Assembly (NCBI RefSeq): GCF_025972045.1
Contig: NZ_JAPDHX010000003.1
Coordinates: forward strand, 434,001 to 498,000
Origin: Micropruina sonneratiae
GTDB lineage: Bacteria; Actinomycetota; Actinomycetes; Propionibacteriales; Propionibacteriaceae
DNA length: 64,000 bases
Direction of reading: 5' to 3'
In this document: positions 1 to 64,000 of the stretch, piece by piece
How the letters are laid out: every line of letters starts with the position of its first letter
How positions within the stretch are numbered: position 1 is the first letter of the stretch
Made by a program: the position numbers and the translations under genes
The notes under the pieces: model-generated
Databases searched by the model: none
What the model was told of the DNA's origin: nothing
What the model saw: the letters and a program-made list of their open reading frames with translations, nothing else

Positions 1-1
1 C

Positions 2-403
2 GCTCGGGCGTTCGGACGCGGCGAGCTCGACACCGCGGGAGAGATCCGTCGCCGATTCGAGGCCGGACGCGCCGCGGGTTCGGCGACGTCGCCCGCGGCG
101 GTCGCGGCCGCACGGGCGGCGGGACAGGCGTCCGGCGTGGCCCACATGGGGGCGCATGCATTGGGTGCCGCCGCGTACGCCGCGAAGGCGGCCGCACTCG
201 CGGCGCCCGATCCCGAGGAGGGACGTCACGCGGAGGTCCGCTGGCAACTGGAGCAACTCACCCCGCCGGTCCGCACGGCACTGGCCCGGCTGCCGCGGCT
301 GGGCGAGAACCCGGCCGGCCCGCTCGGCTCCGGGCTGCTCACCACCGGGGTGCTCGCCACGACGATCCGCGACCTCCAGGCGGCCGTGCGCAGCGGCGAG
401 TGA
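2..403 (+). CDS. Imm-5-like putative immunity protein, C-terminal part (5' end outside window)
   Basis: The frame is open from the first bases of the window, so the gene begins upstream and only the last ~133 codons are seen. The visible part is Ala-rich and helical and ends with a segment (PEEGRHAEVRWQLEQL, then LPPLGENPAGPLGSGLL-like text) that I associate with the putative immunity protein / Imm-5-like family. An internal ATG at 137 is open too but is probably not the start, because coding character continues upstream of it. No partner toxin gene is visible. Family assignment is from memory of the motif; biological role unknown. Confidence 0.6.
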   Translation, partial: ARAFGRGELDTAGEIRRRFEAGRAAGSATSPAAVAAARAAGQASGVAHMGAHALGAAAYAAKAAALAAPDPEEGRHAEVRWQLEQLTPPVRTALARLPRLGENPAGPLGSGLLTTGVLATTIRDLQAAVRSGE

Positions 404-416
404 AGTCGCCCCGAGC

Positions 417-929
417 TCAGCGCAGGTCCCCGAACGGGTTGGGTGCGGCGTCCGGATGGCGGAAGGCGGCGCGCATGTGGTCGCTGGTGAGAAAGTCGGC
501 GATGCCGATCATGATCAGGCTGAACACGATCTGCTCGGTCACCATCCAGGCCGGATACAGGCCCGGGATGGCCGCGATGACCAGCGTGATCACCGGGAAG
601 ATCTGGGCGAACAACCGAAGCCGCTGGTAGGCCCAGTACCAGCCGAGGCTGGCTCGCCAGGCGAAGTAGAACAGCGTGGCGGTCATCGCCAACACCACCA
701 GGCTGCGCATCCAGACCGCGAAACCGATGCTCGCCCCCTCTTCGGCGAGCACGAACGCGACCACGACCGCCCCGACGCCGATCACCAGTTCGACCACCAG
801 CAGCCCGTAGACCCAGCTGAACGCCCGCCTCGTCCGGGGATGCAGCCGGGCCGGCTCCGGAATGGAGACCGACGCGTGGCGTCCGCCCGCGACGCGGTCG
901 AGTCGCCGCAGCAGATCCTCACCGTTCAC
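417..929 (-). CDS. Small four-helix membrane protein, unknown function
   Basis: 170 aa with a soluble, Arg-rich N-terminus (~35 aa) followed by about four hydrophobic helices (roughly residues 38-62, 72-92, 105-122, 130-150) and a short polar tail. I do not recognise a family. The start is GTG at 929; TAGAGT at 936-941 ends 6 nt upstream of it and there is no Shine-Dalgarno sequence, which suggests a leaderless transcript. It converges on the partial gene at the window start (13-bp gap) and is not in an operon with the antiterminator gene beside it, which is separated by 34 bp and has the same direction, so read-through from upstream is possible. Confidence 0.7.
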   Translation of the reverse strand: MNGEDLLRRLDRVAGGRHASVSIPEPARLHPRTRRAFSWVYGLLVVELVIGVGAVVVAFVLAEEGASIGFAVWMRSLVVLAMTATLFYFAWRASLGWYWAYQRLRLFAQIFPVITLVIAAIPGLYPAWMVTEQIVFSLIMIGIADFLTSDHMRAAFRHPDAAPNPFGDLR

Positions 930-935
930 GGCCAG

Positions 936-941
936 ACTCTA
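936..941 (-). promoter_or_regulatory. -10 hexamer (TAGAGT) of a leaderless promoter
   Basis: TAGAGT lies at -12 to -7 relative to the GTG start at 929. Transcription would begin at or next to the start codon. No clear -35 element is seen. Confidence 0.45.
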
Positions 942-963
942 GAGGGGATCAGCGAGGCGGCGA

Positions 964-1797
964 TCAGCGGTCCGTCGTGACCCGCGCCACGTGCAGGGCG
1001 AGGTAGGAGATCTCGTCGGTGGTCAGCGGCGTCCCCAGCCGCAGCTCGAGCACCCCGCCCAGCCGCACCGCCACCTCGGACGCCTCGGGGAACGCCTCGC
1101 GGATGGCCCGGCCCACAGTGGTCGGCTCGTCGGCGAGTTGCTTGTGGTTGTGGATCCGGACGAACAGGTAGCGCAGGTGCGTGATGAACCGCCCGACGCT
1201 GACGCTGCCGGAGTCGAGGGTGGTGCCGTAGGCCCGTTCGATCACGTCGACCATCTGCTGGATGACGCCGGTCATCTGATAGGTGTACGACAGGTCGCCG
1301 GTCGCGAAGCCCGCGTTGACCAGGTGCAGGGCGAGCCCGACCGCCTCGGTGTCCGGCAGTTTGGTCGGAAGGTGGTCGTTGATGGCGGTCAACAGCTGCA
1401 GGGCCTGGGTGTACTCCTCGGCGTAGAGGTGCTTCACCTCGGCCAGCAGAGGGTAGGTGATCGCCATGTCGAGGTTCACCCGGCGGATGGCGAAGCTGAT
1501 GTGGTCGGCGATGGCGATGATCAGGGCCGGATTGTCGGCCACCTTGGTCAGGCCCACCTCGGTGACCGCCTCGCTGACCAGGTGGATGTGCTCGGGCGGA
1601 ATGCCGGCGAGGAGTTCGGCGAGATGATCCGGGTCGCGACCGTCGGCGGGAACGAAGCGTCGCACCACCTTGGCCGGGTCGACGCTCTGACCGGGGTGGG
1701 CCTGGAAGCCCAGGCCACGCCCGGTCAGGATGACCTCGCGCCCGTTCTCGTCCAGGGACAGGACGAGGTTGTTGTTGAAGACGCGCAGAATCTCCAT
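964..1797 (-). CDS. BglG/LicT-family transcriptional antiterminator (CAT domain + two PRDs)
   Basis: 277 aa, the usual length of the family. Residues ~1-57 form the RNA-binding CAT domain (starts MEILRVFNNNLVLSLDENG, very close to LicT/BglG/SacT). Two PTS regulation domains follow (about 65-170 and 172-277), with conserved His residues in HISFAIRR and HLRYLFVRIH. Such proteins bind a RAT hairpin in mRNA and stop a terminator forming when the sugar is present; PTS components control them through His phosphorylation. It lies directly downstream of the IIBCA gene whose leader contains the RAT site, so it almost certainly controls that gene and itself. The start ATG has no obvious Shine-Dalgarno sequence; a 12-bp GC hairpin sits 14 nt upstream. 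Confidence 0.92.
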   Translation of the reverse strand: MEILRVFNNNLVLSLDENGREVILTGRGLGFQAHPGQSVDPAKVVRRFVPADGRDPDHLAELLAGIPPEHIHLVSEAVTEVGLTKVADNPALIIAIADHISFAIRRVNLDMAITYPLLAEVKHLYAEEYTQALQLLTAINDHLPTKLPDTEAVGLALHLVNAGFATGDLSYTYQMTGVIQQMVDVIERAYGTTLDSGSVSVGRFITHLRYLFVRIHNHKQLADEPTTVGRAIREAFPEASEVAVRLGGVLELRLGTPLTTDEISYLALHVARVTTDR

Positions 1798-1810
1798 GTG
1801 GTCAGGCTAC

Positions 1811-1839
1811 GGGGCCGCCTCCGCAAGGGAGGCGGCCCC
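1811..1839 (-). terminator. Perfect 12-bp GC hairpin between PTS gene and antiterminator gene
   Basis: GGGGCCGCCTCC and its exact complement enclose a 5-nt loop. There is no T-tract on the transcribed strand, and the hairpin ends only 14 nt before the ATG of the antiterminator gene. It may partly terminate, protect the 3' end of the PTS message, or lower translation of the regulator. Which of these applies cannot be read from sequence. Confidence 0.6.
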
Positions 1840-1853
1840 GCAGTCAACTCCTC

Positions 1854-3896
1854 TCAGGCCTCGACGTCGATGACGGTGTCGCCCGCGGCGACCTCACCGC
1901 CCTCGACGGGAGTGACCTTCTTCAGCGCCGCGGTGTTGACCACCACGACGATCGTGGTCGTGTCGAACCCGGCCTCCTTGACGGCGTCCAGATCGACGGT
2001 GCCGAGCAGGTCGCCGACCTCGACGCGGGCGTCCTTGGCGACATCGACGGTGAAGCCCTTGCCGTCCATCTGCACGGTGTCGATACCGACGTGCACCAGC
2101 AGTTCCACCCCGTCGTCGGTCTTGATGCCGAAGGCGTGGCCGGTGTCGGCGACGGTGGCCATGGTGCCCGCGACTGGGGCGACGATGTGACCGTCGGAGG
2201 GAATGATCCCGACGCCGTCGCCGAGGGCCTTGGAGGCGAACACCTTGTCGTTGACCTCAGCGAGTGGAACGACGGTCCCGGCGATCGGGGCGACGACCGT
2301 CTTCGTGGCGACCAGGGTGGCCGTCCCACCGCCGGCGGTGGAGGCGGCGGCCGCGGTGGCCGGCGCATGGGTCTTCTCCTGCTCCAGGGCGGCATCGGCG
2401 GCGTTCTGGGCCGCGATGGCCTCGAACTCGGCCTTCTGCTCCGGGGTGCGGTAGTCGCTGGCGATGACCAGCAGCATCGCGACCACGAACGCGGCGGCGA
2501 TCGAGACGGCGTAGATCCACATCGGGCTGAACACCGGAATGGTGAGCAGCGAGGTGAAGGCGAACGCGCCGGTCTTCACAGTGCCGAAGATCCAGCCGAG
2601 GATGCCGATGGTCACACCGCCCACCGCACAGCCGACCAGCATCCGCGGGTAGATGCGCTTGTAGCGCAGGTGGATGCCGTACAGGGAGGGCTCGGAGATG
2701 CCACCCAGCAGACCGGCGGCCAACGCGCCGATGGCGGTCTGCCGGACCTCCATGTCCTTGGCCCGGCTCGCGACGACCAGCACGCCTGCGGTCGCACCGA
2801 AGCAGGCGAAGTTCCAGGTGCCCATCGGGCCCTGAATGAAGTCGTAGCCCAGGGTGCTGATGTTGGCGAGCATCAGGGCGTTGAGCGGCCAGTGCAGGCC
2901 CAGCGGCACCAGGAACGGGTAGAGCATCGGGATCAGCACCGCGAACAGCAGCGGCACGGTGTTGTTGAGCCAGGCCAGGCCGGCGCCCAGTCCGCTGCCC
3001 AGCCAGATGCCGAGCGGGCCGATCAGGAAGGCGGTGACCGGCACCATGATCAGCAGCGAGAAGAACGGCACGAAGACCATCTGCAGGTTCTCGGGGAAGA
3101 TCCGGTTGAGCAGCTTGTACAACTGGGCGAGCACCGCGACCATGATCAGCGGCACGAACACCTGGCCGCCGTAGTCGTTCAGCTGCATGGGAATGCCGAA
3201 GATCTGAGCCACGCACTGGTCGGTGCCGAGGGTCTGGTTGGTGGTGCAGACCGTGTCGGAGGCTTCCTGCAGCGACAGGAAGTTCGGGGTGAACACGGCG
3301 GCCATGACGGCACCGCCGACCCACGGGTCGACCTTGAGGGCCTTCGCCGCGTTGTACGCGACCATGATCGGCAGGAAGTACAGCACCGAGCGCCACATCG
3401 AATCCCAGAACACCCAGGTCGCGCCGGCTTCGGTGAGCCGGTCGACGCCCTGGAACGGGACGATGTGCAGCGCGTCGAGGACCGCGGCGATGGCGATGAT
3501 CAGCGAGGAGCCGAGCAGGACGCCCAGCAGCGGCCGGAAGGAGTTCGAAAGGTACTCGAAGAAGGCGTCGAGCCAGGCGACCTTGCCGCGCACCTTGGCG
3601 CGTTCGGCGGCCTTGACGTCGGCGTCGCTCTTGGCGGCTTGGGCGCCGGCCATGGACGGAAGGTGGGTGATGTCGGCGTAGACGCTGGCGACAGCGCCGC
3701 CGATCACGACCTGGTAGCGGTCACCGCTCTGGGGAACGGCACCGAGGACGCCCGGGACCTTCTCCAGGGCGCTTTGATCCACCACGCTCGCATCCTTCAA
3801 TTCGAAGCGAAGCCGCGTGGCGCAATGGGTGAGGCTTGCAATATTGCCGGGGCCGCCGACTTTCTCGACGATCTGCTCGGCAGTAGTGGACGCCAT
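1854..3896 (-). CDS. Beta-glucoside-type PTS permease, fused EIIBCA
   Basis: 680 aa in the order IIB-IIC-IIA, the BglF arrangement. IIB (1-~85) has its phosphocysteine at Cys25 in SLTHCATRLRF. IIC (~105-480) is a multi-helix sugar channel containing the GGISEPSLYGIHLRYKR-type signature. An Ala/Thr-rich linker (~490-535) leads to IIA (~540-680) with the His pair His587 and His602 (LLVHVGIDT); His602 matches the phosphorylated His of EIIA-Glc. It imports and phosphorylates a glucoside or related sugar using HPr; the exact sugar cannot be told. The BglG-type gene follows 56 bp downstream, and a RAT/terminator leader precedes it. Overall closest to BglF; sucrose or other sugars are possible. Confidence 0.92.
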   Translation of the reverse strand: MASTTAEQIVEKVGGPGNIASLTHCATRLRFELKDASVVDQSALEKVPGVLGAVPQSGDRYQVVIGGAVASVYADITHLPSMAGAQAAKSDADVKAAERAKVRGKVAWLDAFFEYLSNSFRPLLGVLLGSSLIIAIAAVLDALHIVPFQGVDRLTEAGATWVFWDSMWRSVLYFLPIMVAYNAAKALKVDPWVGGAVMAAVFTPNFLSLQEASDTVCTTNQTLGTDQCVAQIFGIPMQLNDYGGQVFVPLIMVAVLAQLYKLLNRIFPENLQMVFVPFFSLLIMVPVTAFLIGPLGIWLGSGLGAGLAWLNNTVPLLFAVLIPMLYPFLVPLGLHWPLNALMLANISTLGYDFIQGPMGTWNFACFGATAGVLVVASRAKDMEVRQTAIGALAAGLLGGISEPSLYGIHLRYKRIYPRMLVGCAVGGVTIGILGWIFGTVKTGAFAFTSLLTIPVFSPMWIYAVSIAAAFVVAMLLVIASDYRTPEQKAEFEAIAAQNAADAALEQEKTHAPATAAAASTAGGGTATLVATKTVVAPIAGTVVPLAEVNDKVFASKALGDGVGIIPSDGHIVAPVAGTMATVADTGHAFGIKTDDGVELLVHVGIDTVQMDGKGFTVDVAKDARVEVGDLLGTVDLDAVKEAGFDTTTIVVVVNTAALKKVTPVEGGEVAAGDTVIDVEA

Positions 3897-3938
3897 TGTT
3901 GGTTCCTGTCTACTCGATGGGGTGCTGCGACCGGAAAC

Positions 3939-3980
3939 AAAAAAGACCTGAGTTGCACCGCTAGATGCAGCTCAGGTCTT
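3939..3980 (-). terminator. Conditional intrinsic terminator in the PTS gene leader
   Basis: On the minus strand AAGACCTGAG pairs with CTCAGGTCTT (10 bp), then one mismatch and 4 further base pairs, closing an 8-nt loop, followed by a T6 tract. Its 5' arm is shared with the RAT hairpin just upstream, so the two structures exclude one another. Confidence 0.9.
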
Positions 3981-4002
3981 GCCCCTAGTCGGGTAACAAC
4001 CC
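3972..4002 (-). promoter_or_regulatory. RAT (ribonucleic antiterminator) site
   Basis: The minus-strand sequence opens GGGTTGTTACCCG and ends GGGGCAAGACCTGAG, which follows the bgl/sac/lic RAT consensus (GGATTGTTACTG...GCAGGCAAAACC). The last ~9 nt are the left arm of the terminator. Binding of the CAT domain of the neighbouring antiterminator would stabilise this hairpin and allow read-through into the PTS gene. Confidence 0.9.
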
Positions 4003-4018
4003 TTAACTTTCGTGAGCC

Positions 4019-4037
4019 GTCTTGGCTCGTCCAAGAC
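4019..4037. promoter_or_regulatory. Inverted repeat at the PTS transcription start
   Basis: GTCTTGG and CCAAGAC (7-bp perfect arms, 5-nt spacer) overlap the expected transcription start of the PTS leader. It could be an operator or a 5'-stabilising hairpin; sequence alone does not decide. Confidence 0.4.
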
Positions 4038-4041
4038 ACTA
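4036..4041 (-). promoter_or_regulatory. -10 element (TAGTGT) of the PTS operon
   Basis: TAGTGT, preceded by TGC, lies ~35 nt upstream of the RAT site in the right orientation, so transcription starting near 4029 would include the whole RAT/terminator. The -35 region is not consensus but overlaps the direct repeat at 4057-4075. Confidence 0.45.
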
Positions 4042-4056
4042 GCACCTGTGCCTCGC

Positions 4057-4075
4057 CCTTTGCACGCCTTTGCAC
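4057..4075. repeat. Tandem CCTTTGCAC direct repeat upstream of the PTS promoter
   Basis: Two identical 9-bp units with 10-bp period sit where the -35 region of the PTS promoter should be (about -28 to -46). One helical turn apart, they look like a tandem binding site for an activator or repressor in addition to the RAT control. The protein is unknown. Confidence 0.4.
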
Positions 4076-4198
4076 CGCCCAAGAATGATCGGCGGCGATT
4101 CCCGGCGGTCAACGGCGCCCGGCGGTCGAAACGGGCCGCCCAGTGAGCCACGGCGTCTCACCCGCCGGCACCGGCAGCTCCGACCGCTGGCGGACGGG

Positions 4199-4687
4199 TC
4201 AGCGGTCGGGCGGTGGCGGCGGGATCGAACCGATGCCGGGAGCCTCACCCGGCCAGATCAGCAGCACCCGGCAGGGCGCGTGGTCGATCACGAACCGGGT
4301 GTGCTTGCCGAGGCTCTTCGGGCCCAGCCGGCTACGGTCCCCGTCGCGGCCGATGATGAGGTAGTCCGCCTCGCCGGCCGCCTCGGTGACCACCCGCTCG
4401 GGAAAGCCGGTGTCGAGTCGCACCGTCGCGTCCCGTCCGAGCCGGTCCTTCGCCTCGGCCAGCATCGTCTGCGCAGCCTCTTCGCTGAGCTGTTGGAACT
4501 CCTCCTCGTGACGCTTGCGCGTGCCACGTCCGAACAGCGACCCGACGCCGCTGCTGGGCGCCGATCGCGGCTCCTCGCGGACGTGGATCAACGTCACCTC
4601 GGTGTCGGAGTGGTCTTCGATGAGGTCACGGGCGGCGTCCACGCAGGCCGGCCAGGTGCCCTCGGTCACCCACACGGTGATTCTCAT
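4199..4687 (-). CDS. Universal stress protein-like (UspA domain) protein
   Basis: 162 aa. It starts with a beta strand (MRITVWVTEG) and ends with an ATP-binding-type segment, IIGRDGDRSRLGPKSLGKH...CRVLLI, close to the UspA G-2x-G-9x-G pattern. A charged insertion (~48-70) precedes the second half, and the C-terminus is a Pro run. Its ATG overlaps the TGA of the permease gene (ATGA), so the two are translationally coupled. The pairing suggests a nucleotide-dependent accessory role for the permease; that is inference. Confidence 0.82.
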   Translation of the reverse strand: MRITVWVTEGTWPACVDAARDLIEDHSDTEVTLIHVREEPRSAPSSGVGSLFGRGTRKRHEEEFQQLSEEAAQTMLAEAKDRLGRDATVRLDTGFPERVVTEAAGEADYLIIGRDGDRSRLGPKSLGKHTRFVIDHAPCRVLLIWPGEAPGIGSIPPPPPDR

Positions 4688-5931
4688 CCCATTCCTCCGA
4701 TCAGCAACGATGCCCAGAGTGCCACCACACCCACCACGATGGCGATGGGTGTGGCCAGCAGGCCGAGCAGGGTGAACTCCTGGATCGGCGTCTCGTGATC
4801 GTGGGCCTGGACGATGCGGCGCCACAGCAGGGTGGCCAGCGAGCCCACATAGGTGAGGTTCGGGCCGACGTTGACCCCGATCAGGACGGCGAGCACCGCT
4901 CCGGGCCCGGACTCGGCCGCGAACGGCAGCAGCACCAGCACTGCGGGCAGGTTGTTCACCACATTGGCCAGCAGCGCCGCCAGGCCCGCCCACAGCAGCA
5001 GCGACAGCAGGTCGTGACCGGAGGGCACGATCATCCCGATCGCCGCACCCAGCCCGCCGTTGACGACCGCCGTGACGACGACCCCCAGCGAGAGGACGAA
5101 GGCAAGGAAGCCGAGGTTGATGAAGCCTGGAATGTCGCGCGCGGTGACCTGCTTGCGGATCAGCGCCCGGACCAGCATCACCAGCGCGCCGGCCAGTGCG
5201 ACCCAGGCCGCCTCGATGTGCAGGAAACTGGCCACGACGAAGCCCGCCAGGGTCAGGGCGAGCACGGCCGCGGAGAACCGGGGCAGCGGCGGCACGTCAG
5301 GCGGTTCGGGTTTGGTGGCCGCGATCGACAGGTCCGAGGCGAAGAAGATTCGGAACGCGATGTACTCGACCCCGATGACGGCCAGCCAGGGCAGGACCAT
5401 CAGCCCGGCGAAACTGACGAACGTCAACCCCGCGGCCGACATCGCCAGCAGGTTCGTCAGGTTCGACACCGGTAGCAGCAGGGAGCCGGCGTTGGCCAGG
5501 TGGGTGGTGGCGTAGGCGTGCGGCTTGGGCCGCACCCCCATCCGCGAGGCGGTGGCGAACACCACCGGGGTGAGCAGCACGACCGTGGCGTCCAGGGAGA
5601 GCACGGCGGTGACCAGCGAGGCCAGCACGAACACGAAGACCAGCAGCCGACGGGCGTCGCCGCCGCTCTTGGCGGCCATCAGGGCCCCGGCGTAGCGGAA
5701 CAGGCCGTCGGCGTCGCACAGTTCGCTGATCACCAGCACCGCCGCGAGGAAGGCGACCACCGGGAACAGATGCTCCACCTCGGCCCAGGCGTCGGCGAGG
5801 CTGATCGCCCCGGTCAGGATGACGACTGCGGCCGCCGGCACGGCGGCGACCGCCTCGGGCAGTCCGCGCGGTCGGACGACGGCGAAGCCGAGCACCACCA
5901 CCAGCATCGCAATCGAGATGACCTCACCCAC
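4684..5931 (-). CDS. ArsB/SLC13-type permease (ion transporter superfamily)
   Basis: 415 aa with about 11 hydrophobic helices and two related halves. Each half has a re-entrant motif with Asn/Asp in a small-residue context: TAVLSLDATVVLLTPVV and ANVVNNLPAVLVLLPFA, as in ArsB/NhaD/CitM-like carriers. The substrate is an anion or Na+/H+-coupled compound and is not decided by sequence; no arsR or arsC gene is nearby, so arsenite export is unsupported. GTG start at 5931; TAGGGT at 5940-5945 lies at -14 to -9 with no Shine-Dalgarno sequence. The stop overlaps the start of the downstream universal stress protein gene. Confidence 0.82.
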   Translation of the reverse strand: MGEVISIAMLVVVLGFAVVRPRGLPEAVAAVPAAAVVILTGAISLADAWAEVEHLFPVVAFLAAVLVISELCDADGLFRYAGALMAAKSGGDARRLLVFVFVLASLVTAVLSLDATVVLLTPVVFATASRMGVRPKPHAYATTHLANAGSLLLPVSNLTNLLAMSAAGLTFVSFAGLMVLPWLAVIGVEYIAFRIFFASDLSIAATKPEPPDVPPLPRFSAAVLALTLAGFVVASFLHIEAAWVALAGALVMLVRALIRKQVTARDIPGFINLGFLAFVLSLGVVVTAVVNGGLGAAIGMIVPSGHDLLSLLLWAGLAALLANVVNNLPAVLVLLPFAAESGPGAVLAVLIGVNVGPNLTYVGSLATLLWRRIVQAHDHETPIQEFTLLGLLATPIAIVVGVVALWASLLIGGMG

Positions 5932-6011
5932 GGGCGCTCACCCTAGAACACAACACCGTCAGGTTCGGGGTTTGGGCACGGCTCCACGCTCGGGGTCGAT
6001 CGTGGGCCGGC

Positions 6012-7103
6012 TCAGCCCGCCCGCCGCAACGAGGCCGGTCCGCCCGGCACCTCGATCCGGACGCCGGTGTCGGCCAGGCCGGAGCCGCTGACCTCGTACA
6101 CGGCCAGGCACCGGTCGGCGTACAGCTGGGCGAGCACCCGCCGCGAGTCGCCGGTGAACGCGACGCCCTGAGCCGCCGCGCCGGTGGGCAGTTCACAGAC
6201 CCGGCGCAACCGGCCGGCGTCGTTGGCGAACAGAACCAGGGCCCCGGTCGGGCTGTGGCCGGGACGCCCGGGCGGCAGCTGGCTGCCGGCCATGCACAGG
6301 GCCACCACCCAGGCGCCGTCGGGAGAGATCGCGACACCCTCGGGGACCGACGGGACGGCCGCGTGGTCGACGGCCCGACACGGGCGTGCGGCGGTGTCCA
6401 CCAGGGTGATCAGGTCCGCGTCGGCGACGCTCGCCCCGCCGGCCACGGCCTTGCCTGCCTGGCCGACGCTGCCGATCACGGCCCAGGTCCCGGCTGCGTC
6501 GGTGTCGACCGCGTAGGGGCTGACGCCGGTCGAGATCCGCTCGGGGCGGGCGACGGCGTCCGGGCCAACGAGGTCGACCAGCACCGCACCCTGTTCGTCG
6601 CGCAGCGACACGATCGCGGCCGAGCCGTCGGCCAGGACGCCCAGCCCGGCGAGCCGGCCCGTACTCACCGGCAGCCGCTGGGTGAGGGTGGCCGAGCCGT
6701 CGGCGAGGCCGAACACGAGCAGCTCACCGGAGACCGTGGTGACCAGCAGCCGACCGCCGTCGGGGGTGAACGCGACCGACTGGGGATGGGTGCCGATGGG
6801 CACCTCCTCCACCGTGGCGTCCGCGTCGAAGCGCACGAGTTGCAGCACCTCGTCGAACGTCAGCGCTTCGGCCGCACGGTCGTAGCGCACCGGGGCGGCC
6901 ACCGCGGCCAGTCTGCCGTCGGGGGACAGGGCCACGGCCTGCGGGGGACCGACGATCGAGTTGACCACCTCGACGGTGCGCAGCACGCGGCCGGCGCCGG
7001 CGTCGACGAGGCTGAGCGTGTCCGGTCCGGCGTCGGCGGGGAACAGGTCACGGCCGAAGTCGCGCACCAGCTTGCCGTCGTTGGCGCTGACGAACAGGTC
7101 CAC
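6012..7103 (-). CDS. Seven-bladed beta-propeller protein (lactonase/YncE-like)
   Basis: 363 aa. Repeated SPDGRLAAVAA / TPDGGRLLVTT / SPDGAWVVAL units, spaced about 40-50 aa, are the hallmark of lactonase-type or surface-antigen (YncE-like) propellers. No signal peptide is apparent (starts VDLFVSANDGKLV), so it is probably cytoplasmic. The GTG start at 7103 is 1 nt past the stop of the D-2-hydroxyacid dehydrogenase gene, giving tight coupling; the frame also reads open upstream but that text is a shadow of the dehydrogenase. In this catabolic operon a lactone-hydrolysing or substrate-sensing role is plausible but unproven. Confidence 0.75.
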   Translation of the reverse strand: MDLFVSANDGKLVRDFGRDLFPADAGPDTLSLVDAGAGRVLRTVEVVNSIVGPPQAVALSPDGRLAAVAAPVRYDRAAEALTFDEVLQLVRFDADATVEEVPIGTHPQSVAFTPDGGRLLVTTVSGELLVFGLADGSATLTQRLPVSTGRLAGLGVLADGSAAIVSLRDEQGAVLVDLVGPDAVARPERISTGVSPYAVDTDAAGTWAVIGSVGQAGKAVAGGASVADADLITLVDTAARPCRAVDHAAVPSVPEGVAISPDGAWVVALCMAGSQLPPGRPGHSPTGALVLFANDAGRLRRVCELPTGAAAQGVAFTGDSRRVLAQLYADRCLAVYEVSGSGLADTGVRIEVPGGPASLRRAG

Positions 7104-7104
7104 C

Positions 7105-8163
7105 TCAGTAGCCGGCGGCGGGATCGACGACGTTGGCCAACGGACGCCCGGCCAGGTAGGCGCGCAGGTTGTCGCAGAAGATCTGACAGATCCGCTCGTC
7201 CTCGAGATGGTCCAGGCCGCCAGAGTGCGGACTGACCAGCACGTTCGGCAGATCCCACAGCGGCGAGTCGTCCTCGAGCGGTTCGCGCTCGAACACGTCC
7301 AGGGCGGCGAACCCGACCTGGCCCGACCGCAGCGCATCGATCAGGGCGGCCTGGTCGATCACCGTGCCACGGCCGACGTTGACCACCGTGACCCCCGGCT
7401 TGGCCGCAGCCAGGATCCGGGCGTCGATCAGCTTCTCGGTCTCCGCGGTGCCGGGCAGGGTGAGGACGAGGTGGTCGGCCCGGCCGACGATGGACTCCAG
7501 ATCGGTCAGGGCGTGCACCTCGTCCACATGCTCGACCGGTGCGACCGACCGCTTCAGGCCGAGCACGGTCATGCCCAGCGCCTTGCACCGCTTCGCCACC
7601 TGCCGGCCGATGCCGCCGAGCCCGCCGATCAGCACGGTGCTGCCCTGGATGGGACGCCCCACGATCCGGGTCGGCCATTCGTGGGCGCGCTGCTGCCGCT
7701 GCAGGCGGGGGAGCTCCTTGCAGCCGGCGAACAGGCCGAACAGCGCCCATTCCGCCAGCGGGACGCCGTGCGCCCCGGCCGACGTGGTGAACACGATCCT
7801 GCGGTAGGCGTCATCGGGGAGATCAGCGGCCACCACCTGGCCCCCGCCGCCCGCGGCCATCGTCATCACCCAGCGCAGGCGGGGGTTGGCCGCGACGGTG
7901 CGAGTCAGCGCGGCCGGCTTCACGTCCGGGATCCCGTACAGCACCTCGGCGGTGTCGATCATGGCCTCGAAGCGGGCCTGCTGCTGCGGCGTCCGGGAGA
8001 AGGCGGGATCACCCGCGAAGTCGGCGGCGTGGCGCATCGGTGGTAGCAGTTCCTGGTCGACGACCACCTCGACGCGGGGGTCGACGGCCGCGACCCTGGC
8101 GCACAGATCGGGTGACAGCGGGGTGGCGATGACCACCCTGACGGTGTCGGTCTGTTCAGGCAT
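7105..8163 (-). CDS. D-2-hydroxyacid dehydrogenase (NAD-dependent)
   Basis: 352 aa. The Rossmann fold begins with GGLGGIGRQVAKRCKALGM; the catalytic Arg is in VNVGRGTVIDQ, the Glu in FEREPLEDDSPLW and the catalytic His in LVSPHSGG. The family oxidises or reduces 2-hydroxy acids (glycerate, glyoxylate, phosphoglycerate-like). The ATG overlaps the last 8 nt of the transporter gene (ATGCCTGA), so it is in the same operon. Context with a GlxR-like reductase and an MHS transporter suggests hydroxy-acid catabolism. Substrate not assignable. Confidence 0.9.
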   Translation of the reverse strand: MPEQTDTVRVVIATPLSPDLCARVAAVDPRVEVVVDQELLPPMRHAADFAGDPAFSRTPQQQARFEAMIDTAEVLYGIPDVKPAALTRTVAANPRLRWVMTMAAGGGGQVVAADLPDDAYRRIVFTTSAGAHGVPLAEWALFGLFAGCKELPRLQRQQRAHEWPTRIVGRPIQGSTVLIGGLGGIGRQVAKRCKALGMTVLGLKRSVAPVEHVDEVHALTDLESIVGRADHLVLTLPGTAETEKLIDARILAAAKPGVTVVNVGRGTVIDQAALIDALRSGQVGFAALDVFEREPLEDDSPLWDLPNVLVSPHSGGLDHLEDERICQIFCDNLRAYLAGRPLANVVDPAAGY

Positions 8164-9526
8164 GCACGATCTCCTGCCCGGCGTCGTTGAGGTCTGTCAG
8201 GCTGCGGCCCCGGGTCTCGGGGGTGGCGAAGGTGGCCGCGAACGAGATGAGGGCCAGCACGGCCGAGTAGAGGGCTATGACCCACCACGCGTTGCCGGTG
8301 GTGGCGAGCAGCGCGGCGCCGACCAGGGGCGCGATGCCGCCGGCGATCACCGCGGAGAACTCCCGGGCGGTGGCGACGCCGGTGAACCGGTGCGCGTTGC
8401 CGAACAGTTCGGGCAGCAGGGCGCACTGCGGGCCGAGCATCGACTGCACGCCGATTCCGATGCCGACACCCATCACCAACAGCACCAGCCACACCTGTCC
8501 GAGGGTGAGCAGCCAGAAGCCGGGGAAGGCGAAGACCGCGGTGAACAACGCGCCCCAGCGGTACACGGGCACGCGGCCGACCTTGTCGGACAGGGCTCCG
8601 AACAGCACGACGGTGAAGATCGCGACGAGGGCCGCCACCACGGCGCCCCAGGTGCCGATCAGCTTCTGGTCGGCGTAGGCGGGCAGCGAGGCGACATAGG
8701 CGAGCAGCAGTGCGGAGTAGATCGAGGAGTTTCCGTTCTCGCCCATCCGTAGTCCGATGCCGACCAGGATGTTGCGGCGCGAGGTGGCGATGGCCTGGCC
8801 GACGCTTTGGCGAACCGGCGCCTCGCGGTGCGCTTCGGCCTCCTCGAGCGCCTCGAAGGCGGGCGACTCCTTCAGCCGCATCCGGATCACCACGGCGACG
8901 ACGATGAGCACGGCGCCCAGCAGGAACGGCACGCGCCACAGCCAGCCGATCAGGACGTCGCGGGCGGCGAGACCGAGCAGGGCGAAGGTGCCGGCGCCGA
9001 GCAGGGTGCCGATCTGGATGCCCACGAAGGGCAGGGCGGCGAAGAAGCCGCGGCGTTCGCGCGGGGCGAACTCGGAGATCAGGACCGTGGCGCCGGCCTG
9101 TTCGGCTCCGGCCCCCAGGCCCTGCGCGACCCGCAGCGCGACCAGCAGGATGGCGCCCCACACGCCGGCCACCTGATAGGTGGGCAGCAGGCCGATCAGC
9201 ATCGACGAGCCGCCCATCAGGGCGATGGTGATGATCAGCACGAGCTTGCGCCCGAGCCGATCGCCCAGTGCGCCGAAGACCAGCCCGCCGATGGGGCGGG
9301 CGGCGAAGCCGACCGCATAGGTGCCGAAGGCGGCGATCGTGCCACCGGCGGCCCCGAGCGGGGTGAAGAACAGCTCACCGAAGATCAGGGCGCTGGCCAG
9401 CCCGTAGATGTAGAAGTCGTAGTACTCCAGGGCCGAACCGACCGACGAGGCGAGGGTGGCGCGGCGCAGCTGGACCGGATCGACGGCGTCCGGGGTGGTG
9501 GGGGGGTAGGCGATCGAAGCCGACAT
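8156..9526 (-). CDS. MFS transporter, MHS (metabolite:H+ symporter) type
   Basis: 456 aa, 12 hydrophobic helices. Diagnostic segments are SVGSALEYYDFYIYG at the first helix, GDRLGRK between helices 2 and 3, and the RMRLKESPAFEAL loop typical of the ShiA/ProP/KgtP group. These import small organic acids or osmolytes with protons. I start it at ATG 9526 because AAGGAG lies 8 nt upstream; the frame is open 25 codons further but without any signal. Probably the importer of the compound processed by the two dehydrogenases in this cluster. Confidence 0.9.
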   Translation of the reverse strand: MSASIAYPPTTPDAVDPVQLRRATLASSVGSALEYYDFYIYGLASALIFGELFFTPLGAAGGTIAAFGTYAVGFAARPIGGLVFGALGDRLGRKLVLIITIALMGGSSMLIGLLPTYQVAGVWGAILLVALRVAQGLGAGAEQAGATVLISEFAPRERRGFFAALPFVGIQIGTLLGAGTFALLGLAARDVLIGWLWRVPFLLGAVLIVVAVVIRMRLKESPAFEALEEAEAHREAPVRQSVGQAIATSRRNILVGIGLRMGENGNSSIYSALLLAYVASLPAYADQKLIGTWGAVVAALVAIFTVVLFGALSDKVGRVPVYRWGALFTAVFAFPGFWLLTLGQVWLVLLVMGVGIGIGVQSMLGPQCALLPELFGNAHRFTGVATAREFSAVIAGGIAPLVGAALLATTGNAWWVIALYSAVLALISFAATFATPETRGRSLTDLNDAGQEIVHA

Positions 9527-9638
9527 CGAGAGCTCCTTTGTTCTCCAACGTGTGTTTCCACTATGCACCATAGGATGAACATAGGTCAATAGAGCGAACA
9601 AGGCCGGGTATGGCAGGACGCAAAGGTGCGATTGCGAG

Positions 9639-9698
9639 GGACCGACGGAACCGTCCCCCGGTCCGGACGTGGACCGGAGACGGTTCTCGTGGTCCAGG
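9639..9698. repeat. Palindromic intergenic repeat, GGGGACGGTTCT family, copy 1
   Basis: Contains ACCGACGGAACCGTCCCC, then GGTCCGGACGTGGACC (itself an inverted repeat), then GAGACGGTTCTCGTGGTCC. The outer AACCGTC / GACGGTT arms pair. The same building blocks occur at 38430-38475 and 47162-47242. Located between the IclR and MFS genes. Confidence 0.65.
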
Positions 9699-9700
9699 CC

Positions 9701-10492
9701 TCAGCCGGTGGCCATCGGGTTGCCGAGCAGCGTGGCCATCCGCTTCAGCTCGGCCACCAGCTCGTCGCGCACCTCGTCGTTCCAATCCGACTTGTGCTTG
9801 GTGACGCTGATCGCCAAGATCGGCGCGCGGACGCCCCGGGTGGGCACCACCACGGCCAGACCCACCACGCTGTCGGCGGACTCCTCGTCGTCGAGGGCGT
9901 AGCCGCGGGCGCGGGCCAGCCGGATGTCCTTCAGCAGCCTGGGCAGGGTGCGTCGCGAGCGGCCGGTCAGCCGGGGAAGCTCGTCTATGCCGTGGTAGAG
10001 CCGCTCGATCTCGGAATCGTCCAGCCGGGCCAGCAGCGCCTTGCCCTGGGCGCAGGACGACGACGGCAGCCGGTCGCCGATGTTGGTGGTCAACCGGATC
10101 GCCGGACGCCCCTCGTAGCGGGCCAGGCACAGTACGTCGATCCCCGCCGCCGTGGACAGGCGCAGCGTCTCGTCGCGGAGCACCGGCGACTCCAGGCAGG
10201 CCCGGTGGAACTCGCCCACCTGGTCGAGCCTGGCCAGGTAGGCGCCGCCCAGCTCGACCAGCTTGCGGCCCAGTGAGAAGCCGAGGTCGTCGCGGCGCAC
10301 CAGTCCGCCCAGCTCCAAAGCGGTGCAGATGGTGCTCGTGGACGACTTGGGCACGCCCAGCGCCCGACTCAGATCGGACAGCGTCATGGTGCCGTCCTCG
10401 CTCGCCGCCAGCGCGTCCAGGACGGCGACGGCACGACTGACCGCCGGGGCCGCCCCCGGGGGCGTGACGTCGGTTCCACCGCGTACAGGCAT
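9701..10492 (-). CDS. IclR-family transcriptional regulator of the catabolic cluster
   Basis: 263 aa. N-terminal winged helix (~15-75; AVSRAVAVLDALAASEDGTMT, then LGVPKSSTSTICTALE) and a C-terminal GAF-like effector domain ending in the family pattern (AQGKALLA..., YALDDEESADSVVGLAVVV). It starts 15 bp after the stop of the 3-hydroxyisobutyrate-dehydrogenase-like gene and reads in the same direction, so it is embedded in the cluster it presumably controls. The effector is likely an organic acid; unknown. Confidence 0.92.
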   Translation of the reverse strand: MPVRGGTDVTPPGAAPAVSRAVAVLDALAASEDGTMTLSDLSRALGVPKSSTSTICTALELGGLVRRDDLGFSLGRKLVELGGAYLARLDQVGEFHRACLESPVLRDETLRLSTAAGIDVLCLARYEGRPAIRLTTNIGDRLPSSSCAQGKALLARLDDSEIERLYHGIDELPRLTGRSRRTLPRLLKDIRLARARGYALDDEESADSVVGLAVVVPTRGVRAPILAISVTKHKSDWNDEVRDELVAELKRMATLLGNPMATG

Positions 10493-10507
10493 CTCGCTAG
10501 GCCGTTC

Positions 10508-11407
10508 TCACCGGCCCGGCGTCATTGTCGCCGGGGATTGCTGGGCGATCCACTCCTGCACCACGGTGGTGTCCTGGTCGCCCAGCCCGGCCTCGGTGAG
10601 CGAGGTGAAGGCGTCCAGCAGCACCGGGCCGGTGACCAGCCGCAGGCCGGACGCCGCCGCCTCGTCGCGGGCGGCGGAGAGGTCCTTGATCATGAACTTC
10701 GCCGGACCGTCGGGGGAATGGTCGTGCGCGACGAGCTTGGGGCCCTTCACCTCCAGCACCCGGGAGGCCGCGTAGCCCCCGCCGAGCAGGTCGAGCAGCT
10801 TGCCGACGTCGAGCCCGGCCTTCTCGGCCAGCAGGGACGCCTCGGCGACGGCGACGATCTGGGCCGCCACGATCAACTGGTTGCAGGCCTTGGCGACCTG
10901 GCCGGCGCCCAGCGGGCCCAGGTGCACGGCGCGTCCGGCCGGCGCCAGGATCTCGACGACGGCGGCGGCCGCGGCGTCCGGCCCGCCGACCATGATGGAC
11001 AGCGTTGCGGCTTTGGCGCCCTCGACGCCGCCGCTGACCGGCGCGTCCACGACGGTGACCGGGGGCTCGTGACCGGCCAGGTCGGCCTGCAGGTCGCGGA
11101 CGTCCTGGGGCGCGGTCGTCGACGACACCACCAGCAGCAGTGGACGCCGGACGCCGGCGAGCAGCCCGTCGGGGCCCTCCAGCGCCGCCCGGATGTCGGC
11201 GATGGCCGGCACCATCACCACCACGAGCTCGGACGCCTCGGCGACCTCGCGCGAGGTGGCGACCACCGTGGCGCCCGCCTCGGCCAGCTCGGCGAGCCGG
11301 CCCGGCGTCCGTTCCAGCACGGTGAGCCGGGAGTCTCCGCGGTGCTCCAGCAGGTGCCGGGCCATCAGCTGGCCCATCCGGCCGAGTCCGACGAATCCCA
11401 CCTCCAT
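10508..11407 (-). CDS. 3-hydroxyisobutyrate dehydrogenase-family NAD(P)-dependent oxidoreductase
   Basis: 299 aa. N-terminal GFVGLGRMGQLMARHLLEH nucleotide-binding motif, substrate-binding VDAPVSGGVEGAKAATLSIMVGG, and catalytic Lys in GAGQVAKACNQLIV. Family members reduce tartronate semialdehyde (GlxR), oxidise 3-hydroxyisobutyrate or act on similar beta-hydroxy acids. I chose ATG 11407 because GGAG lies 6 nt before it; ATG codons at 11419 and 11428 are alternatives. First gene of the catabolic cluster. Confidence 0.9.
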   Translation of the reverse strand: MEVGFVGLGRMGQLMARHLLEHRGDSRLTVLERTPGRLAELAEAGATVVATSREVAEASELVVVMVPAIADIRAALEGPDGLLAGVRRPLLLVVSSTTAPQDVRDLQADLAGHEPPVTVVDAPVSGGVEGAKAATLSIMVGGPDAAAAAVVEILAPAGRAVHLGPLGAGQVAKACNQLIVAAQIVAVAEASLLAEKAGLDVGKLLDLLGGGYAASRVLEVKGPKLVAHDHSPDGPAKFMIKDLSAARDEAAASGLRLVTGPVLLDAFTSLTEAGLGDQDTTVVQEWIAQQSPATMTPGR

Positions 11408-11418
11408 GCGTGACTCCA

Positions 11419-11451
11419 TCCAATCCATTGAACAGGGTTTGACGTATTGGA
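11419..11451. promoter_or_regulatory. Candidate operator upstream of the catabolic cluster
   Basis: TCCAAT and ATTGGA form an inverted repeat with a 21-nt spacer just before the first gene; inside it TTGACG (11439-11444) and TAGCCG (11461-11466) resemble a -35/-10 pair on the plus strand with 16-bp spacing. Could be the IclR site and a divergent promoter. Weak. Confidence 0.3.
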
Positions 11452-11606
11452 CGCCGAGCGTAGCCGCTGCTGGGAGTCCGCACCAGCAACCGGAGCGGCC
11501 GGTCGCCGGTTGGCGTTGCGCGCCACCCCGGATAAGGCCGCGCGGCGGGATCGCGGGGCGTTCCGCGGGCGCGGGTTACTTGGTGCGCCTGTGCGCCGGG
11601 GTGCGC

Positions 11607-11612
11607 CATACT
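11607..11612 (+). promoter_or_regulatory. -10 hexamer (CATACT) of a leaderless promoter
   Basis: CATACT sits at -13 to -8 before the ATG at 11620 and no Shine-Dalgarno sequence is present. Confidence 0.4.
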
Positions 11613-11619
11613 CCCCGCC

Positions 11620-13101
11620 ATGGGTCGCGAAGTCGAAACCAGGTCGTACACCCGCGAGCAGCGGCAGCGCTACCGCGAGAAGGTGCAGCACTGCCTCGAC
11701 GTCTTCGAGCAGATGCTGGTCGCGGACTCCTTCGCGTTCGACGAACCGCTCAGCGGCATGGAGATCGAGCTCAACCTCGTCGATCGCGACTATCGGCCGA
11801 AGATGGACAACGCCAGCGTGCTGGCGGCCATCGCCGACCCGGAGTACCAGACCGAACTCGGCCGGTTCAACATCGAGTTCAACGTGCCGCCCGCGCCGCT
11901 GGCCGCAGACGCCCTGACCCGGCTCGAGGCGAGCCTGCGTGATTCGCTGAACGAGGCGGAACGGCGCAGCGCCGCGCAGGGGACGCACATCATCATGACC
12001 GGCATCCTGCCCACCGTGATGCCGGAGACCTTCGAGGGCGACTGGATGAGCGAGAACGTCCGGTACGCCGCCATCAACGATGCGGTGCTGGCCGCCCGGG
12101 GCGAGGACATCCACATCGATATCGATGGGCCCAACGGTGAGACGCTGACCCGATTCGTGGACTCGGTGGCGCCGGAATCGGCCTGCACGTCGATGCAATT
12201 GCACCTGCAGGTCCGCCCGGACGAATTCGCCGCGCATTGGAATGCGGCCCAGGTGCTGGCCGGGCCGCAACTGTCGCTGGCCGCGAACTCGCCCTTCCTG
12301 ATGGGTCGGCAGTTGTGGGCCGAGACGCGGATCGTGCTTTTCGCCCAGGCGACCGATACGCGTCCGATCGAGTACGCCAATCAGGGGGTCCGTCCCCGGG
12401 TGTGGTTCGGCGAGCGCTGGATCACCTCGATCTTCGACCTGTTCGAAGAGAACGCGCGGTTCTTCCCGGCCTTGCTGCCCGAGCTCGACCCCGAGGACCC
12501 GCAGGCGGTGTTCGACGGCGGGGGGACGCCGAAGCTGTCCGAGATGCGGCTGCACAACGGCACGATCTACCGCTGGAACCGGCCGATCTACGACGTATCG
12601 GACGGTACGCCGCACCTGCGCCTGGAGAACCGGGTGCTGCCGGCCGGTCCGACGATCGTGGACACCCTTGCCAACGCCGCCTTCTATTACGGAACGCTGC
12701 ACAGCCTCGCGCATGAGGAGCGCCCGGTCTGGTCGAGGATGGCGTTCAGTACCGCGCAGGCGAACTTCCTCAACGGTTCCCGGCACGGCATCGACGCCGA
12801 CCTGTTCTGGCCCGGCGTCGGCGAGATGCCGGCCAGTGAACTGATCCTGCGGCACCTGCTGCCGCTGGCCCACGCCGGGTTGGACGCCTGGTCGGTCGAT
12901 CCCGACGTGCGTGACCGGCTGCTCGGAATCGTCGAGGGTCGCTGCAAGACGGGCCTCAACGGTGCCCAGTGGCAGGTCGACGCCGTCCGGTCGCTCGAGG
13001 AGTCCGGAATTCCTCGCGTGGAGGCATTGCGGCAGATGGTTGCCGCCTATGCGGAACGAATGCATGCCAATCAACCCGTGCATACCTGGGAGATGCCGTA
13101 A
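11620..13101 (+). CDS. Glutamate-cysteine ligase family (GCS2-type) protein
   Basis: 493 aa, cytoplasmic. An early acidic metal-binding motif (LSGMEIELNLVD, ~45-57), ELGRFNIEFNVPP, CTSMQLHLQV and a late RLENRVLPAGPTIVD segment match the ATP-dependent carboxylate-amine ligase fold of GCS2/EgtA enzymes. Members make gamma-glutamyl peptides, but many actinobacterial paralogs are uncharacterised. It stands alone between divergent genes, so no pathway context helps. Probably leaderless (CATACT just upstream of ATG). Confidence 0.8.
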   Translation: MGREVETRSYTREQRQRYREKVQHCLDVFEQMLVADSFAFDEPLSGMEIELNLVDRDYRPKMDNASVLAAIADPEYQTELGRFNIEFNVPPAPLAADALTRLEASLRDSLNEAERRSAAQGTHIIMTGILPTVMPETFEGDWMSENVRYAAINDAVLAARGEDIHIDIDGPNGETLTRFVDSVAPESACTSMQLHLQVRPDEFAAHWNAAQVLAGPQLSLAANSPFLMGRQLWAETRIVLFAQATDTRPIEYANQGVRPRVWFGERWITSIFDLFEENARFFPALLPELDPEDPQAVFDGGGTPKLSEMRLHNGTIYRWNRPIYDVSDGTPHLRLENRVLPAGPTIVDTLANAAFYYGTLHSLAHEERPVWSRMAFSTAQANFLNGSRHGIDADLFWPGVGEMPASELILRHLLPLAHAGLDAWSVDPDVRDRLLGIVEGRCKTGLNGAQWQVDAVRSLEESGIPRVEALRQMVAAYAERMHANQPVHTWEMP

Positions 13102-13107
13102 GTAACG

Positions 13108-13137
13108 GTGAGAATCGCTCAGAAACAGTATCTGAGG
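13108..13137 (+). promoter_or_regulatory. CTGAG-type elements upstream of the M23 peptidase gene
   Basis: GTGAGA (13108), an inverted CTCAG (13118) and CTGAGG (13132) lie 61-90 nt before the start codon, just upstream of a possible -10 TAGGCT. They resemble the units upstream of the NlpC/P60 genes but are not evenly phased. Low confidence. Confidence 0.3.
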
Positions 13138-13197
13138 GTATTTCGCGGAAAACTTCCTTGTTAGGCTCCCGCCGTTGGTAGCGAGGAAGGTGGGGGG

Positions 13198-14520
13198 ATG
13201 GCCACGCCGCCACACAATGACGCACGCGATGATTCCGGGCCGCGTCGGCTCGACCCCGGTCCGGGTCCGCTTTATCACGCCCGGCCGCTGAGGGCCCTGC
13301 CGCGCCCCAACCGCTTCGGCCCGTACCTGGCCAACGCCGTCGCGATCGTGATCGCGGTGGTGCTGGCCCCGGTGCTGACCGCGTCGCAGGCGAGCGTCGG
13401 CGTGCCGAGGTCCGCGGCCACCGCGGCGGGGACGACCACTTCCTCGCCAGCCGCCGCAGTGGCCTCGTCCGGGCCGACGCAGGACGAACGGTTCAGCACC
13501 CAGGCTCCGCAGCAGCAGGTACCGGACCGCAACGCGCAGCGGCAGGGTGTGGACGACGACCACGACGACACGCTGGCCGCCCCGCCGCCGGGGAAGACGG
13601 CCGAATCCAACGGAAGTGACTTCGTCTCGCCGGTGCCGGGGCCGATCACCGGCGCCTTCGGACAGCGGTTCCACCCGATCCTGCACTACTGGCGGATGCA
13701 CAACGGCGTCGACATGACCGCGGCCTGCGGCACCGTGGTGATCGCCGCCTACCGCGGCACGGTCATCCAGGCCGGGGTCAACGGCGGCTACGGCAATCTG
13801 GTGGTCATCGACCACGGCCGGTACGAAGGCAAGCACGTGATCAGCAAGTACGCCCACCTGTCCCGCATCGGGGTGCGGGTGGGTGACAAGGTCGAGACCG
13901 GTCAGGGCATCGCGCTGTCGGGCACCACCGGCCTGTCCACCGGTTGCCACCTGCACTTCGAGATCCAGGAGAACGGCGTCTACGTCGATCCGGCGCCCTA
14001 CCTGACCGGCAAGCCCTCACCTCGGCCCGACGGCCCCATCGAGGACCTCGGCCCGAGCACGTCGCCCAGCGCCTCCGCGTCCCCGAAGCCGGCGCCGACG
14101 GCGTCCGTCACTCCGAGCTCCACGCCCACGCCGACCCGTTCCGCCACGGCCAAGCCGACGAGGTCCGCGACACCGTCGCCGACGAGCTCCGCGACGGCAA
14201 CGCCGACACCGACGGCGACCGTGACGCAGCCGGCCACGGCGTCCGCCACGCCGACCCCCAGCGAGACCGGATCGGCGACCCCGACTCCGTCGCCGAGCGC
14301 GACCGAGCGGACGCCCGACCCGAAACCCTCCGCGACCGAGCAGGCGCCTGACCCGGAGCCCAGCGCGACCGGGAATGCACCCGATCCCGAGCCGAGCAGG
14401 ACGCAACGGGCCACGCCTTCGCCCACCCGGTCCACCGAGGAGGAGCAGTCCTCGCCGTCGCCCAGAGGGTCGGCGAAGGAAGAGGAGACACCCTCGCCCT
14501 CGGCGCAGTCGACCCCCTAG
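13198..14520 (+). CDS. Secreted/membrane-anchored M23 (LytM-type) metallopeptidase with Ser/Thr/Pro tail
   Basis: 440 aa. A cytoplasmic N-terminus is followed by one hydrophobic helix (~44-63), a linker, then the M23 domain (~145-265): Zn ligands in MHNGVDM and GCHLHFEI, plus FGQRFHPILHYW at its start. Residues ~280-440 are low-complexity Pro/Ser/Thr/Ala/Glu repeats (PTPTRSATAKPT-like), probably a wall-spanning or glycosylated region; there is no LPXTG sortase signal. It should cut peptidoglycan cross-links outside the cell or act as an activator if inactive; the metal ligands look intact. GGTGGGGGG just before ATG serves as ribosome site. Confidence 0.9.
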   Translation: MATPPHNDARDDSGPRRLDPGPGPLYHARPLRALPRPNRFGPYLANAVAIVIAVVLAPVLTASQASVGVPRSAATAAGTTTSSPAAAVASSGPTQDERFSTQAPQQQVPDRNAQRQGVDDDHDDTLAAPPPGKTAESNGSDFVSPVPGPITGAFGQRFHPILHYWRMHNGVDMTAACGTVVIAAYRGTVIQAGVNGGYGNLVVIDHGRYEGKHVISKYAHLSRIGVRVGDKVETGQGIALSGTTGLSTGCHLHFEIQENGVYVDPAPYLTGKPSPRPDGPIEDLGPSTSPSASASPKPAPTASVTPSSTPTPTRSATAKPTRSATPSPTSSATATPTPTATVTQPATASATPTPSETGSATPTPSPSATERTPDPKPSATEQAPDPEPSATGNAPDPEPSRTQRATPSPTRSTEEEQSSPSPRGSAKEEETPSPSAQSTP

Positions 14521-14531
14521 GCTCTGGCCCG

Positions 14532-16838
14532 ATGGGCGGGCTATTGCGGGGCTGGCGACGTCGGAGGCTGTTCGCTTCGCCGTCGCGAGACCGGCGCCCG
14601 CTGCCGGGTTGGTCGTGGATCCCCTTCGCGGCGCTCGCCGGTGTGCTCGGCGTCCTCGCCGCGCTGCGCGCCCTGGGCGTGGACGGCCCCGACTGGTACC
14701 GCTGGCTCACCGATCCGCGGCAGGCCGTCGTGCCGGCACTGTTCCTCGGCGGCATCCTGGCCGCCGCGACACTGTACGGACGGGCCCGCAACGCACCCGG
14801 GCGGGTGGTCGGCGTGCTCAGCGTGTCGGCCTTCGCGCTCGGTGCCGTGGTGCTCGGCATGGCCTCGTACCTGCACTGCGGCGGCGACGGGCCCCCCTTC
14901 TTCGAACAGTTGATCTGGGTGCTGTCGGGCAACGGTGCCGATCCGTGGGGGGCCGGCGCAGGGTGCCCGCAGCAGCCGCCGCTGGCTCACCACCTCGCCC
15001 GGCTGTGCGCGTTGTGGGGCGCCCTGGCGTCCGTGCTGGGCGTGGTGGCGGCGATGCTGCGACGGCAGATCGACCGCTGGCTGGCGAGTGTGGCCGACCG
15101 GGCGGTGCTGGTGCTCGGCGCCTCCGCCCAGGCGGCCGCCATGGTGCGGGTACTGGCCGCGAACCGGTCGCCGAGGTCGTCCCTGTTGGTGGTCGACCAC
15201 AGCGGCGACGAGGCCTTCATCTCGACCGTGCGCGCCCTCGGCGGCCGGGTGCTGGCCGCCGAGGCCGTTGACGCCGACCTGCTGCGCAGCATGGTCACGG
15301 TCCGGGGGAGGATCTCGGTCGAGGCCGTGCACATCATCGAGGAGCGGGTGCCCGAGGCGTTGGCGACGTTCGCCCAGCTGGCCAGGGTGCTGGACGCTGC
15401 CGCCACCAACGAGGCGGTCGTCACGCGGGTGCTGCTACGGATCGACGACCCGTGGGCGGCCGAGAACTGGCGGCGCAGCATCGTGGGCCCGCAGCGGGCC
15501 TGGCTGGCCGACGCCTTGTCGGCCACCGAGCAGACGGCGCGAGCCCTGGTGGCCCGGGTCGCCCTGCTCGGCGCCGGGCGGCTGGTGCTGGCCGGCCAGG
15601 GCGACCTGGCGGCCGCCGTGCTTGCGGAGGTGGCCAGCTGCGAGCGGGAGCGCCGCGTGCTGCACCCCGGGTCCGGGACTGCCGACCTGGAGGTGGTGCT
15701 GGTCGGCACCGGCGCGGCGGCGCTCGCCGCCGAGCACACCGCCCAGCAGGCCCGCTTCGGCAACGACCCCGGCATCACCGACCTGCGCGTGGTCGACGAT
15801 CCCGCGACCGACCCGGTGCTGGTCGCCGCCGGACGCGGCGTCCCGACCACGCTGCTGGTGATCGCCCAGGCGCAGCCCGAACTCAACCGGCCCACCCGGC
15901 TTGCGGGACAGCTGCCGGAGGTCACCATCCTGGCCGTCGACCCGACCAGCAACGAGATCCCCGACCAGCCGCTGGTCGGGCGGCTGACCAGCTTCGGGGT
16001 GGGGTTGCTGACCGGCGACGAGCCGCCCGAGGACCACTGGACGCGGATCGCCCGGCTGTTGCACAACGCCTACCTGGTCCAGCTCGGCGACGCGGTCGGT
16101 CAGCGCCCCTCGAGCCGGCCCTGGTCGGAGCTGCCGACCTTCTACCGCGACAGCAACCTGCGCCAGGTGCACAGCCTGTTCTCGGGGGTGGCGCTGCTCG
16201 GTCGCTCCTGGGCCGCCGAGGGTGACGGTGAACCGCTGGACGCCGCCGAACTCGACTACCTGTCCCGGCGCGAGCACGAGTCGTGGCGAGCCTTCTACCT
16301 GGCCAACGGGTGGCGTCCGGGGCCCGCACGCGACGACGACCGGCTGGTCCACGACTGGCTGATCGACTGGGACGCCCTGCCGCCACCGGCGCGGGTGCGG
16401 ACGACGGCCGGCGTCCGGCGTTCCCTTGCCCTGCTCGACACCGCCGGCTACCGCTCCCGCAAGCAGCGCGCGATGATGCCGTTCCGGCGCCGCGGTGAGG
16501 TCAGGGCCAGGCAACTGGACGTCTCGTGGCAGTGGCGAACCGAATCGGGTGCGGTGATGAACGCGGCGGCCGGTGATTGGCTGGTCACCGACCCCGAGAC
16601 CGGGCGCGAGTGGTCAGCGGACCCGGGCGCCTTCGCCGCCAGCCACGAACTGGTGGAGGGGAACCGCTTCCGCAGGACCGGAACCGTCCAGGCCCGCCCG
16701 GCGCACCTGGGTGAGCGGGTGGAGACGCTCGAGGGCCCGGCCGTCGCGCAGCCGGGGGAGTGGCTCGTCGAGGGCGACCTGCAGGAGCGCTGGCTGGTGC
16801 CCGGCCCCCGGTTCACCGAGGCCTACGAGGCGCTCTGA
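14532..16838 (+). CDS. Membrane protein with Rossmann (TrkA-like) region, RyR domain and PGDYG-like tail
   Basis: 768 aa. About four N-terminal hydrophobic helices (~27-46, 66-82, 92-112, 155-175) are followed by a Rossmann-type region (from ~193, RAVLVLGASAQAAAMVRVLA, with VVDHSGDEAF) and a second similar unit (~350-480). Residues ~575-640 (REHESWRAFYLANGWRPGP and a downstream HDWLIDWDALP) match the RyR domain first seen in ryanodine receptors. The last ~95 aa resemble PGDYG. The layout recalls ligand-gated channels or sensors with a nucleotide-binding cytoplasmic part. Function not known. TAGGCT at 14518-14523, overlapping the previous stop codon, could be its own promoter. Confidence 0.78.
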   Translation: MGGLLRGWRRRRLFASPSRDRRPLPGWSWIPFAALAGVLGVLAALRALGVDGPDWYRWLTDPRQAVVPALFLGGILAAATLYGRARNAPGRVVGVLSVSAFALGAVVLGMASYLHCGGDGPPFFEQLIWVLSGNGADPWGAGAGCPQQPPLAHHLARLCALWGALASVLGVVAAMLRRQIDRWLASVADRAVLVLGASAQAAAMVRVLAANRSPRSSLLVVDHSGDEAFISTVRALGGRVLAAEAVDADLLRSMVTVRGRISVEAVHIIEERVPEALATFAQLARVLDAAATNEAVVTRVLLRIDDPWAAENWRRSIVGPQRAWLADALSATEQTARALVARVALLGAGRLVLAGQGDLAAAVLAEVASCERERRVLHPGSGTADLEVVLVGTGAAALAAEHTAQQARFGNDPGITDLRVVDDPATDPVLVAAGRGVPTTLLVIAQAQPELNRPTRLAGQLPEVTILAVDPTSNEIPDQPLVGRLTSFGVGLLTGDEPPEDHWTRIARLLHNAYLVQLGDAVGQRPSSRPWSELPTFYRDSNLRQVHSLFSGVALLGRSWAAEGDGEPLDAAELDYLSRREHESWRAFYLANGWRPGPARDDDRLVHDWLIDWDALPPPARVRTTAGVRRSLALLDTAGYRSRKQRAMMPFRRRGEVRARQLDVSWQWRTESGAVMNAAAGDWLVTDPETGREWSADPGAFAASHELVEGNRFRRTGTVQARPAHLGERVETLEGPAVAQPGEWLVEGDLQERWLVPGPRFTEAYEAL

Positions 16839-16900
16839 GCCCCGTGGACGGGTGCCGCCCAAAAACCGGCGGCGGCCTGCCCCCGCGCGGCCTGTATCGC

Positions 16901-16906
16901 TAACGT
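16901..16906 (+). promoter_or_regulatory. -10 hexamer (TAACGT) of a leaderless ldh promoter
   Basis: TAACGT lies at -13 to -8 before the ATG at 16914; no Shine-Dalgarno sequence is present. Confidence 0.45.
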
Positions 16907-16913
16907 AACCTCC

Positions 16914-17879
16914 ATGGTCACCCTCACGAGCAACACGCCCAGCAAACTCTCCGTCATCGGCGCCGGCGCTGTCGGATCTTCGCTGGCCTACGCGGCCCTG
17001 ATCCGGGGTTCCGCGCAGGAGATCGCCCTGTACGACATCAACGAGAAGAAGGCCGACGCCGAGGTGCGCGACCTCAACCACGGCACCCAGTTCACCCCCT
17101 CGTCGGGCGTGATCGGCGGCGGCAACATCGAAGCCGTCAAGGACTCCGACGTGGTGATCATCACCGCCGGCGCGGCGCAGAAGCCGGGCCAGACCAGGCT
17201 CGAGCTGGCCGGGGTGAACACGAACATCCTCAAGTCGCTGATGCCGCAGTTGCTCGAGCAGGCCCCGAACGCGCTCTACGTGCTGGTGACCAACCCCTGC
17301 GACGTGCTCACCGTGGTGGCGCAGAAGGTCAGCGGACTGCCGCGCAACCGGGTGTTCTCGACCGGCACGATGCTGGACACCTCGCGGTTGCGGTTCGCGA
17401 TCGCCGAGGTGGCGCGCGTCTCGACGGCGCACGTTCACGCCAACATCCTGGGCGAGCACGGAGACAGCGAGTTCCCGGTCTGGTCGAGCGCGAAGATCAC
17501 CAGCATCCCGATCCGGGACTGGGTCGACTCGACCGGCAAGCGGATGTTCGACGACGCCCTGCTCGACCAGCTCGGCGACGAGGCGATGCACGCCGCCTAC
17601 CGGGTGATCGAGGGCAAGGGCGCCACCAACTACGCGATCGGCCTGACCGGTGCCCGGCTGACCGAGGCGCTGATGAGCCCCAAGCGCACCGTCTTCCCGC
17701 TCTCCAGCGTCCTGGACGGCTGGCACGACCTGCACGACGTGGCGCTGTCGGTGCCCACCATGGTGTCGAGCAAGGGCATCGAGCGGGTGCTCGACGTGCC
17801 GCTGGACGACTCCGAGATCGCCAAGCTGAAGGCGTCCGCCGAGACGCTGCGGGGCACGCTGAAGTCGCTGGGCTTCTGA
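16914..17879 (+). CDS. ldh: L-lactate dehydrogenase
   Basis: 321 aa, normal family length. NAD-binding [14 protein letters not shown]; the coenzyme loop [12 protein letters not shown] carries the Gln/Arg pair that defines lactate (rather than malate) specificity; NPCDVLT; and the catalytic His is in ILGEHGDSE with the Asp partner in [12 protein letters not shown] context. Interconverts pyruvate and L-lactate with NADH, consistent with a fermentative organism. Monocistronic: a leaderless promoter upstream, and a convergent lipoprotein gene 3 bp downstream. Confidence 0.95.
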
Positions 17880-17882
17880 GGA

Positions 17883-18395
17883 CTACTTGAGCGGCTTGCT
17901 GCGGGTGGCCACGTCGGCCGCCAGGTCGAGAGCGGCCTGCCGCTGCTCGGCCGACGTGCCGCCCAGTCCCAGCACGCGGACGTAGTACGCCTTGTCGAGG
18001 GCGTACAGGGCGGTGGTGGTCCGGGCGTCTCCGGCGACGCCCGACGTGTCGTCGCCGGAATAGTCGTCGGTCTCGCTGAGCCTGGAGAGTTCCTCGGCCA
18101 GCGCCTTGCCCTTGGGGTCGTGGACGACCTCGACGGCGAGCATGGCGCCGCCGTCCTCGCCCTGGAGCGCGCACTCGCCGACCCGCTCGCCGGGGTGGAA
18201 GGTGGACAGTTCGCGCAGGTCGGCGATCGACGTGGCGACCACCCGGGCGGCGGTCGCGGCGTCCACCCGATCGGCGCAGAGCAGGGTACGGGTGCCGACC
18301 GTGGCGGGACCGCCGCTCGGGACAGGGGACGCCTCGGCGCAGCCCGACAGGGCGGCGACCAGCGCCAACGCCACGACGGCGCGTCTCACCGCCAC
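17883..18395 (-). CDS. Small secreted lipoprotein, unknown function
   Basis: 170 aa. An N-terminal signal (VRRAVVALALVAALSGC) ends in a lipobox with the modified Cys at ~19. The mature domain has Cys40 and Cys75-like residues (LLCAD, GECALQG) that could form a disulphide, and looks like small actinobacterial DUF3558-type lipoproteins, although I am not certain of the family. GTG start with a G-rich stretch upstream. Converges on ldh. Confidence 0.7.
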   Translation of the reverse strand: MAVRRAVVALALVAALSGCAEASPVPSGGPATVGTRTLLCADRVDAATAARVVATSIADLRELSTFHPGERVGECALQGEDGGAMLAVEVVHDPKGKALAEELSRLSETDDYSGDDTSGVAGDARTTTALYALDKAYYVRVLGLGGTSAEQRQAALDLAADVATRSKPLK

Positions 18396-18626
18396 CGCGA
18401 ACCCCCGGCGCTGCTCGGGTGCGCGTGACCGGGTCGGCGGTTCCGCGACAGCGATCGGCGGGCGTTCGGCATGGCTCGACCCTACCCGCGCCCGCGGCCG
18501 TCCCGGGCGTCAGAGTGGCCGTCTGCGCCGGCCGCAGCCGGGGCGGGTGCACAGCGCCGAACCGGTTCGGGACTGTGGTCGGTGGCGGGTAAGGTTTGCC
18601 CGGACGCCCCAGCAGATTGGACGCCG

Positions 18627-19586
18627 ATGCTGCCGCTCAACGGACCAGGACTCTTCCTGTTCGAGCAGAACATCCCACTCGCGATCGCCATCGTGGTGGG
18701 CTCCTCCGTCGCGTACGCCGGGGGCTCGACGATGCAGCACCTCGCGGTCAGCCGACTGGTCCACCCTGACGCCGACAACCGCGCCATGAATCTGCGGCAA
18801 CTGTGGCGGCTGATCCGTACCCCGCTGTGGCTGCTCGGCCTGCTCACCATCTTCATCGGAGCCTCGGCGCACATCGTCGCTTTGATGATGGCCCCGGTGA
18901 CGGTGGTGCAACCGGTCGGCATCCTGGCCGTGCCGTGGGCGGTGCTGATGTCGGCACGGATCCATCGGCACACCATCACCCGGGCGATGTGGCTGTCCGT
19001 GGCGGTCACCATCGCCGGCATCGTTGTGTTCACCCTGTTCTCGGCCAGCCGCGCCGCTGACGACACCCGGCTCGATCCGGTGGCGATCGCGATCGGCTGC
19101 ATTGTGATCTATCTCATCGGGGCCGCCCTCGGCCTGCTGGGCTGGAAGGGCCCGGAGCAGCTGCGCTGCCTGATGTGGGCCTCGGGCGGATCGTTCTTCT
19201 ACGGCCTCTCGGCGGGCATGGTCAAGGCCACGTCCGAGGTGATCAAGCACGACGACTTCCACGGCCAACCCGTGTTCTGGGTGGTCGCACCCTTCCTGGT
19301 GATGTCCTATGCGATCGGCGGGTTCATGATTCAGCAGGCGCTGGCGAACGGGCCGGCCGAGATCACCGTCGGCTCGATGACCACCACCGACCCGATCGTG
19401 GCCGTCGCCTTCGGCCTGATCGTGCTCGGCGAGGGCGTCCGGATCACCCCGTGGGCCGGGGTGGGCATGGCGCTGGCGGGCGTGTTCGCCGTGTGGGGCG
19501 TGGTGCTGTTGTCGAAGCACCACCCGGACGCCGCCGCCCGGCGCCCGGTAGCCCAGGGTGCGGAGGTCGACGGGGCCGTCGCCTGA
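18627..19586 (+). CDS. DMT-superfamily transporter (EamA/NIPA-like)
   Basis: 319 aa, 9-10 hydrophobic helices in two internally similar halves (VGSSVAYAGGSTMQHLAVSRL in the first helix; SGGSFFYGLSAGMVKATSEV in the second half; ITVGSMTTTDPIVAVAFGL near the end). Multi-helix drug/metabolite exporters of this type move metabolites or cations; the QHLA pattern and length recall NIPA-like Mg2+ proteins, which remains a guess. I use ATG 18627; the frame is open 52 codons upstream but that stretch is hydrophilic, low-complexity and lacks a start signal. Confidence 0.8.
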   Translation: MLPLNGPGLFLFEQNIPLAIAIVVGSSVAYAGGSTMQHLAVSRLVHPDADNRAMNLRQLWRLIRTPLWLLGLLTIFIGASAHIVALMMAPVTVVQPVGILAVPWAVLMSARIHRHTITRAMWLSVAVTIAGIVVFTLFSASRAADDTRLDPVAIAIGCIVIYLIGAALGLLGWKGPEQLRCLMWASGGSFFYGLSAGMVKATSEVIKHDDFHGQPVFWVVAPFLVMSYAIGGFMIQQALANGPAEITVGSMTTTDPIVAVAFGLIVLGEGVRITPWAGVGMALAGVFAVWGVVLLSKHHPDAAARRPVAQGAEVDGAVA

Positions 19587-19613
19587 GAGCGGCCGAGAGC
19601 GGCCTGCGGTGGT

Positions 19614-20348
19614 TCAGCCCTTCACCGGGAGCGCCGACATCTGCCGTCCCGCGCCGTTGGCGAGGATGATGGTGGCGTCCCCCTTGGGCAGCGGGAAGAA
19701 CACGTAGCCGGTGACGGGTTGGGTCTTGGTGATCGTGCCCGTCCGGACGTCGGGCGACTCGGGACTGTGGCTGGGTGCGACGACCTCGGTCGTGGCGTTG
19801 GCGAACGCCAGGAACGAGTAGGTGATGTTCCCGTCGTCGGTGTACAACCGCAACTGCAGCAGCAGTCCCTCGTCGGTCCAGGTCGACTGCAGGATCTCCC
19901 AGCGGCCGCTCTGCCGGCCGTCCGGCGTGGTGAACGGCTGGCCCGGGCCGGCGCTGGTCCGGCCAGGCGTGGGGCTCGGCGAGGCTTCCTGTAGGGGAAG
20001 GGACCGCACGTAGATCCCGCCGGCGATCACCAAAACCAGGGTTATCAGCGCCACCACCGTGATCAGCAGGGGCGTGCGGTTGGGCGGCGGGCGGAACTGG
20101 TCGATCGAGACCGGGGCCGGTGGCTGCTCGCCGAGGGCGCGTCGGGGGTCGAAGGCGTCCGGGTTCGGCTGACCCTGTCCGGGGTATTGCTGCCCCTGTC
20201 CGGGGTTCGGCTGGCCTTGCCCGGGGTATTGCTGGCCCTGCCCGGGGTATTGCTGGCCCCAAGGCTGAGAGCCCCAGGGCTGGGAATTGGTCCCTGGACC
20301 CTGGGGAGGCGGGCTGCCTGGCCAGCCGTTGCCGGGTGTGTTCGTCAT
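19614..20348 (-). CDS. Single-pass membrane protein with Pro/Gln/Gly repeats and extracellular domain
   Basis: 244 aa. The cytoplasmic N-terminus has five QQYPGQGQ/QPNPGQG-type repeats (residues ~30-62), then one transmembrane helix (~92-113) and an extracellular domain of ~130 aa (WEILQSTWTDEGLLLQLRLYTDDG). Such Pro-rich tails are common in actinobacterial membrane proteins that cluster in large complexes. No known enzyme motif. TAGCCT at 20357-20362 lies at -14 to -9; GAGG is also present, so the start mode is open. Confidence 0.72.
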   Translation of the reverse strand: MTNTPGNGWPGSPPPQGPGTNSQPWGSQPWGQQYPGQGQQYPGQGQPNPGQGQQYPGQGQPNPDAFDPRRALGEQPPAPVSIDQFRPPPNRTPLLITVVALITLVLVIAGGIYVRSLPLQEASPSPTPGRTSAGPGQPFTTPDGRQSGRWEILQSTWTDEGLLLQLRLYTDDGNITYSFLAFANATTEVVAPSHSPESPDVRTGTITKTQPVTGYVFFPLPKGDATIILANGAGRQMSALPVKG

Positions 20349-20432
20349 CGTGCCTCAGGCTACCCGTCCTGAGGTTATCCACACCCGCCGGGCCAAACGC
20401 CGTGAATCTGAGCACTTTCGGAGATCCGGACG

Positions 20433-21404
20433 GTGACTGATGGCATGAGCCAAGACATTTCCACTCCCGTCACCCGGGTGCGCAGCGTGCCCGACCTGCT
20501 GGGCATCGTCCCGCACCTGCTGGGCTTCCATCCCGAGGAGTCGCTGGTGATGATCGTGATCGCGCAGGGGCGCGTCGTGCTGACCGCCCGGACCGGTCTG
20601 GCCGATGTCGGGCCCGACTGCCACCTGGAACTGATGATCGACCGGATGCTGCTGCGCTGGCCCGGGGCGCTGCTGTGGCTGGTGGGCTACTGCGACGACG
20701 AGCGCGACGCCTGGACGCTGCTCCATCGGGCACAGCGGCACCTGGGTGACGCGCTGGCGGGCGACCTGGTCTGCGTGTGTGATGGCCGGTACCGGGTCGG
20801 CAACCGGTTCGGTGCCCAGTACCCACACGACCCGGGTGCCACCACCACCGCTGCCGAGGCAACACTGCACGGCCTGCAGGCCCGGCACAGCAGGGCCGAC
20901 CTGGCGAGGGGCCTCAGAGCCGACCCCGGGCAGGCCGACCTGGTCGAAGGGGCCTGGATGGACGGCTTCTCACGGTTCGCGGAGTTGCCCGAGGATCAGC
21001 GCGCCGACGAACTGCTGCTGACGTTGCGGCGTGGTCTGGCCCATCCCGATCGGCTCGACCTGACCGACCTGGCCTGGCTGGGCATCCTGGTGACCGACCC
21101 GGACGCCCGCGACCGGGCAGTGCTGTCGCTGACCAACGCCGCGGCCGACGGTTGGGTGGCCGTCTGGACGCGGGTCGTCCGCGCCAGTCCGTACGGCGGC
21201 CAGGTCCAGCCGCTGGCTCTCCTGGCCCTGGCCGCGTGGGCGGCCGGTGAGGGAGCGCTTCAGTCGGTGTGCCTGGAGGAGTTGGACGTCCTGGGTGTGC
21301 GGCCGGGGCTGTATCGACTGCTGGATGACCTCAACGCCGGCATGGTGCCGCCCAGCGAATGGCCCCTGATCCGTCGACGGCTCGAAGAGCTGCTCGAGAA
21401 GTGA
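20433..21404 (+). CDS. DUF4192 domain-containing protein
   Basis: 323 aa cytoplasmic protein. It begins VRSVPDLLGIVPHLLGFHPEESLVM, the signature of DUF4192, an actinobacterial family without known function, often next to RNA polymerase sigma or DNA-metabolism genes. GTG 20433 has GGAG 9 nt upstream; ATG 20445 is an alternative start. It ends 6 bp before the convergent VIT-family gene. Confidence 0.85.
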   Translation: MTDGMSQDISTPVTRVRSVPDLLGIVPHLLGFHPEESLVMIVIAQGRVVLTARTGLADVGPDCHLELMIDRMLLRWPGALLWLVGYCDDERDAWTLLHRAQRHLGDALAGDLVCVCDGRYRVGNRFGAQYPHDPGATTTAAEATLHGLQARHSRADLARGLRADPGQADLVEGAWMDGFSRFAELPEDQRADELLLTLRRGLAHPDRLDLTDLAWLGILVTDPDARDRAVLSLTNAAADGWVAVWTRVVRASPYGGQVQPLALLALAAWAAGEGALQSVCLEELDVLGVRPGLYRLLDDLNAGMVPPSEWPLIRRRLEELLEK

Positions 21405-21410
21405 GACCAC

Positions 21411-21956
21411 TCAGAGCGTCAGCCCGACGAGGCTGCCCGCCAGGTAGGTGAGCCCCATCGCCAGCCCGCCGACCACCACGTTGCGCAGAATCGGACGCCC
21501 GGGTGCGGTACCACCGAGCCGGGCGCTGGCGTAGCCGGTTGTCACCAACGCCACCATCACCGCGATCAGGGTGACCGGCAGGCGGATCGGCACCGGCGCC
21601 AGTACGATCGCGAGCAGCGGAATCAGCGCGCCCAGGGTGAACGCGCTCGTGGAGGCGAACGCCGCCTGCCAGGGGCTGGTCTGTTGGTGGGCGGGCAGGC
21701 CGAGCGCGGCGCGTTCGGTGTCGCGCTGCGCGCTGACCGACACGTATTCGCCGCCACCCATCGACAACGCCCCGGCCACGACACCGGCCGCGGCAGCGAT
21801 GAACAGTGCCAGCGAGTCGCTGGTCGCACCAGCCACCCCGAACACCAGTCCGGCGGTCGAGACGATGCCGTCGTCCGCACCCAGTACGCCCGCCCGCAGC
21901 CAGTTCAGCCGGGGGGCCAGGGTGGCGTCCGGAGTAGCTGTCGTGACCGAGCTCAT
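21411..21956 (-). CDS. VIT1/CCC1-family iron/manganese transporter
   Basis: 181 aa, shorter than the usual ~230. Typical motifs: APRLNWLRAGVLGADDGIVSTAGLVFGVAGA in the first helix region and GVVAGALSMGGGEYVSVSAQRDTE, in which Asp, Gly-rich and Glu residues bind the metal. About five helices. Transports Fe2+ or Mn2+, usually out of the cytoplasm. It lacks the cytoplasmic metal-binding domain of plant VIT1. ATG at 21956; ribosome site weak. An 8-bp inverted repeat TTGCCTTG/CAAGGCAA (22004-22052) lies in its upstream region. Confidence 0.88.
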   Translation of the reverse strand: MSSVTTATPDATLAPRLNWLRAGVLGADDGIVSTAGLVFGVAGATSDSLALFIAAAAGVVAGALSMGGGEYVSVSAQRDTERAALGLPAHQQTSPWQAAFASTSAFTLGALIPLLAIVLAPVPIRLPVTLIAVMVALVTTGYASARLGGTAPGRPILRNVVVGGLAMGLTYLAGSLVGLTL

Positions 21957-22003
21957 AACGCAACTGTGATGCGCCGGGCGAGGCCGCGCAAGCCAGGAAA
22001 GGC

Positions 22004-22052
22004 TTGCCTTGGGCATCCCAACGCCACCCATTCTCGGGCCCTGGCAAGGCAA
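22004..22052. promoter_or_regulatory. Inverted repeat between the VIT gene and comEA
   Basis: TTGCCTTG and CAAGGCAA are exact complements 33 nt apart, 48-96 nt upstream of the VIT start. Possible metal-regulator operator; the spacing is long, so it may be chance. Confidence 0.25.
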
Positions 22053-22188
22053 TTCGCCGACCGAACCGCGGCCTGCGACGAATCGTGATTCGTGCGTCTG
22101 CCGTGGGCTCCAGGCGCGTCCCGGCCGGGTTGTCCACAGGCTCCAACGACTTTGACCGCTCTCGGACTTCCGGTCGCAAGCTGAAGAC

Positions 22189-23286
22189 ATGGTGACCGCA
22201 CAACGACCCGACGACGACCTGACCGCGGTCGTCCGGCAGCGCCTGCAGTCGCTGCTGGCCGAGATCCCGCCGCGGCGGGCCGTGGCGTCCGCTGCCGAGC
22301 CCAGTGGTACCGGCGACGCCGATGGCCCGCCGGCGCACGGGGGCCCACGACCGGCGCCGCGATCCGAGCCGGCGCGACCCGGAGCAGGGGTCTTCGGCCA
22401 CGACGGTGATCTGGGCACGCGGAACTTGGGGGCGGTGCAGCTGTACGACCCGCCGCTGCCGCTGGCATCGGTGTTGCAGCCCGGCCGGCTGGCGCTGAAG
22501 GCGGCAACCGGAACCGTCCCCGAAGTGGCGAGGTCACGGCGTCGGCGGCAGGGTCGGCCCGCCCCGGCCGCGACGGACGAGAATGACGCGGCGGCGGCAG
22601 CGGCGCTGAGCCCGCCTGCGGAACCCGACCCGGGCCTGCCCGGCCGGGCCCGTTCGGCGGCCACCGCCGCGGCGCCTGCGGTCCGGCAGTTTCTGCGCGA
22701 TCACCTTGTCGTCGTCGGCATCGTGGTGCTGACCGGCTGCCTGTGGGGCGGCTACAGCCTGTTTCAGGCACGCACCGCACCGGTGGCCACCGCGGCGGTG
22801 GCACCCAGCGTCTCGGTGGGTGCCGCCAGCCCCACCCCGAGCCCGAGCCCCACTGTGACGTTGCTCGTCCACGTGCTCGGCGAGGTGCGCAAGCCGGGCG
22901 TGGTTCGGCTACCCGAGGGGGCGCGGGTGCAGGACGCCCTGGCCGCCGCCGGAGGACTCACCAAGCGCGCCGACCCGGGCGCGCTGAACCTTGCGGCGCC
23001 GGTCAGCGACGGCGCCCAGCTGACGGTTGGGCGAAGCGGCGACGACAGCGGCCTCACCGGCGCCGAGGTCGACGGCACAGGGCCTGGCCAGCCGGCGGCC
23101 CTCAACCTGAACACCGCCACCCTGGATCAACTCGACACGCTGCCCGGGGTCGGCCCGGTGACGGCACAGAAGATCCTGGCCTGGCGTGACGAGCACAAAA
23201 GGTTCCGTGACGTCGCCGAGTTGCAGGAGGTCCCCGGCATAGGCCCCAAGAGCTACGCGGAGATCGCGCCCCGTGTCCGCGTCTGA
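22189..23286 (+). CDS. comEA: ComEA family DNA-uptake protein (SLBB + helix-hairpin-helix)
   Basis: 365 aa. A long N-terminal cytoplasmic, low-complexity region (1-~170), one transmembrane helix (~174-192, LVVVGIVVLTGCLWGGY), an extracellular SLBB domain (~222-280, VLGEVRKPGVVRLPEGARVQDAL) and a C-terminal helix-hairpin-helix pair (~303-365, LNLNTATLDQLDTLPGVGP and LQEVPGIGPKSYAEI) that binds DNA. In competent bacteria it hands incoming DNA to ComEC. comEC follows with a 14-bp overlap. Actinobacteria often retain this pair without known natural transformation. Confidence 0.93.
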   Translation: MVTAQRPDDDLTAVVRQRLQSLLAEIPPRRAVASAAEPSGTGDADGPPAHGGPRPAPRSEPARPGAGVFGHDGDLGTRNLGAVQLYDPPLPLASVLQPGRLALKAATGTVPEVARSRRRRQGRPAPAATDENDAAAAAALSPPAEPDPGLPGRARSAATAAAPAVRQFLRDHLVVVGIVVLTGCLWGGYSLFQARTAPVATAAVAPSVSVGAASPTPSPSPTVTLLVHVLGEVRKPGVVRLPEGARVQDALAAAGGLTKRADPGALNLAAPVSDGAQLTVGRSGDDSGLTGAEVDGTGPGQPAALNLNTATLDQLDTLPGVGPVTAQKILAWRDEHKRFRDVAELQEVPGIGPKSYAEIAPRVRV

Positions 23287-25600
23287 GCAGGACGCCTTCG
23301 CGCCCGACCTGCGGTTGGTGCCGGCGGCCGTGACGGCCTGGCTCGGCATGTGGGTCGCGACCCTGGCCGAGCCGGGCTGGCTGAGCCTGGGGGTGGTGGT
23401 CGCCCTGGCGGCGGGCTTACTGGCTCGCCGCAGACGATCCTGGGCACTGTGCGCGGTCGCGCTGGTGCTCCTGGGTTGCATGGTGACCGGCTGGGCTCGG
23501 TGGGCGTGGCGAGCGGGCGACGCCCTCACCGAACTCGCCGGCCACCAGGCGGTCGGCGTCGCAGAGGTGACGGTCCTCGGCACGGCCCGCAGCGGGGAAC
23601 GACAGGGTGTGCGACCGGCGTGGTGGAGCAGCGCGGCCCGGCTCGATGTGCTCACTGCCCGCGGCCAGGTGCTGCACAGCGGGGCTCCGGTGCGGGTGAG
23701 TGCGTCCGGCGACACCGTTCAGGCCTGGGCGGCCATCGCGGCCGGCAGCAGGGTCAGAGTGACAGTCCGGTTGGCGGCGGCGGAGCCGGGCGACACGGAG
23801 GTGGCCCTCCTCCGCGCTCGCGAACCCCCGCAGCTCGTCGCCGCGCCGAACCCGTTCGACGCCGGCATCGAACGGGTGCGGGCCGGACTGCGGGCGAGTG
23901 CCGCCCACCTCGAGCCGGAGCCGAGGGCGCTCGTGCCCGCTCTGGTGGTCGGCGACACGGTCGGCATGCCCGACGACCTCACGGAGCGCTTCAGGGTGAC
24001 CGGCCTGACGCACCTGACCGCGGTTTCAGGCGCAAATCTCTCGCTCCTGCTCGCCTTTCTGGGGTTGGTGGCGCGGTGGGCCGGCGTGCGGGGGTGGTGG
24101 CTGCGTGGGCTGCTCGGGCTGGGCGTGGTCGGGTTCGTGCTGCTGTGCCATTCCGAGCCGAGTGTGGTGCGGGCGGCGGCGATGGGGGTGGTGGGGCTGG
24201 TGGCACTGGGAGCCGGCGGCCGGGGCGGCCAGGCGGTCCGAGCGTTGTGTGTGGCGGTGACGGTGATCGTGTTCGTGGAGCCGTCGATGGCTCGCTCGGC
24301 CGGATTCGCCTTGTCGGTGCTGGCGTGCGGCGGGATCGTGGCCTGGTCGCGATCGTGGACGGACGCGTTGGCGCTGAGCATGCCGCGGGCTTTGGCCGAG
24401 GGCATCGCGACACCCCTGGCGGCGCAGTTGGCGACGCAGCCGTTGGTGACGTGGCTCTCTGGCCAGGTGAGCGTGGTGGGCCTGTTGGCGAACCTGGTGG
24501 CGGGCCCGTTGGTGGGGCCGGCAACGGTGCTGGGCTTCCTGGCGGCCGCGTCCGCTGTGCCCGCGGCGCCGGTGGCGGTGGTGTTCGCGACCGGCGCGGG
24601 CTGGTGTGCGCAGGGATTGTGCTGGATCGCCCGGTTGGGGGAGTTGTTCCCGGCTGCGGCGGTGGCGTGGCCGGCCGGCCCGGCGGGGGTGTTGGTGGCG
24701 CTGGCCGGATGTGTGGGGTTGGTGTTGGTGATGCCGGCGGTGTTGCGGAGTCGGTGGTGGGCGTTGGCGGCGGGGCTGGTGATGGTGGCTGCCCTGCTTC
24801 GGCCGCCGTCGCCTCCGGGGTGGCCGCCGTCGGACTGGGCGGTGGTGTTCTGCGATGTGGGGCAGGGGGATGCGACGTTGCTGCGGGCGGGCCCGGCCTC
24901 GGCGGTGCTGGTGGACGCCGGCCCGGATCCGGCCAAGCTGAGGGCCTGTTTGGCCTCGGTGGGGGTCTCGGCGGTGCCGTTGGTGGTGCTGACACACTTT
25001 CACGCCGACCACATCACCGGGGTCGGTGCGGCGATCTCGGGTCACGACACGGGCGCGGTGGCGGTGTCGGCGGCGACGTCACCGGCCCACGGGCGGGCGT
25101 TGGTGGCGCAGGCGGCCGGCCCGGTGGGTTTGACCGAGGTTGCCGGTGGGGGGCGACTGGTGGTGGGGCAGGTCACGATCGAGGTGCTGGCGGTGCGCGG
25201 GGTGATCGCGGTGGCGGGTTCAGACGAGGGTGAGTCGGCGGCGGAGAACGACGGCTCGCTGGTGATGCGGGCCGACGTGGGTGGGTTGCGGGTGTTGCTG
25301 GCGGGTGACGTGCAGGAGGACGGCCAGCGCAACGCGCTCGCCTCGGGAGCTGAGCTGGCGACGGAGGTGTTGCTGGTGCCGCATCACGGGTCGGGGCATC
25401 AGTCGCCGGAGTTCCTGGCGGCGTCCCGGGCCACCGTTGCGGTGTTCAGTGTGGACGCCGACAACGACTACGGCCATCCGGCGGTGCGCACCCAGCAGGC
25501 GGTGCAGCGCCTGGGCATGCGGGTGGCCCGGACCGACCAGCAGGGCGCGATCGCGATCAGCCGCAGCGCTGACGGGCTGATCCTCACCAGCCAGCGCTGA
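23273..25600 (+). CDS. comEC: ComEC/Rec2 DNA-translocation channel
   Basis: 775 aa. An N-terminal soluble domain with a first helix pair, the Competence membrane domain (~215-500; LTAVSGANLSLLLAFLGLVARWAGV is the family signature) and a C-terminal metallo-beta-lactamase domain (~520-770) with VVLTHFHADHITGVG (HxHxDH) and VPHHGSGHQSPEF. Thought to degrade one strand and transport the other. GTG start inside comEA. The middle of the gene (about 24050-25300) is strikingly G- and T-rich on the coding strand (GTG, TTG, GGG codons), unlike its neighbours. Confidence 0.93.
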   Translation: MSASEQDAFAPDLRLVPAAVTAWLGMWVATLAEPGWLSLGVVVALAAGLLARRRRSWALCAVALVLLGCMVTGWARWAWRAGDALTELAGHQAVGVAEVTVLGTARSGERQGVRPAWWSSAARLDVLTARGQVLHSGAPVRVSASGDTVQAWAAIAAGSRVRVTVRLAAAEPGDTEVALLRAREPPQLVAAPNPFDAGIERVRAGLRASAAHLEPEPRALVPALVVGDTVGMPDDLTERFRVTGLTHLTAVSGANLSLLLAFLGLVARWAGVRGWWLRGLLGLGVVGFVLLCHSEPSVVRAAAMGVVGLVALGAGGRGGQAVRALCVAVTVIVFVEPSMARSAGFALSVLACGGIVAWSRSWTDALALSMPRALAEGIATPLAAQLATQPLVTWLSGQVSVVGLLANLVAGPLVGPATVLGFLAAASAVPAAPVAVVFATGAGWCAQGLCWIARLGELFPAAAVAWPAGPAGVLVALAGCVGLVLVMPAVLRSRWWALAAGLVMVAALLRPPSPPGWPPSDWAVVFCDVGQGDATLLRAGPASAVLVDAGPDPAKLRACLASVGVSAVPLVVLTHFHADHITGVGAAISGHDTGAVAVSAATSPAHGRALVAQAAGPVGLTEVAGGGRLVVGQVTIEVLAVRGVIAVAGSDEGESAAENDGSLVMRADVGGLRVLLAGDVQEDGQRNALASGAELATEVLLVPHHGSGHQSPEFLAASRATVAVFSVDADNDYGHPAVRTQQAVQRLGMRVARTDQQGAIAISRSADGLILTSQR

Positions 25601-25678
25601 CGCACCGAGACGTCCCAGCGCGCTGTGGTGGATCGGGCGGCCGGGGATTGACCGGGGCGGTTGTGGCGTTGAGGGGAC

Positions 25679-26791
25679 GTGAGCGACACGGTCCATGACG
25701 CCCTGGTCATCGGTGCGGGCCAAGCGGGACTCTCTGCGTCCTATCACCTGACCAGGATGGGCATCGAGCACCTGCTGCTGGACGCCAACTCACGGCCGGG
25801 CGGTGCCTGGCAGCACCGCTGGGACGCCCTGACGATGGCCGATGTGCACCGGGTCGCCGACCTGCCCGGGTCGCGGCTGCCGCCGGCTGCGGACACCGCT
25901 CGGGCCAACAGGGCGGTGCCCGCGTACTTTGCCGCGTACGAGCGCGACCATCGGCTGCCGGTCGTGCGTCCGGTCAGTGTCCGCCGGGTCGAGCCCGACG
26001 CGGTCGGGTTCCTGGTCAGCGGGGTGGGCGAGGCCGGCCCGGCGCAGTGGCGCAGCCGCACCCTCGTCAACGCGACCGGGACCTGGACCCGTCCCTTCGT
26101 GCCGTCGTATCCCGGCCAGCGCACGTTCGCCGGAACCCAGCTGCACACGGTGGACTTCCCGGGACCGGCCTGGTTCGCCGGGCACCGGATCGTCGTGGTC
26201 GGCGGGGGAGCCTCCGCGGTGCAGTTCCTTGGCATGCTCGTCTCGGTCGTGGGAGCCGAGAACCTGGTCTGGGCCACCCGCACCGAACCCGACTGGCGTG
26301 CCGGGTCGTTCACCCCCGAGATCGGGCGGGCGGTGATCGCCCAGGTTCAGGAACAGGTGATGGCCGGATTGACGCCGCGGTCGGTGGTCTCCGTTACGGG
26401 GCTGCGGCTGCGCGAGCAGGAGAGCGAGGCGGAACGGCTCGGCGTGTACGCGCGGCGGCGGCCGATGTTCTCGCGGATCGAGCCGGGCGGCGTCCGCTGG
26501 GACGATCCGGAGCCCGCCGGGGCCGTCTTCGAGCCCGCCGACGTCATCCTGTGGGCCACCGGGTTCCGGGCGGCCGTCGACCACCTCGCCCCGCTGCACC
26601 TGCGCAGTCCGCACGGCGGTATCCAGCTCGCCGCCGACGGCACCTCGGCGGTCGCCGACCCGCGCGTCCAACTGGTCGGCTACGGGCCCTCGGCAAGCAC
26701 CATCGGCGCGAACCGGGCGGGTCGCAGCGCTGCCCGCGGCGTCCGCACGGCGCTGCAGGCGAAACATCCCGGCCCGGCGGCGGACGGCTGA
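25679..26791 (+). CDS. Flavin-containing monooxygenase-like NAD(P)/FAD oxidoreductase
   Basis: 370 aa. FAD-binding GAGQAGLSASYHL at ~12-24, LLLDANSRPGGAWQHRW, NADPH-binding VVVGGGASAVQFL at ~170 and the ATGFR-like motif (ILWATGF) near 303. Soluble, single polypeptide, similar to thioredoxin-reductase-like and FMO-type monooxygenases; substrate unknown. Start GTG 25679 lies only 2 nt after a GAGGGG stretch. Lies between comEC and holA in the same direction, probably by read-through. Confidence 0.85.
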   Translation: MSDTVHDALVIGAGQAGLSASYHLTRMGIEHLLLDANSRPGGAWQHRWDALTMADVHRVADLPGSRLPPAADTARANRAVPAYFAAYERDHRLPVVRPVSVRRVEPDAVGFLVSGVGEAGPAQWRSRTLVNATGTWTRPFVPSYPGQRTFAGTQLHTVDFPGPAWFAGHRIVVVGGGASAVQFLGMLVSVVGAENLVWATRTEPDWRAGSFTPEIGRAVIAQVQEQVMAGLTPRSVVSVTGLRLREQESEAERLGVYARRRPMFSRIEPGGVRWDDPEPAGAVFEPADVILWATGFRAAVDHLAPLHLRSPHGGIQLAADGTSAVADPRVQLVGYGPSASTIGANRAGRSAARGVRTALQAKHPGPAADG

Positions 26792-26837
26792 CAGCCGTCG
26801 ATGCGCGGCCGTTGCGTGACGTGTCGGCCGGGCCTGG

Positions 26838-26843
26838 CATGCT
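26838..26843 (+). promoter_or_regulatory. -10 hexamer (CATGCT) upstream of holA
   Basis: CATGCT sits at -12 to -7 before the ATG at 26850 without Shine-Dalgarno sequence; fits the leaderless pattern seen across the window. Confidence 0.35.
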
Positions 26844-26849
26844 GAGCCC

Positions 26850-27842
26850 ATGACCGCACCGTTCGCCACCGCGACCCTCATCCAGGGGCCCGAGGCGCTG
26901 ATCGCCGAGCGGGCGGTGCACGAGCTGGTGACCGCCGCCACCGCCGCCCGGCCCGACGCCACGGTCAGCCGGGTGCCCGCCGCGTCCCTCGACCGGGGCA
27001 CGCTGGCCGAGATCACCACCGGTTCGCTGTTCTCCAGCGCCGTGGTGGCGGTTGTCGAGAACCTGGCCGAACTGCCCGCAGAGGTGGTCGACGACCTGAT
27101 CGGACTGGCCGCCCAGCCGCCTGGCGAGGTAGCGCTGATCGTCGTGCACGGGGGCGGCCCCAAGGGCAAGGCGGTGCTGGATCGGCTGCGCAAGGCCGGC
27201 GTCCGGCAGGTCGAGGCCGCTGCGGTGAAACCGTGGGAACTGCCCCAGTTCGTCACCGCCGAAGCCCGCCGCCGCGGCGGGCGCATCGACCGCGGCAGCG
27301 CCGAGGCGCTCGTCGAGGCCGTGGGAAGCGACCTGCGCAGCGTCGCTGCGGCCGTCGCGCAACTGCTGGCCGATGCGCCCGAGCCGGTGATCACGCTGGC
27401 CGACGTGCAACGCTACTTCGCCGGACGGGCCGAGATCAGCGGGTTCGCCGTCGCCGACCACTGCCTCGACGGCAACCGTGAAGCCGCGCTGGGCAGCCTG
27501 CGCTGGGCGCTGGAGACCGGCGTGGCGCCGGTGCTGCTGACCAGTGCCGTCGCGTCCGGGCTGCGCAACCTCGGCAAGTACCTCGGTGCCCGCGACGACC
27601 GCTTGCGCGACGTCGAGCTGGCGCGACGGGTCGGCGTCCCGCCCTGGAAACTGAAGGACCTGAACCGGCAGGCCAGAGGATGGACGCCGGGCGCGGTCGC
27701 CACCGCGATCGGCCTGGCCGCCACGGCCGACGCCCAGGTGAAGGGCGCCTCCGGCGACCCGGCGTTCGCCCTGGAGTTGCTGGTGCTGCGGGTCATCGAC
27801 TGTCGGTCGCAGGCGAGGCGCGGCGCGGCGTCCCGAGCCTGA
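26850..27842 (+). CDS. holA: DNA polymerase III delta subunit
   Basis: 330 aa. The clamp-loader delta family: ATPase-like fold without Walker A, with LIQGPEALIAERAVHELV at the start, a middle helicase-like part (VHGGGPKGKAVLDRLRKAGV) and the C-terminal collar region (ALRWALETGVAPVLLTSAVASGLRNLGKY). It opens the beta clamp in the clamp loader. Classical actinobacterial position after comEC. Confidence 0.93.
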   Translation: MTAPFATATLIQGPEALIAERAVHELVTAATAARPDATVSRVPAASLDRGTLAEITTGSLFSSAVVAVVENLAELPAEVVDDLIGLAAQPPGEVALIVVHGGGPKGKAVLDRLRKAGVRQVEAAAVKPWELPQFVTAEARRRGGRIDRGSAEALVEAVGSDLRSVAAAVAQLLADAPEPVITLADVQRYFAGRAEISGFAVADHCLDGNREAALGSLRWALETGVAPVLLTSAVASGLRNLGKYLGARDDRLRDVELARRVGVPPWKLKDLNRQARGWTPGAVATAIGLAATADAQVKGASGDPAFALELLVLRVIDCRSQARRGAASRA

Positions 27843-27924
27843 CGGCGCCAGCGCACGCCGGAGCCCGTTCCCAGCGCCGCTGAGGCGAACCGTGCGGAGC
27901 GTGAGGTGAGCCCGTCCCTGACAG

Positions 27925-27972
27925 GCGAAACCCGCCCGCTGGCGGGGGGACGACCAGTCGGACGGGTTTCGC
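27925..27972. terminator. Hairpin between holA and convergent secreted-protein gene
   Basis: GCGAAACCCG and CGGGTTTCGC pair (10 bp) with an internal GC-rich region in the 28-nt loop. It lies between two convergent genes and could terminate both. No T-tract. Confidence 0.55.
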
Positions 27973-28007
27973 GTTCGGGGTGGTTGCGTCACCCCAGGCC
28001 GCAAACC

Positions 28008-28547
28008 TCAGCGCTTCACGGAGATGTGCACGTGGTCGAAGTGATTCGCGGTGGCGCCGCCACGGTTGGCCATCTTGCGCCACCGGGGGGTCGCGGTGGT
28101 CCAGATCTTCTGCCGGAAGATCACGTAGTGGATCTTGTACTTCTTGGCGGTCTTCTTCTTCGCGAAGTACTTGGCGATCGACCAGCCGAGCGACTTGTTC
28201 TTCTTCCACTTCGGGATCATCACGTCGAGGGCCCGGCCGGCCGGATGATCGCCCGAGTACGCACTGCCGGCCCGCCAGCCGCCGATGTAGCGGACCTTGC
28301 TCCACGAGTTGCGGACCTTCTTGGCCACCTTCTTGGCCTTCTTGGTCAGCCTCTTGTAGTGCGAGATCTTCGCCTTGGGCGCATTGCCCTTGAGCAGCGG
28401 CACCGTGGCGCCGTTCGCGCTGGTGACCGCGTCCCGCTCGAGGACGGCTCCCGCGCTCGGTGAGGCGAAGCCGAAGGAGCCGACAGCGACTCCGAGCGAA
28501 AGGGTCGTGGCCGCCGTGGTGATGGCGATGCGCCTGCGGATGTTCAT
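28008..28547 (-). CDS. Secreted ARB-07466-like cell-wall protein
   Basis: 179 aa. A signal peptide (MNIRRRIAITTAATTLSLGVAVG, cleaved around residue 33), then a Lys-rich stretch (~55-82) and the ARB-07466-like C-terminal domain: YIGGWRAGSAYSGDHPAGRALDVMI with an SxHPxGxAxD-like motif as in M15/LysM-associated peptidases, and NHFDHVHIS at the end. The family is believed to be zinc-linked and cell-wall associated; enzyme activity is not established for it. A CTGAG-containing inverted repeat lies upstream. Confidence 0.8.
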   Translation of the reverse strand: MNIRRRIAITTAATTLSLGVAVGSFGFASPSAGAVLERDAVTSANGATVPLLKGNAPKAKISHYKRLTKKAKKVAKKVRNSWSKVRYIGGWRAGSAYSGDHPAGRALDVMIPKWKKNKSLGWSIAKYFAKKKTAKKYKIHYVIFRQKIWTTATPRWRKMANRGGATANHFDHVHISVKR

Positions 28548-28625
28548 CTGACTCCCCGTTGCGTCGTGGCCTCCGAACGAGACCTCACCGAAGGGGAGTT
28601 CTCCCGCCGCCCTCCCCAGGAATGT

Positions 28626-28670
28626 CTGAGAAACCTAACCCATTTCTCAGGGTTCTCCAAAATTGCTCAG
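28626..28670. promoter_or_regulatory. CTGAGAAA inverted repeat upstream of the secreted-protein gene
   Basis: CTGAGAAA (28626-28633) and TTTCTCAG (28643-28650) form a perfect inverted repeat with 9-nt spacer; a further CTCAG is at 28666-28670. The core CTGAG is shared with the elements before the NlpC/P60 genes. The position, 79-123 nt before the start codon, fits an operator. Confidence 0.4.
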
Positions 28671-28763
28671 GTTTGGTGGTCGGGTCGGGGCGCGGCCGTG
28701 GGACGGCCTCAGTCAGCGGAGGCGGCTGTCAGGTGTCGGACGCCGGTGTCCGGGCACGCACAA

Positions 28764-28789
28764 GCGCCGCCCGAACCAGCGGGCGGCGC
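28764..28789 (-). terminator. rpsT terminator hairpin
   Basis: GCGCCGCCCG and CGGGCGGCGC (10-bp perfect stem) with a 6-nt loop start 13 nt after the rpsT stop codon; weak T content follows. Confidence 0.8.
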
Positions 28790-28801
28790 GAATGGGTCAG
28801 C

Positions 28802-29062
28802 TCAGAGAGCGGCGGCCTGGGAGGCGATCGCCGACTTGCGGTTGGCGGCCTGATTGCGATGGATGACGCCCTTCGAGGCGGCCTTGTCCAGCGCGCGGCA
28901 CGCGGCGGCGGCCAGGGTCTGCGCCTTCTCGGTCTCGCCGGCGTCGACGGCCTCGCGGAACCGGCGCACGTGGGTGCGCAGCGTGGACTTCACGGCCTTG
29001 TTGCGCTGACGAGCCTTCTCGTTCGTCTTGATGCGCTTCATCTGGGACTTGATGTTCGCCAC
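28802..29062 (-). CDS. rpsT: 30S ribosomal protein S20
   Basis: 86 aa, basic, normal length. Typical start [20 protein letters not shown] and C-terminal [20 protein letters not shown]. Binds 16S rRNA early in small-subunit assembly. GTG start with AGAGG 8 nt upstream. Flanked by a promoter and a terminator, so it is its own transcription unit. Confidence 0.97.
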
Positions 29063-29122
29063 AGGGCTTGCCTCTTCGATGCTTGATCTTGGGTTGGGCG
29101 CCCGACTCGGACGCGACCCCCA

Positions 29123-29152
29123 ACGTTACCAAACCCGACGGCGGCTCACCAA
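29123..29152 (-). promoter_or_regulatory. rpsT promoter (TTGGTG - 18 bp - TAACGT)
   Basis: -35 TTGGTG (29147-29152) and -10 TAACGT (29123-29128) with an 18-bp spacer, 60 nt upstream of the rpsT start. This is the best sigma-70-like match in the window. Confidence 0.6.
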
Positions 29153-29175
29153 AACGGGCCCGGCGGGCGGGGCCC
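29151..29175 (-). terminator. Terminator after the PEP-synthase-like gene
   Basis: GGGCCC and GGGCCC (6-bp stem) with 8-nt loop and a following TTTT lie immediately downstream of the stop codon at 29178; the T-tract overlaps the -35 of the rpsT promoter. Confidence 0.6.
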
Positions 29176-29177
29176 AC

Positions 29178-31736
29178 TCACCACTGCAGCAGCAGACGTT
29201 GCTCGGTCACGTCGGCGTGCAGCATCAGGCCGGGGGTGTCGGCCTGATGAACGACGGCCGTCAGCGCGTCGTCCGGGCCCCGGCCGGTGTGGGTGTTGGG
29301 CAGCTCCAGGAGCAGTTCCGGCCGGAAGATCACCCCGGGTCGTTCGTCGAACACCGCCGCGAAGAAGATGCCCGACTCGACGAGCTCCTGGAAGAAGTGG
29401 CTGCCGTAGGACAACTCCGGCCGGAAGTCGCCCTCGGAGTACGTGGTCTCGACGAGTCCGACGAAGCGGTTCAGGTCGTTGAAGTGGGTCGGGACGCCCA
29501 GCGACGGCATCGAGGTGCCCCAACGGCCCGGTCCGATCAGCAGGGCCGCCCCGGTCAGCGACCGATTGAGCTCACCGATCCGCCGGGCCACCGCGTACCG
29601 GTCGGGCTGGCCCAGCGCCAGGTAGGCGTCCGGACGCACCCAGACGACCTGATCGATCGGCAGCCGGACGTTGCCGCCCATGAAGTTGCCGCGGTCGGCC
29701 AGCAGGCAGCGCTCCGGCACCGGCTCGGGCACCCCCACGGCGCCGCCGACGCCCCGGGTCTGCAGCGGGCGGCACTGCACCAGGTTCAGCACCGCCACTC
29801 CGTCCGGATCGCGGTTGACCGTGAACTCGATGTCGACCGGGTGCCGGTAGGCCGAGGCGAGGGCCGCCAGCACCTGCCGCAGCAGTGCGGCCACGCCGGC
29901 CTCGTCGAGCAGGGCGGCGAAGTCCACCACCTCCGGGGTCGGCTTCGTGCTGCGGCCCAGCTCGCGCAGCCGGCGCGCGGCCGCCGCGTCGGCGCCGGCC
30001 ACGAGCCTCCAGTCGGCGGGCTGAACCACGGCGCGGGCCTCGGCGAGCGCAACGGTACGGGGGGAGTCGGCGGGCAGGTCCAGTACGTCGACGCGCCGCT
30101 GCGTCCACCGGCCCTGGTCCTGGCCGCCCAACGGCGCGGACGAGGGGTCGGCCAGGCTGACGATGCGGGCGTTGTCGCGTCCGGAGCGATCCACCGCCCG
30201 GGTGCCCAGCCCGGTGACCAGCCGCGCCATGCCGGCGTCGGGCAGCGACGGGTCCCACACGTACAGCGACGACGAGTGCGCCACCCCGGCGGCGAGCGGG
30301 AAGAACAGGCCGTCGTGCAGGTCGCCGCTGACCCGCTGTACCAGGATCGCCATCTGCTCGTCGAGGTCGAGCAGGCCGCGGTCGGCCCGGTACTGCAACG
30401 CCTCCGGCCCGACCGCGCTCGCGTACACGGTGCGCACGGCGTCCTCGAAGGCGGCGAGCCGTTGCGCCGGGGTGCCCTGGTTGACGCAGAACACGCTCGC
30501 GTACTTGCCGGCGAACGCGTTGCCGAAGTCGTCCTCGAGCAGCGAACTGGACCGGACGATGATCGGTGCCTGACCGAAGTGCTCCAGCAGCTGCAGGAAG
30601 TCCTCGCGCTGCGCCCGGGGGAACTCCCCGGCGGGAATGGCCCGGTGCAGCCGTTCGGCCGCCGCCCTCCCGCCGACGTCGGTGCCCACGCCGCCGGCGC
30701 CTCCGAGGCCCTGCTTGTGCGCCGTCCAGTCCGACCACCAGCCGTTGGTGACCAGGAACGTGACGAACACGTCGGTGCCGATGAAGAACGAGTCGTGCGG
30801 CTCGAGCCGGCCGGTGACCGACTCGTCGCCGGCCTGCTCGAGGATCGCCCGGGCGACCAGCATGCCCAGGCTCTTGCCGCCGATCCGGCCGGTGCCGATC
30901 AACCTGGACGCCACCGCCAGCAGGTCGACCAGGCGCAGGCTCGTGCGGCTGAGTTCCGCCATCCGGCCACGCGCCCCGACGAGCACCTCGATCAGGGTCC
31001 GGCGGGCCGCCTCCTGGGTGGCGGCGTCGCCGTCCAGGGCGGCCCAGGCGTCGTCGACCACGCCCTGCCACACCTCGGGCTGGTCGATCCGCCGGGCGAG
31101 CGAGGCGAAGAGTTGGGTGGTGGCCGCCGACGACGTGATCGACAGCGCCCGGCCGCCGCTGAGCAGGTGCGGGAAGAACATCGTGGGGGAGTGCCGCTGC
31201 CACACCTTCAACGGATGGACGTAGACGGCATCGTCGATCCGGTGCAGGTCGAGCAGTACCTGGGTGGTCTCGCGGATCGCGGCGACGGTCGCGTAGCTGT
31301 GCCGGTTCCGCAGCAGCGGGAAGTAGGCGATGGTGTCGAGCTCGAACAGGTATGGGCAGGTGGCGCGGAAGAAGTTGGCCACCATCAGGTCGGAGCGCCA
31401 CGCGAGGTGGAGGTCGGTCAGCGGTTCGATCACGTAGAAGCCCAGCCGGCCCACCCGTGCCAGCAGCTCGTGCACCGCGATCGCGAACGGCTCGAAGCCG
31501 GCGAACGGGTCCAGGGTGTGCACCTCGACCCCGGCCAGGTCCTCCAGCAGCGGCGGCCGCTGGCCGAAGCTCAGGTACAGCACCCGGCGACCCTCCGCCA
31601 GGGCGCGTCGGACGAACGGCTCCGCCACCGCGGCGAAGTCCGCCTCGGAGTCGACCTGCCAGACCACGTTGTCGCCGACCCGCAGGTCGTCGATGATCGC
31701 GTCCAGGCCCGGGACGCCGGTGCTGGCGCGCGCCAT
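29178..31736 (-). CDS. PEP/pyruvate-binding (PPDK N-terminal) protein with degenerate KaiC/RecA-like N-domain
   Basis: 852 aa. The N-terminal ~230 aa (VPGLDAIIDDLRVGDNVVWQVDSEADF) resembles KaiC-type ATPases but has lost Walker A (no GKT/S). The central part contains the pyruvate phosphate dikinase ATP-grasp segment (GGKSLGMLVARAILEQ, then IIVRSSSLLEDDFGNAFAGKYASVF, with a classic RSSS and later DIEFTVN region). There is no phosphohistidine or C-terminal PEP domain, so it is not a full PEP synthase. Start ATG 31736 lies 8 nt after the gdhA stop; probably co-transcribed and possibly regulating or modifying the same pathway. Function unknown. Confidence 0.8.
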   Translation of the reverse strand: MARASTGVPGLDAIIDDLRVGDNVVWQVDSEADFAAVAEPFVRRALAEGRRVLYLSFGQRPPLLEDLAGVEVHTLDPFAGFEPFAIAVHELLARVGRLGFYVIEPLTDLHLAWRSDLMVANFFRATCPYLFELDTIAYFPLLRNRHSYATVAAIRETTQVLLDLHRIDDAVYVHPLKVWQRHSPTMFFPHLLSGGRALSITSSAATTQLFASLARRIDQPEVWQGVVDDAWAALDGDAATQEAARRTLIEVLVGARGRMAELSRTSLRLVDLLAVASRLIGTGRIGGKSLGMLVARAILEQAGDESVTGRLEPHDSFFIGTDVFVTFLVTNGWWSDWTAHKQGLGGAGGVGTDVGGRAAAERLHRAIPAGEFPRAQREDFLQLLEHFGQAPIIVRSSSLLEDDFGNAFAGKYASVFCVNQGTPAQRLAAFEDAVRTVYASAVGPEALQYRADRGLLDLDEQMAILVQRVSGDLHDGLFFPLAAGVAHSSSLYVWDPSLPDAGMARLVTGLGTRAVDRSGRDNARIVSLADPSSAPLGGQDQGRWTQRRVDVLDLPADSPRTVALAEARAVVQPADWRLVAGADAAAARRLRELGRSTKPTPEVVDFAALLDEAGVAALLRQVLAALASAYRHPVDIEFTVNRDPDGVAVLNLVQCRPLQTRGVGGAVGVPEPVPERCLLADRGNFMGGNVRLPIDQVVWVRPDAYLALGQPDRYAVARRIGELNRSLTGAALLIGPGRWGTSMPSLGVPTHFNDLNRFVGLVETTYSEGDFRPELSYGSHFFQELVESGIFFAAVFDERPGVIFRPELLLELPNTHTGRGPDDALTAVVHQADTPGLMLHADVTEQRLLLQW

Positions 31737-31744
31737 CGGCCGGC

Positions 31745-33139
<1,395 letters not shown>

Positions 33140-33200
33140 TCACATGGTGGGTGCGCCCCCTGCCCGGGACGCGGCGGCGCGTGGCCGGCGTCCGGATCGA

Positions 33201-33206
33201 TAGAGT
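33201..33206 (+). promoter_or_regulatory. -10 hexamer (TAGAGT) of lepA
   Basis: Lies 31 nt before the lepA ATG; preceded by CGA. A normal leader with AGGACAGGTGA ribosome site fits. No convincing -35. Confidence 0.35.
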
Positions 33207-33236
33207 GAGCCCTCGGACCCGACACAGGACAGGTGA

Positions 33237-35069
33237 ATGAGCGGACCCCGCCCCGGCGCGACGCCCCCGGAGATCATCCGGAACTTCTGCATCATCGCCC
33301 ACATCGACCACGGCAAGTCGACGCTGGCCGATCGGATGCTGCAGCTGACCGGGGTGGTCGACGACCGCGCCATGCGCGCCCAGTACCTCGACCGGATGGA
33401 CATCGAGCGGGAACGCGGCATCACGATCAAGTCCCAGGCCGTCCGGATGCCGTGGACGCAGGGTGGTGTCACCCACGTCCTGAACATGATCGACACCCCC
33501 GGCCACGTCGACTTCACCTACGAGGTGTCCCGCTCGCTGGCCGCCTGCGAGGGCGCGATCCTGCTGATCGACGCGGCGCAGGGCATCGAGGCGCAGACCC
33601 TGGCCAACCTGTACCTGGCGTTGGACGCCGACCTGCACATCATTCCGGTGCTCAACAAGATCGACCTGCCCAGTGCGCAGCCCGACAAGTTCGCCGCCGA
33701 GATCGCCCACCTGGTGGGCTGCGAGCCCGGTGACGTGTTCCGGGTGTCGGCCAAGACCGGCGAGGGCGTGGGTGAACTGCTGGACGCCATCGTGGCGCAG
33801 GTCCCGGCCCCTTCCGGAACGGCGGACGCCCCGGCGCGGGCCCTGATCTTCGACTCCGTCTACGACACCTACCGCGGCGTGGTCACCTACGTGCGGGTGG
33901 TGGACGGCGCGCTCGCGCACCGCGACCGCATCCTGATGATGTCCACCAAGGCCACCCACGAGGTCCTCGAGGTCGGCGTGATCAGCCCCGAGCCCAAGCC
34001 GGCCAAGGGGTTGGGCTCCGGCGAGGTGGGCTATCTGATCACCGGGGTGAAGGACGTCCGGCAGTCGCGGGTCGGTGACACCGTGACCCTGGCGTCCCGT
34101 CCGGCGCACGAGAACCTGGGCGGCTACCGGCAGCCCAACCCGATGGTGTACGCGGGGCTGTACCCGATCGACGGCGCCGACTTCCCCGAGCTGCGCGAGG
34201 CGCTGGACAAGCTGCAGCTCAACGACGCCGCGCTGGTCTACGAGCCCGAGACGTCCGGCGCCCTCGGGTTCGGCTTCCGGGTCGGCTTCCTGGGCCTGCT
34301 GCACATGGAGATCGTCCGCGAGCGGCTCGAGCGGGAGTTCGACCTCGACCTGATCTCGACCGCGCCGAACGTGGTCTACCGGGTGGTGATGGAGGACGGC
34401 AGCGAGCACGTCGTCACCAACCCCTCGGAGTATCCCGAAGGCAAGGTCGCCCAGGTGTGGGAGCCGGTTGTGAAGGCGACCATCCTGACCCCGACCGACT
34501 ACATCGGCGCCATCCTCGAGCTGTGCCAGGCCCGCCGCGGCATCCAGACCGGCATGGACTATCTCAGCGAGGACCGGGTCGAGATCCGCTACCAGCTGCC
34601 GCTGGCCGAGATCGTGTTCGACTTCTTCGACGCCCTGAAGTCGCGGACGAAGGGGTACGCCTCGCTGGACTACGACGAGGCGGGCGAACAGCAGGCGAAG
34701 CTGGTCAAGGTGGACATCCTGCTGCACGGCGACCCCGTGGACGCCTTCAGCGCGATCGTGCACACCGACGCCGCCTACGCCTACGGGGTGGCGATGGCCC
34801 GCAAGCTGAAGGAACTCATCCCCAGGCAGCAGTTCGAGGTGCCCATCCAGGCCGCGATCGGGTCGCGGGTGATCGCCCGCGAGACGGTCCGCGCGATGCG
34901 CAAGGACGTGCTGGCCAAGTGCTACGGCGGCGACATCACCCGCAAGCGCAAGCTGCTCGAGAAGCAGAAGGAGGGCAAGAAGCGGATGAAGATGGTCGGC
35001 CGGGTCGAGGTGCCCCAGGAGGCCTTCGTCGCCGCTTTGTCGACCGGGGAGACGTCCGCCAAGAAGTGA
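33237..35069 (+). CDS. lepA: Elongation factor 4 (LepA), ribosome back-translocating GTPase
   Basis: 610 aa, full length. GTPase motifs: G1 AHIDHGKST (~21-29), G2 RGITIKSQ, G3 DTPGH, G4 NKID. The C-terminal LepA-specific domain includes the [16 protein letters not shown] segment and C-terminal basic tail. It acts on stalled ribosomes in the cytoplasm. AGGACAGG provides the ribosome site. Followed by a plausible terminator. Confidence 0.97.
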
Positions 35070-35096
35070 ACCGGCCCCATTTCAGGCCACTCTTTT
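35065..35096 (+). terminator. Probable lepA terminator
   Basis: AGTG..GGCC and GGCC.ACT flank an 8-nt loop, followed by CTTTT. The stem is imperfect; placement directly after the stop codon supports the call. Confidence 0.45.
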
Positions 35097-35099
35097 GCT

Positions 35100-35906
35100 T
35101 CAGCTCTTCAGTTCGCCGATGTAGAACTGGGTGAGCTGGCTCTCGGGTCGCCCCTGGCCCGAGTGCTGGGCGTCGAATGCCGCGGTGGCGTCGGTGCCGC
35201 ACAGCGCGACGATGTGCTCGGGGCCGCCGGGATGCTGGTTGATCCAGTCGGTCAGGTCGTAGACGCCGCCGCGGATCGCGGCCCAGCAACTGGTGGTGCT
35301 GTTGTGTTCCTTGACCTCGTCCAGCGTGTAGCTCTGCGCGGCTGACTCCGTCGCGGTCGCAGTGGGGCTCGCGCCGGCGCTGGGCGTCGTGCTGGCACCG
35401 GACGTCGCGCCGCTCGGGCTCGCGCCGGCCGGCACCGATGCCGCCGGGCCGCTGGGGCGTGTCCCGGACGCGCCGCTTCCTCCCCACACCGCCACGGCGC
35501 CGCTGTGGCCGACCAGCACGGTGAGCACGATGCAGCCCACCGACAGGGCCGCAGCCAGCCACCCCATGACCCTGGACGCCGTGGCCTGTTCGGCCCGGCC
35601 GCGCTGCAGGAAGTACCACACACCGGCGACCAGCAGCGTGCCGCCGGACGCCCAGGGGAGCCAGGTTCCGTAGCTCATGTGCTGGGCGGGCGTGCCCACC
35701 TCCTGAGCCAGCGCCAAGCCGGACTGGACGGCGACGAACGCCGAGACGGTGCCCACCAGCAGGCCGAGCACGGCCAGGCCGGCGAAGCGGCGGCGCAGGC
35801 GTCCGATGAAGGCGCAGGCGATGACTCCCAGTGCCGACAGCGGCAGCAGCACCACGACAGCGTGCACGACCAGGGGGTGGAGCGGTAGGCCGAAGACGTC
35901 GAACAC
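35100..35906 (-). CDS. DUF2231-type membrane protein fused to an extracytoplasmic cytochrome b5 domain
   Basis: 268 aa. Four hydrophobic helices in the first ~145 aa (start MFDVFGLPLHPLVVHAVVVLLPLSALG is typical of DUF2231) with conserved His at ~11 and ~15. A Ser/Thr/Pro/Ala linker (~150-195) leads to a cytochrome b5 fold (~196-265), with haem ligands at His225 (HPGG) and His248. Likely electron transfer at the outer face of the membrane. SD GGAG 8 nt before the GTG start. A second cytochrome b5 protein lies at 40263. Confidence 0.85.
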   Translation of the reverse strand: MFDVFGLPLHPLVVHAVVVLLPLSALGVIACAFIGRLRRRFAGLAVLGLLVGTVSAFVAVQSGLALAQEVGTPAQHMSYGTWLPWASGGTLLVAGVWYFLQRGRAEQATASRVMGWLAAALSVGCIVLTVLVGHSGAVAVWGGSGASGTRPSGPAASVPAGASPSGATSGASTTPSAGASPTATATESAAQSYTLDEVKEHNSTTSCWAAIRGGVYDLTDWINQHPGGPEHIVALCGTDATAAFDAQHSGQGRPESQLTQFYIGELKS

Positions 35907-36074
35907 GGTGGGCTCCTCTGTCGGGGCGGACGCCAGGACGCTGACGCATCAACAATACCGGCGTCGAAGTGTCACCCAAGAGCGCGAACCTGTGGGTAAT
36001 TCACCAGCTGGGGAGAACGGTTGGCGCTCCAGGACGCGCCAGGACCCGCCGGGCCGGCCGTCGGCGCGGTCGGC

Positions 36075-36680
36075 TCACCGCGCCGGGTTGACCGTCCGGC
36101 GCCGGTGCAGCAGCCAGGCGGCGAGCACGCCCCCCACGGCGCCGCCGAGGTGGGCCTGCCAGGAGACCCCCGCCTGACTGGGGAAGACACCCCACAACAC
36201 GCCGCCGTAGACGGCGAAGACGACGATCGCCAGCACGATCTGGGTGCCGTTGCGGCTGAACACCGCTCGGGCGAGCAGATAGCTCAGCCACCCGAAGATC
36301 AGCCCCGACGCCCCGATGGTCAGCGTGTTCGGCGGATTCAGCAACCAGGCGAACAGCCCGCTCACCACGGCCACGATCACCGTCGCCGAGACGGCGCGCA
36401 GCGTGCCACCGAGCAGCACCAGGAAACCGAGCACCGCGAACGGCACGGTGTTGGCCAGCAGGTGCGCCCACCCGCCGTGCAGGAACGGCGCCACGAACAC
36501 CGAGCCCAGCGAGTCGAGCGACCACGACCGGATGCCCAGGGCGTCCAACGTGCCGCGCAACAGGTGATCGACGAGCTCGATCACCCACAGCAGGGCCGTC
36601 CATACGCCCATCACGAGGCCGGCGGTCCTCGGTGCGACCGGGGCGTTGGCACGGACGACGAGGCTGCGGCTGCTGCTCAT
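36075..36680 (-). CDS. Rhomboid family intramembrane serine protease
   Basis: 201 aa, six helices. The catalytic Ser lies in TIGASGLIFGWLSYLL and the catalytic His in WQAHLGGAVGGVLAAW; an HGGWAHLLANTVPFAVLG segment matches the loop near helix 2. Cuts transmembrane substrates. ATG 36680 preferred over longer open frame; divergent from the acyl-CoA ligase gene (57-bp spacer). Confidence 0.92.
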   Translation of the reverse strand: MSSSRSLVVRANAPVAPRTAGLVMGVWTALLWVIELVDHLLRGTLDALGIRSWSLDSLGSVFVAPFLHGGWAHLLANTVPFAVLGFLVLLGGTLRAVSATVIVAVVSGLFAWLLNPPNTLTIGASGLIFGWLSYLLARAVFSRNGTQIVLAIVVFAVYGGVLWGVFPSQAGVSWQAHLGGAVGGVLAAWLLHRRRTVNPAR

Positions 36681-36725
36681 GGTCCCAGTCTGCCGGGCGG
36701 AGCCAACCGCACCGCCGGGAGGGGC

Positions 36726-36731
36726 TACGGT
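36726..36731 (+). promoter_or_regulatory. -10 hexamer (TACGGT) of a leaderless acyl-CoA ligase promoter
   Basis: Lies at -12 to -7 before the GTG at 36738 with no Shine-Dalgarno sequence. Confidence 0.4.
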
Positions 36732-36737
36732 CGTGCC

Positions 36738-38417
36738 GTGGACGCACCCTGGGTCAGGCACTACCAGCCGGGAGTTCCGGCGCAGATCGAACTGCCCACC
36801 GAATCGCTGGTGGCGTTGTACGAGCGCTCCGTCGCCGAGGCCGGTGACGCGGTGGCCACCGAGTTCTTCGGGGCAACCGTGACGTACCGGGAACTCGGCG
36901 AGCGGATCGCCCGGGCGGCCGCCGGGCTGCGCGCGCTCGGCGTCCGGGCCGGGGACCGGGTGGCACTGGTCCTGCCCAACTGTCCGCAGCACGTGATCGC
37001 GTTCTACGCGGTGCTGCGGCTGGGCGCCGTGGTGGTCGAGCACAACCCGCTCTACACCGAGCGCGAACTGCGGACGATCTTCGCCGACCACGCGGCACGC
37101 GTCGCGATCTGCTGGGACGCCGCGGCCGGCACGCTGCAGGCCATGCCCGAGGACGTCCGGCCCGCTCACATCGTGTCGGTGAACCTGCTCAACGCCTTCC
37201 CGTTGGTGAAGCGACTGGCGCTTCGACTGCCGTTGAAGAAGCTGCGTGCGACCCGCGCCCGGCTCACCCAACCGGCCCCGGGCACGATGCCGTGGGAGCG
37301 GCTGCTCGCCGCCGCGCCGGTGGAGCCCGACCACCCACGGCCCGGCGTCCACGACCTGGCGGTGATCCAGTACACCTCGGGCACCACCGGCACGCCCAAG
37401 GGTGCGATGCTCAGCCACTACAACCTGTTCAGCAACGCCCGGCAGGGCGAGGCATGGATGCACGGCGCCGAGTACCGCAAGGAGATCTTCTACGCGATCC
37501 TGCCGATGTTCCACGCCTTCGGGATGACGCTGTTCCTCACCTACGGGGTGCTGAAGCAGGCGCGGCTGGTGCTGTTCCCCGCCTTCGACGTCGACCTGGT
37601 GTTGGACGCCGCCAGGAAATCCCCGCCCTCGGTGTACTGCGCGGTGCCGCCGATCTACGAGCGGACCGCCACCCGTGCCAAGGAGCGCGGCATCTCGTTG
37701 CGCTCGGCCAAGTACTGCATCTCCGGTGCTATGAACCTGCCCGACTCGGTCGTCGAACTGTGGGAGAGCGTGTCCGGCGGGCTGCTGGTGGAGGGCTACG
37801 GGATGACCGAGGCGTCCCCGGTGTGCCTGGGCAACCCGTTCGCGCCCAGTCGGCGCACCGGCACGATCGGCATCCCGTTCCCCAGCACGTACATGAAGGT
37901 GGTCGACCCCGACGACCCCTCCCGCGAAGTGCCGCAGGGTGAGCGCGGCGAACTGTTGATCAAGGGCCCGCAGGTCTTCGGCGGCTACTGGAAAAACCCC
38001 GAGGAGACCGAGCGGACCCTGCTGCCGGACGGCTGGTTGCGCACCGGCGACGTGGTCACGGTGGACGCCGACGGCTTCACCACGATCGTCGACCGGGTCA
38101 AGGAGCTGATCATCACCGGCGGATTCAACGTGTCACCATCCGAGGTCGAGGCGGCGCTGCGCGGCCACCCCGACATCGCGGACGTCGCCGTGGTCGGGGT
38201 GCCCGCGGCGTCCGGGGGAGAGCGGGTGGTGGCCGCGGTGACCCTGCGGCCGGGGGCCGAGCTGGACGCGGCCGCGCTGCGCGAGTGGAGCCACGCCCGG
38301 CTGGCCGGCTACAAGGTGCCCCGGGAGTTCGTGGCCGTGGACGAGTTGCCCACGTCGATGCTGGGCAAGGTGTTGCGCAAGCAGGTTCGCGACAAGGTGC
38401 TGGCGCAGCTCGGCTGA
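36738..38417 (+). CDS. Long-chain fatty acid-CoA ligase (ANL superfamily)
   Basis: 559 aa. ATP-binding signature YTSGTTGTPKGAMLSH (~215), GYGMTEASP, and the hinge/C-terminal RTGDVVTVDADGFTTIVDRVKELIITGGFNVSPSEVE, with the catalytic Lys near the end (SMLGKVLRKQVRDK). Activates fatty or aromatic acids to CoA thioesters. The GTG start is inferred from the first conserved residues; the reading frame extends far upstream through shadow sequence. Downstream lies a convergent MFS gene with a palindromic repeat between them. Confidence 0.92.
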   Translation: MDAPWVRHYQPGVPAQIELPTESLVALYERSVAEAGDAVATEFFGATVTYRELGERIARAAAGLRALGVRAGDRVALVLPNCPQHVIAFYAVLRLGAVVVEHNPLYTERELRTIFADHAARVAICWDAAAGTLQAMPEDVRPAHIVSVNLLNAFPLVKRLALRLPLKKLRATRARLTQPAPGTMPWERLLAAAPVEPDHPRPGVHDLAVIQYTSGTTGTPKGAMLSHYNLFSNARQGEAWMHGAEYRKEIFYAILPMFHAFGMTLFLTYGVLKQARLVLFPAFDVDLVLDAARKSPPSVYCAVPPIYERTATRAKERGISLRSAKYCISGAMNLPDSVVELWESVSGGLLVEGYGMTEASPVCLGNPFAPSRRTGTIGIPFPSTYMKVVDPDDPSREVPQGERGELLIKGPQVFGGYWKNPEETERTLLPDGWLRTGDVVTVDADGFTTIVDRVKELIITGGFNVSPSEVEAALRGHPDIADVAVVGVPAASGGERVVAAVTLRPGAELDAAALREWSHARLAGYKVPREFVAVDELPTSMLGKVLRKQVRDKVLAQLG

Positions 38418-38429
38418 ACCGTTGACCGT

Positions 38430-38475
38430 GGGGACGGTTCTGTCCGTCCGGAGATGGACCGCGAGAACCGTCCCC
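38430..38475. repeat. Palindromic intergenic repeat, GGGGACGGTTCT family, copy 2
   Basis: GGGGACGGTTCT and AGAACCGTCCCC are perfect 12-bp arms with a 22-nt spacer (GTCCGTCCGGAGATGGACC inside). Sits between convergent genes and could act as terminator for both. Related to copies at 9639 and 47162. Confidence 0.75.
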
Positions 38476-38490
38476 ACGAACCGGACGCCG

Positions 38491-39780
38491 TCAGCGTGCG
38501 TCCTCGAAATCCTCCATCGGGACGTAGATCGTCCGGCGGTGCCGCCACGGCAGCGCCTGCCAGCCGACCTTGCGGACGACATAGACGACCGCGACCAGCA
38601 CGGCCAGGCCACACATGACCCCACCGATGACCAGCGTCCACCGCGGCCCCCACACGTCGCCGACCCAGCCGATGACCGGCGCGCCCAGCGGCGTCCCGCC
38701 CAGGAAGATCGCCTGGTACAGGGCCATTACCCGGCCGCGCATCACCGGCGTGGTGGCGAGCTGCACCGAGGCGTTGGCGGCGGTCATCACGGTCAACGAG
38801 GTGAAGCCGGCCGGGATGAGCAGCACAGCGAACCAGGTGTAGCTGGGGACCAGCGCCAGCAACAGGCAGGCCAGCGAGAACGCCGCCAACGCCCCGACGA
38901 TGAGCCGGAGCCGCAGCCGGGTGCGGCGCGCCGCGGCCAGGCCGGCGGCCAGCGACCCGATCGCCATGATCGAGCTGAGGATGCCGTAGGACTCGGCGCC
39001 GACCCCGAACACCTTGGTCGCCATCAACGCGTTGGTGACCTGGAAGTTCAGCCCGAACGTACCGAGCATGAACACCAGGAACATCAGCAGCATGATGTCG
39101 GGGCGTGACCGCACGTACTGCAGGCCGGCCCGCACGGACCCCTTGGCCTGGGCTCGGGGCGAGGGCGTCAACTGGCTCTCGTCCATCATGGCCAGCGCGA
39201 TGAGCACCGCCACGAAGCTCAGGCCGTTGAACAGCAGAGCCGGCCCGACGCCCCACCAGGCGATCGTCAACCCGGCCACCGCGGGGCCGATCAGTCGCGC
39301 CGAGTGGAAGCTGGTGGTGTTCAGGCCGACGGCGTTCGGGATGAGCTCGTTGGGCACCATCTCGGGGGCCATCGCCTGCCTTGCCGGTCCGTCGAAGGCT
39401 GCCGAGACGCCGAGCAGCGTGGCCAGTAGGTAGACGTGCCAGAGCTGGACGACGCCGCCGATCACCAGGCCGGCGAGGCTGAGGCCAATGGCCGCCTGGA
39501 AGGCCTGCGTCACCATCAGCACCCGGCGTTTGGAGAACCGGTCGGCCAGTGAGCCCGCATAGGGTGCCAGCACCGCCACGGGCAGGAACTGCAGGGCCGT
39601 GGTGAGACCGAGCGCCGTGGCCGAACCGGCCGTGAGGATGGTCAGGACCAGCCAGTCCTGCGCGATCCGCGACATCCAGGTGCCGATGTTCGAGATGAAT
39701 CCGCCGGTCCAGAACAGCCGGTAGTTGCGGATGCCGAACGATGAGAACATCGGCACCCGGTCGAGGGTCGCCGCGCTCAC
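38491..39780 (-). CDS. MFS exporter (MFS_3/EntS-like)
   Basis: 429 aa, 12 hydrophobic helices. Motifs FGIRNYRLFWTGGFISNIGTWMSRIAQDWLVL and GSLADRFSKRRVLMVTQ match the DHA3-type group that includes enterobactin and macrolide exporters. ATG overlaps the TGA of the MarR gene (ATGA), so the two are translationally coupled and the MarR protein likely controls it. Cargo unknown: antibiotic or siderophore are both possible. Confidence 0.9.
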   Translation of the reverse strand: MSAATLDRVPMFSSFGIRNYRLFWTGGFISNIGTWMSRIAQDWLVLTILTAGSATALGLTTALQFLPVAVLAPYAGSLADRFSKRRVLMVTQAFQAAIGLSLAGLVIGGVVQLWHVYLLATLLGVSAAFDGPARQAMAPEMVPNELIPNAVGLNTTSFHSARLIGPAVAGLTIAWWGVGPALLFNGLSFVAVLIALAMMDESQLTPSPRAQAKGSVRAGLQYVRSRPDIMLLMFLVFMLGTFGLNFQVTNALMATKVFGVGAESYGILSSIMAIGSLAAGLAAARRTRLRLRLIVGALAAFSLACLLLALVPSYTWFAVLLIPAGFTSLTVMTAANASVQLATTPVMRGRVMALYQAIFLGGTPLGAPVIGWVGDVWGPRWTLVIGGVMCGLAVLVAVVYVVRKVGWQALPWRHRRTIYVPMEDFEDAR

Positions 39781-40193
39781 CGCTCCAGCACCCGGGCGAG
39801 CAGCCCTGTCGCCTCTCGCAGGACGTCCAACTCTGCCGGGCTCAGCCCGCGCAGCTTCTGCTCCATCCAGTCGTCGCGCGCCCGGGCGGTCCGCGCCAGC
39901 TGCGCGCGTCCCTCGTCGGTGAGCACGACCAGCTTGGAGCGCCCGTCGGTGGGATGGTCGATGCGGGTGACCAGGCCCCTGTCGGCGAGGCAGTTCACCG
40001 TCTTGGTCATCGACGGTGGCGCTATCTGCTCGGCATCGGCGAGTTCGCCGGGGGTGCGTGGACCTGCCTTGAGCTTGGCCAGCACGCTGACCTGGTGCGG
40101 CGCCAGGTCTCCGCCCGCGTCGAAGCGCACACGGCGGCTGACCTGCTGGCAGGCGATGCGCAGGTCGTTCGCGAGGGTGTGGATCGTTGGCAT
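39777..40193 (-). CDS. MarR-family transcriptional regulator
   Basis: 138 aa. Winged-helix dimer: LAPHQVSVLAKLKAGPRTPGELADAEQIAPPSMTKTVNCLADRGLVTRIDHPTDGRSKLVVLTDEG is a textbook MarR HTH and wing. First gene of a two-gene operon with the exporter. The promoter/operator directly upstream (40195-40228) indicates autoregulation. TAGGCT at 40201-40206 lies at -13 to -8 of the ATG with no Shine-Dalgarno sequence. Confidence 0.94.
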   Translation of the reverse strand: MPTIHTLANDLRIACQQVSRRVRFDAGGDLAPHQVSVLAKLKAGPRTPGELADAEQIAPPSMTKTVNCLADRGLVTRIDHPTDGRSKLVVLTDEGRAQLARTARARDDWMEQKLRGLSPAELDVLREATGLLARVLER

Positions 40194-40194
40194 G

Positions 40195-40228
40195 ATAGTT
40201 AGCCTAACTCATTAGATGAGCTAACTAT
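40195..40228. promoter_or_regulatory. MarR-type operator overlapping the regulator promoter
   Basis: ATAGTTAGC and GCTAACTAT are exact 9-bp inverted arms separated by 16 nt. Within it GTTAGGCTAAC (minus strand) is a smaller perfect palindrome that contains the -10 TAGGCT and matches the core of the DtxR/IdeR iron box. It starts 1 nt before the MarR ATG. Most likely autoregulation by the MarR protein; an iron regulator is the alternative. Confidence 0.75.
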
Positions 40229-40262
40229 TCCCGTCTCACCGTGCGCCCGTGGTGGGGCGGGC

Positions 40263-40610
40263 TCAGTCGACCAGCGTGCCGATCCGGAAGCTCATCAACT
40301 GCTCGGCGGGCTTGGTGTCGCCGCTGTGCTGGTTGTTGAACGCGTCGGTGGCGTCGGTGCCGCACAGCGCGATGATCTTGTCCGAACCGCCGGGGTGCCG
40401 GTCGATCCAACTCGTCAGGTCGTACACGCCGCTGTCGACCGCCGCCCAGCAGTCCTCGCGGGTGTTGTGCGTGGCGACCTCCGCCATCCGGTAGTTGCCG
40501 GACGCCGTCGCGGTGTCGGCCGGCGACGTGGACGGCGTCGCCCCGCCGCTGCAGGCGCTCAGCACCAGGACGGCCAGGGGTGCCAGGAGGGTTCCGGTGC
40601 GGATTCTCAT
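40263..40610 (-). CDS. Exported lipoprotein with a cytochrome b5 domain
   Basis: 115 aa. A lipoprotein signal ending in LVLSAC (Cys20) is followed by a short Ser/Thr/Pro linker and a cytochrome b5 domain (~40-113), haem ligands His72 (HPGG) and His95. It resembles the C-terminal domain of the fusion at 35100 (shared ALCGTDAT and QHSG). TACGCT at 40618-40623 is at -13 to -8 of the ATG. A membrane-anchored, extracytoplasmic electron carrier is likely. Confidence 0.85.
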   Translation of the reverse strand: MRIRTGTLLAPLAVLVLSACSGGATPSTSPADTATASGNYRMAEVATHNTREDCWAAVDSGVYDLTSWIDRHPGGSDKIIALCGTDATDAFNNQHSGDTKPAEQLMSFRIGTLVD

Positions 40611-40806
40611 GGCGGCGAGCGTACTGACACGTCAGGATCGTTCAAAACCGAACCACCACCCACCGATCAGCCCCGCGGCCTGAGCGGGGGAGGGCCCAAC
40701 AATCTGTCGGTGGCCATGCGTCACGGCCCGAAACGGGGTCAAAGAACCTTGTCCGACCGGTTATTTCAAACCTCAACCAGGACTGGCCCGAGCCTGCGTC
40801 GGCAAC

Positions 40807-40812
40807 TAGGCT
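40807..40812 (+). promoter_or_regulatory. -10 hexamer (TAGGCT) of the sugar ABC operon
   Basis: At -12 to -7 before the GTG at 40819; no Shine-Dalgarno sequence. The upstream ~190 bp (40618-40806) contain no gene and no convincing -35. Confidence 0.45.
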
Positions 40813-40818
40813 CCCTGC

Positions 40819-41718
40819 GTGCCCCAGGAACGTCCGCGTCGCTCGCGGGGACGGATGCGTCACGGCCGGTTCGGTGCGGTGCTGCTGGCGCCCAGCCTGT
40901 TCGGGCTGGCGGTCTTCCTGCTGCTGCCGATCCTGGTCGTCATCTGGCTGTCGCTGAACCGCTGGGACCTGCTCGCCCCGATGCGCTTCGTCGGCCTGGA
41001 CAACTACGTGGATGTGTTGACCGACCCGACGTTCGGCAACTCGATGTTGCGCACGGTCATCTTCGTGCTGTCGGTGATCCCACTCCAGACCGCCCTGGGC
41101 CTGTTCCTGGCGGTGCTGCTCTCCCGCGGGTTGCCCGGGTCGGGGGTGTTCCGGGTGATCTACGTGATCCCGTGGATCTGCGCGCCGCTGGCTCTGGGAG
41201 TGGTCTGGAAATGGATCCTCGCCCCCTACGACGGCGCGCTCAACAACCTGTTCGGGTTGAGCGTCGAATGGCTGTCCGACCCGGCCTGGGCGATGCCCGC
41301 GGTGGCCGGAGTGACCATCTGGTCGCAGGTCGGCTACACCACGCTGTTCTTCCTGGCCGGGCTGGCCGCGATTCCCGACACCCTCGTCGAGGCCGCGCAA
41401 CTCGACGGGGCGTCCAGCTGGCAGACCTTCTGGCAGGTCAAGCTGCCGCTGCTCGGCCCGACCATGTTCTTCGTGCTGGTCACCGGCGTCATCTCCGCCT
41501 TCCAGGCGTTCGACCAGATCTACGCCCTCACGCCCAACGGAGGACCGCAGGGCACCACCGACGTGATCGCGTCACGGATCTACCTCGAAGCCTTCCAGGG
41601 CGGCTTCAACCTTGGCCGGGCCTCGGTGATGGCGCTGGTGCTGTTCGTCATCCTCGTCGCCGTGACCCTGGTGCAGCAGCGGTTCTTCTCCGACAGGATC
41701 ACCTATGACCTCAGCTGA
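40819..41718 (+). CDS. Carbohydrate ABC transporter permease (MalF type)
   Basis: 299 aa, six helices. The cytoplasmic EAA loop VEAAQLDGASSWQTFWQVKLPLL contacts the ATPase. First of three co-directional genes for a CUT1-type importer. GTG start. The next permease overlaps by 14 bp. Confidence 0.92.
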   Translation: MPQERPRRSRGRMRHGRFGAVLLAPSLFGLAVFLLLPILVVIWLSLNRWDLLAPMRFVGLDNYVDVLTDPTFGNSMLRTVIFVLSVIPLQTALGLFLAVLLSRGLPGSGVFRVIYVIPWICAPLALGVVWKWILAPYDGALNNLFGLSVEWLSDPAWAMPAVAGVTIWSQVGYTTLFFLAGLAAIPDTLVEAAQLDGASSWQTFWQVKLPLLGPTMFFVLVTGVISAFQAFDQIYALTPNGGPQGTTDVIASRIYLEAFQGGFNLGRASVMALVLFVILVAVTLVQQRFFSDRITYDLS

Positions 41719-42616
41719 GCCGACCCGGGTGGGCGGCCGGGCGACCGCGGTCGCCCCCGGTGGCGTGCCCGGCGTCCGTTCGGTCGGACGCCGGCGCAGC
41801 CCGGCCGCCGACGTCGCCACCTACCTGGTGCTGCTGGCGGGCGCACTGCTGACCCTCGGCCCCTTCGCGCTGAGCTTCATGACGGCCTTCAAGTCGCCCC
41901 AACAGTTCGCCTCGGAACCCGCCTTGACGCTGCCGAAGCCGTTCACGCTGGAGAACTTCAGCACCCTGTTCACCGGTTCGTACAGCTTCATCTCCCCGAT
42001 CGCGGTGACCGCGCAGATGGTCGCGGTCATCCTGGTCGGCCAGTTGGTCTTCTCGATCATGGCCGCCTACGCCTTCGCCAAGTTGCGGTTCCGCGGCCGC
42101 GACGCGCTGTTCTGGGTGTACCTGGCGACGCTGATGATCCCGCAGGTGGTGATCGTCATCCCGCTGTACGTGATGATGGTGCAGACCGGCATGCGCAACA
42201 CCTTCTGGGCGCTGGTGCTGCCCTTCATGTTCGGTTCGCCCTACGCGGTGTTCCTGCTGCGTGAGCACTTCCGTAGCATTCCCGACGACCTGATCGACGC
42301 GGCCCGGATCGACGGCGCCGGTGACTGGCGGATCCTGTGGCAGATCGTCGTGCCGTTGTCCCGCGGCATCGTGTCGACGCTGGCGATCATCACCATCGTC
42401 AGTCACTGGAACAACTTCATGTGGCCGTTGATCATCACCACCGGACGCGACTGGCAGGTGATCACCGTCGCCACCGCCAACCTGCAGAGCCAGTACAACG
42501 CGAACTGGACGTTGGTGATGGCCGCCACCACGGTGGCGATGGCGCCGCTGCTGGTGCTGTTCGGCATCTTCCAGCGCACGATCGTGGAATCCATCTCGCT
42601 CACCGGGTTCAAGTGA
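41705..42616 (+). CDS. Carbohydrate ABC transporter permease (MalG type)
   Basis: 303 aa, six helices. EAA loop IDAARIDGAGDWRILWQIVVPLSRG; C-terminal FGIFQRTIVESISLTGFK is characteristic of MalG-like partners. Starts inside the first permease. An adjacent ATPase gene is missing, so the pair must share one from elsewhere (an MsmK/MalK-like protein), as is common in Actinobacteria. Confidence 0.92.
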   Translation: MTSAEPTRVGGRATAVAPGGVPGVRSVGRRRSPAADVATYLVLLAGALLTLGPFALSFMTAFKSPQQFASEPALTLPKPFTLENFSTLFTGSYSFISPIAVTAQMVAVILVGQLVFSIMAAYAFAKLRFRGRDALFWVYLATLMIPQVVIVIPLYVMMVQTGMRNTFWALVLPFMFGSPYAVFLLREHFRSIPDDLIDAARIDGAGDWRILWQIVVPLSRGIVSTLAIITIVSHWNNFMWPLIITTGRDWQVITVATANLQSQYNANWTLVMAATTVAMAPLLVLFGIFQRTIVESISLTGFK

Positions 42617-42678
42617 CCTCCGGACGCGCCGAATGGTGTGATTATTGTCCTAGCTCTACCTCGAGAAGGAGAAAGACC

Positions 42679-44040
42679 GTGACATCGCAACTGAGTCGTC
42701 GCACCTTCATGACCGGCCTGGCCGGTGCGGCCCTGATCGGTGCGGCAGGCTGCTCGCCGGCCCAGCAGCAGGCCAGCTCGCCGGCGACGGCCTCCGGCTC
42801 GGCGGCCTCGGGCACCGTCACCGTCCGCCTGTGGGACGAACAGGTGCAGAAGGCCTACGACGAGTCGTTCGCCGAGTTCTCCAAGCAGAATCCGGGCATC
42901 ACCGTGAAGACGGTGCTGGTGCCCTGGGCGGACTACTTCACCAAGCTGCGCACCGACGTCAGCGGCGGCAACGCCGACGACATCTTCATGATGAACGGCT
43001 CCTACCTGCAGCCCTACGTCACTTCGGGCTCGCTGCTCGAGATCGGCAGTGACTTCGACGCCCAGAAGGCCGACTGGGTGCAGCCGGCGGTCGAGCAGTA
43101 CACCCGCGACGGCAAGCTGTGGGGCGTCCCGCAACTCACCGACGGTGGCATCGCGATGTACTACAACAAGGAGTTGCTCGACGACGCCGGGATCACCCCC
43201 GAGCAGCTGACCGGGCTGGTTTGGGCGCCGGGCGGCGGCGACACCGACACCCTGCTGCCAATCCTGCAGAAGCTGACCGTCGACAGCGCCGGCAAGCGCG
43301 GCGACGAGAGCGGCTTCAACGGCGCCAAGCCCAAGCAGTGGGGCTACTCGGCCGCGCAGGACCTGCAGGGCATCTACTACAACTTCATCGGCTCCAACGG
43401 CGGCCAGTTCCAGGACGAGTCGGGCGCCTTCGTGTTCGCCTCGGACGCCTCGGTGGCGGCCTTCCAGTACATCGTCGACCTGATCAACAAGTGGAAGGTG
43501 TCGCCGGCGGCGTCCAACACCAACGACAACGGCGACTTCACCCGCGACCAGTTCCTGCAGGGCAAGATCGCCCTGTTCCAGTCCGGCGTGTACAACCTGA
43601 AGAACGTCTCCGACGGGGCGAAGTTCGAGTGGGGCATCGCGCCGCTGCCGGCCGGGCCGGCGGGCGCGATCTCGGTGGTCAACTCGGTGATCGTCTCGGG
43701 CAACGCCAAGAGCAAGAACCCCGACGCCACCAAGGCCGTGCTGCAGTGGCTCGGCTCGGGCGACGGCGCGAAGTTCATCGGGTCCTCCGGGGCGGCGATG
43801 CCCGCGGTGATCAGCGCCCAGCAGGGGTTCACCGACTACTGGGCGGGCAAGGACGTCGACCCGTCCCAGTTCGCCAAGCAGGGTGCGATGCCGTCGATCT
43901 CGGCGCCCGCCGGCGAGAACTACGGCGCGGCGTTCAGCGCGTGGAAGCCGATCTTCAACGAGATCTTCCTGGGCCGCACCCCGGTCGCCGAAGGGCTCCA
44001 GAAGGCGCAGGACGCGGCGAACAAGGCCGCCGGCTCGTAG
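42679..44040 (+). CDS. Carbohydrate ABC transporter substrate-binding lipoprotein (Tat type)
   Basis: 453 aa. N-terminus has the twin-arginine motif SRRTFMTG and a lipobox (IGAAGC, Cys ~25), so it is a Tat-exported lipoprotein. Mature part is an ExtC_1/SBP family 1 fold (TVRLWDEQVQKAYDESFAEF, MNGSYLQPYV, YNKELLDDAGI). GTG start with AAGGAG 8 nt upstream. Third gene of the sugar importer; sugar not predictable. Confidence 0.92.
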   Translation: MTSQLSRRTFMTGLAGAALIGAAGCSPAQQQASSPATASGSAASGTVTVRLWDEQVQKAYDESFAEFSKQNPGITVKTVLVPWADYFTKLRTDVSGGNADDIFMMNGSYLQPYVTSGSLLEIGSDFDAQKADWVQPAVEQYTRDGKLWGVPQLTDGGIAMYYNKELLDDAGITPEQLTGLVWAPGGGDTDTLLPILQKLTVDSAGKRGDESGFNGAKPKQWGYSAAQDLQGIYYNFIGSNGGQFQDESGAFVFASDASVAAFQYIVDLINKWKVSPAASNTNDNGDFTRDQFLQGKIALFQSGVYNLKNVSDGAKFEWGIAPLPAGPAGAISVVNSVIVSGNAKSKNPDATKAVLQWLGSGDGAKFIGSSGAAMPAVISAQQGFTDYWAGKDVDPSQFAKQGAMPSISAPAGENYGAAFSAWKPIFNEIFLGRTPVAEGLQKAQDAANKAAGS

Positions 44041-44204
44041 GAGTTTCGGCCCGCTCCGTCAATCTGCTCGGCCCGCTCTTGGGTCGCGGTGGGCGTGGCG
44101 GTCTGCTTCGAACGGTGGCTACGTCGGCCGCTGACGCGTCCGAAGAGACTGCGTAGTGTTCGCGCGCAGACCGCTCCGCCCGCCGCTGCGTCGAGTGCGG
44201 CGAC

Positions 44205-44232
44205 ATCGTCATCCCGGGCTTGCCCCGGGATC
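44205..44232. repeat. Palindromic intergenic repeat, GTCATCCCGGG family, copy 1
   Basis: ATCCCGGG and CCCGGGAT pair around a 5-nt loop (CTTGC), flanked by CGTC and CTC. Related copies at 49660 and 56264. Confidence 0.65.
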
Positions 44233-44307
44233 TCACAGCGGCGGACGCAAGTCATGACCGGGCGGGCAGTCCGGCGAACCGTCGGTCCTTCGCCCCGGCC
44301 GAGACCC

Positions 44308-44313
44308 TACACT
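44308..44313 (+). promoter_or_regulatory. -10 hexamer (TACACT) of a leaderless promoter
   Basis: At -13 to -8 before the GTG at 44321; no Shine-Dalgarno sequence. Confidence 0.4.
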
Positions 44314-44320
44314 CGGGCCC

Positions 44321-45124
44321 GTGCAGGCAGACATCGGGATCATCGGCGGTTCGGGCTTCTACTCCTTCCTGAAGGCGCCCGAGCGGGTGGTGGTCGACAC
44401 CCCGTTCGGGGCGCCCAGCGCACCGCTCGCGCTGGGCGAGGTGGGCGGACGCCGGATCGCGTTCCTGCCCCGGCACGGCGAGCGGCACCAGTACCCGCCG
44501 CATCGGGTGAACTACCGCGCCAACCTGTGGGCGCTGCGGTCGGTCGGCGTCCGGCAGGTGCTGGCGCCGTGCGCGGTCGGCGGGCTGAAGCCCGAGCTCG
44601 CGCCGGGCACGTTCGTGGTTCCCGACCAGGTCGTCGACCGCACCTGGGGCCGCGCACACACCATCTGGGACGCCGTGGGCCCGGTCGTGCACACCTCGTT
44701 CGCCGACCCGTACTGCCCGCGCGGCCGTGCGGCGCTCCTCGCCACCGACGAACCCGCCGTCGACGGCGGCACCCTGGTGGTCATCAACGGGCCCCGGTTC
44801 TCCACCCGCGCCGAATCCCGCTGGCACGCCGCCGCCGGCTGGTCGGTGGTGGGCATGACCGGCATGCCCGAGGCGTCGCTGGCCCGTGACCTGGCCATGT
44901 GCTTCAGCACCGTGTGCATGGTCACCGACGCCGACGCCGGCGTGGAGGGCCCGGGGGTGTCGCACGCCGAAGTGCTCGAGGTGTTCGCCGGCAACATCGA
45001 ACGGCTCAAGGCGATGCTGCTCACCGTGATCGCGGCGCTTCCCGACCCCGAGCCGGACGCCACCGCCAGCTGCGCCTGCCGCCGGGTGCTGGACGGCATG
45101 ACCTTGCCGTTCGCGCTGCCCTGA
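44321..45124 (+). CDS. S-methyl-5'-thioadenosine phosphorylase-type nucleoside phosphorylase
   Basis: 267 aa. DIGIIGGSGFYSFL, LPRHGERHQYPPHRVNYRANLWAL and GMTGMPEASLARDLAMCFSTVCMVTD are MTAP/PNP family-2 motifs; the base-binding region has the MTAP-like pattern rather than guanosine-specific residues, but some actinobacterial members cleave other purine nucleosides. GTG start. The next gene (hemW) starts on the last base of its stop codon. Confidence 0.9.
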   Translation: MQADIGIIGGSGFYSFLKAPERVVVDTPFGAPSAPLALGEVGGRRIAFLPRHGERHQYPPHRVNYRANLWALRSVGVRQVLAPCAVGGLKPELAPGTFVVPDQVVDRTWGRAHTIWDAVGPVVHTSFADPYCPRGRAALLATDEPAVDGGTLVVINGPRFSTRAESRWHAAAGWSVVGMTGMPEASLARDLAMCFSTVCMVTDADAGVEGPGVSHAEVLEVFAGNIERLKAMLLTVIAALPDPEPDATASCACRRVLDGMTLPFALP

Positions 45125-46332
45125 TGCCCTCCGCGCTGCCCTCGGGCGAGCCAGCCCCCCACGACGGGTCGCTGCCCGCCGCCGCCCTGGCCGAACTGGG
45201 CGACGGAGCGGTCTCGCTCTACCTGCACGTGCCGTTCTGTGCGACCCGCTGCGGCTACTGCGACTTCAACACCTACACCGCCGCCGAGCTCGGTTCGGCG
45301 CCCGGCAGCTCCCGGGACGCCTACCTGGCCGCTGCCCGCGCCGAGCTCGCGCTGGCCGCACGAACGCTCGGACCTCGCCGGGTCGACACCGTCTTCTTCG
45401 GCGGTGGGACGCCGACGCTGCTCGCGGCGTCCGAACTGGTGGGCCTGCTGGACGCCGCCCGCGAACAGTTCGTCTTCTCGCCAGGGGCCGAAGTGACGAC
45501 CGAGTGCAACCCGGAGTCCGTTGACGAGGCGTACCTGGAGGCCCTGGTGGCGGGCGGGTTCAACCGCATCTCGTTCGGCATGCAGTCGGCACGGCCGCAT
45601 GTGCTGCGGGTGCTGGAGCGCCGGCACACCCCGGGCCGAGTCGCCCAGGTGGTGCGCTGGGCCCGGGCCGCGGGGTTCGGCTCGGTGAGCCTGGATCTGA
45701 TCTACGGCACGCCGGGGGAGTCCGCACCCGACTGGCGGGCGTCGCTGGAGGCCGCGCTGGCCTGCGAGCCCGATCACGTCTCGGCCTACGCGCTGATCGT
45801 CGAGGAGGGCACCCGGCTGGCGGCGCAGATCCGTCGCGGCGACGTGCCCGCGGTCATCGACGACGACCAGGCGGAGTTCTACGAGATCGCCGAGCAAACC
45901 CTCAGCGCCGCCGGCCTGGACTGGTACGAGCTCAGCAACTGGAGCCGCCCCGGTCACCAGTGCCGGCACAACCTGGCCTACTGGCGCGGGGCGCCCTGGT
46001 GGGGCGTCGGCCCCGGCGCACACTCGCACGTCGCCGGCGTCCGCTGGTGGAACGTGAAGCATCCTCGCAGTTACGCCGCCGCGCTGGCGCAGGGCCGGAG
46101 CCCGGCGGCGGCCCGCGAACTGCTCGACGCGACGGATCGCCGCGTCGAACGGGTGCTGCTGGAGTCGCGGCTGTCCGACGGGCTGGAACTCGAGGTGCTG
46201 ACCGGAACCGAGCAGAACCGGGTTGCCGGCCTGGTCGAGCGCGGGCTGGTGGTGAGCGGGAAGGGGCGGTTGGCGCTCACGGTGCGCGGACGCCTGCTCG
46301 CCGACGCGGTCGTGCGGGATCTGCTGGCCTGA
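45124..46332 (+). CDS. hemW: Radical SAM haem chaperone HemW (coproporphyrinogen oxidase-like)
   Basis: 402 aa. Cx3CxxC cluster at Cys39, Cys43, Cys46 (PFCATRCGYCDF); FFGGGTPTLL; ECNPES; and a C-terminal HemN_C-like domain. HemW carries haem to target proteins and is the usual actinobacterial gene after lepA in other genomes. TGATG overlap with the upstream gene. Confidence 0.94.
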   Translation: MPSALPSGEPAPHDGSLPAAALAELGDGAVSLYLHVPFCATRCGYCDFNTYTAAELGSAPGSSRDAYLAAARAELALAARTLGPRRVDTVFFGGGTPTLLAASELVGLLDAAREQFVFSPGAEVTTECNPESVDEAYLEALVAGGFNRISFGMQSARPHVLRVLERRHTPGRVAQVVRWARAAGFGSVSLDLIYGTPGESAPDWRASLEAALACEPDHVSAYALIVEEGTRLAAQIRRGDVPAVIDDDQAEFYEIAEQTLSAAGLDWYELSNWSRPGHQCRHNLAYWRGAPWWGVGPGAHSHVAGVRWWNVKHPRSYAAALAQGRSPAAARELLDATDRRVERVLLESRLSDGLELEVLTGTEQNRVAGLVERGLVVSGKGRLALTVRGRLLADAVVRDLLA

Positions 46333-46365
46333 GATCGGGTACCCAACTGGCCGCCGGGTCTGCTG

Positions 46366-47151
46366 ATGAGTCACCATGGGCTGGTGCAGGCAGAGACGCC
46401 GAAGGGGCCGGTGGAGCGTTCCCTGATGGTGCTGGAGGTCGTCGCCGAACGGGGTGGGGCATCCGCCAGGGAGATCGCCGACGCGCTCGGGCTGCCGCTG
46501 CCGACGGTGTACCGGATCGCCAACACACTGGCCGAGAGCGACTACCTGGTGCACATCAGGGCCGAGAGCCGCTACGAGCTCGGACACAAGCTGCACCAGC
46601 TGGGGCAGTCGCTGCACAAGCAGGTGGGCATGTCGCGTCCGGTCGCCCGTGAGATCACCCGGCTGCATGAGGACACCGGTCTCGCCGCCTGCCTGACCGT
46701 GCTGCGCGGCGCCGAGCTGGTCATCGTCTACGTGGTCGACTCGCCGTCGTGCCCGCGGCTGCCGACCATGCGTTTCGGCTTCCATGACGTGCCGCACTCG
46801 ACGGCATTCGGCAAGATCCTGCTCGCCGAGCAGGACGCCGCCGGCCGCGATCTGTACCTGAACCGGCACGGCATGCGGGCACTGACCGCCAACACGATCA
46901 CCGATCGGTGCGAGCTGGACGCCGAGCTCAGCGACGTGGCCCTGCGCGGGATCGCCTGGGAGCATGAGGAGTTCCTGGCCGGCTTCGGCTGCGCGGCCGT
47001 CCCGGTCCGGGGCCCGGACGCCGGCCTGATCGGCGCGGTGGCCATCTCTGCGCGGCCCGAACGCCTGGCCGGTCGCGAGCAGACGGTCGAGGCGAAGCTG
47101 CGCAACGTGGCGACCCGGGTCGCTGCCTGCCTGCGGGGCGCGCAACGCTGA
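46366..47151 (+). CDS. IclR-family transcriptional regulator
   Basis: 261 aa. Winged helix with VERSLMVLEVVAERGGASAREIADALGLPLPTVYRIANTLAES and a C-terminal effector domain. It precedes the gluconate-dehydrogenase-like pair (gap 212 bp with a repeat) and probably controls it. Different from the IclR at 9701: only family-level similarity. Confidence 0.93.
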   Translation: MSHHGLVQAETPKGPVERSLMVLEVVAERGGASAREIADALGLPLPTVYRIANTLAESDYLVHIRAESRYELGHKLHQLGQSLHKQVGMSRPVAREITRLHEDTGLAACLTVLRGAELVIVYVVDSPSCPRLPTMRFGFHDVPHSTAFGKILLAEQDAAGRDLYLNRHGMRALTANTITDRCELDAELSDVALRGIAWEHEEFLAGFGCAAVPVRGPDAGLIGAVAISARPERLAGREQTVEAKLRNVATRVAACLRGAQR

Positions 47152-47161
47152 GTGGGACCGC

Positions 47162-47242
47162 GGGGACGGGTCCGGCGGTCCGAAACGGGACCGTGAGAAC
47201 CGTCCCCTTGGTCCGAAACCGGACCGTGAGAACCGTCCTCCC
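47162..47242. repeat. Palindromic intergenic repeat, GGGGACGGTTCT family, copy 3 (tandem)
   Basis: GGGGACGG (47162) pairs with CCGTCCCC (47200-47207). Within it, GGTCCGAAACGGGACCGTGAGAACCGTCCCC-like units occur twice in tandem, 33 bp apart (47177 and 47210), the second with two changes. The units are the same as in copies at 9639 and 38430. Confidence 0.75.
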
Positions 47243-47255
47243 GCAGCTCTGCGCG

Positions 47256-47272
47256 TTCTCAGCCGGTGAGAA
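47256..47272. promoter_or_regulatory. TTCTCA-gccgg-TGAGAA inverted repeat upstream of the dehydrogenase pair
   Basis: Six-base perfect arms with 5-nt spacer, ~90 nt before the start of the first dehydrogenase gene. Candidate IclR site; short, so chance is possible. Confidence 0.35.
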
Positions 47273-47363
47273 TGCCTGATGTGTCGGGGTGGTTGGGGTG
47301 TTTACCCTCCGGACAAGCCTCACGCCCGACGACGGGCGTCCCGATGACGTGAAGGAGGCGGGA

Positions 47364-47870
47364 ATGACCGATCTGCAGGATGCAGCGATCGAACCCGAGG
47401 ATCTACAGCTCGACAACACCGATCCGGAGACCAGCGGCAGCCCCGAACCGCTCGACGACGAGCAGCAGGCGCGGCTGTTGAGGGTGCTCAAGGTCGCCTA
47501 TCCGCACCCCAGCTTCCCCGACGGTCCCTACCAGCGCACCTCGGCCGCCGTGCAGCAGGCGGACGCCGACGGCGTCCTCGCCGACGGCCTGGACGCCCTG
47601 GGCGACCTGGACGGGCTCGACGACGACGCCGTGACGGCCGCGTTGAAGGCCGTCGAGGAGACGCCGTTCTTCAGGCTGATCCACTCCACCACCGTGGTGG
47701 CGCTGTACGACGACCACGAGGTCTGGCAGATCCTGGGCTACGAGGGCAGTTCGTTCGAGAAGGGCGGCTACCTGCATCGCGGCTTCGATGACCTCGACTG
47801 GCTGCCCGATCCCCGGATCGAGGAGTACGACGGCGAACCACGGCTCGAACTCGTCGAGAAGGAGGCCTGA
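47364..47870 (+). CDS. Gluconate 2-dehydrogenase subunit 3-like protein
   Basis: 168 aa. Begins with an acidic tail and contains LRVLKVAYPHPSFPDGPYQRTSAAV and ALYDDHEVWQILGYEGSSF, matching the small subunit of membrane-bound gluconate/fructose-type dehydrogenases. Unlike classical members it has no Tat or Sec signal. GAAGGAGG provides a strong ribosome site. The GMC gene follows 1 bp later. Confidence 0.78.
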   Translation: MTDLQDAAIEPEDLQLDNTDPETSGSPEPLDDEQQARLLRVLKVAYPHPSFPDGPYQRTSAAVQQADADGVLADGLDALGDLDGLDDDAVTAALKAVEETPFFRLIHSTTVVALYDDHEVWQILGYEGSSFEKGGYLHRGFDDLDWLPDPRIEEYDGEPRLELVEKEA

Positions 47871-47871
47871 G

Positions 47872-49437
47872 ATGGCGTCCATCGCGCACGACGATCCGGT
47901 CGTCGTCATCATCGGCTCCGGCGCCGGCGGCGGCACGATGGCCTACGAACTCACCCGCAACGGCGTCCCATGCGTGGTGCTCGAGGCGGGCCGCTTCCTC
48001 ACCCCCGACGACTACGAGAACGACGAGTGGGCCGCGTTCGGGCAGATGGCCTGGCTCGACATGCGCACCACCAGCGGCACCTGGCGGGTGGCGAAGGACT
48101 TCCCGAACCTGCCGGCCTGGATCGTCAAGGCGGTCGGCGGCTCGACCACGCACTGGTCGGGCGCCACCCCGCGGATCATGGCCCACGAGTTCAAGGCCAG
48201 GACGACCTACGGCGCGGTCGACGGCGCCAACCTGCTCGACTGGCCGATCACCCTGGACGACCTCGCACCCTGGTACGACAAGGCCGAACAGGCGATCGGT
48301 TCGACCCATCGGCACGGACGCCCCGCGCTGCCGGCCAACAACAACTACAAGGTCTTCGCCAACGGCGCCGAGCGGGTCGGCTACAAGTACTACGCGACCG
48401 GGCCCTACGGCACCAACGCCGAGCCCTACGACGGACGCCCCGCCTCCATCCAGGACGGCTTCAACTTCCAGGGCGACAAGAACACCTCGAAATGGTCGAC
48501 AGCGGTGCGCGAGATCCCGCGGGCACTCAAGACGGGCAAGCTCGACCTGCGACCCGAGTGTCACGCCGTGAGGATCACCCACGACAGCACCGGCAAGGTC
48601 GACGGCGTCGAATACCTGGACGCCGCCGGCAGCCTGCACAAACAGGCTGCCCGGGTGGTCTGCGTGGCCGGCAATTCGATCGAGTCACCGCGGTTGCTGC
48701 TGATGAGCGCCAGTTCGCTGCATCCCGACGGCCTGGCGAACTCCTCGGGCCAGGTGGGTCGCAACTACATGCGGCACATGACCGGCTCGGCCTACGCCCG
48801 CTTCGACCAGCCGGTACGGATGTACCGGGGCGAGACGATGGCCGGCATCATCGCCGACGAGGCCAAGCACGACCCCAACCGCGGCTTCGCCGGCGGCTAC
48901 TACATGGAGACCCTGTCGCTCGGGCCGGCGTTCCTGGCGTCCTTCATCGAGCCGGGGGAGTGGGGCCGGTCGTTCACCGAGAAGATGGACGCCTTCCTCA
49001 ACACCGCCGGCATGTGGATCGTCGGCGAGGACATGCCACAGGAATCCAACCGGATCACCCTTGATGACGAGGTCAAGGACGCCCACGGCCTACCGGTGCC
49101 ACACGTGCACTTCGACGACCATCCCAATGACGTCGCCATGCGCGAGCACGGCTATGCGGCCGCCGATGCCATCTACGGGGCCGTCGGTTCGACCGGCGTC
49201 CACCACACGCCGCCCTACCCCTCCACGCACAATCTGGGCACCTGCCGGATGAGCGAGAAGCCCGAGGATGGGGTGGTCGACAAGTGGGGCAAGGCACACG
49301 ACGTGCCGAACCTGTTCGTCAGCGACGGCTCGGTAATGACCACCGGCGCGGCCGCCAACCCGACCCTGACCATCGTCGCCCTGGCCATGCGGCAGGCCGA
49401 CCACATCCTGCAGGAGATGTCCACCGGACAGCTGTGA
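47872..49437 (+). CDS. GMC-family FAD-dependent oxidoreductase (large subunit)
   Basis: 521 aa. FAD fold VVVIIGSGAGGGTMAYELT and ARVVCVAGNSIESPRLLLMS; C-terminal GMC_oxred_C with HNLGTCRMSEKPEDGVVD, SDGSVMTTGAAANPTLT, where His and Asn are catalytic. Related to large subunits of gluconate/sorbitol/alditol dehydrogenases. Cytochrome subunit 2 is absent nearby. SD GAAGGAGGC overlaps the end of the upstream gene. Substrate: a polyol or sugar acid, unknown. Confidence 0.88.
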   Translation: MASIAHDDPVVVIIGSGAGGGTMAYELTRNGVPCVVLEAGRFLTPDDYENDEWAAFGQMAWLDMRTTSGTWRVAKDFPNLPAWIVKAVGGSTTHWSGATPRIMAHEFKARTTYGAVDGANLLDWPITLDDLAPWYDKAEQAIGSTHRHGRPALPANNNYKVFANGAERVGYKYYATGPYGTNAEPYDGRPASIQDGFNFQGDKNTSKWSTAVREIPRALKTGKLDLRPECHAVRITHDSTGKVDGVEYLDAAGSLHKQAARVVCVAGNSIESPRLLLMSASSLHPDGLANSSGQVGRNYMRHMTGSAYARFDQPVRMYRGETMAGIIADEAKHDPNRGFAGGYYMETLSLGPAFLASFIEPGEWGRSFTEKMDAFLNTAGMWIVGEDMPQESNRITLDDEVKDAHGLPVPHVHFDDHPNDVAMREHGYAAADAIYGAVGSTGVHHTPPYPSTHNLGTCRMSEKPEDGVVDKWGKAHDVPNLFVSDGSVMTTGAAANPTLTIVALAMRQADHILQEMSTGQL

Positions 49438-49469
49438 CCCGATCTCCCCCCGTCGGGTACAGCACACGA

Positions 49470-49512
49470 GCGTCACCCCCCTCCCTGGGATCGGCCCCGA
49501 GGGGGGTGACGC
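49470..49512. terminator. Long perfect hairpin downstream of the GMC gene
   Basis: GCGTCACCCCCCTC pairs with GAGGGGGGTGACGC (14 bp) around a 15-nt loop; flanked by CACGAG direct repeats. Strong but has no T-tract. Sits between convergent units, so it may terminate both. Confidence 0.6.
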
Positions 49513-49659
49513 ACGAGTGGGCACAATTGCTCGGTCGCGCGAGCGGCAACACCCGGTCGTCGACGAAGGGGCGGTTCGAGCCCGGGCAGGGCAGCGTGCT
49601 CGGGCACGGAGTGCTGGTCGGCACTCACTGCCTGCGGTCAGCTCCCGGCGATCTCACAT

Positions 49660-49685
49660 GTCATCCCGGCGGACGCCGGGATCTC
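49660..49685. repeat. Palindromic intergenic repeat, GTCATCCCGGG family, copy 2
   Basis: ATCCCGGC and GCCGGGAT with a 4-nt loop, preceded by TGTC and followed by CTCGACG. Related to copies at 44205 and 56264. Confidence 0.6.
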
Positions 49686-49733
49686 GACGGCACCGGAGAA
49701 TCCCCGATCAGGTCGGGACGACGATGCCTCGGG

Positions 49734-50357
49734 TCAGGCGCCGATGATCCGGCGCGCCGAGGTGAAGTGCCCGTAGGCCTCGAGAGAGTTGACCTGCAGG
49801 CCGTTGCGCGGGCTGCGGGCGTGCACGAACCTGCCGTCGCCGATGTACATGCCGACGTGGTGCACGGGGGAGTAGAAGAAGAGCAGGTCGCCGGGCTCGA
49901 GGTCCTTGACGCTGACCGCCTTGCCGAGCTGCGACTGCGCGATCGCCGAATGCGGCAACGAGATGCCGATGTGCTTGAACGACCAGAGCATCAGGCCCGA
50001 ACAGTCGAAGCTGTTGGTGCCGGCGGCGCCCCAGACGTACTGGCTGTTGGACACCCGCGACAAGGCGGCGGCGACGACCTTCCTGGCCTTGAGCTCGGCG
50101 GCGGACAGCGTCCGGCTCTCGGCCAGCGCAACGGTGGGGGTGCGCGACACCGTCTGGGTCGCGACCGCGGCGGTCAGGGCGTCGCCGAGTTCGGCCGCCA
50201 CCGACGGCACCGCGCCCACCGTCACGGCCGCAGAGGCGGACGCCGCGGCGGCCGGGGTCGGTCGCGCGCCGGCCGGTTGGGCGCCCGGCACCGCGAACAC
50301 CAGCAGTCCGTTGGTGAGGGCCAATGTCGCGGACAGAGCGAGGTGGCGGAGTCGCAT
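49734..50357 (-). CDS. Secreted NlpC/P60 peptidoglycan hydrolase
   Basis: 207 aa. Signal peptide (MRLRHLALSATLALTNGLLVFAVPGA), an Ala-rich middle, then the NlpC/P60 domain (~95-207): Cys in FDCSGLMLWSFK, His in SPVHHVGMYIGDG and a third polar residue (VHAR). Hydrolyses D-Glu-meso-DAP type bonds of peptidoglycan, typically during cell separation. A leading CTGAGA phased site lies upstream at 50405-50432. SD AAGGAA 9 nt before ATG. Confidence 0.92.
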   Translation of the reverse strand: MRLRHLALSATLALTNGLLVFAVPGAQPAGARPTPAAAASASAAVTVGAVPSVAAELGDALTAAVATQTVSRTPTVALAESRTLSAAELKARKVVAAALSRVSNSQYVWGAAGTNSFDCSGLMLWSFKHIGISLPHSAIAQSQLGKAVSVKDLEPGDLLFFYSPVHHVGMYIGDGRFVHARSPRNGLQVNSLEAYGHFTSARRIIGA

Positions 50358-50404
50358 CGGGGGTTTCCTTCACAATCTGCGTGTGGTCGCTGCGCCGGTG
50401 GAAG

Positions 50405-50432
50405 ATCAGAGCAACCTGAGAGTTATCTGAGA
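50405..50432 (-). promoter_or_regulatory. 11-bp-phased CTGAGA repeats upstream of the first NlpC/P60 gene
   Basis: CTGAGA occurs at 50416 and 50427, with a degenerate ATCAGA at 50405: exactly 11 bp apart (read as TCTCAG on the coding strand). The site lies 48-75 nt before the ATG. Tandem 11-bp half-sites are the typical layout of OmpR-family response regulators. The same unit precedes the second NlpC/P60 gene. Confidence 0.65.
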
Positions 50433-50499
50433 AAAACTTTAAGGCATTTCTAGTCGGTTGTACAAATCCACGATGACGGGGGACGGTCGCCGGCGACGC

Positions 50500-50528
50500 A
50501 AAACCCCGGCCGGGTGGTCCGGCCGGGG
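50500..50528 (-). terminator. Terminator of the second NlpC/P60 gene
   Basis: CCCCGGCCGG and CCGGCCGGGG (10 bp) around a 5-nt loop, followed on the minus strand by TTTTG, begin 21 nt after the stop codon at 50549. Classic intrinsic terminator. Confidence 0.85.
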
Positions 50529-50548
50529 CGTGTGCGTGCAGCTGAGGG

Positions 50549-51124
50549 TCAGCGGTTCTTGATGACCCGCCGTGCCCACCGGTAGCCCGGGTAGTCCTTC
50601 AGCTTGGTCACCTCGAGGTCATCGGAAGGGTTGCGAGCGTGCACGATCTTGCCGTCGCCGACGTACATCGCGACGTGGTGCACGGGGGAGAAGTAGAAGA
50701 CCAGGTCGCCAACCTTGAGATCCTTCTTGGCCACCTTCTTGCCGAGCTTGGACAGCGTCGAGGACGAGTGTGGCAGCGACTTGTTCACCTTGCGGTAGGA
50801 ATACAGCATGAGGCCGGAGCAGTCGAACTTGGTGGGGCCGCTGCGCCCGCGCACGTACTGACCCGTCTTGACCCGGCTCATCGCAGCGTTCTTCACGGCC
50901 TTGGCACGCTTGGCGGCGACGGCCTTGGCCTTCTGGGCGGCCGTCGGCAGCTTCACGGTGCCGAGCGAGACCGCGCCGACGCCGGCCACGGTGACATCGG
51001 TCGGCAAGGCTGCAGCGACCGGCGCGAGGCCGTCGGCGCTGGCGGGCAGCGCGGTCGGGCCGGCCACGAGCAACGACGCCGAGAGGGCGAGTGCTGAAGT
51101 CAATGCGATCCTGCGTACAAACAT
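50549..51124 (-). CDS. Secreted NlpC/P60 peptidoglycan hydrolase (Lys-rich)
   Basis: 191 aa. Signal peptide (MFVRRIALTSALALSASLLVAG), a short linker, a Lys/Ala-rich stretch (~60-85, AQKAKAVAAKRAKAVKNAA) and an NlpC/P60 domain with Cys in FDCSGLMLYSYR, His in SPVHHVAMYVGDG. Paralogue of the gene at 49734. The basic stretch may bind teichoic acid or wall. GGAGGG Shine-Dalgarno. Four phased CTGAGA sites at 51169-51207. Confidence 0.92.
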   Translation of the reverse strand: MFVRRIALTSALALSASLLVAGPTALPASADGLAPVAAALPTDVTVAGVGAVSLGTVKLPTAAQKAKAVAAKRAKAVKNAAMSRVKTGQYVRGRSGPTKFDCSGLMLYSYRKVNKSLPHSSSTLSKLGKKVAKKDLKVGDLVFYFSPVHHVAMYVGDGKIVHARNPSDDLEVTKLKDYPGYRWARRVIKNR

Positions 51125-51168
51125 GACGGTGGTCCCTCCGGAGCCTGGTGTTCGAAAGCCGTCACTCG

Positions 51169-51207
51169 CTGAGAGCCATATGAGCGTAACCTGAGATCAA
51201 GCTGAGA
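51169..51207 (-). promoter_or_regulatory. 11-bp-phased CTGAGA repeats upstream of the second NlpC/P60 gene
   Basis: CTGAGA at 51169, 51191 and 51202, plus ATGAGC at 51180: four units at exactly 11-bp steps, 45-83 nt upstream of the ATG. Same unit and distance as for the gene at 49734. Strong candidate response-regulator operator. Confidence 0.7.
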
Positions 51208-51257
51208 GGGACGATAGTTCATCAACGACGGCGATGCCAAATCGAGCGGACGCCGGG

Positions 51258-51284
51258 GGGGTTCGGCCCACCGGCACGAACCCC
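51258..51284 (-). terminator. Hairpin downstream of leuS
   Basis: GGGGTTCG and CGAACCCC (8 bp) with 11-nt spacer lie ~170 nt after the leuS stop codon; candidate terminator without T-tract. Confidence 0.35.
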
Positions 51285-51452
51285 TCGCGGGACGTTTGCG
51301 GCGCACTTCTCAGCCGGTGGTCACGGCCGCCGGCGACCCGGGGCAGGCATCCGGTCGCCCACCCGGCCGACGGCGCACGCACACCACCCCGCCGGGACGC
51401 GACGGTGCCGAACCGGCGGCGGGCCGATCCGGTGACGCCGTCCCGCCGCGGC

Positions 51453-54317
51453 TCAGGCGGGGACGACGTTGACCAGCTTGGGTGCCCGCACGATCACGGT
51501 GCGGACGCCGTTGGGTGTCTCCTCGGCGATCCGCGGCAGCGCCAGCGCCCGTGCGCGCAACTCGTCCTCGGAGATGTCGGCGGGGACCTCCAAGCGGGCC
51601 CGCACCTTGCCCTTCACCTGCACCACGCAGGTGACGGCGTCCTCGACCAACAGCGCCGGGTCGGCGACCGGGAACGGTTCGTAGGCCAGCGTGTCCGCGT
51701 GTCCCAGCCGTGACCACAACTCCTCGGCGATGTGCGGGGTCAACGGAGCCACCATCAGCAGCATCGGCTCGATCGCCGCCCGCGGCACCGCGTCCAGTTT
51801 GGTCAGCACGTTGTTGTACTCGGTCAGCCGGGCGATCGCGGTGTTGAACGACAACGACTCGTAGTCCCTGGTCACAGCGTCGATAGTCCGGTGCAGAGCC
51901 ACCGTCGTCGCGGCGTCCGGGGCGGTGTCGACGATCCGGATCTCGCCGGTGGTCTCGTCCACCGCGTTGCGCCACAGCCGCTGCAGGAAGCGCTGCGAAC
52001 CGACCACGGCCCGGGTCTCCCACGGCTTCGACTGGTCCAGCGGGCCCATGCCCAACTCATAGATCCTGAACGTGTCGGCGCCGTAGGAGTCGTACATGTC
52101 GTCGGGAGTGACGATGTTCTTCAGCGACTTGCCCATCTTTCCGTACTCCCGGGACACCTCCTCTCCCTGCCAGCGGTAGTGGATGTCACCGTCGGCGCCG
52201 GCGACCTCCTCGACCTCGTCGGCGGGCACGGTCTGGCCCCGGGCGTCGCGGAACGCGTAGGCTTGGATGTAGCCCTGGTTGTACAGCCGGCGGAAGGGCT
52301 CGGCCGAGCTGACCTGGCCCAGGTCGAACAGCATCTTGTGCCAGAACCGCGAGTACAGCAGGTGCAGCACCGCGTGCTCGACGCCGCCCACGTACAGGTC
52401 GACGCCACCGACATCGGCGACGTCGGCACCACCGACGTCGGACGCCGAGCGCGGGCCCATCCAGTACCGCTCGACCTCGCGGTCGACGAACCGGTCGTGG
52501 TTGGCCGGATCCAGGTAGCGCATCTCGTACCAGCACGAGCCGGCCCACTGCGGCATCACGTTCAGTTCGCGGCGGTAGGTCTTCGGGCCGTCGCCCAGAT
52601 CCAGTTCGACGGTGGCCCAGTCGGTGACCCGGCCCAACGGCGGCAGCGGTTCCGACGTCGAGTCGTCGGGGTCCAGCGCCTGCGGGCTGTAGTCGTCGAT
52701 CTCGGGCAGCGTCACCGGCAGCATCGACTCGGGCAGCGCGATCGGGTAGCCGCCCTCGTCGTAGACGATCGGGAACGGCTCGCCCCAGTAGCGCTGCCGG
52801 CTGAACAGCCAGTCGCGCAGCTTGTAGGTGACGGTCTCGGTGCCCGTGCCGTTGGCGCTCAGCCAGTCGATCATCGTCGCCTTGGCGTCGGCCAGGTTCA
52901 GGCCGTTCAGCGAGATCTCGTCGTTGGCCGAGTTGATGGTCGGGCCGTCTCCGGTGAACGCGGTGTCCTCGTCGTGATCGGCCGGCGGCTGCACGGTGCG
53001 GATGTAGGGCAGGTCGTAGGCCTTGGCGAAGTCCCAGTCCCGCTCGTCCTCGGCCGGCACCGCCATGATGGCCCCCGTGCCGTAGCCCATCAGCACGTAG
53101 TCGGCGATGAAGATGGGGATGCGGGCTCCGTTCACCGGATTGATCGCGAACGCGCCGGTGAAGACGCCGGACTTGTCCTTGTTCTCCTGGCGTTCCAGAT
53201 CGGTCTTGCGGGCCGCGGCCTCGCGATAGGCCGTGACCGCCTCGGACGGCGACGCCGCCCCGCCCGTCCACGCGTGGTTGCTGCCGGCCGGCCAGGAGTT
53301 CTCGCCGGGCGTGATCGCGTCCACGATCGGGTGCTCGGGGGCCAGGACCATGAACGTGGCGCCGAACAGGGTGTCGGGGCGGGTGGTGAACACCTCGATG
53401 GCGGCCTCGTGGCCGTCGACCACGAAGGTGACCGAGGCGCCCGAGGAGCGGCCGATCCAGTTGCGCTGCATCGCCTTGACCTTGTCGGGCCAGTCCAGCC
53501 GGTCCAGGTCGGCCAGCAGCCGGTCGGCGTAGGCGGTGATCCGCATCATCCACTGCTTCATGCTGCGCTTGAAGACGGGGAAGTTGCCGATGTCGGAGCG
53601 GCCCTCGGCGGTGACCTCCTCGTTGGCCAGCACGGTGCCCAGCCCTGGGCACCAGTTGACCGGCGCCTCGGACAGGTAGGCCAGCCGGAACGAGTCGATC
53701 ACGCCGGCCTGCTCGGCGGCGTCCAGGTCGGCCCAGGGGCGCCCGTCGGGGGTGGGGCGGGCGCCAGAGGCGAACTCGTCGACCAGTTCGGCGATGGGCC
53801 TGGCCCTGTCGGCCTCGTGGTCGTACCAGGCGTTGAAGACCTGCAGGAAGATCCACTGCGTCCACTTGTAGAACTCGACGTCGGTGGTGGCGATGCTGCG
53901 CCGGTCGTCGTGGGCCAGTCCCAGCCGGCGCAACTGACGGCGCATGTTGGCGATGTTGGCCTCGGTGGTGACCCGCGGATGCTGGCCGGTCTGCACCGCG
54001 TACTGCTCGGCGGGCAGGCCGAACGCGTCGTAGCCCAGGGTGTGCAGCACGTTGCGGCCGCGCATCCGCTGGTAGCGCGCCCAGGTGTCGGTGCCGATGT
54101 AGCCCAGCGGGTGTCCGACGTGCAGCCCCGCCCCGCTGGGGTAGGGGAACATGTCCATCACGAACAGCTTGTCCCGGCCGGCCAGCTTGTCCGGCTCGGC
54201 CCACACCCCGGCCGGGTTGGGGGCGTGGAAGGTGCCCTCGGTCTCCCAGCGGTCCTGCCAGGCCTGCTCGATCCGGCCGGCCAGTTCAGCGGTGTAGCGG
54301 TACGGGGTCTCGCTCAT
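51453..54317 (-). CDS. leuS: Leucyl-tRNA synthetase
   Basis: 954 aa. HIGH-like HVGHPLGYI near residue ~60, an editing (CP1) domain in the middle and the KMSKS equivalent KMGKSLKNI near ~735, with the C-terminal anticodon-binding domain. ATG with AGAGGATGAG as ribosome site. A leader ORF rich in Leu and a terminator precede it, so expression should respond to charged tRNA-Leu. The long insertion [20 protein letters not shown] (~660) is unusual. Confidence 0.95.
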
Positions 54318-54349
54318 CTCATCCTCTTGTCGTTCTGCTGTCGGGCATG

Positions 54350-54375
54350 AAAAAGCCCCTCGCGCAAGGAGGGGC
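54350..54375 (-). terminator. leuS attenuator terminator
   Basis: GCCCCTC and GAGGGGC (7 bp, 7-nt loop) followed by TTTTT on the minus strand, located between the leader peptide stop and the leuS start. Would end transcription before leuS when charged tRNA-Leu is plentiful. Confidence 0.85.
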
Positions 54376-54395
54376 GCCGCGTTGACGGTGGAGGG

Positions 54396-54431
54396 TCAGC
54401 GCGGCTGTCGAAGCAGAAGTCGGAACGTCAC
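54396..54431 (-). CDS. Leader peptide of leuS (three tandem Leu codons)
   Basis: 12-codon frame read MTFRLLLRQPR then stop. Codons 5-7 are CTT CTG CTT; CTT is rare in this GC-rich genome, so starved ribosomes should stall there. GTG start at 54431 with TAACCT at -12 to -7, so a leaderless start is likely. The terminator at 54350-54375 follows after 20 nt, and GCCGCG (54400-54405) can pair with CGCGGC (54376-54381) next to it. This is the arrangement of amino-acid attenuators. Confidence 0.8.
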   Translation of the reverse strand: MTFRLLLRQPR

Positions 54432-54437
54432 GGGGTC

Positions 54438-54443
54438 AGGTTA
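54438..54443 (-). promoter_or_regulatory. -10 hexamer (TAACCT) of the leuS leader transcript
   Basis: At -12 to -7 before the leader peptide GTG; no -35 consensus. Confidence 0.45.
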
Positions 54444-54606
54444 CCGCAGTTCGGCCCGGGCGGTCCGACGCGAGCCGCGACGTTGCGCAGGCCATGGCAG
54501 GTTGCGCAGCTGCACCCCTGCGCAATGAGCCACCGGGTGCGCGACGTCGCCCGCTCGTTGTGCGGACGCCCCGCGTGGGGGTCCGCGACCGGCGGAGCGT
54601 TCGGAC

Positions 54607-54612
54607 TAGCCT
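54607..54612 (+). promoter_or_regulatory. -10 hexamer (TAGCCT) of the DUF3097 gene
   Basis: At -12 to -7 before the GTG at 54619, no Shine-Dalgarno sequence. Divergent from the leuS leader promoter. Confidence 0.45.
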
Positions 54613-54618
54613 GGCCGG

Positions 54619-55461
54619 GTGAGTCGATACCCACGTGATGTCCTCGCGCCCGGCTGGCAGCGGGCCGGCAAGCCCGTCAGCACAGAGGTCGCCGCCCAGC
54701 CCGGCATGGTGCTGGAGGATCCGACCTCCGGTTTCGTGGGGGCGGTGGTGCGGCTCGAGAACGGGCTGCTGGTGCTCGAGGACCGCGCGGGCAAACGGCG
54801 CAGCTTCCCGCTCGGACCCGGCTTCTGGCTCGACGGCAAGCCGGTCAGCGTGGCTGCTCCGAAGCGAACCATGGCCGGTCCGGGGAGGACGCATACGGCG
54901 TCCGGTTCACGGGTGTCGAGTGCCGCACCCAAGGTGGCGCTGCCCAGCCGGATTTACGTCGAGGGCCGGCACGACGCCGAACTCGTCGAGAAGGTGTGGG
55001 GCGACGACCTGCGGCACGTCGGCGTCGTCGTGGAGTACCTGGGCGGCATCGACGACCTGCCCGCGATCGTGACCGAGTTCGCGCCGCAGCAGGGCCGCCG
55101 CCTGGCAGTGCTGGTCGACCACCTGGTGCCGGGTTCGAAGGAATCCCGGATCGTCGAGCAGGTCGGCAACCCATGGCTGTTCGTGACCGGGCACCGCTTC
55201 ATCGACATCTGGACGGCGGTGAAGCCGTCCGTGCTCGGGTTGAAGGCGTGGCCGGACGTCCCGCGCGGCCAGGACTACAAGGCCGGGCTGTGCCGGGCGC
55301 TGGGCTGGCCGGCGCGCACCCAGGCCGACATCGCCGAGGCGTGGCGGCACATCCGGTCCAAGGTGACATCGTGGCGCGATCTCGACCCGGCGCTGCTGAC
55401 CGAGGTGGAGAAGCTGATCGACTTCGTCACCGCCGACCACGCCGACACCCTGGAGCCGTGA
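54619..55461 (+). CDS. DUF3097 protein (TOPRIM-like)
   Basis: 280 aa. The C-terminal half has RIYVEGRHDAELVEKVWGDDLR and LAVLVDHLVPGSKESRIVEQV, like a Toprim/RNase M5-type metal site (E..D..D). The family is actinobacterial and uncharacterised. GTG start with leaderless promoter; the next gene overlaps by 1 bp. Confidence 0.88.
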   Translation: MSRYPRDVLAPGWQRAGKPVSTEVAAQPGMVLEDPTSGFVGAVVRLENGLLVLEDRAGKRRSFPLGPGFWLDGKPVSVAAPKRTMAGPGRTHTASGSRVSSAAPKVALPSRIYVEGRHDAELVEKVWGDDLRHVGVVVEYLGGIDDLPAIVTEFAPQQGRRLAVLVDHLVPGSKESRIVEQVGNPWLFVTGHRFIDIWTAVKPSVLGLKAWPDVPRGQDYKAGLCRALGWPARTQADIAEAWRHIRSKVTSWRDLDPALLTEVEKLIDFVTADHADTLEP

Positions 55462-56243
55462 TGGAGACCGCGCAGGTGACCGAGGCGATCCGCCGGGTCG
55501 CCGACGACCAGATCATGCCCAGGTTCCGCACCCTCGCCGACGACGAGATCATCGAGAAGCGGCCCGGCGACGTGGTGACGGTGGCGGACCGGCGGGCCGA
55601 ACGGGCGCTGGCGGAGATCTTCCGGGCGGCCGACCCCGGCTGCCTGATCGTGGGCGAAGAGGGTGTCTACGCCGACCCGAGTGCGCTGAAGGCCCTGCCG
55701 CAGGCCGAACTGGCCTGGGTGATCGACCCGGTCGACGGCACCCGCAACTTCACGCTGGGCAGTGCGGACTTCGCGGTCATGGTGGCCGAGGTGCGCGCCG
55801 GAGAGACGACCAGGAGTTGGATCTGGCAGCCGGTGCACGGCCGGATGTACGTGGCCGAGAAGGGCTCCGGGGTGTGGCTGGACGGCGCCCGGGTCGAGCC
55901 CAAGGCGATCCCCGAGCGGCCGGTCGGTGCGCTGCACGGCCGCTACGGGCGGCCCCGCGACGGCGTCCCCGAAGACGTCACGCTGGTCCGGCTGGCCGGG
56001 TGCTGCGGGGTCGACTACCCGCACGTGGTCGAGCGCGAGCGAGCCTTCCTCGGCTACTGGTCAATGCACCCGTGGGACCACCTGCCGGGCGGCCTGATGG
56101 TGACCGAGACCGGGGGCCGGCTCGCCACCATCGACGGCCGGGAGTTCGCCGCCGGTGTCACCGGCCGCTACCTGCTCGCCGCGGCGTCCCCCGAGCTGTG
56201 GGACCTGGCCGCCGGCCTGGTGAAGCAACAGTTCTCCCGCTGA
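55461..56243 (+). CDS. Inositol monophosphatase-family phosphatase
   Basis: 260 aa. Metal-binding motifs GEEG (~68-71) and WVIDPVDGTRNF (~92-103), and the C-terminal WDHLPGGLMVTETGG. Family members dephosphorylate inositol monophosphate, histidinol phosphate or PAP; the substrate cannot be told here. Start ATG overlaps the DUF3097 stop (TGATG), so they are coupled. Confidence 0.88.
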   Translation: METAQVTEAIRRVADDQIMPRFRTLADDEIIEKRPGDVVTVADRRAERALAEIFRAADPGCLIVGEEGVYADPSALKALPQAELAWVIDPVDGTRNFTLGSADFAVMVAEVRAGETTRSWIWQPVHGRMYVAEKGSGVWLDGARVEPKAIPERPVGALHGRYGRPRDGVPEDVTLVRLAGCCGVDYPHVVERERAFLGYWSMHPWDHLPGGLMVTETGGRLATIDGREFAAGVTGRYLLAAASPELWDLAAGLVKQQFSR

Positions 56244-56263
56244 GGGATTTCGAAAGCCTCAAA

Positions 56264-56292
56264 CGTCATCCCGGGCCTGCCACGGGATGACG
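56264..56292. repeat. Palindromic intergenic repeat, GTCATCCCGGG family, copy 3
   Basis: CGTCATCCCG and CGGGATGACG (10-bp arms) with a 9-nt loop; the following CCCGATCCCGGATTCGGG adds a second small palindrome. Between convergent genes. Confidence 0.65.
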
Positions 56293-56312
56293 AACCCGAT
56301 CCCGGATTCGGG

Positions 56313-58964
56313 TCAGCCGTCGAGGCGGTACGCCGCACTCACCGCCAGGACGAGCTCACCGGCCTCGTCGGTCGCGTCGCAGTCGACCACGGCGTCCAGC
56401 ACCCAGTCGCGGTTGTCGTCGGGGTCGCGCAGGGTCTGCCGCACCGGCCGGAGGCGCGCCGTCACGCCGGGCGCCCCGACCGGCTCACCGCCGGCCTCGG
56501 GGCCCAGCGCCAGATAGGACGGCCCGCGCGCCTGCGCGTCCAGCAGCACCTCGTCATGCTCGTCGAAGTAGCTTTCGAGTGCGGCATCCCAGCGCTGCCA
56601 GGTCATCAGCACCTCGCGGGGCGGGTCGGTGCGTGCCGCCGCCTCGCGTTCCAGTCGGGCCAGCGCGTCCGGGTCATCGGCGGCGAAGGCGGCCACCCTG
56701 GCCCACATCGCGTTGCGGAGCAGCACCTCGAAGGTGCGGCCCTGCTTCGACAACGGACGCGGCGGCGGACCAGCGGCGCGATCGATGACATCGCGAGGGG
56801 CGTGCTCGGGGTCGGTCAACGCCTGCCATTCGTCGAGCAGTGAGGAGTCGGTCTGCCGGATCGTCTCGCCCAGCCAGTCGATCAGGTCGTCGAGTTCGGG
56901 GCTGCGGTGGGCGTCCGGCACCGTGTGCTGCAGCGTGCGGTAGGCGTCGGTGAGATAGCGCAGCACCAGTCCCTCGCTGCGCGCCACCTGGTAGCGGCCG
57001 ATCAGGTCGGTGAAGCTCATCGCCTGCTCCCACATCTCGCGGACCACGGATTTCGGCTCCAGCCCGGCGGGGTTCAGCCACGGATGCGTCTGCCGGTAGG
57101 TCTCGAACGCGGCCTCGAGCAGGTCGGCCAGCGGCCGCGGCCAGGTGATCGACTCGACGATCGCCATCCGTTCCTCGTACTCCACACCGTCGGCCTTGAG
57201 CCGTCCGATCTCGTCACCGCGGGCGGCGCGCTGCTGCGCGAACAGCACCGGCATCGGCGCGTCGAGCACTGCCTCGACCACCGAGGTCACGTCGAGGGGG
57301 TAGGTCACCGCCTCGGCGTCGAGCAGGTCGAACGCGGCCAGCGCGAAGTGCGCCAACGGCTGGTTGAGGGCGAAGTCGGCGGGCAGGTCGACGGTCAGCA
57401 CGTAACGGCGGCCGAACTCGTCGGGCCGCTCCAGCCGGGTCAGGACGCCGGACTGCACCAACGAGCGGACCAGCCGCACCGCCCGCCGCACCAGTCGCAG
57501 CTGGGCGCGGCGCTCCTCGTGGTTGTCGGTGAGCAGCCGGCGCAGCACCACGAAGGCGTCCTCGTCGCGGCTGAACACGTTGATCAGCATCGCGTCGTCG
57601 ACCTTCATCCGGCTCATCAGCTTCTCCGGCTGGCCGGCCACCAGCCGGTCGAAGGTCTGCTCGCTCCACACCACCGCGCCCTCGGGCGGCTTCTTCAGCT
57701 GCGCCTTCGAGCGCCGCTTGGCGAGCTTCGCCTCGCTGAGCCCGGCGTTCTTCGCGGCCGCCTTCGCTTTGGCGCGTTCGTTCTCGATGACGTGCTCGGG
57801 GGCCTGGACGACGACGTAGCCCGCGGTGTCGAACCCGGCCCGGCCCGCGCGTCCGGCGATCTGCAGGAACTCACGGGTCCGCAGCACCCGCTGCCGTGAG
57901 CCGTCGAACTTCGCCAGCCCCGTGAACAGCACGGTGCGGATCGGCACGTTGATGCCGACCCCGAGCGTGTCGGTGCCGCACACGACGGTCAGCCGGCCCT
58001 GTTGGGCGAGTTGCTCGACCAGCCGCCGGTACTTGGGCAGCATGCCGGCATGATGGACGCCGATGCCGGCCTTGAGCAGCTTCGACAGGGTCTTGCCGAA
58101 GCCGGCCGCGAAGCGGAAACCCTCCAGCGGGTCAGCGGCCGTTCCCGCCCGGACGCCCGCCCCGGCCCGGCTCGCCTTCTTGACCGTGCCCCTGGCCAGC
58201 AGCGACACGGCGTGCTCGACGGCGGCCGCCTGGGTGAAGTGGACGACGTACACCGGCGCCTGGTGGGTCTCGACCAGTTCGTCGAGGGTCTCCTCCAGCG
58301 GCGTCATCGCGTAGCGGAAGGTGAGCGGCACCGGTCGTTCGGCCTCGGCCACGATGGCGACCTCGCGCCCGGTACGGCGTTCCAGGTCGGCGGCGATGCC
58401 GCTCATGTCGCCCAGCGTCGCCGACATCAGCAGGAACCGGACGCCGACCAGCTCGATCAGCGGTACCTGCCAGGCCCAGCCCCGCTCCGGTTCGCCGTAG
58501 AAGTGGAACTCGTCCATCACCACCACGCCCACGTCGGCGGCAGCGCCCTCACGCAGCGCGATGTTGGCGAGCACCTCGGCGGTGCAGGCGATGATGGGGG
58601 CTCCGGCGTTGACCGCGGCGTCGCCGGTGAGCATGCCGACGTTGTCGGCGCCGAAGGTGGCCACCAGTTCGAAGAACTTCTCGCTGACCAGGGCTTTCAC
58701 CGGCGCGGTGTAGAACGACACCCGATCGGTCGACAGCGCGGCGTGGATCGCGGCGGTCGCCACCAGAGACTTGCCGGAGCCGGTCGGGGTGGTGAGCACC
58801 ACGTGGGCGCCGCCGAGCAGCTCGATGATCGCCTCGTCCTGATGCGGGTAGAGCGCCAGGCCCAGCGTGTCGGTGTGGCGCAGGAACGACTCGTACAGCC
58901 GGTCGGCGGCGGAGTCGTCGGCCGGGTCGACCCGGAGCGGGCGAAGCAGTCGGGTCGTGTCCAT
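56313..58964 (-). CDS. DEAD/DEAH-box superfamily 2 helicase with DUF3516
   Basis: 883 aa. Walker A TTPTGSGKS (~59-67), DEFH box (VVVMDEFHFYGEPERG), SAT motif LLMSATLGD, QxxGRAGR-like LQIAGRAGRAGFDT. The C-terminal ~400 aa are the actinobacterial DUF3516. Related to Ski2/Mtr4-like RNA helicases; likely an RNA or DNA helicase. ATG has AAGAG upstream. Confidence 0.92.
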   Translation of the reverse strand: MDTTRLLRPLRVDPADDSAADRLYESFLRHTDTLGLALYPHQDEAIIELLGGAHVVLTTPTGSGKSLVATAAIHAALSTDRVSFYTAPVKALVSEKFFELVATFGADNVGMLTGDAAVNAGAPIIACTAEVLANIALREGAAADVGVVVMDEFHFYGEPERGWAWQVPLIELVGVRFLLMSATLGDMSGIAADLERRTGREVAIVAEAERPVPLTFRYAMTPLEETLDELVETHQAPVYVVHFTQAAAVEHAVSLLARGTVKKASRAGAGVRAGTAADPLEGFRFAAGFGKTLSKLLKAGIGVHHAGMLPKYRRLVEQLAQQGRLTVVCGTDTLGVGINVPIRTVLFTGLAKFDGSRQRVLRTREFLQIAGRAGRAGFDTAGYVVVQAPEHVIENERAKAKAAAKNAGLSEAKLAKRRSKAQLKKPPEGAVVWSEQTFDRLVAGQPEKLMSRMKVDDAMLINVFSRDEDAFVVLRRLLTDNHEERRAQLRLVRRAVRLVRSLVQSGVLTRLERPDEFGRRYVLTVDLPADFALNQPLAHFALAAFDLLDAEAVTYPLDVTSVVEAVLDAPMPVLFAQQRAARGDEIGRLKADGVEYEERMAIVESITWPRPLADLLEAAFETYRQTHPWLNPAGLEPKSVVREMWEQAMSFTDLIGRYQVARSEGLVLRYLTDAYRTLQHTVPDAHRSPELDDLIDWLGETIRQTDSSLLDEWQALTDPEHAPRDVIDRAAGPPPRPLSKQGRTFEVLLRNAMWARVAAFAADDPDALARLEREAAARTDPPREVLMTWQRWDAALESYFDEHDEVLLDAQARGPSYLALGPEAGGEPVGAPGVTARLRPVRQTLRDPDDNRDWVLDAVVDCDATDEAGELVLAVSAAYRLDG

Positions 58965-59011
58965 GGCTCTTGCGAGTATTCCATCTGCCGCCGACGGGTT
59001 CGACCGGCGGC

Positions 59012-61915
59012 TCAGTCGGCCAGCAGCCCCCGCTGCCGGGCGATCGCGACCGCCTCGCCGCGGCTGGCGGCGCCGAGCTTGGCCAGGATGTTCGACACGT
59101 GCACGCTGGCGGTCTTGGTCGAGATGAACAGTTGCTTGCCGATCTGCCCGTTGCTGCGGCCCAACGCCAGCAGGGCCAGGATCTCCGACTCGCGCGCGGT
59201 CAGCCGCTGATCGCTGGTGCGGGTGCCGCGGGGGGCACGGTTGAGGCCAGGCACGTCGTCCAGCAGCCGGCGCAGCGGCTCGGACGGCAGGGCCAGCGCG
59301 GTGGCCCGCACCAGTTTGACCTCGGCCCTGGCCGCCGCCGGATCTCCGGACGCCGCCAGCACCGCCGCCAGCCGGATGCGGCTGCGGGCGGTCTGGTACG
59401 GGTCGCCCCAGCTCTCGAAGGCGGCCACCGTGGTCCGCCAGCCGGCCAGCAGCGCGTCCGGGTCGACCTGCTCACCGGCCAGCCACCGCAGGTGCAGCAG
59501 TTCGGCGTCCAGCCGGGCCGCCCACGCCACGCTCTCGGGCCCCAGCCAGCCGGCCGCGATCACGTCGCGGGCCCGTCCGGTCAGCGCCTCGAGGGTGGCC
59601 TCCAGCCGCTGCCGGACGTCGGGGTCGAGACTTCCCGCATCGCCCAGAATGCTCGCCACCGTCGCCGCGATCCGGATCTGGATCTGCTCGCGGGTGCCCC
59701 ACTGCCGGTCCATCACCTTCACCGCCCGCCCGACCAGCGGCGGGATCTCGTCCAGCCGCTTCGCGCGGCCGAGCAGCTCGACCTGGGCGAGCATCGACAA
59801 CAGCGCGAGCAGGGCGTCGTCGGGCCAGTACGGCAGGATCGACTCGAACAGGGCCGGGTCGACCTGCCAGTCGCGTGCCGTGTCGAGCACCAGCCGGTCG
59901 GCCAGGAACCCGGCGTAGCCGGGCTGCGGGAACGGCGGCCCGGGCGGCGACAGCCGGCGCTCGGCGTCCGCGAACCTGCCCAGCAGCACCGCCACCCGGC
60001 CTGCGGTGAGCCTGGAGAAACTCTCGAACACCCCCCACGGCCGGTTCATCCGGTCGGCGATCGCGGCGGCGGCGTCAAGATGGGCGAGAGCCTTGGGCAG
60101 GTTGCCGCGCGAATACTCCATCAGGCCGAGCCGGTAGTAGGCGCGCACGTGCGTGGGGTCGTTCAACGGCTGGTTCCGGACCAGGTCGAGCAGCCGGGCC
60201 TCGAGCTTGGGCAGGTCGACCTCGTCGGAATCCCAGGACACCAGGATCGTCCGCAGGTCGGTGGCCAGGTCGGTCGCTTCCAGCCGGTCGGCCAGGGCCA
60301 GGGCGACCTCGCTCGCGGTGGCGGCGTCCCGGTACCGATCGGCGTCGGCCAGCGCCTGCACCTCGGCGACCAGCGCCTGCAGCCTGGTCCGGTCGGCCAG
60401 GCCCTCGGTCAGCGCAACCGCCTCGCGGGCCCTGGCCAGCAGGTCGGGCGGCTCGTCGTAGACCCGGGCCAGGGTGACGTAGCCGGCCAGCAGCCGGGCG
60501 CGGGCCGGTGACGCCGATTCGCTGTGCGCCAGCCGGTCGGCGATCAGGTGGACGCCGCGCGCCACGTCCCCGGTCGCGGCGGCCGCGTACGCCGCCTGTG
60601 CGGTGGCGTCGTCGCGGCGCGGGTCGTGTTCGGCCATCAGGGTGAGCACCTGCTCGAACAGGCCGGACGCCTCACGCGGGCCGCCCAGCGCCAACGCGGC
60701 CTCGCCGGCCGCGATCCCCGCCGAGACCGCAGTCTCGATGTCGCCGCTGGCCGCCGCGTGCCGGGCCAGGTCGGACGCCGTGCCGAGCTCGGGGCGGGCG
60801 GTCAGCGCCGCGGCGAAGGCCGCGTGCAGGCGTCGCCGCTGCGCGGGCAGCAGGTCGTCGCGGATCGCCTCGGCGACCAGGGCGTGCCGGAAGCGGTAGC
60901 CGTCCTCGCCGGCGGGCTCGAGGGTGTGGTGGTCGATGGCCGCGGTCAGCGCGGCGTCCAGGGCGTCGGGGGAGAGCTCGACCACCGCCTGCAGCAGGTC
61001 GTGACCGAGCCGGCGTCCCATCACCGCCGCGGCGCGCACGACCCGCTGGGCGTCCGGGTCGAGCTGCTCGAACCGGGCCAGCAGGACCCGGCCGAGGTCG
61101 GCGCCCAGCACGTTGCCGCCGGCGACCAGTTCCTCGGCGAAGAACGCGTTGCCGCCGGCGCGGCCCACGATGTCGGCCACCTGCGGGTCGTCGGCGTCGG
61201 TGAGGTCGCGGACCAGCGTCCACATGTCAGGGGTGGGCAGCGGGTCCAGGTGGACGCGGGTGACCTCGGAGAGCCGCGCCCAGACGCCGAGCGTGGGGTG
61301 CAGCGGGTGCCGGCGGTGCAGGTCGTCGGAACGGTAGGAGACGATCAGGCCGACCGGCGCCGCGAAACCCCTGGTCATCAGCAGGGTGAGCAGGTCGCGC
61401 GAGGAGTGGTCGGCCCAGTGGGCGTCCTCGATGACGGCCAGCACCCCGCGGGTGGTGGCGACCCGGGCGAGAGCGGCGTGGACGGCCTCGGCGAGCTGGC
61501 CGGGGCCGGTCGACGAGCGGACGTCGGCGCGGGCGTGGGCGCCGGCCAGCAGCTGCGCCAGTGCCGGGTGGGTGGCCGCCACCTGGTCGATCACGTCGGG
61601 GGCGGCGGCGTGCAGCTCGGTGATCATTTCGGTGAACGGCAGATAGGGCAGGTCGGCTCCCGCCTCGGCGACGCAGTGCCCGACCACCACCAGGCGTCCA
61701 GCCCCGGCGGCGACGCCGGCCACCTCACGCAGCAGCCGGGTCTTGCCGATGCCGGCGTCCCCGGACAGCACGACGACGCCGCCGGCGCCCTCGGCCAGTC
61801 CGAGCGCGTCGACGACGTGGTCGAGTTCCTGGGAGCGGCCCACCATCGACCGGGGTTCACGCATGGGGTCGATTATCCCCATCGGCGCCCCGGCCGGGGC
61901 GGCGGGCGCGGTCAC
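59012..61915 (-). CDS. Large ATP-binding LuxR-type (LAL) regulator
   Basis: 967 aa. AAA/STAND ATPase at the N-terminus (Walker A GDAGIGKT at 52-59; Walker B VLAVIEDAHWADHSS), TPR-like helical middle, and a C-terminal LuxR HTH (~905-960: LTARESEILALLALGRSNGQIGKQL). Such regulators integrate signals and ATP binding and activate nearby genes. GTG start 61915 overlaps the TGA of the tiny gene at 61912-62070 (GTGA), supporting the start. Confidence 0.9.
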   Translation of the reverse strand: MTAPAAPAGAPMGIIDPMREPRSMVGRSQELDHVVDALGLAEGAGGVVVLSGDAGIGKTRLLREVAGVAAGAGRLVVVGHCVAEAGADLPYLPFTEMITELHAAAPDVIDQVAATHPALAQLLAGAHARADVRSSTGPGQLAEAVHAALARVATTRGVLAVIEDAHWADHSSRDLLTLLMTRGFAAPVGLIVSYRSDDLHRRHPLHPTLGVWARLSEVTRVHLDPLPTPDMWTLVRDLTDADDPQVADIVGRAGGNAFFAEELVAGGNVLGADLGRVLLARFEQLDPDAQRVVRAAAVMGRRLGHDLLQAVVELSPDALDAALTAAIDHHTLEPAGEDGYRFRHALVAEAIRDDLLPAQRRRLHAAFAAALTARPELGTASDLARHAAASGDIETAVSAGIAAGEAALALGGPREASGLFEQVLTLMAEHDPRRDDATAQAAYAAAATGDVARGVHLIADRLAHSESASPARARLLAGYVTLARVYDEPPDLLARAREAVALTEGLADRTRLQALVAEVQALADADRYRDAATASEVALALADRLEATDLATDLRTILVSWDSDEVDLPKLEARLLDLVRNQPLNDPTHVRAYYRLGLMEYSRGNLPKALAHLDAAAAIADRMNRPWGVFESFSRLTAGRVAVLLGRFADAERRLSPPGPPFPQPGYAGFLADRLVLDTARDWQVDPALFESILPYWPDDALLALLSMLAQVELLGRAKRLDEIPPLVGRAVKVMDRQWGTREQIQIRIAATVASILGDAGSLDPDVRQRLEATLEALTGRARDVIAAGWLGPESVAWAARLDAELLHLRWLAGEQVDPDALLAGWRTTVAAFESWGDPYQTARSRIRLAAVLAASGDPAAARAEVKLVRATALALPSEPLRRLLDDVPGLNRAPRGTRTSDQRLTARESEILALLALGRSNGQIGKQLFISTKTASVHVSNILAKLGAASRGEAVAIARQRGLLAD

Positions 61916-62070
61916 GCGGCGGGACGCTCCTGCTCGCGGCGGCGGCGGACGTCGCGCATGATCTCCAGCGACGAGCGGCGGGGCAGCCGCCGGGGCAGCA
62001 GGCCGGCCTCGGCGTAGCGTTCGTCACGGTCCTCCAGCAGTGCCTTCAGGTCGGTCAGCAGCGGATCCAT
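61912..62070 (-). CDS. 52-aa protein coupled to the LAL regulator
   Basis: MDPLLTDLKALLEDRDERYAE start and RREQERPAA end; strongly charged, helical. A near-perfect Shine-Dalgarno (AGAGGTGATC, close to full anti-SD complement) lies 5 nt before ATG 62070; a longer version starting at 62130 has no such signal. The stop overlaps the GTG of the regulator by 4 nt. Probably a co-factor or coupling peptide for the regulator; function unknown. Confidence 0.7.
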   Translation of the reverse strand: MDPLLTDLKALLEDRDERYAEAGLLPRRLPRRSSLEIMRDVRRRREQERPAA

Positions 62071-62374
62071 GGTGATCACCTCTTCCTTCGTGGTGACACC
62101 AATCTCGTCGGCTGAGGTAGCCGCGGACATCGGCCGTGTGCGGTACCTGCGCGGCCGGGTACCTTAGCTCGGCGCGTCCGGCCGGCGGCACCTCTGAGGT
62201 AGTGGCTGCAGATCGGGCCCCTTTTGCCGCCGTCAGGGGGTAGCCGATGTCGAGATCGGTGCCGGGTGCGCGGCTGCCTGCCGGGTGGTGGGTCGTGACC
62301 CACCATCGACGGGTGTTTCGCTCCAGCGGGAGCCGATGTCGCGATCGGCGGCGGGCCGGGCCGCAGCCGACCCG
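62071..62374. other. Intergenic region with direct repeat and palindrome
   Basis: No gene. AGCCGATGTCG(A/C)GATCGG occurs at 62242 and 62331 (89 bp apart). TGGTGGGTC-gt-GACCCACCA (62286-62305) is a perfect 9-bp palindrome. These could be operators of the LAL regulator or the terminator of the hydrolase gene. Confidence 0.4.
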
Positions 62375-63211
62375 CTAGAGCAGGCGCAGCCGGCGTCCGG
62401 GCAGCTTGCCCTCGGCAGCGAGCTGGGCGTAGACGATCGGGAGGACGGCGGTGATCGTGTCGTCGTCGAACTGCCACTCGCCGGCGGCGAGCGCGTCGGC
62501 CGCGGCGACCCCCTGGCTGACCAGGTACTCGGCCTGGCCGTACACCGACGAGATCTCCGCGCGCTGGGTGAACGCGAAGACCCGGTCGAAGGGTTCGCCG
62601 TGCCCGGGCACCAGCAGGGTGTGCTCGTTGACCAGCCCGAGGACGCCGTCCAGCGCCGCCGGCCACTCCTTCAGGAAGCAGTCCGGACCCATCGCCGGGG
62701 GCGCGCCCTGCTCGAGCAGGTCGCCGGTGAAGATCACCTCCGCCTCGGGCACGATGACCACCAGGTCACCGGCGGTGTGGCCGCGGCCGAAGTGCACGAT
62801 CTCGGCATGGCGTCCGCCCAGGTCGACCATCCGGGCCAGGGACAGCGGACGGTTCGGCGGCTTCAGCTCCGTGGTCGCGAAACCGAGTTCGGCGGCCTCC
62901 TGCTCGACGTGGTCGGCGGCCAGCGCGTCGATCAGGCTCTCGTGGCCGTAGGTCGGCAGGTCGTCGAAGGCGGCCAGCCCGTAGTAGTGGTCGAAGTGTG
63001 CGTGGGTCACCACGACCGCCACCAGGGGGACGCCGGCCACGTCCTCGGCGGCCTCGCGCAGTCGCGCACCCTGCGACGGCGACGAACCGGTGTCGATCAG
63101 CAGCGCACCGCCGTCGCCGGCGACCAGGCCGATAGTGACCGAGGCAGGGGACGCCACCGCGCGCCAGATGCCGGGTCGGAGCTGCTCGAAGGCCGTCTCG
63201 GAGAACTGCAC
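62375..63211 (-). CDS. Metallo-beta-lactamase-fold hydrolase
   Basis: 278 aa. HxHxDH motif in VVVTHAHFDHYYGLAAF (~70), HFGRGHTAGDLVV and GDLLEQGAPPAMG, a standard zinc site. Close to glyoxalase-II or lactonase-type proteins; substrate unknown. Adjacent to LAL regulator and a broken kinase gene. Confidence 0.88.
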   Translation of the reverse strand: MQFSETAFEQLRPGIWRAVASPASVTIGLVAGDGGALLIDTGSSPSQGARLREAAEDVAGVPLVAVVVTHAHFDHYYGLAAFDDLPTYGHESLIDALAADHVEQEAAELGFATTELKPPNRPLSLARMVDLGGRHAEIVHFGRGHTAGDLVVIVPEAEVIFTGDLLEQGAPPAMGPDCFLKEWPAALDGVLGLVNEHTLLVPGHGEPFDRVFAFTQRAEISSVYGQAEYLVSQGVAAADALAAGEWQFDDDTITAVLPIVYAQLAAEGKLPGRRLRLL

Positions 63212-63263
63212 CGGTTCAGCCTACGTGGACCGCCGCGGCCCCCGCCGGGGGTGGGGAGGCGGG

Positions 63264-63871
63264 TCAGTGTGCCTCGACCAGGTCGAGCATCGCCAGCGAC
63301 CACTCGTGCGCGACGTCCAGGCTTTGCGCGAAGGACGGGTTCACCCCGGCCATGCCGGTGTACCACAGGTCGAACCCGACCTGACGGGCGGCGATGAGGT
63401 CGTCCAGCCGGGTCACGTCGATCGGCCGGACGCCGCGGTAGCCGGCCAGCAGGGCACGTTCGAAGTCGGGGTAGTCGTCGCGGTCGCGCAACTCCCACAG
63501 TGCGACCGCGACGTCGTCCAGCCGATGCCCGGTGCCGCAGTCGTCGCAATCGATCAGCTTCACCTCGCCGCCGCCGAACACGGCGTTGCCCAGGCCCGCA
63601 CCGGCTCCGGCACGTGCACCGGTGTCTCGGCGCGCAGGGCGTCCAGCCAGGCCAGTTCGGACGCGACCGGTGCGACCGGATCGACGTCGCCTCCGTGGCG
63701 CTGCGGCCGGTGCACCCGCACGAGCAGGCGTCCGGTCGGCGAGTCATGCCGGAAGGTGGTGTTCTCGCCGTGGGAGACGAAGGTGAGCCGTCCCGCGGGC
63801 AGGGAGTAGGACGCCAGCGCGGCCTCGGCCACCCGGCGGAGCCTGCCGACCTGAGCGCGCGTGGACACCAT
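63264..63871 (-). pseudogene. Broken aminoglycoside phosphotransferase (APH)-type kinase
   Basis: An N-terminal piece (from ATG 63871 or GTG 63880; SHGENTTFRHDSPTGRLLVRVHRPQ) and a C-terminal piece (GGGEVKLIDCDDCGTGHRLDDVAVALWEL) lie in different frames and join near 63580 without the ~110-residue middle carrying the catalytic HGDxxxxN loop. Reading continuously gives VPEPVRAW then a frameshift. So there is a deletion plus frame change; no active kinase. Confidence 0.75.
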
Positions 63872-63919
63872 GGCGCCCACTGTGCGGCACCGACCGAGCA
63901 GACACCATGCGGAAGATTG

Positions 63920-63951
63920 CCCCCACCCCCGCGAGCCGGGGCGGGTGGGGG
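63920..63951 (-). terminator. Hairpin after the gene cut by the window end
   Basis: CCCCCACCC and GGGTGGGGG (9 bp) with a GC-rich 14-nt loop directly after the stop codon at 63955. No T-tract. Confidence 0.5.
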
Positions 63952-63954
63952 CGG

Positions 63955-64000
63955 TCAGGCCAGGCTCGACAGGCCGAGGAACGCCAGCCCCAGCAGCGGG
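63955..64000 (-). CDS. C-terminus of a gene extending beyond the window (membrane helix?)
   Basis: Only 14 codons are seen, ending LLGLAFLGLSSLA and TGA. Hydrophobic, so perhaps the end of a membrane protein or a sorting-like helix. Nothing further can be said. Confidence 0.4.
   Translation of the reverse strand, partial: PLLGLAFLGLSSLA

Follow-up and report, generated by a model that had tools for sequence, protein, structure and literature searches.

A leucine-codon leader, hairpin and terminator before leuS in Micropruina and many genera of its class: a probable attenuator without a predicted antiterminator

Is the leuS gene of Micropruina sonneratiae controlled by a short translated leader that senses leucine tRNA, and by which RNA structure would such control act? 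The question was raised by a 64-kb stretch of this genome (the window, meaning the whole of the DNA analysed), in which a sequence-only reading had placed a leucine-rich leader peptide and an intrinsic terminator before leuS. Both are present. The leader, GTG ACG TTC CGA CTT CTG CTT CGA CAG CCG CGC TGA on the minus strand (54431-54396), carries the run CTT CTG CTT and has homologues in relatives, and folding returned the proposed GC-rich 7-bp hairpin with T5 between leader and leuS, its arms being GCCCCTC (54375-54369) and GAGGGGC (54361-54355), followed by TTTTT (54354-54350). A further hairpin, A:B, takes its 5' arm from the 3' end of the leader frame itself (Table 1). The product of the downstream gene scored 867.7 bits against TIGR00396 leuS_bact (cut-off 548.4) and contains the Pfam LeuRS editing domain PF13603.

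Table 1. Features of the leuS locus, in window positions.
Feature	Position	Strand	Basis or remark
-10 box TAACCT	54438..54443	-	sequence; 6 nt 5' of leader GTG
Stretch TGCGGTAACCTG, containing TAACCT		-	recurs in Streptomyces leuS leaders
Leader ORF GTG...TGA, MTFRLLLRQPR, 11 residues and stop	54396..54431	-	predicted leaderless
Last Leu codon CTT, predicted sensed codon	54411..54413	-	8 nt 5' of hairpin
Arm A (5') of switch hairpin, GCCGCGC	54399..54405	-	fold; compensatory changes; under ribosome stalled at last CTT
Arm B (3') of switch hairpin, CGCGGC	54376..54381	-	fold; compensatory changes; abuts terminator
Intrinsic terminator, 7-bp stem, loop of 7, then T5	54350..54375	-	fold; conserved in relatives
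AGCAGAA, complementary to leader Leu codons	54333..54339	-	between terminator and leuS
leuS, leucine--tRNA ligase, 954 aa	51453..54317	-	TIGR00396, PF13603; ATG at 54317
DUF3097 gene, upstream neighbour	54619-55461	+	divergent from leuS

The terminator might have been the end of an upstream gene, an explanation that we rejected: the DUF3097 neighbour is divergent, so the terminator is not its own, and leuS is the gene that promoter, leader and terminator serve. We then scanned the window for the full pattern of a -10 box, a short leaderless ORF with three consecutive leucine codons and a terminator. The leuS leader was the only site in 64 kb, and 40 shuffles gave none. CTT had been called rare in this genome, and 34 likely genes of the window use it for 28 of their 1729 leucine codons (1.6%), leuS for none of its 73 and the leader for two of its three. 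A search of 54100-54800 with Rfam families, including the T-box, returned no match up to E=5. The start of the transcript is predicted at or next to the leader GTG, by analogy with a leaderless homologue in S. lividans (PMC8079986), and the proposal of a leaderless start is supported as a prediction by TAACCT 6 nt before the GTG, a spacing conserved in relatives. The arrangement at this locus is real and exceeds chance.

To determine how far the arrangement extends, we searched upstream of leuS in the closest public LeuS relatives. The leader was present in Micropruina, Streptomyces, Kitasatospora, Embleya, Yinghuangia and Wenjunlia, as well as in Jiangella, Prauserella, Amycolatopsis, Actinophytocola and Austwickia; it was not found in the corresponding regions of Mycobacterium, Nocardia, Rhodococcus, Actinomyces and Acidimicrobia. 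Alignment of the upstream regions showed the leucine run and the terminator to be conserved in relatives, on which the sequence-only reading had let its case depend. With a covariance model built from 23 leaders, matches were obtained in 54 of the 147 Propionibacteriaceae genomes; at the level of the class, 226 of 395 sampled genomes and 94 of 138 genera had one (E <= 0.01; the genome counts include some weaker matches before other genes). In the window's own genome the leuS leader was the sole match at E<=1. We retrieved about 80 additional regions to see which gene follows: among strong matches for which this could be seen, all lay upstream of leuS except L209 and L210, which precede cimA; one contig (L224) was too short to show the gene. 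Terminators of Pseudonocardiales lack a clear T-run. Several relatives in the family (L088-L096) carry the window's LeuS type with neither leader nor terminator upstream, the attenuator having been either lost or never acquired. Another locus (L109), before a leuS of the other type described below, has a leader reading MHGVSLELA and stop, whose leucine codons are only TTG and CTT, with a similar stem and terminator; it is possibly a decaying or minimal form.

The geometry of the element is held more tightly than its peptide. Among the homologous leaders (154 non-identical loci), TANNNT stands 6-7 nt before the start codon in 149 of 150, a peak that is informative without being independent, since a spacing of 5-9 nt was part of the selection. 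CTT serves as the last leucine codon in 140 of 150 leaders, CTC in the other 10. Counted from the first base of this codon, the hairpin starts 8 nt downstream in 119 of 150, and 0-2 nt separate A:B from the terminator in 135 of 145. In one group (MSGTLLLT, MRRTLLLT) the stop codon falls between CTT and hairpin, and elsewhere (leaders ending in LLLSEPR) it lies past that interval. The distance along the RNA is thus constant though the peptide tail varies, which argues that what is kept is where a stalled ribosome stands with respect to the hairpin. Both structures show compensatory evolution, with 19 cells changed on both sides of A:B and terminator pairs versus 8.8 in shuffles; such changes occur in seven pairs, five of them in A:B. 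The analysis names the codon predicted to be sensed and yields a distance rule with which similar sensors for other amino acids can be sought and tested.

In folds of the leader RNA the ribosome was taken to cover about 28 nt. Stalled on the last CTT, it lowered the predicted probability of A:B from 0.95 to 0.09; placed two codons earlier, it left A:B at 0.97. Since A:B is lost in the first state and kept in the second, the last CTT is the predicted switching point. A ribosome at the stop codon likewise covered arm A (A:B formed at 0.02 in the model), so that 'on' and 'off' states would differ only given quick release of the ribosome. The terminator was predicted to form in every ribosome state. 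The sequence-only reading had taken GCCGCG/CGCGGC for a stem competing with the terminator. That hairpin is real, but it pairs with itself, abuts the terminator and has no base in common with it. In the folds a stalled ribosome removed this hairpin, and no antiterminator arose. The earlier interpretation as a whole is partly supported.

From these results we consider it likely that the leuS leader is a ribosome-controlled transcription attenuator that senses charged tRNA-Leu. Sensing of leucine tRNA by the leader is very likely, and control of leuS by charged tRNA-Leu is inferred. There are strong grounds, in the mapped S. lividans homologue, for a transcript that would begin at the leader GTG and be translated without a Shine-Dalgarno sequence. 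When Leu-tRNA is plentiful, the ribosome would finish the leader and leave, A:B would form against the terminator, and transcription would halt short of leuS. Under Leu-tRNA shortage the ribosome would wait at the rare CUU with its front edge over arm A; with arm A covered A:B would be blocked, and more polymerases would presumably read through into leuS. The switched element would therefore be A:B itself. As no antiterminator was found, we suggest that A:B, stacked in tandem with the terminator beside it, makes that terminator stronger, a guess on which doubt slightly outweighs belief.

The most familiar alternative is classical attenuation of the trp type, in which the stalled ribosome permits an antiterminator to take the 5' arm of the terminator. 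PMC1262725 describes the Streptomyces leuS attenuator in just such terms, with 'antiterminator and terminator hairpins', and ilvB1 of M. tuberculosis operates in this way (PMC13236596). The leader codons (CTT CTG CTT) also match the amino acid of leuS and are conserved, as trp-type control would have them. The equilibrium probability of the terminator proved useless as a test of attenuation, because it stays at 0.9-1.0 in E. coli trpL, leuL and thrL; this measure being blind to known attenuators, we replaced it by the capture of the terminator 5' arm before its 3' arm is made, stall minus stop. The controls were then clearly positive (trpL about +0.45, leuL about +0.60, pheM about +0.47, thrL about +0.76), whereas the change over 137 leuS leaders averaged -0.04 with a maximum of 0.35, none reaching a rise of 0.4; by prediction these leaders have no antiterminator. 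With no capture in the folds, the label 'antiterminator' given to Streptomyces leuS in that text does not seem borne out. Together with A:B and terminator sharing no base, this makes the trp-type reading unlikely. Judged against the E. coli controls, the folds contained no antiterminator that excludes the terminator and is favoured by a stall, so we do not class the element as trp-type, though it may act alike. Absence of the textbook structure by prediction makes the assumed mechanism directly testable.

Control might instead be translational, the leader's leucine codons pairing near the leuS ribosome site, as in the LEU element of leuA, until a stalled ribosome frees the site. In the window AGCAGAA complements these codons, similar matches occur in other Micropruina, and pairing is strong at some other loci. 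By eye the match was attractive in Micropruina, Embleya and Wenjunlia, yet pairing reached p<0.05 in only 8% of 123 loci and did not exceed shuffles class-wide; pairing of leucine codons with the leuS 5' spacer, which marks the LEU element, left a weak hint in Micropruina alone. Such control would also leave the terminator unexplained, and we regard it as quite improbable. A last reading, that leader and terminator merely hold leuS expression constant or respond to translation in general rather than to leucine, draws on the terminator being predicted in all ribosome states, and we know of no experiment on the response of leuS. Against it stand the CTT at one fixed place in nearly all leaders and the position of the model's other matches, before branched-chain amino acid genes with Leu, Ile or Val leaders, and we consider it very improbable. 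As a separate observation, AGCAGA (window 54333-54339) is kept in six of six Micropruina genomes within an otherwise variable spacer; it is not significant outside the genus.

The probable attenuator stands before two different synthetases. About 16 of 147 family genomes carry the window's LeuS type, and the rest carry one that is some 43-48% identical to it. In a tree of the N-terminal parts of 162 LeuS, the sequences fall into two groups that a long branch separates with 100% support; all had been picked for carrying or neighbouring a leader, so the tree tells that both types have the element and not how often. One genome (G356) encodes both synthetases, each behind its own leader (L211, L212). 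Outside Micropruina, the nearest leader (score 48.8) precedes a gene for the other LeuS type, but Streptomyces is equally near (48.4). The Micropruina leuS may have been swapped beneath an old leader, or gene and leader may have arrived together. One element before two very different LeuS suggests that the control region outlived a gene replacement or was acquired twice.

Weaker matches of the leuS model lay upstream of leuA, leuC, ilvB and cimA, with matching leaders; these gene names are our reading of the translated sequences rather than the result of a family search. Several leuA leaders and one leuC leader have a CTT 8 nt before the hairpin; for the ilvB leaders our scan revealed no clear codon with this spacing. 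The leuC-like (3-isopropylmalate dehydratase) gene is preceded at one locus (L268) by the leader MRTVLLLLSGRDETSF and stop, with the CTT-to-stem distance seen at leuS. Five loci (L209, L210 and L240-L242) have predicted leaderless, Ile/Val-rich leaders before a cimA-like (citramalate synthase) gene. The cimA leaders include MPSQVLIIVRRAG, MHHLVIIS, MHLMQLIIS and MSAVVVIIS, each followed by a stop, in the same hairpin-plus-terminator layout as at leuS, and as read from the sequences an Ile codon, ATT or ATC, stands 8 nt before the hairpin. A bolder reading is a class-wide design free of antiterminators: a ribosome stalled at one fixed, rare codon would remove the hairpin that starts 8 nt further on and so weaken the terminator abutting it. 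The element would have been retained before two non-equivalent LeuS, and its sister elements would control leuA, leuC, ilvB and cimA. We put this forward tentatively, as a generalization that we rather doubt than believe.

Several known systems resemble the leuS element in part. T-box riboswitches also let tRNA charging control tRNA-synthetase genes; the leuS element differs in having no Rfam match and in sensing through a translated leader. E. coli leuL and pheM share the sensing of hungry codons by a ribosome before an intrinsic terminator, and pheM likewise controls a tRNA synthetase, but both show strong antiterminator capture on stalling and are not leaderless, in contrast to the leuS leaders, with their predicted leaderless start and no capture. 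Closer in phylogeny is ilvB1 of the actinobacterium M. tuberculosis, where an intrinsic terminator accompanies a leader ORF that contains branched-chain codons and for which codon-dependent attenuation was shown by reporter mutation (PMC13236596); it differs in a terminator and antiterminator that are mutually exclusive in its authors' folds, and in sensing LVVI. The LEU element of leuA (Seliverstov 2005) shares a Leu-rich leader with CTT and, in several loci, a stem at equal distance, but it is reported as a pseudoknot in which leucine codons pair with the leuA ribosome site, with no obvious terminator. As a point against attenuation, mutations of leader codons of S. coelicolor ilvB and leuA had outcomes unlike those of the classical mechanism (reviewed in PMC1262725).

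The nearest relatives are in Streptomyces, so the novelty that the sequence-only reading had implied does not hold. Attenuators were predicted before leuS of S. avermitilis and S. coelicolor in 2005 (Seliverstov, PMC1262725), and S. lividans leuL2 (MRAVRLLLSEPR) was reported in 2021 as leaderless by RNA-seq and furnished with a terminator (PMC8079986). These loci likewise have leuS behind a leaderless Leu-rich leader, a hairpin and a terminator, and the Streptomyces loci of our set rank among the best matches of the covariance model; the leucine run, hairpin and intrinsic terminator between leader and leuS place the Micropruina element in the leuL2 type. For leuS leaders in other families and for cimA leaders we found nothing in the open-access literature, most subscription journals lying outside the search. 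A Leu-rich leader with terminator before leuS is therefore an already known kind. The Streptomyces accounts, as far as their text was available, concern a single genus, describe an antiterminator that the present folds do not contain, and make no mention of a second LeuS type or of the constant position of CTT. What is new is the extent across the class, the second LeuS type and the doubt on mechanism: a probable leucine sensor, so far reported from a few Streptomyces, now extends to the majority of the genera sampled in the class.
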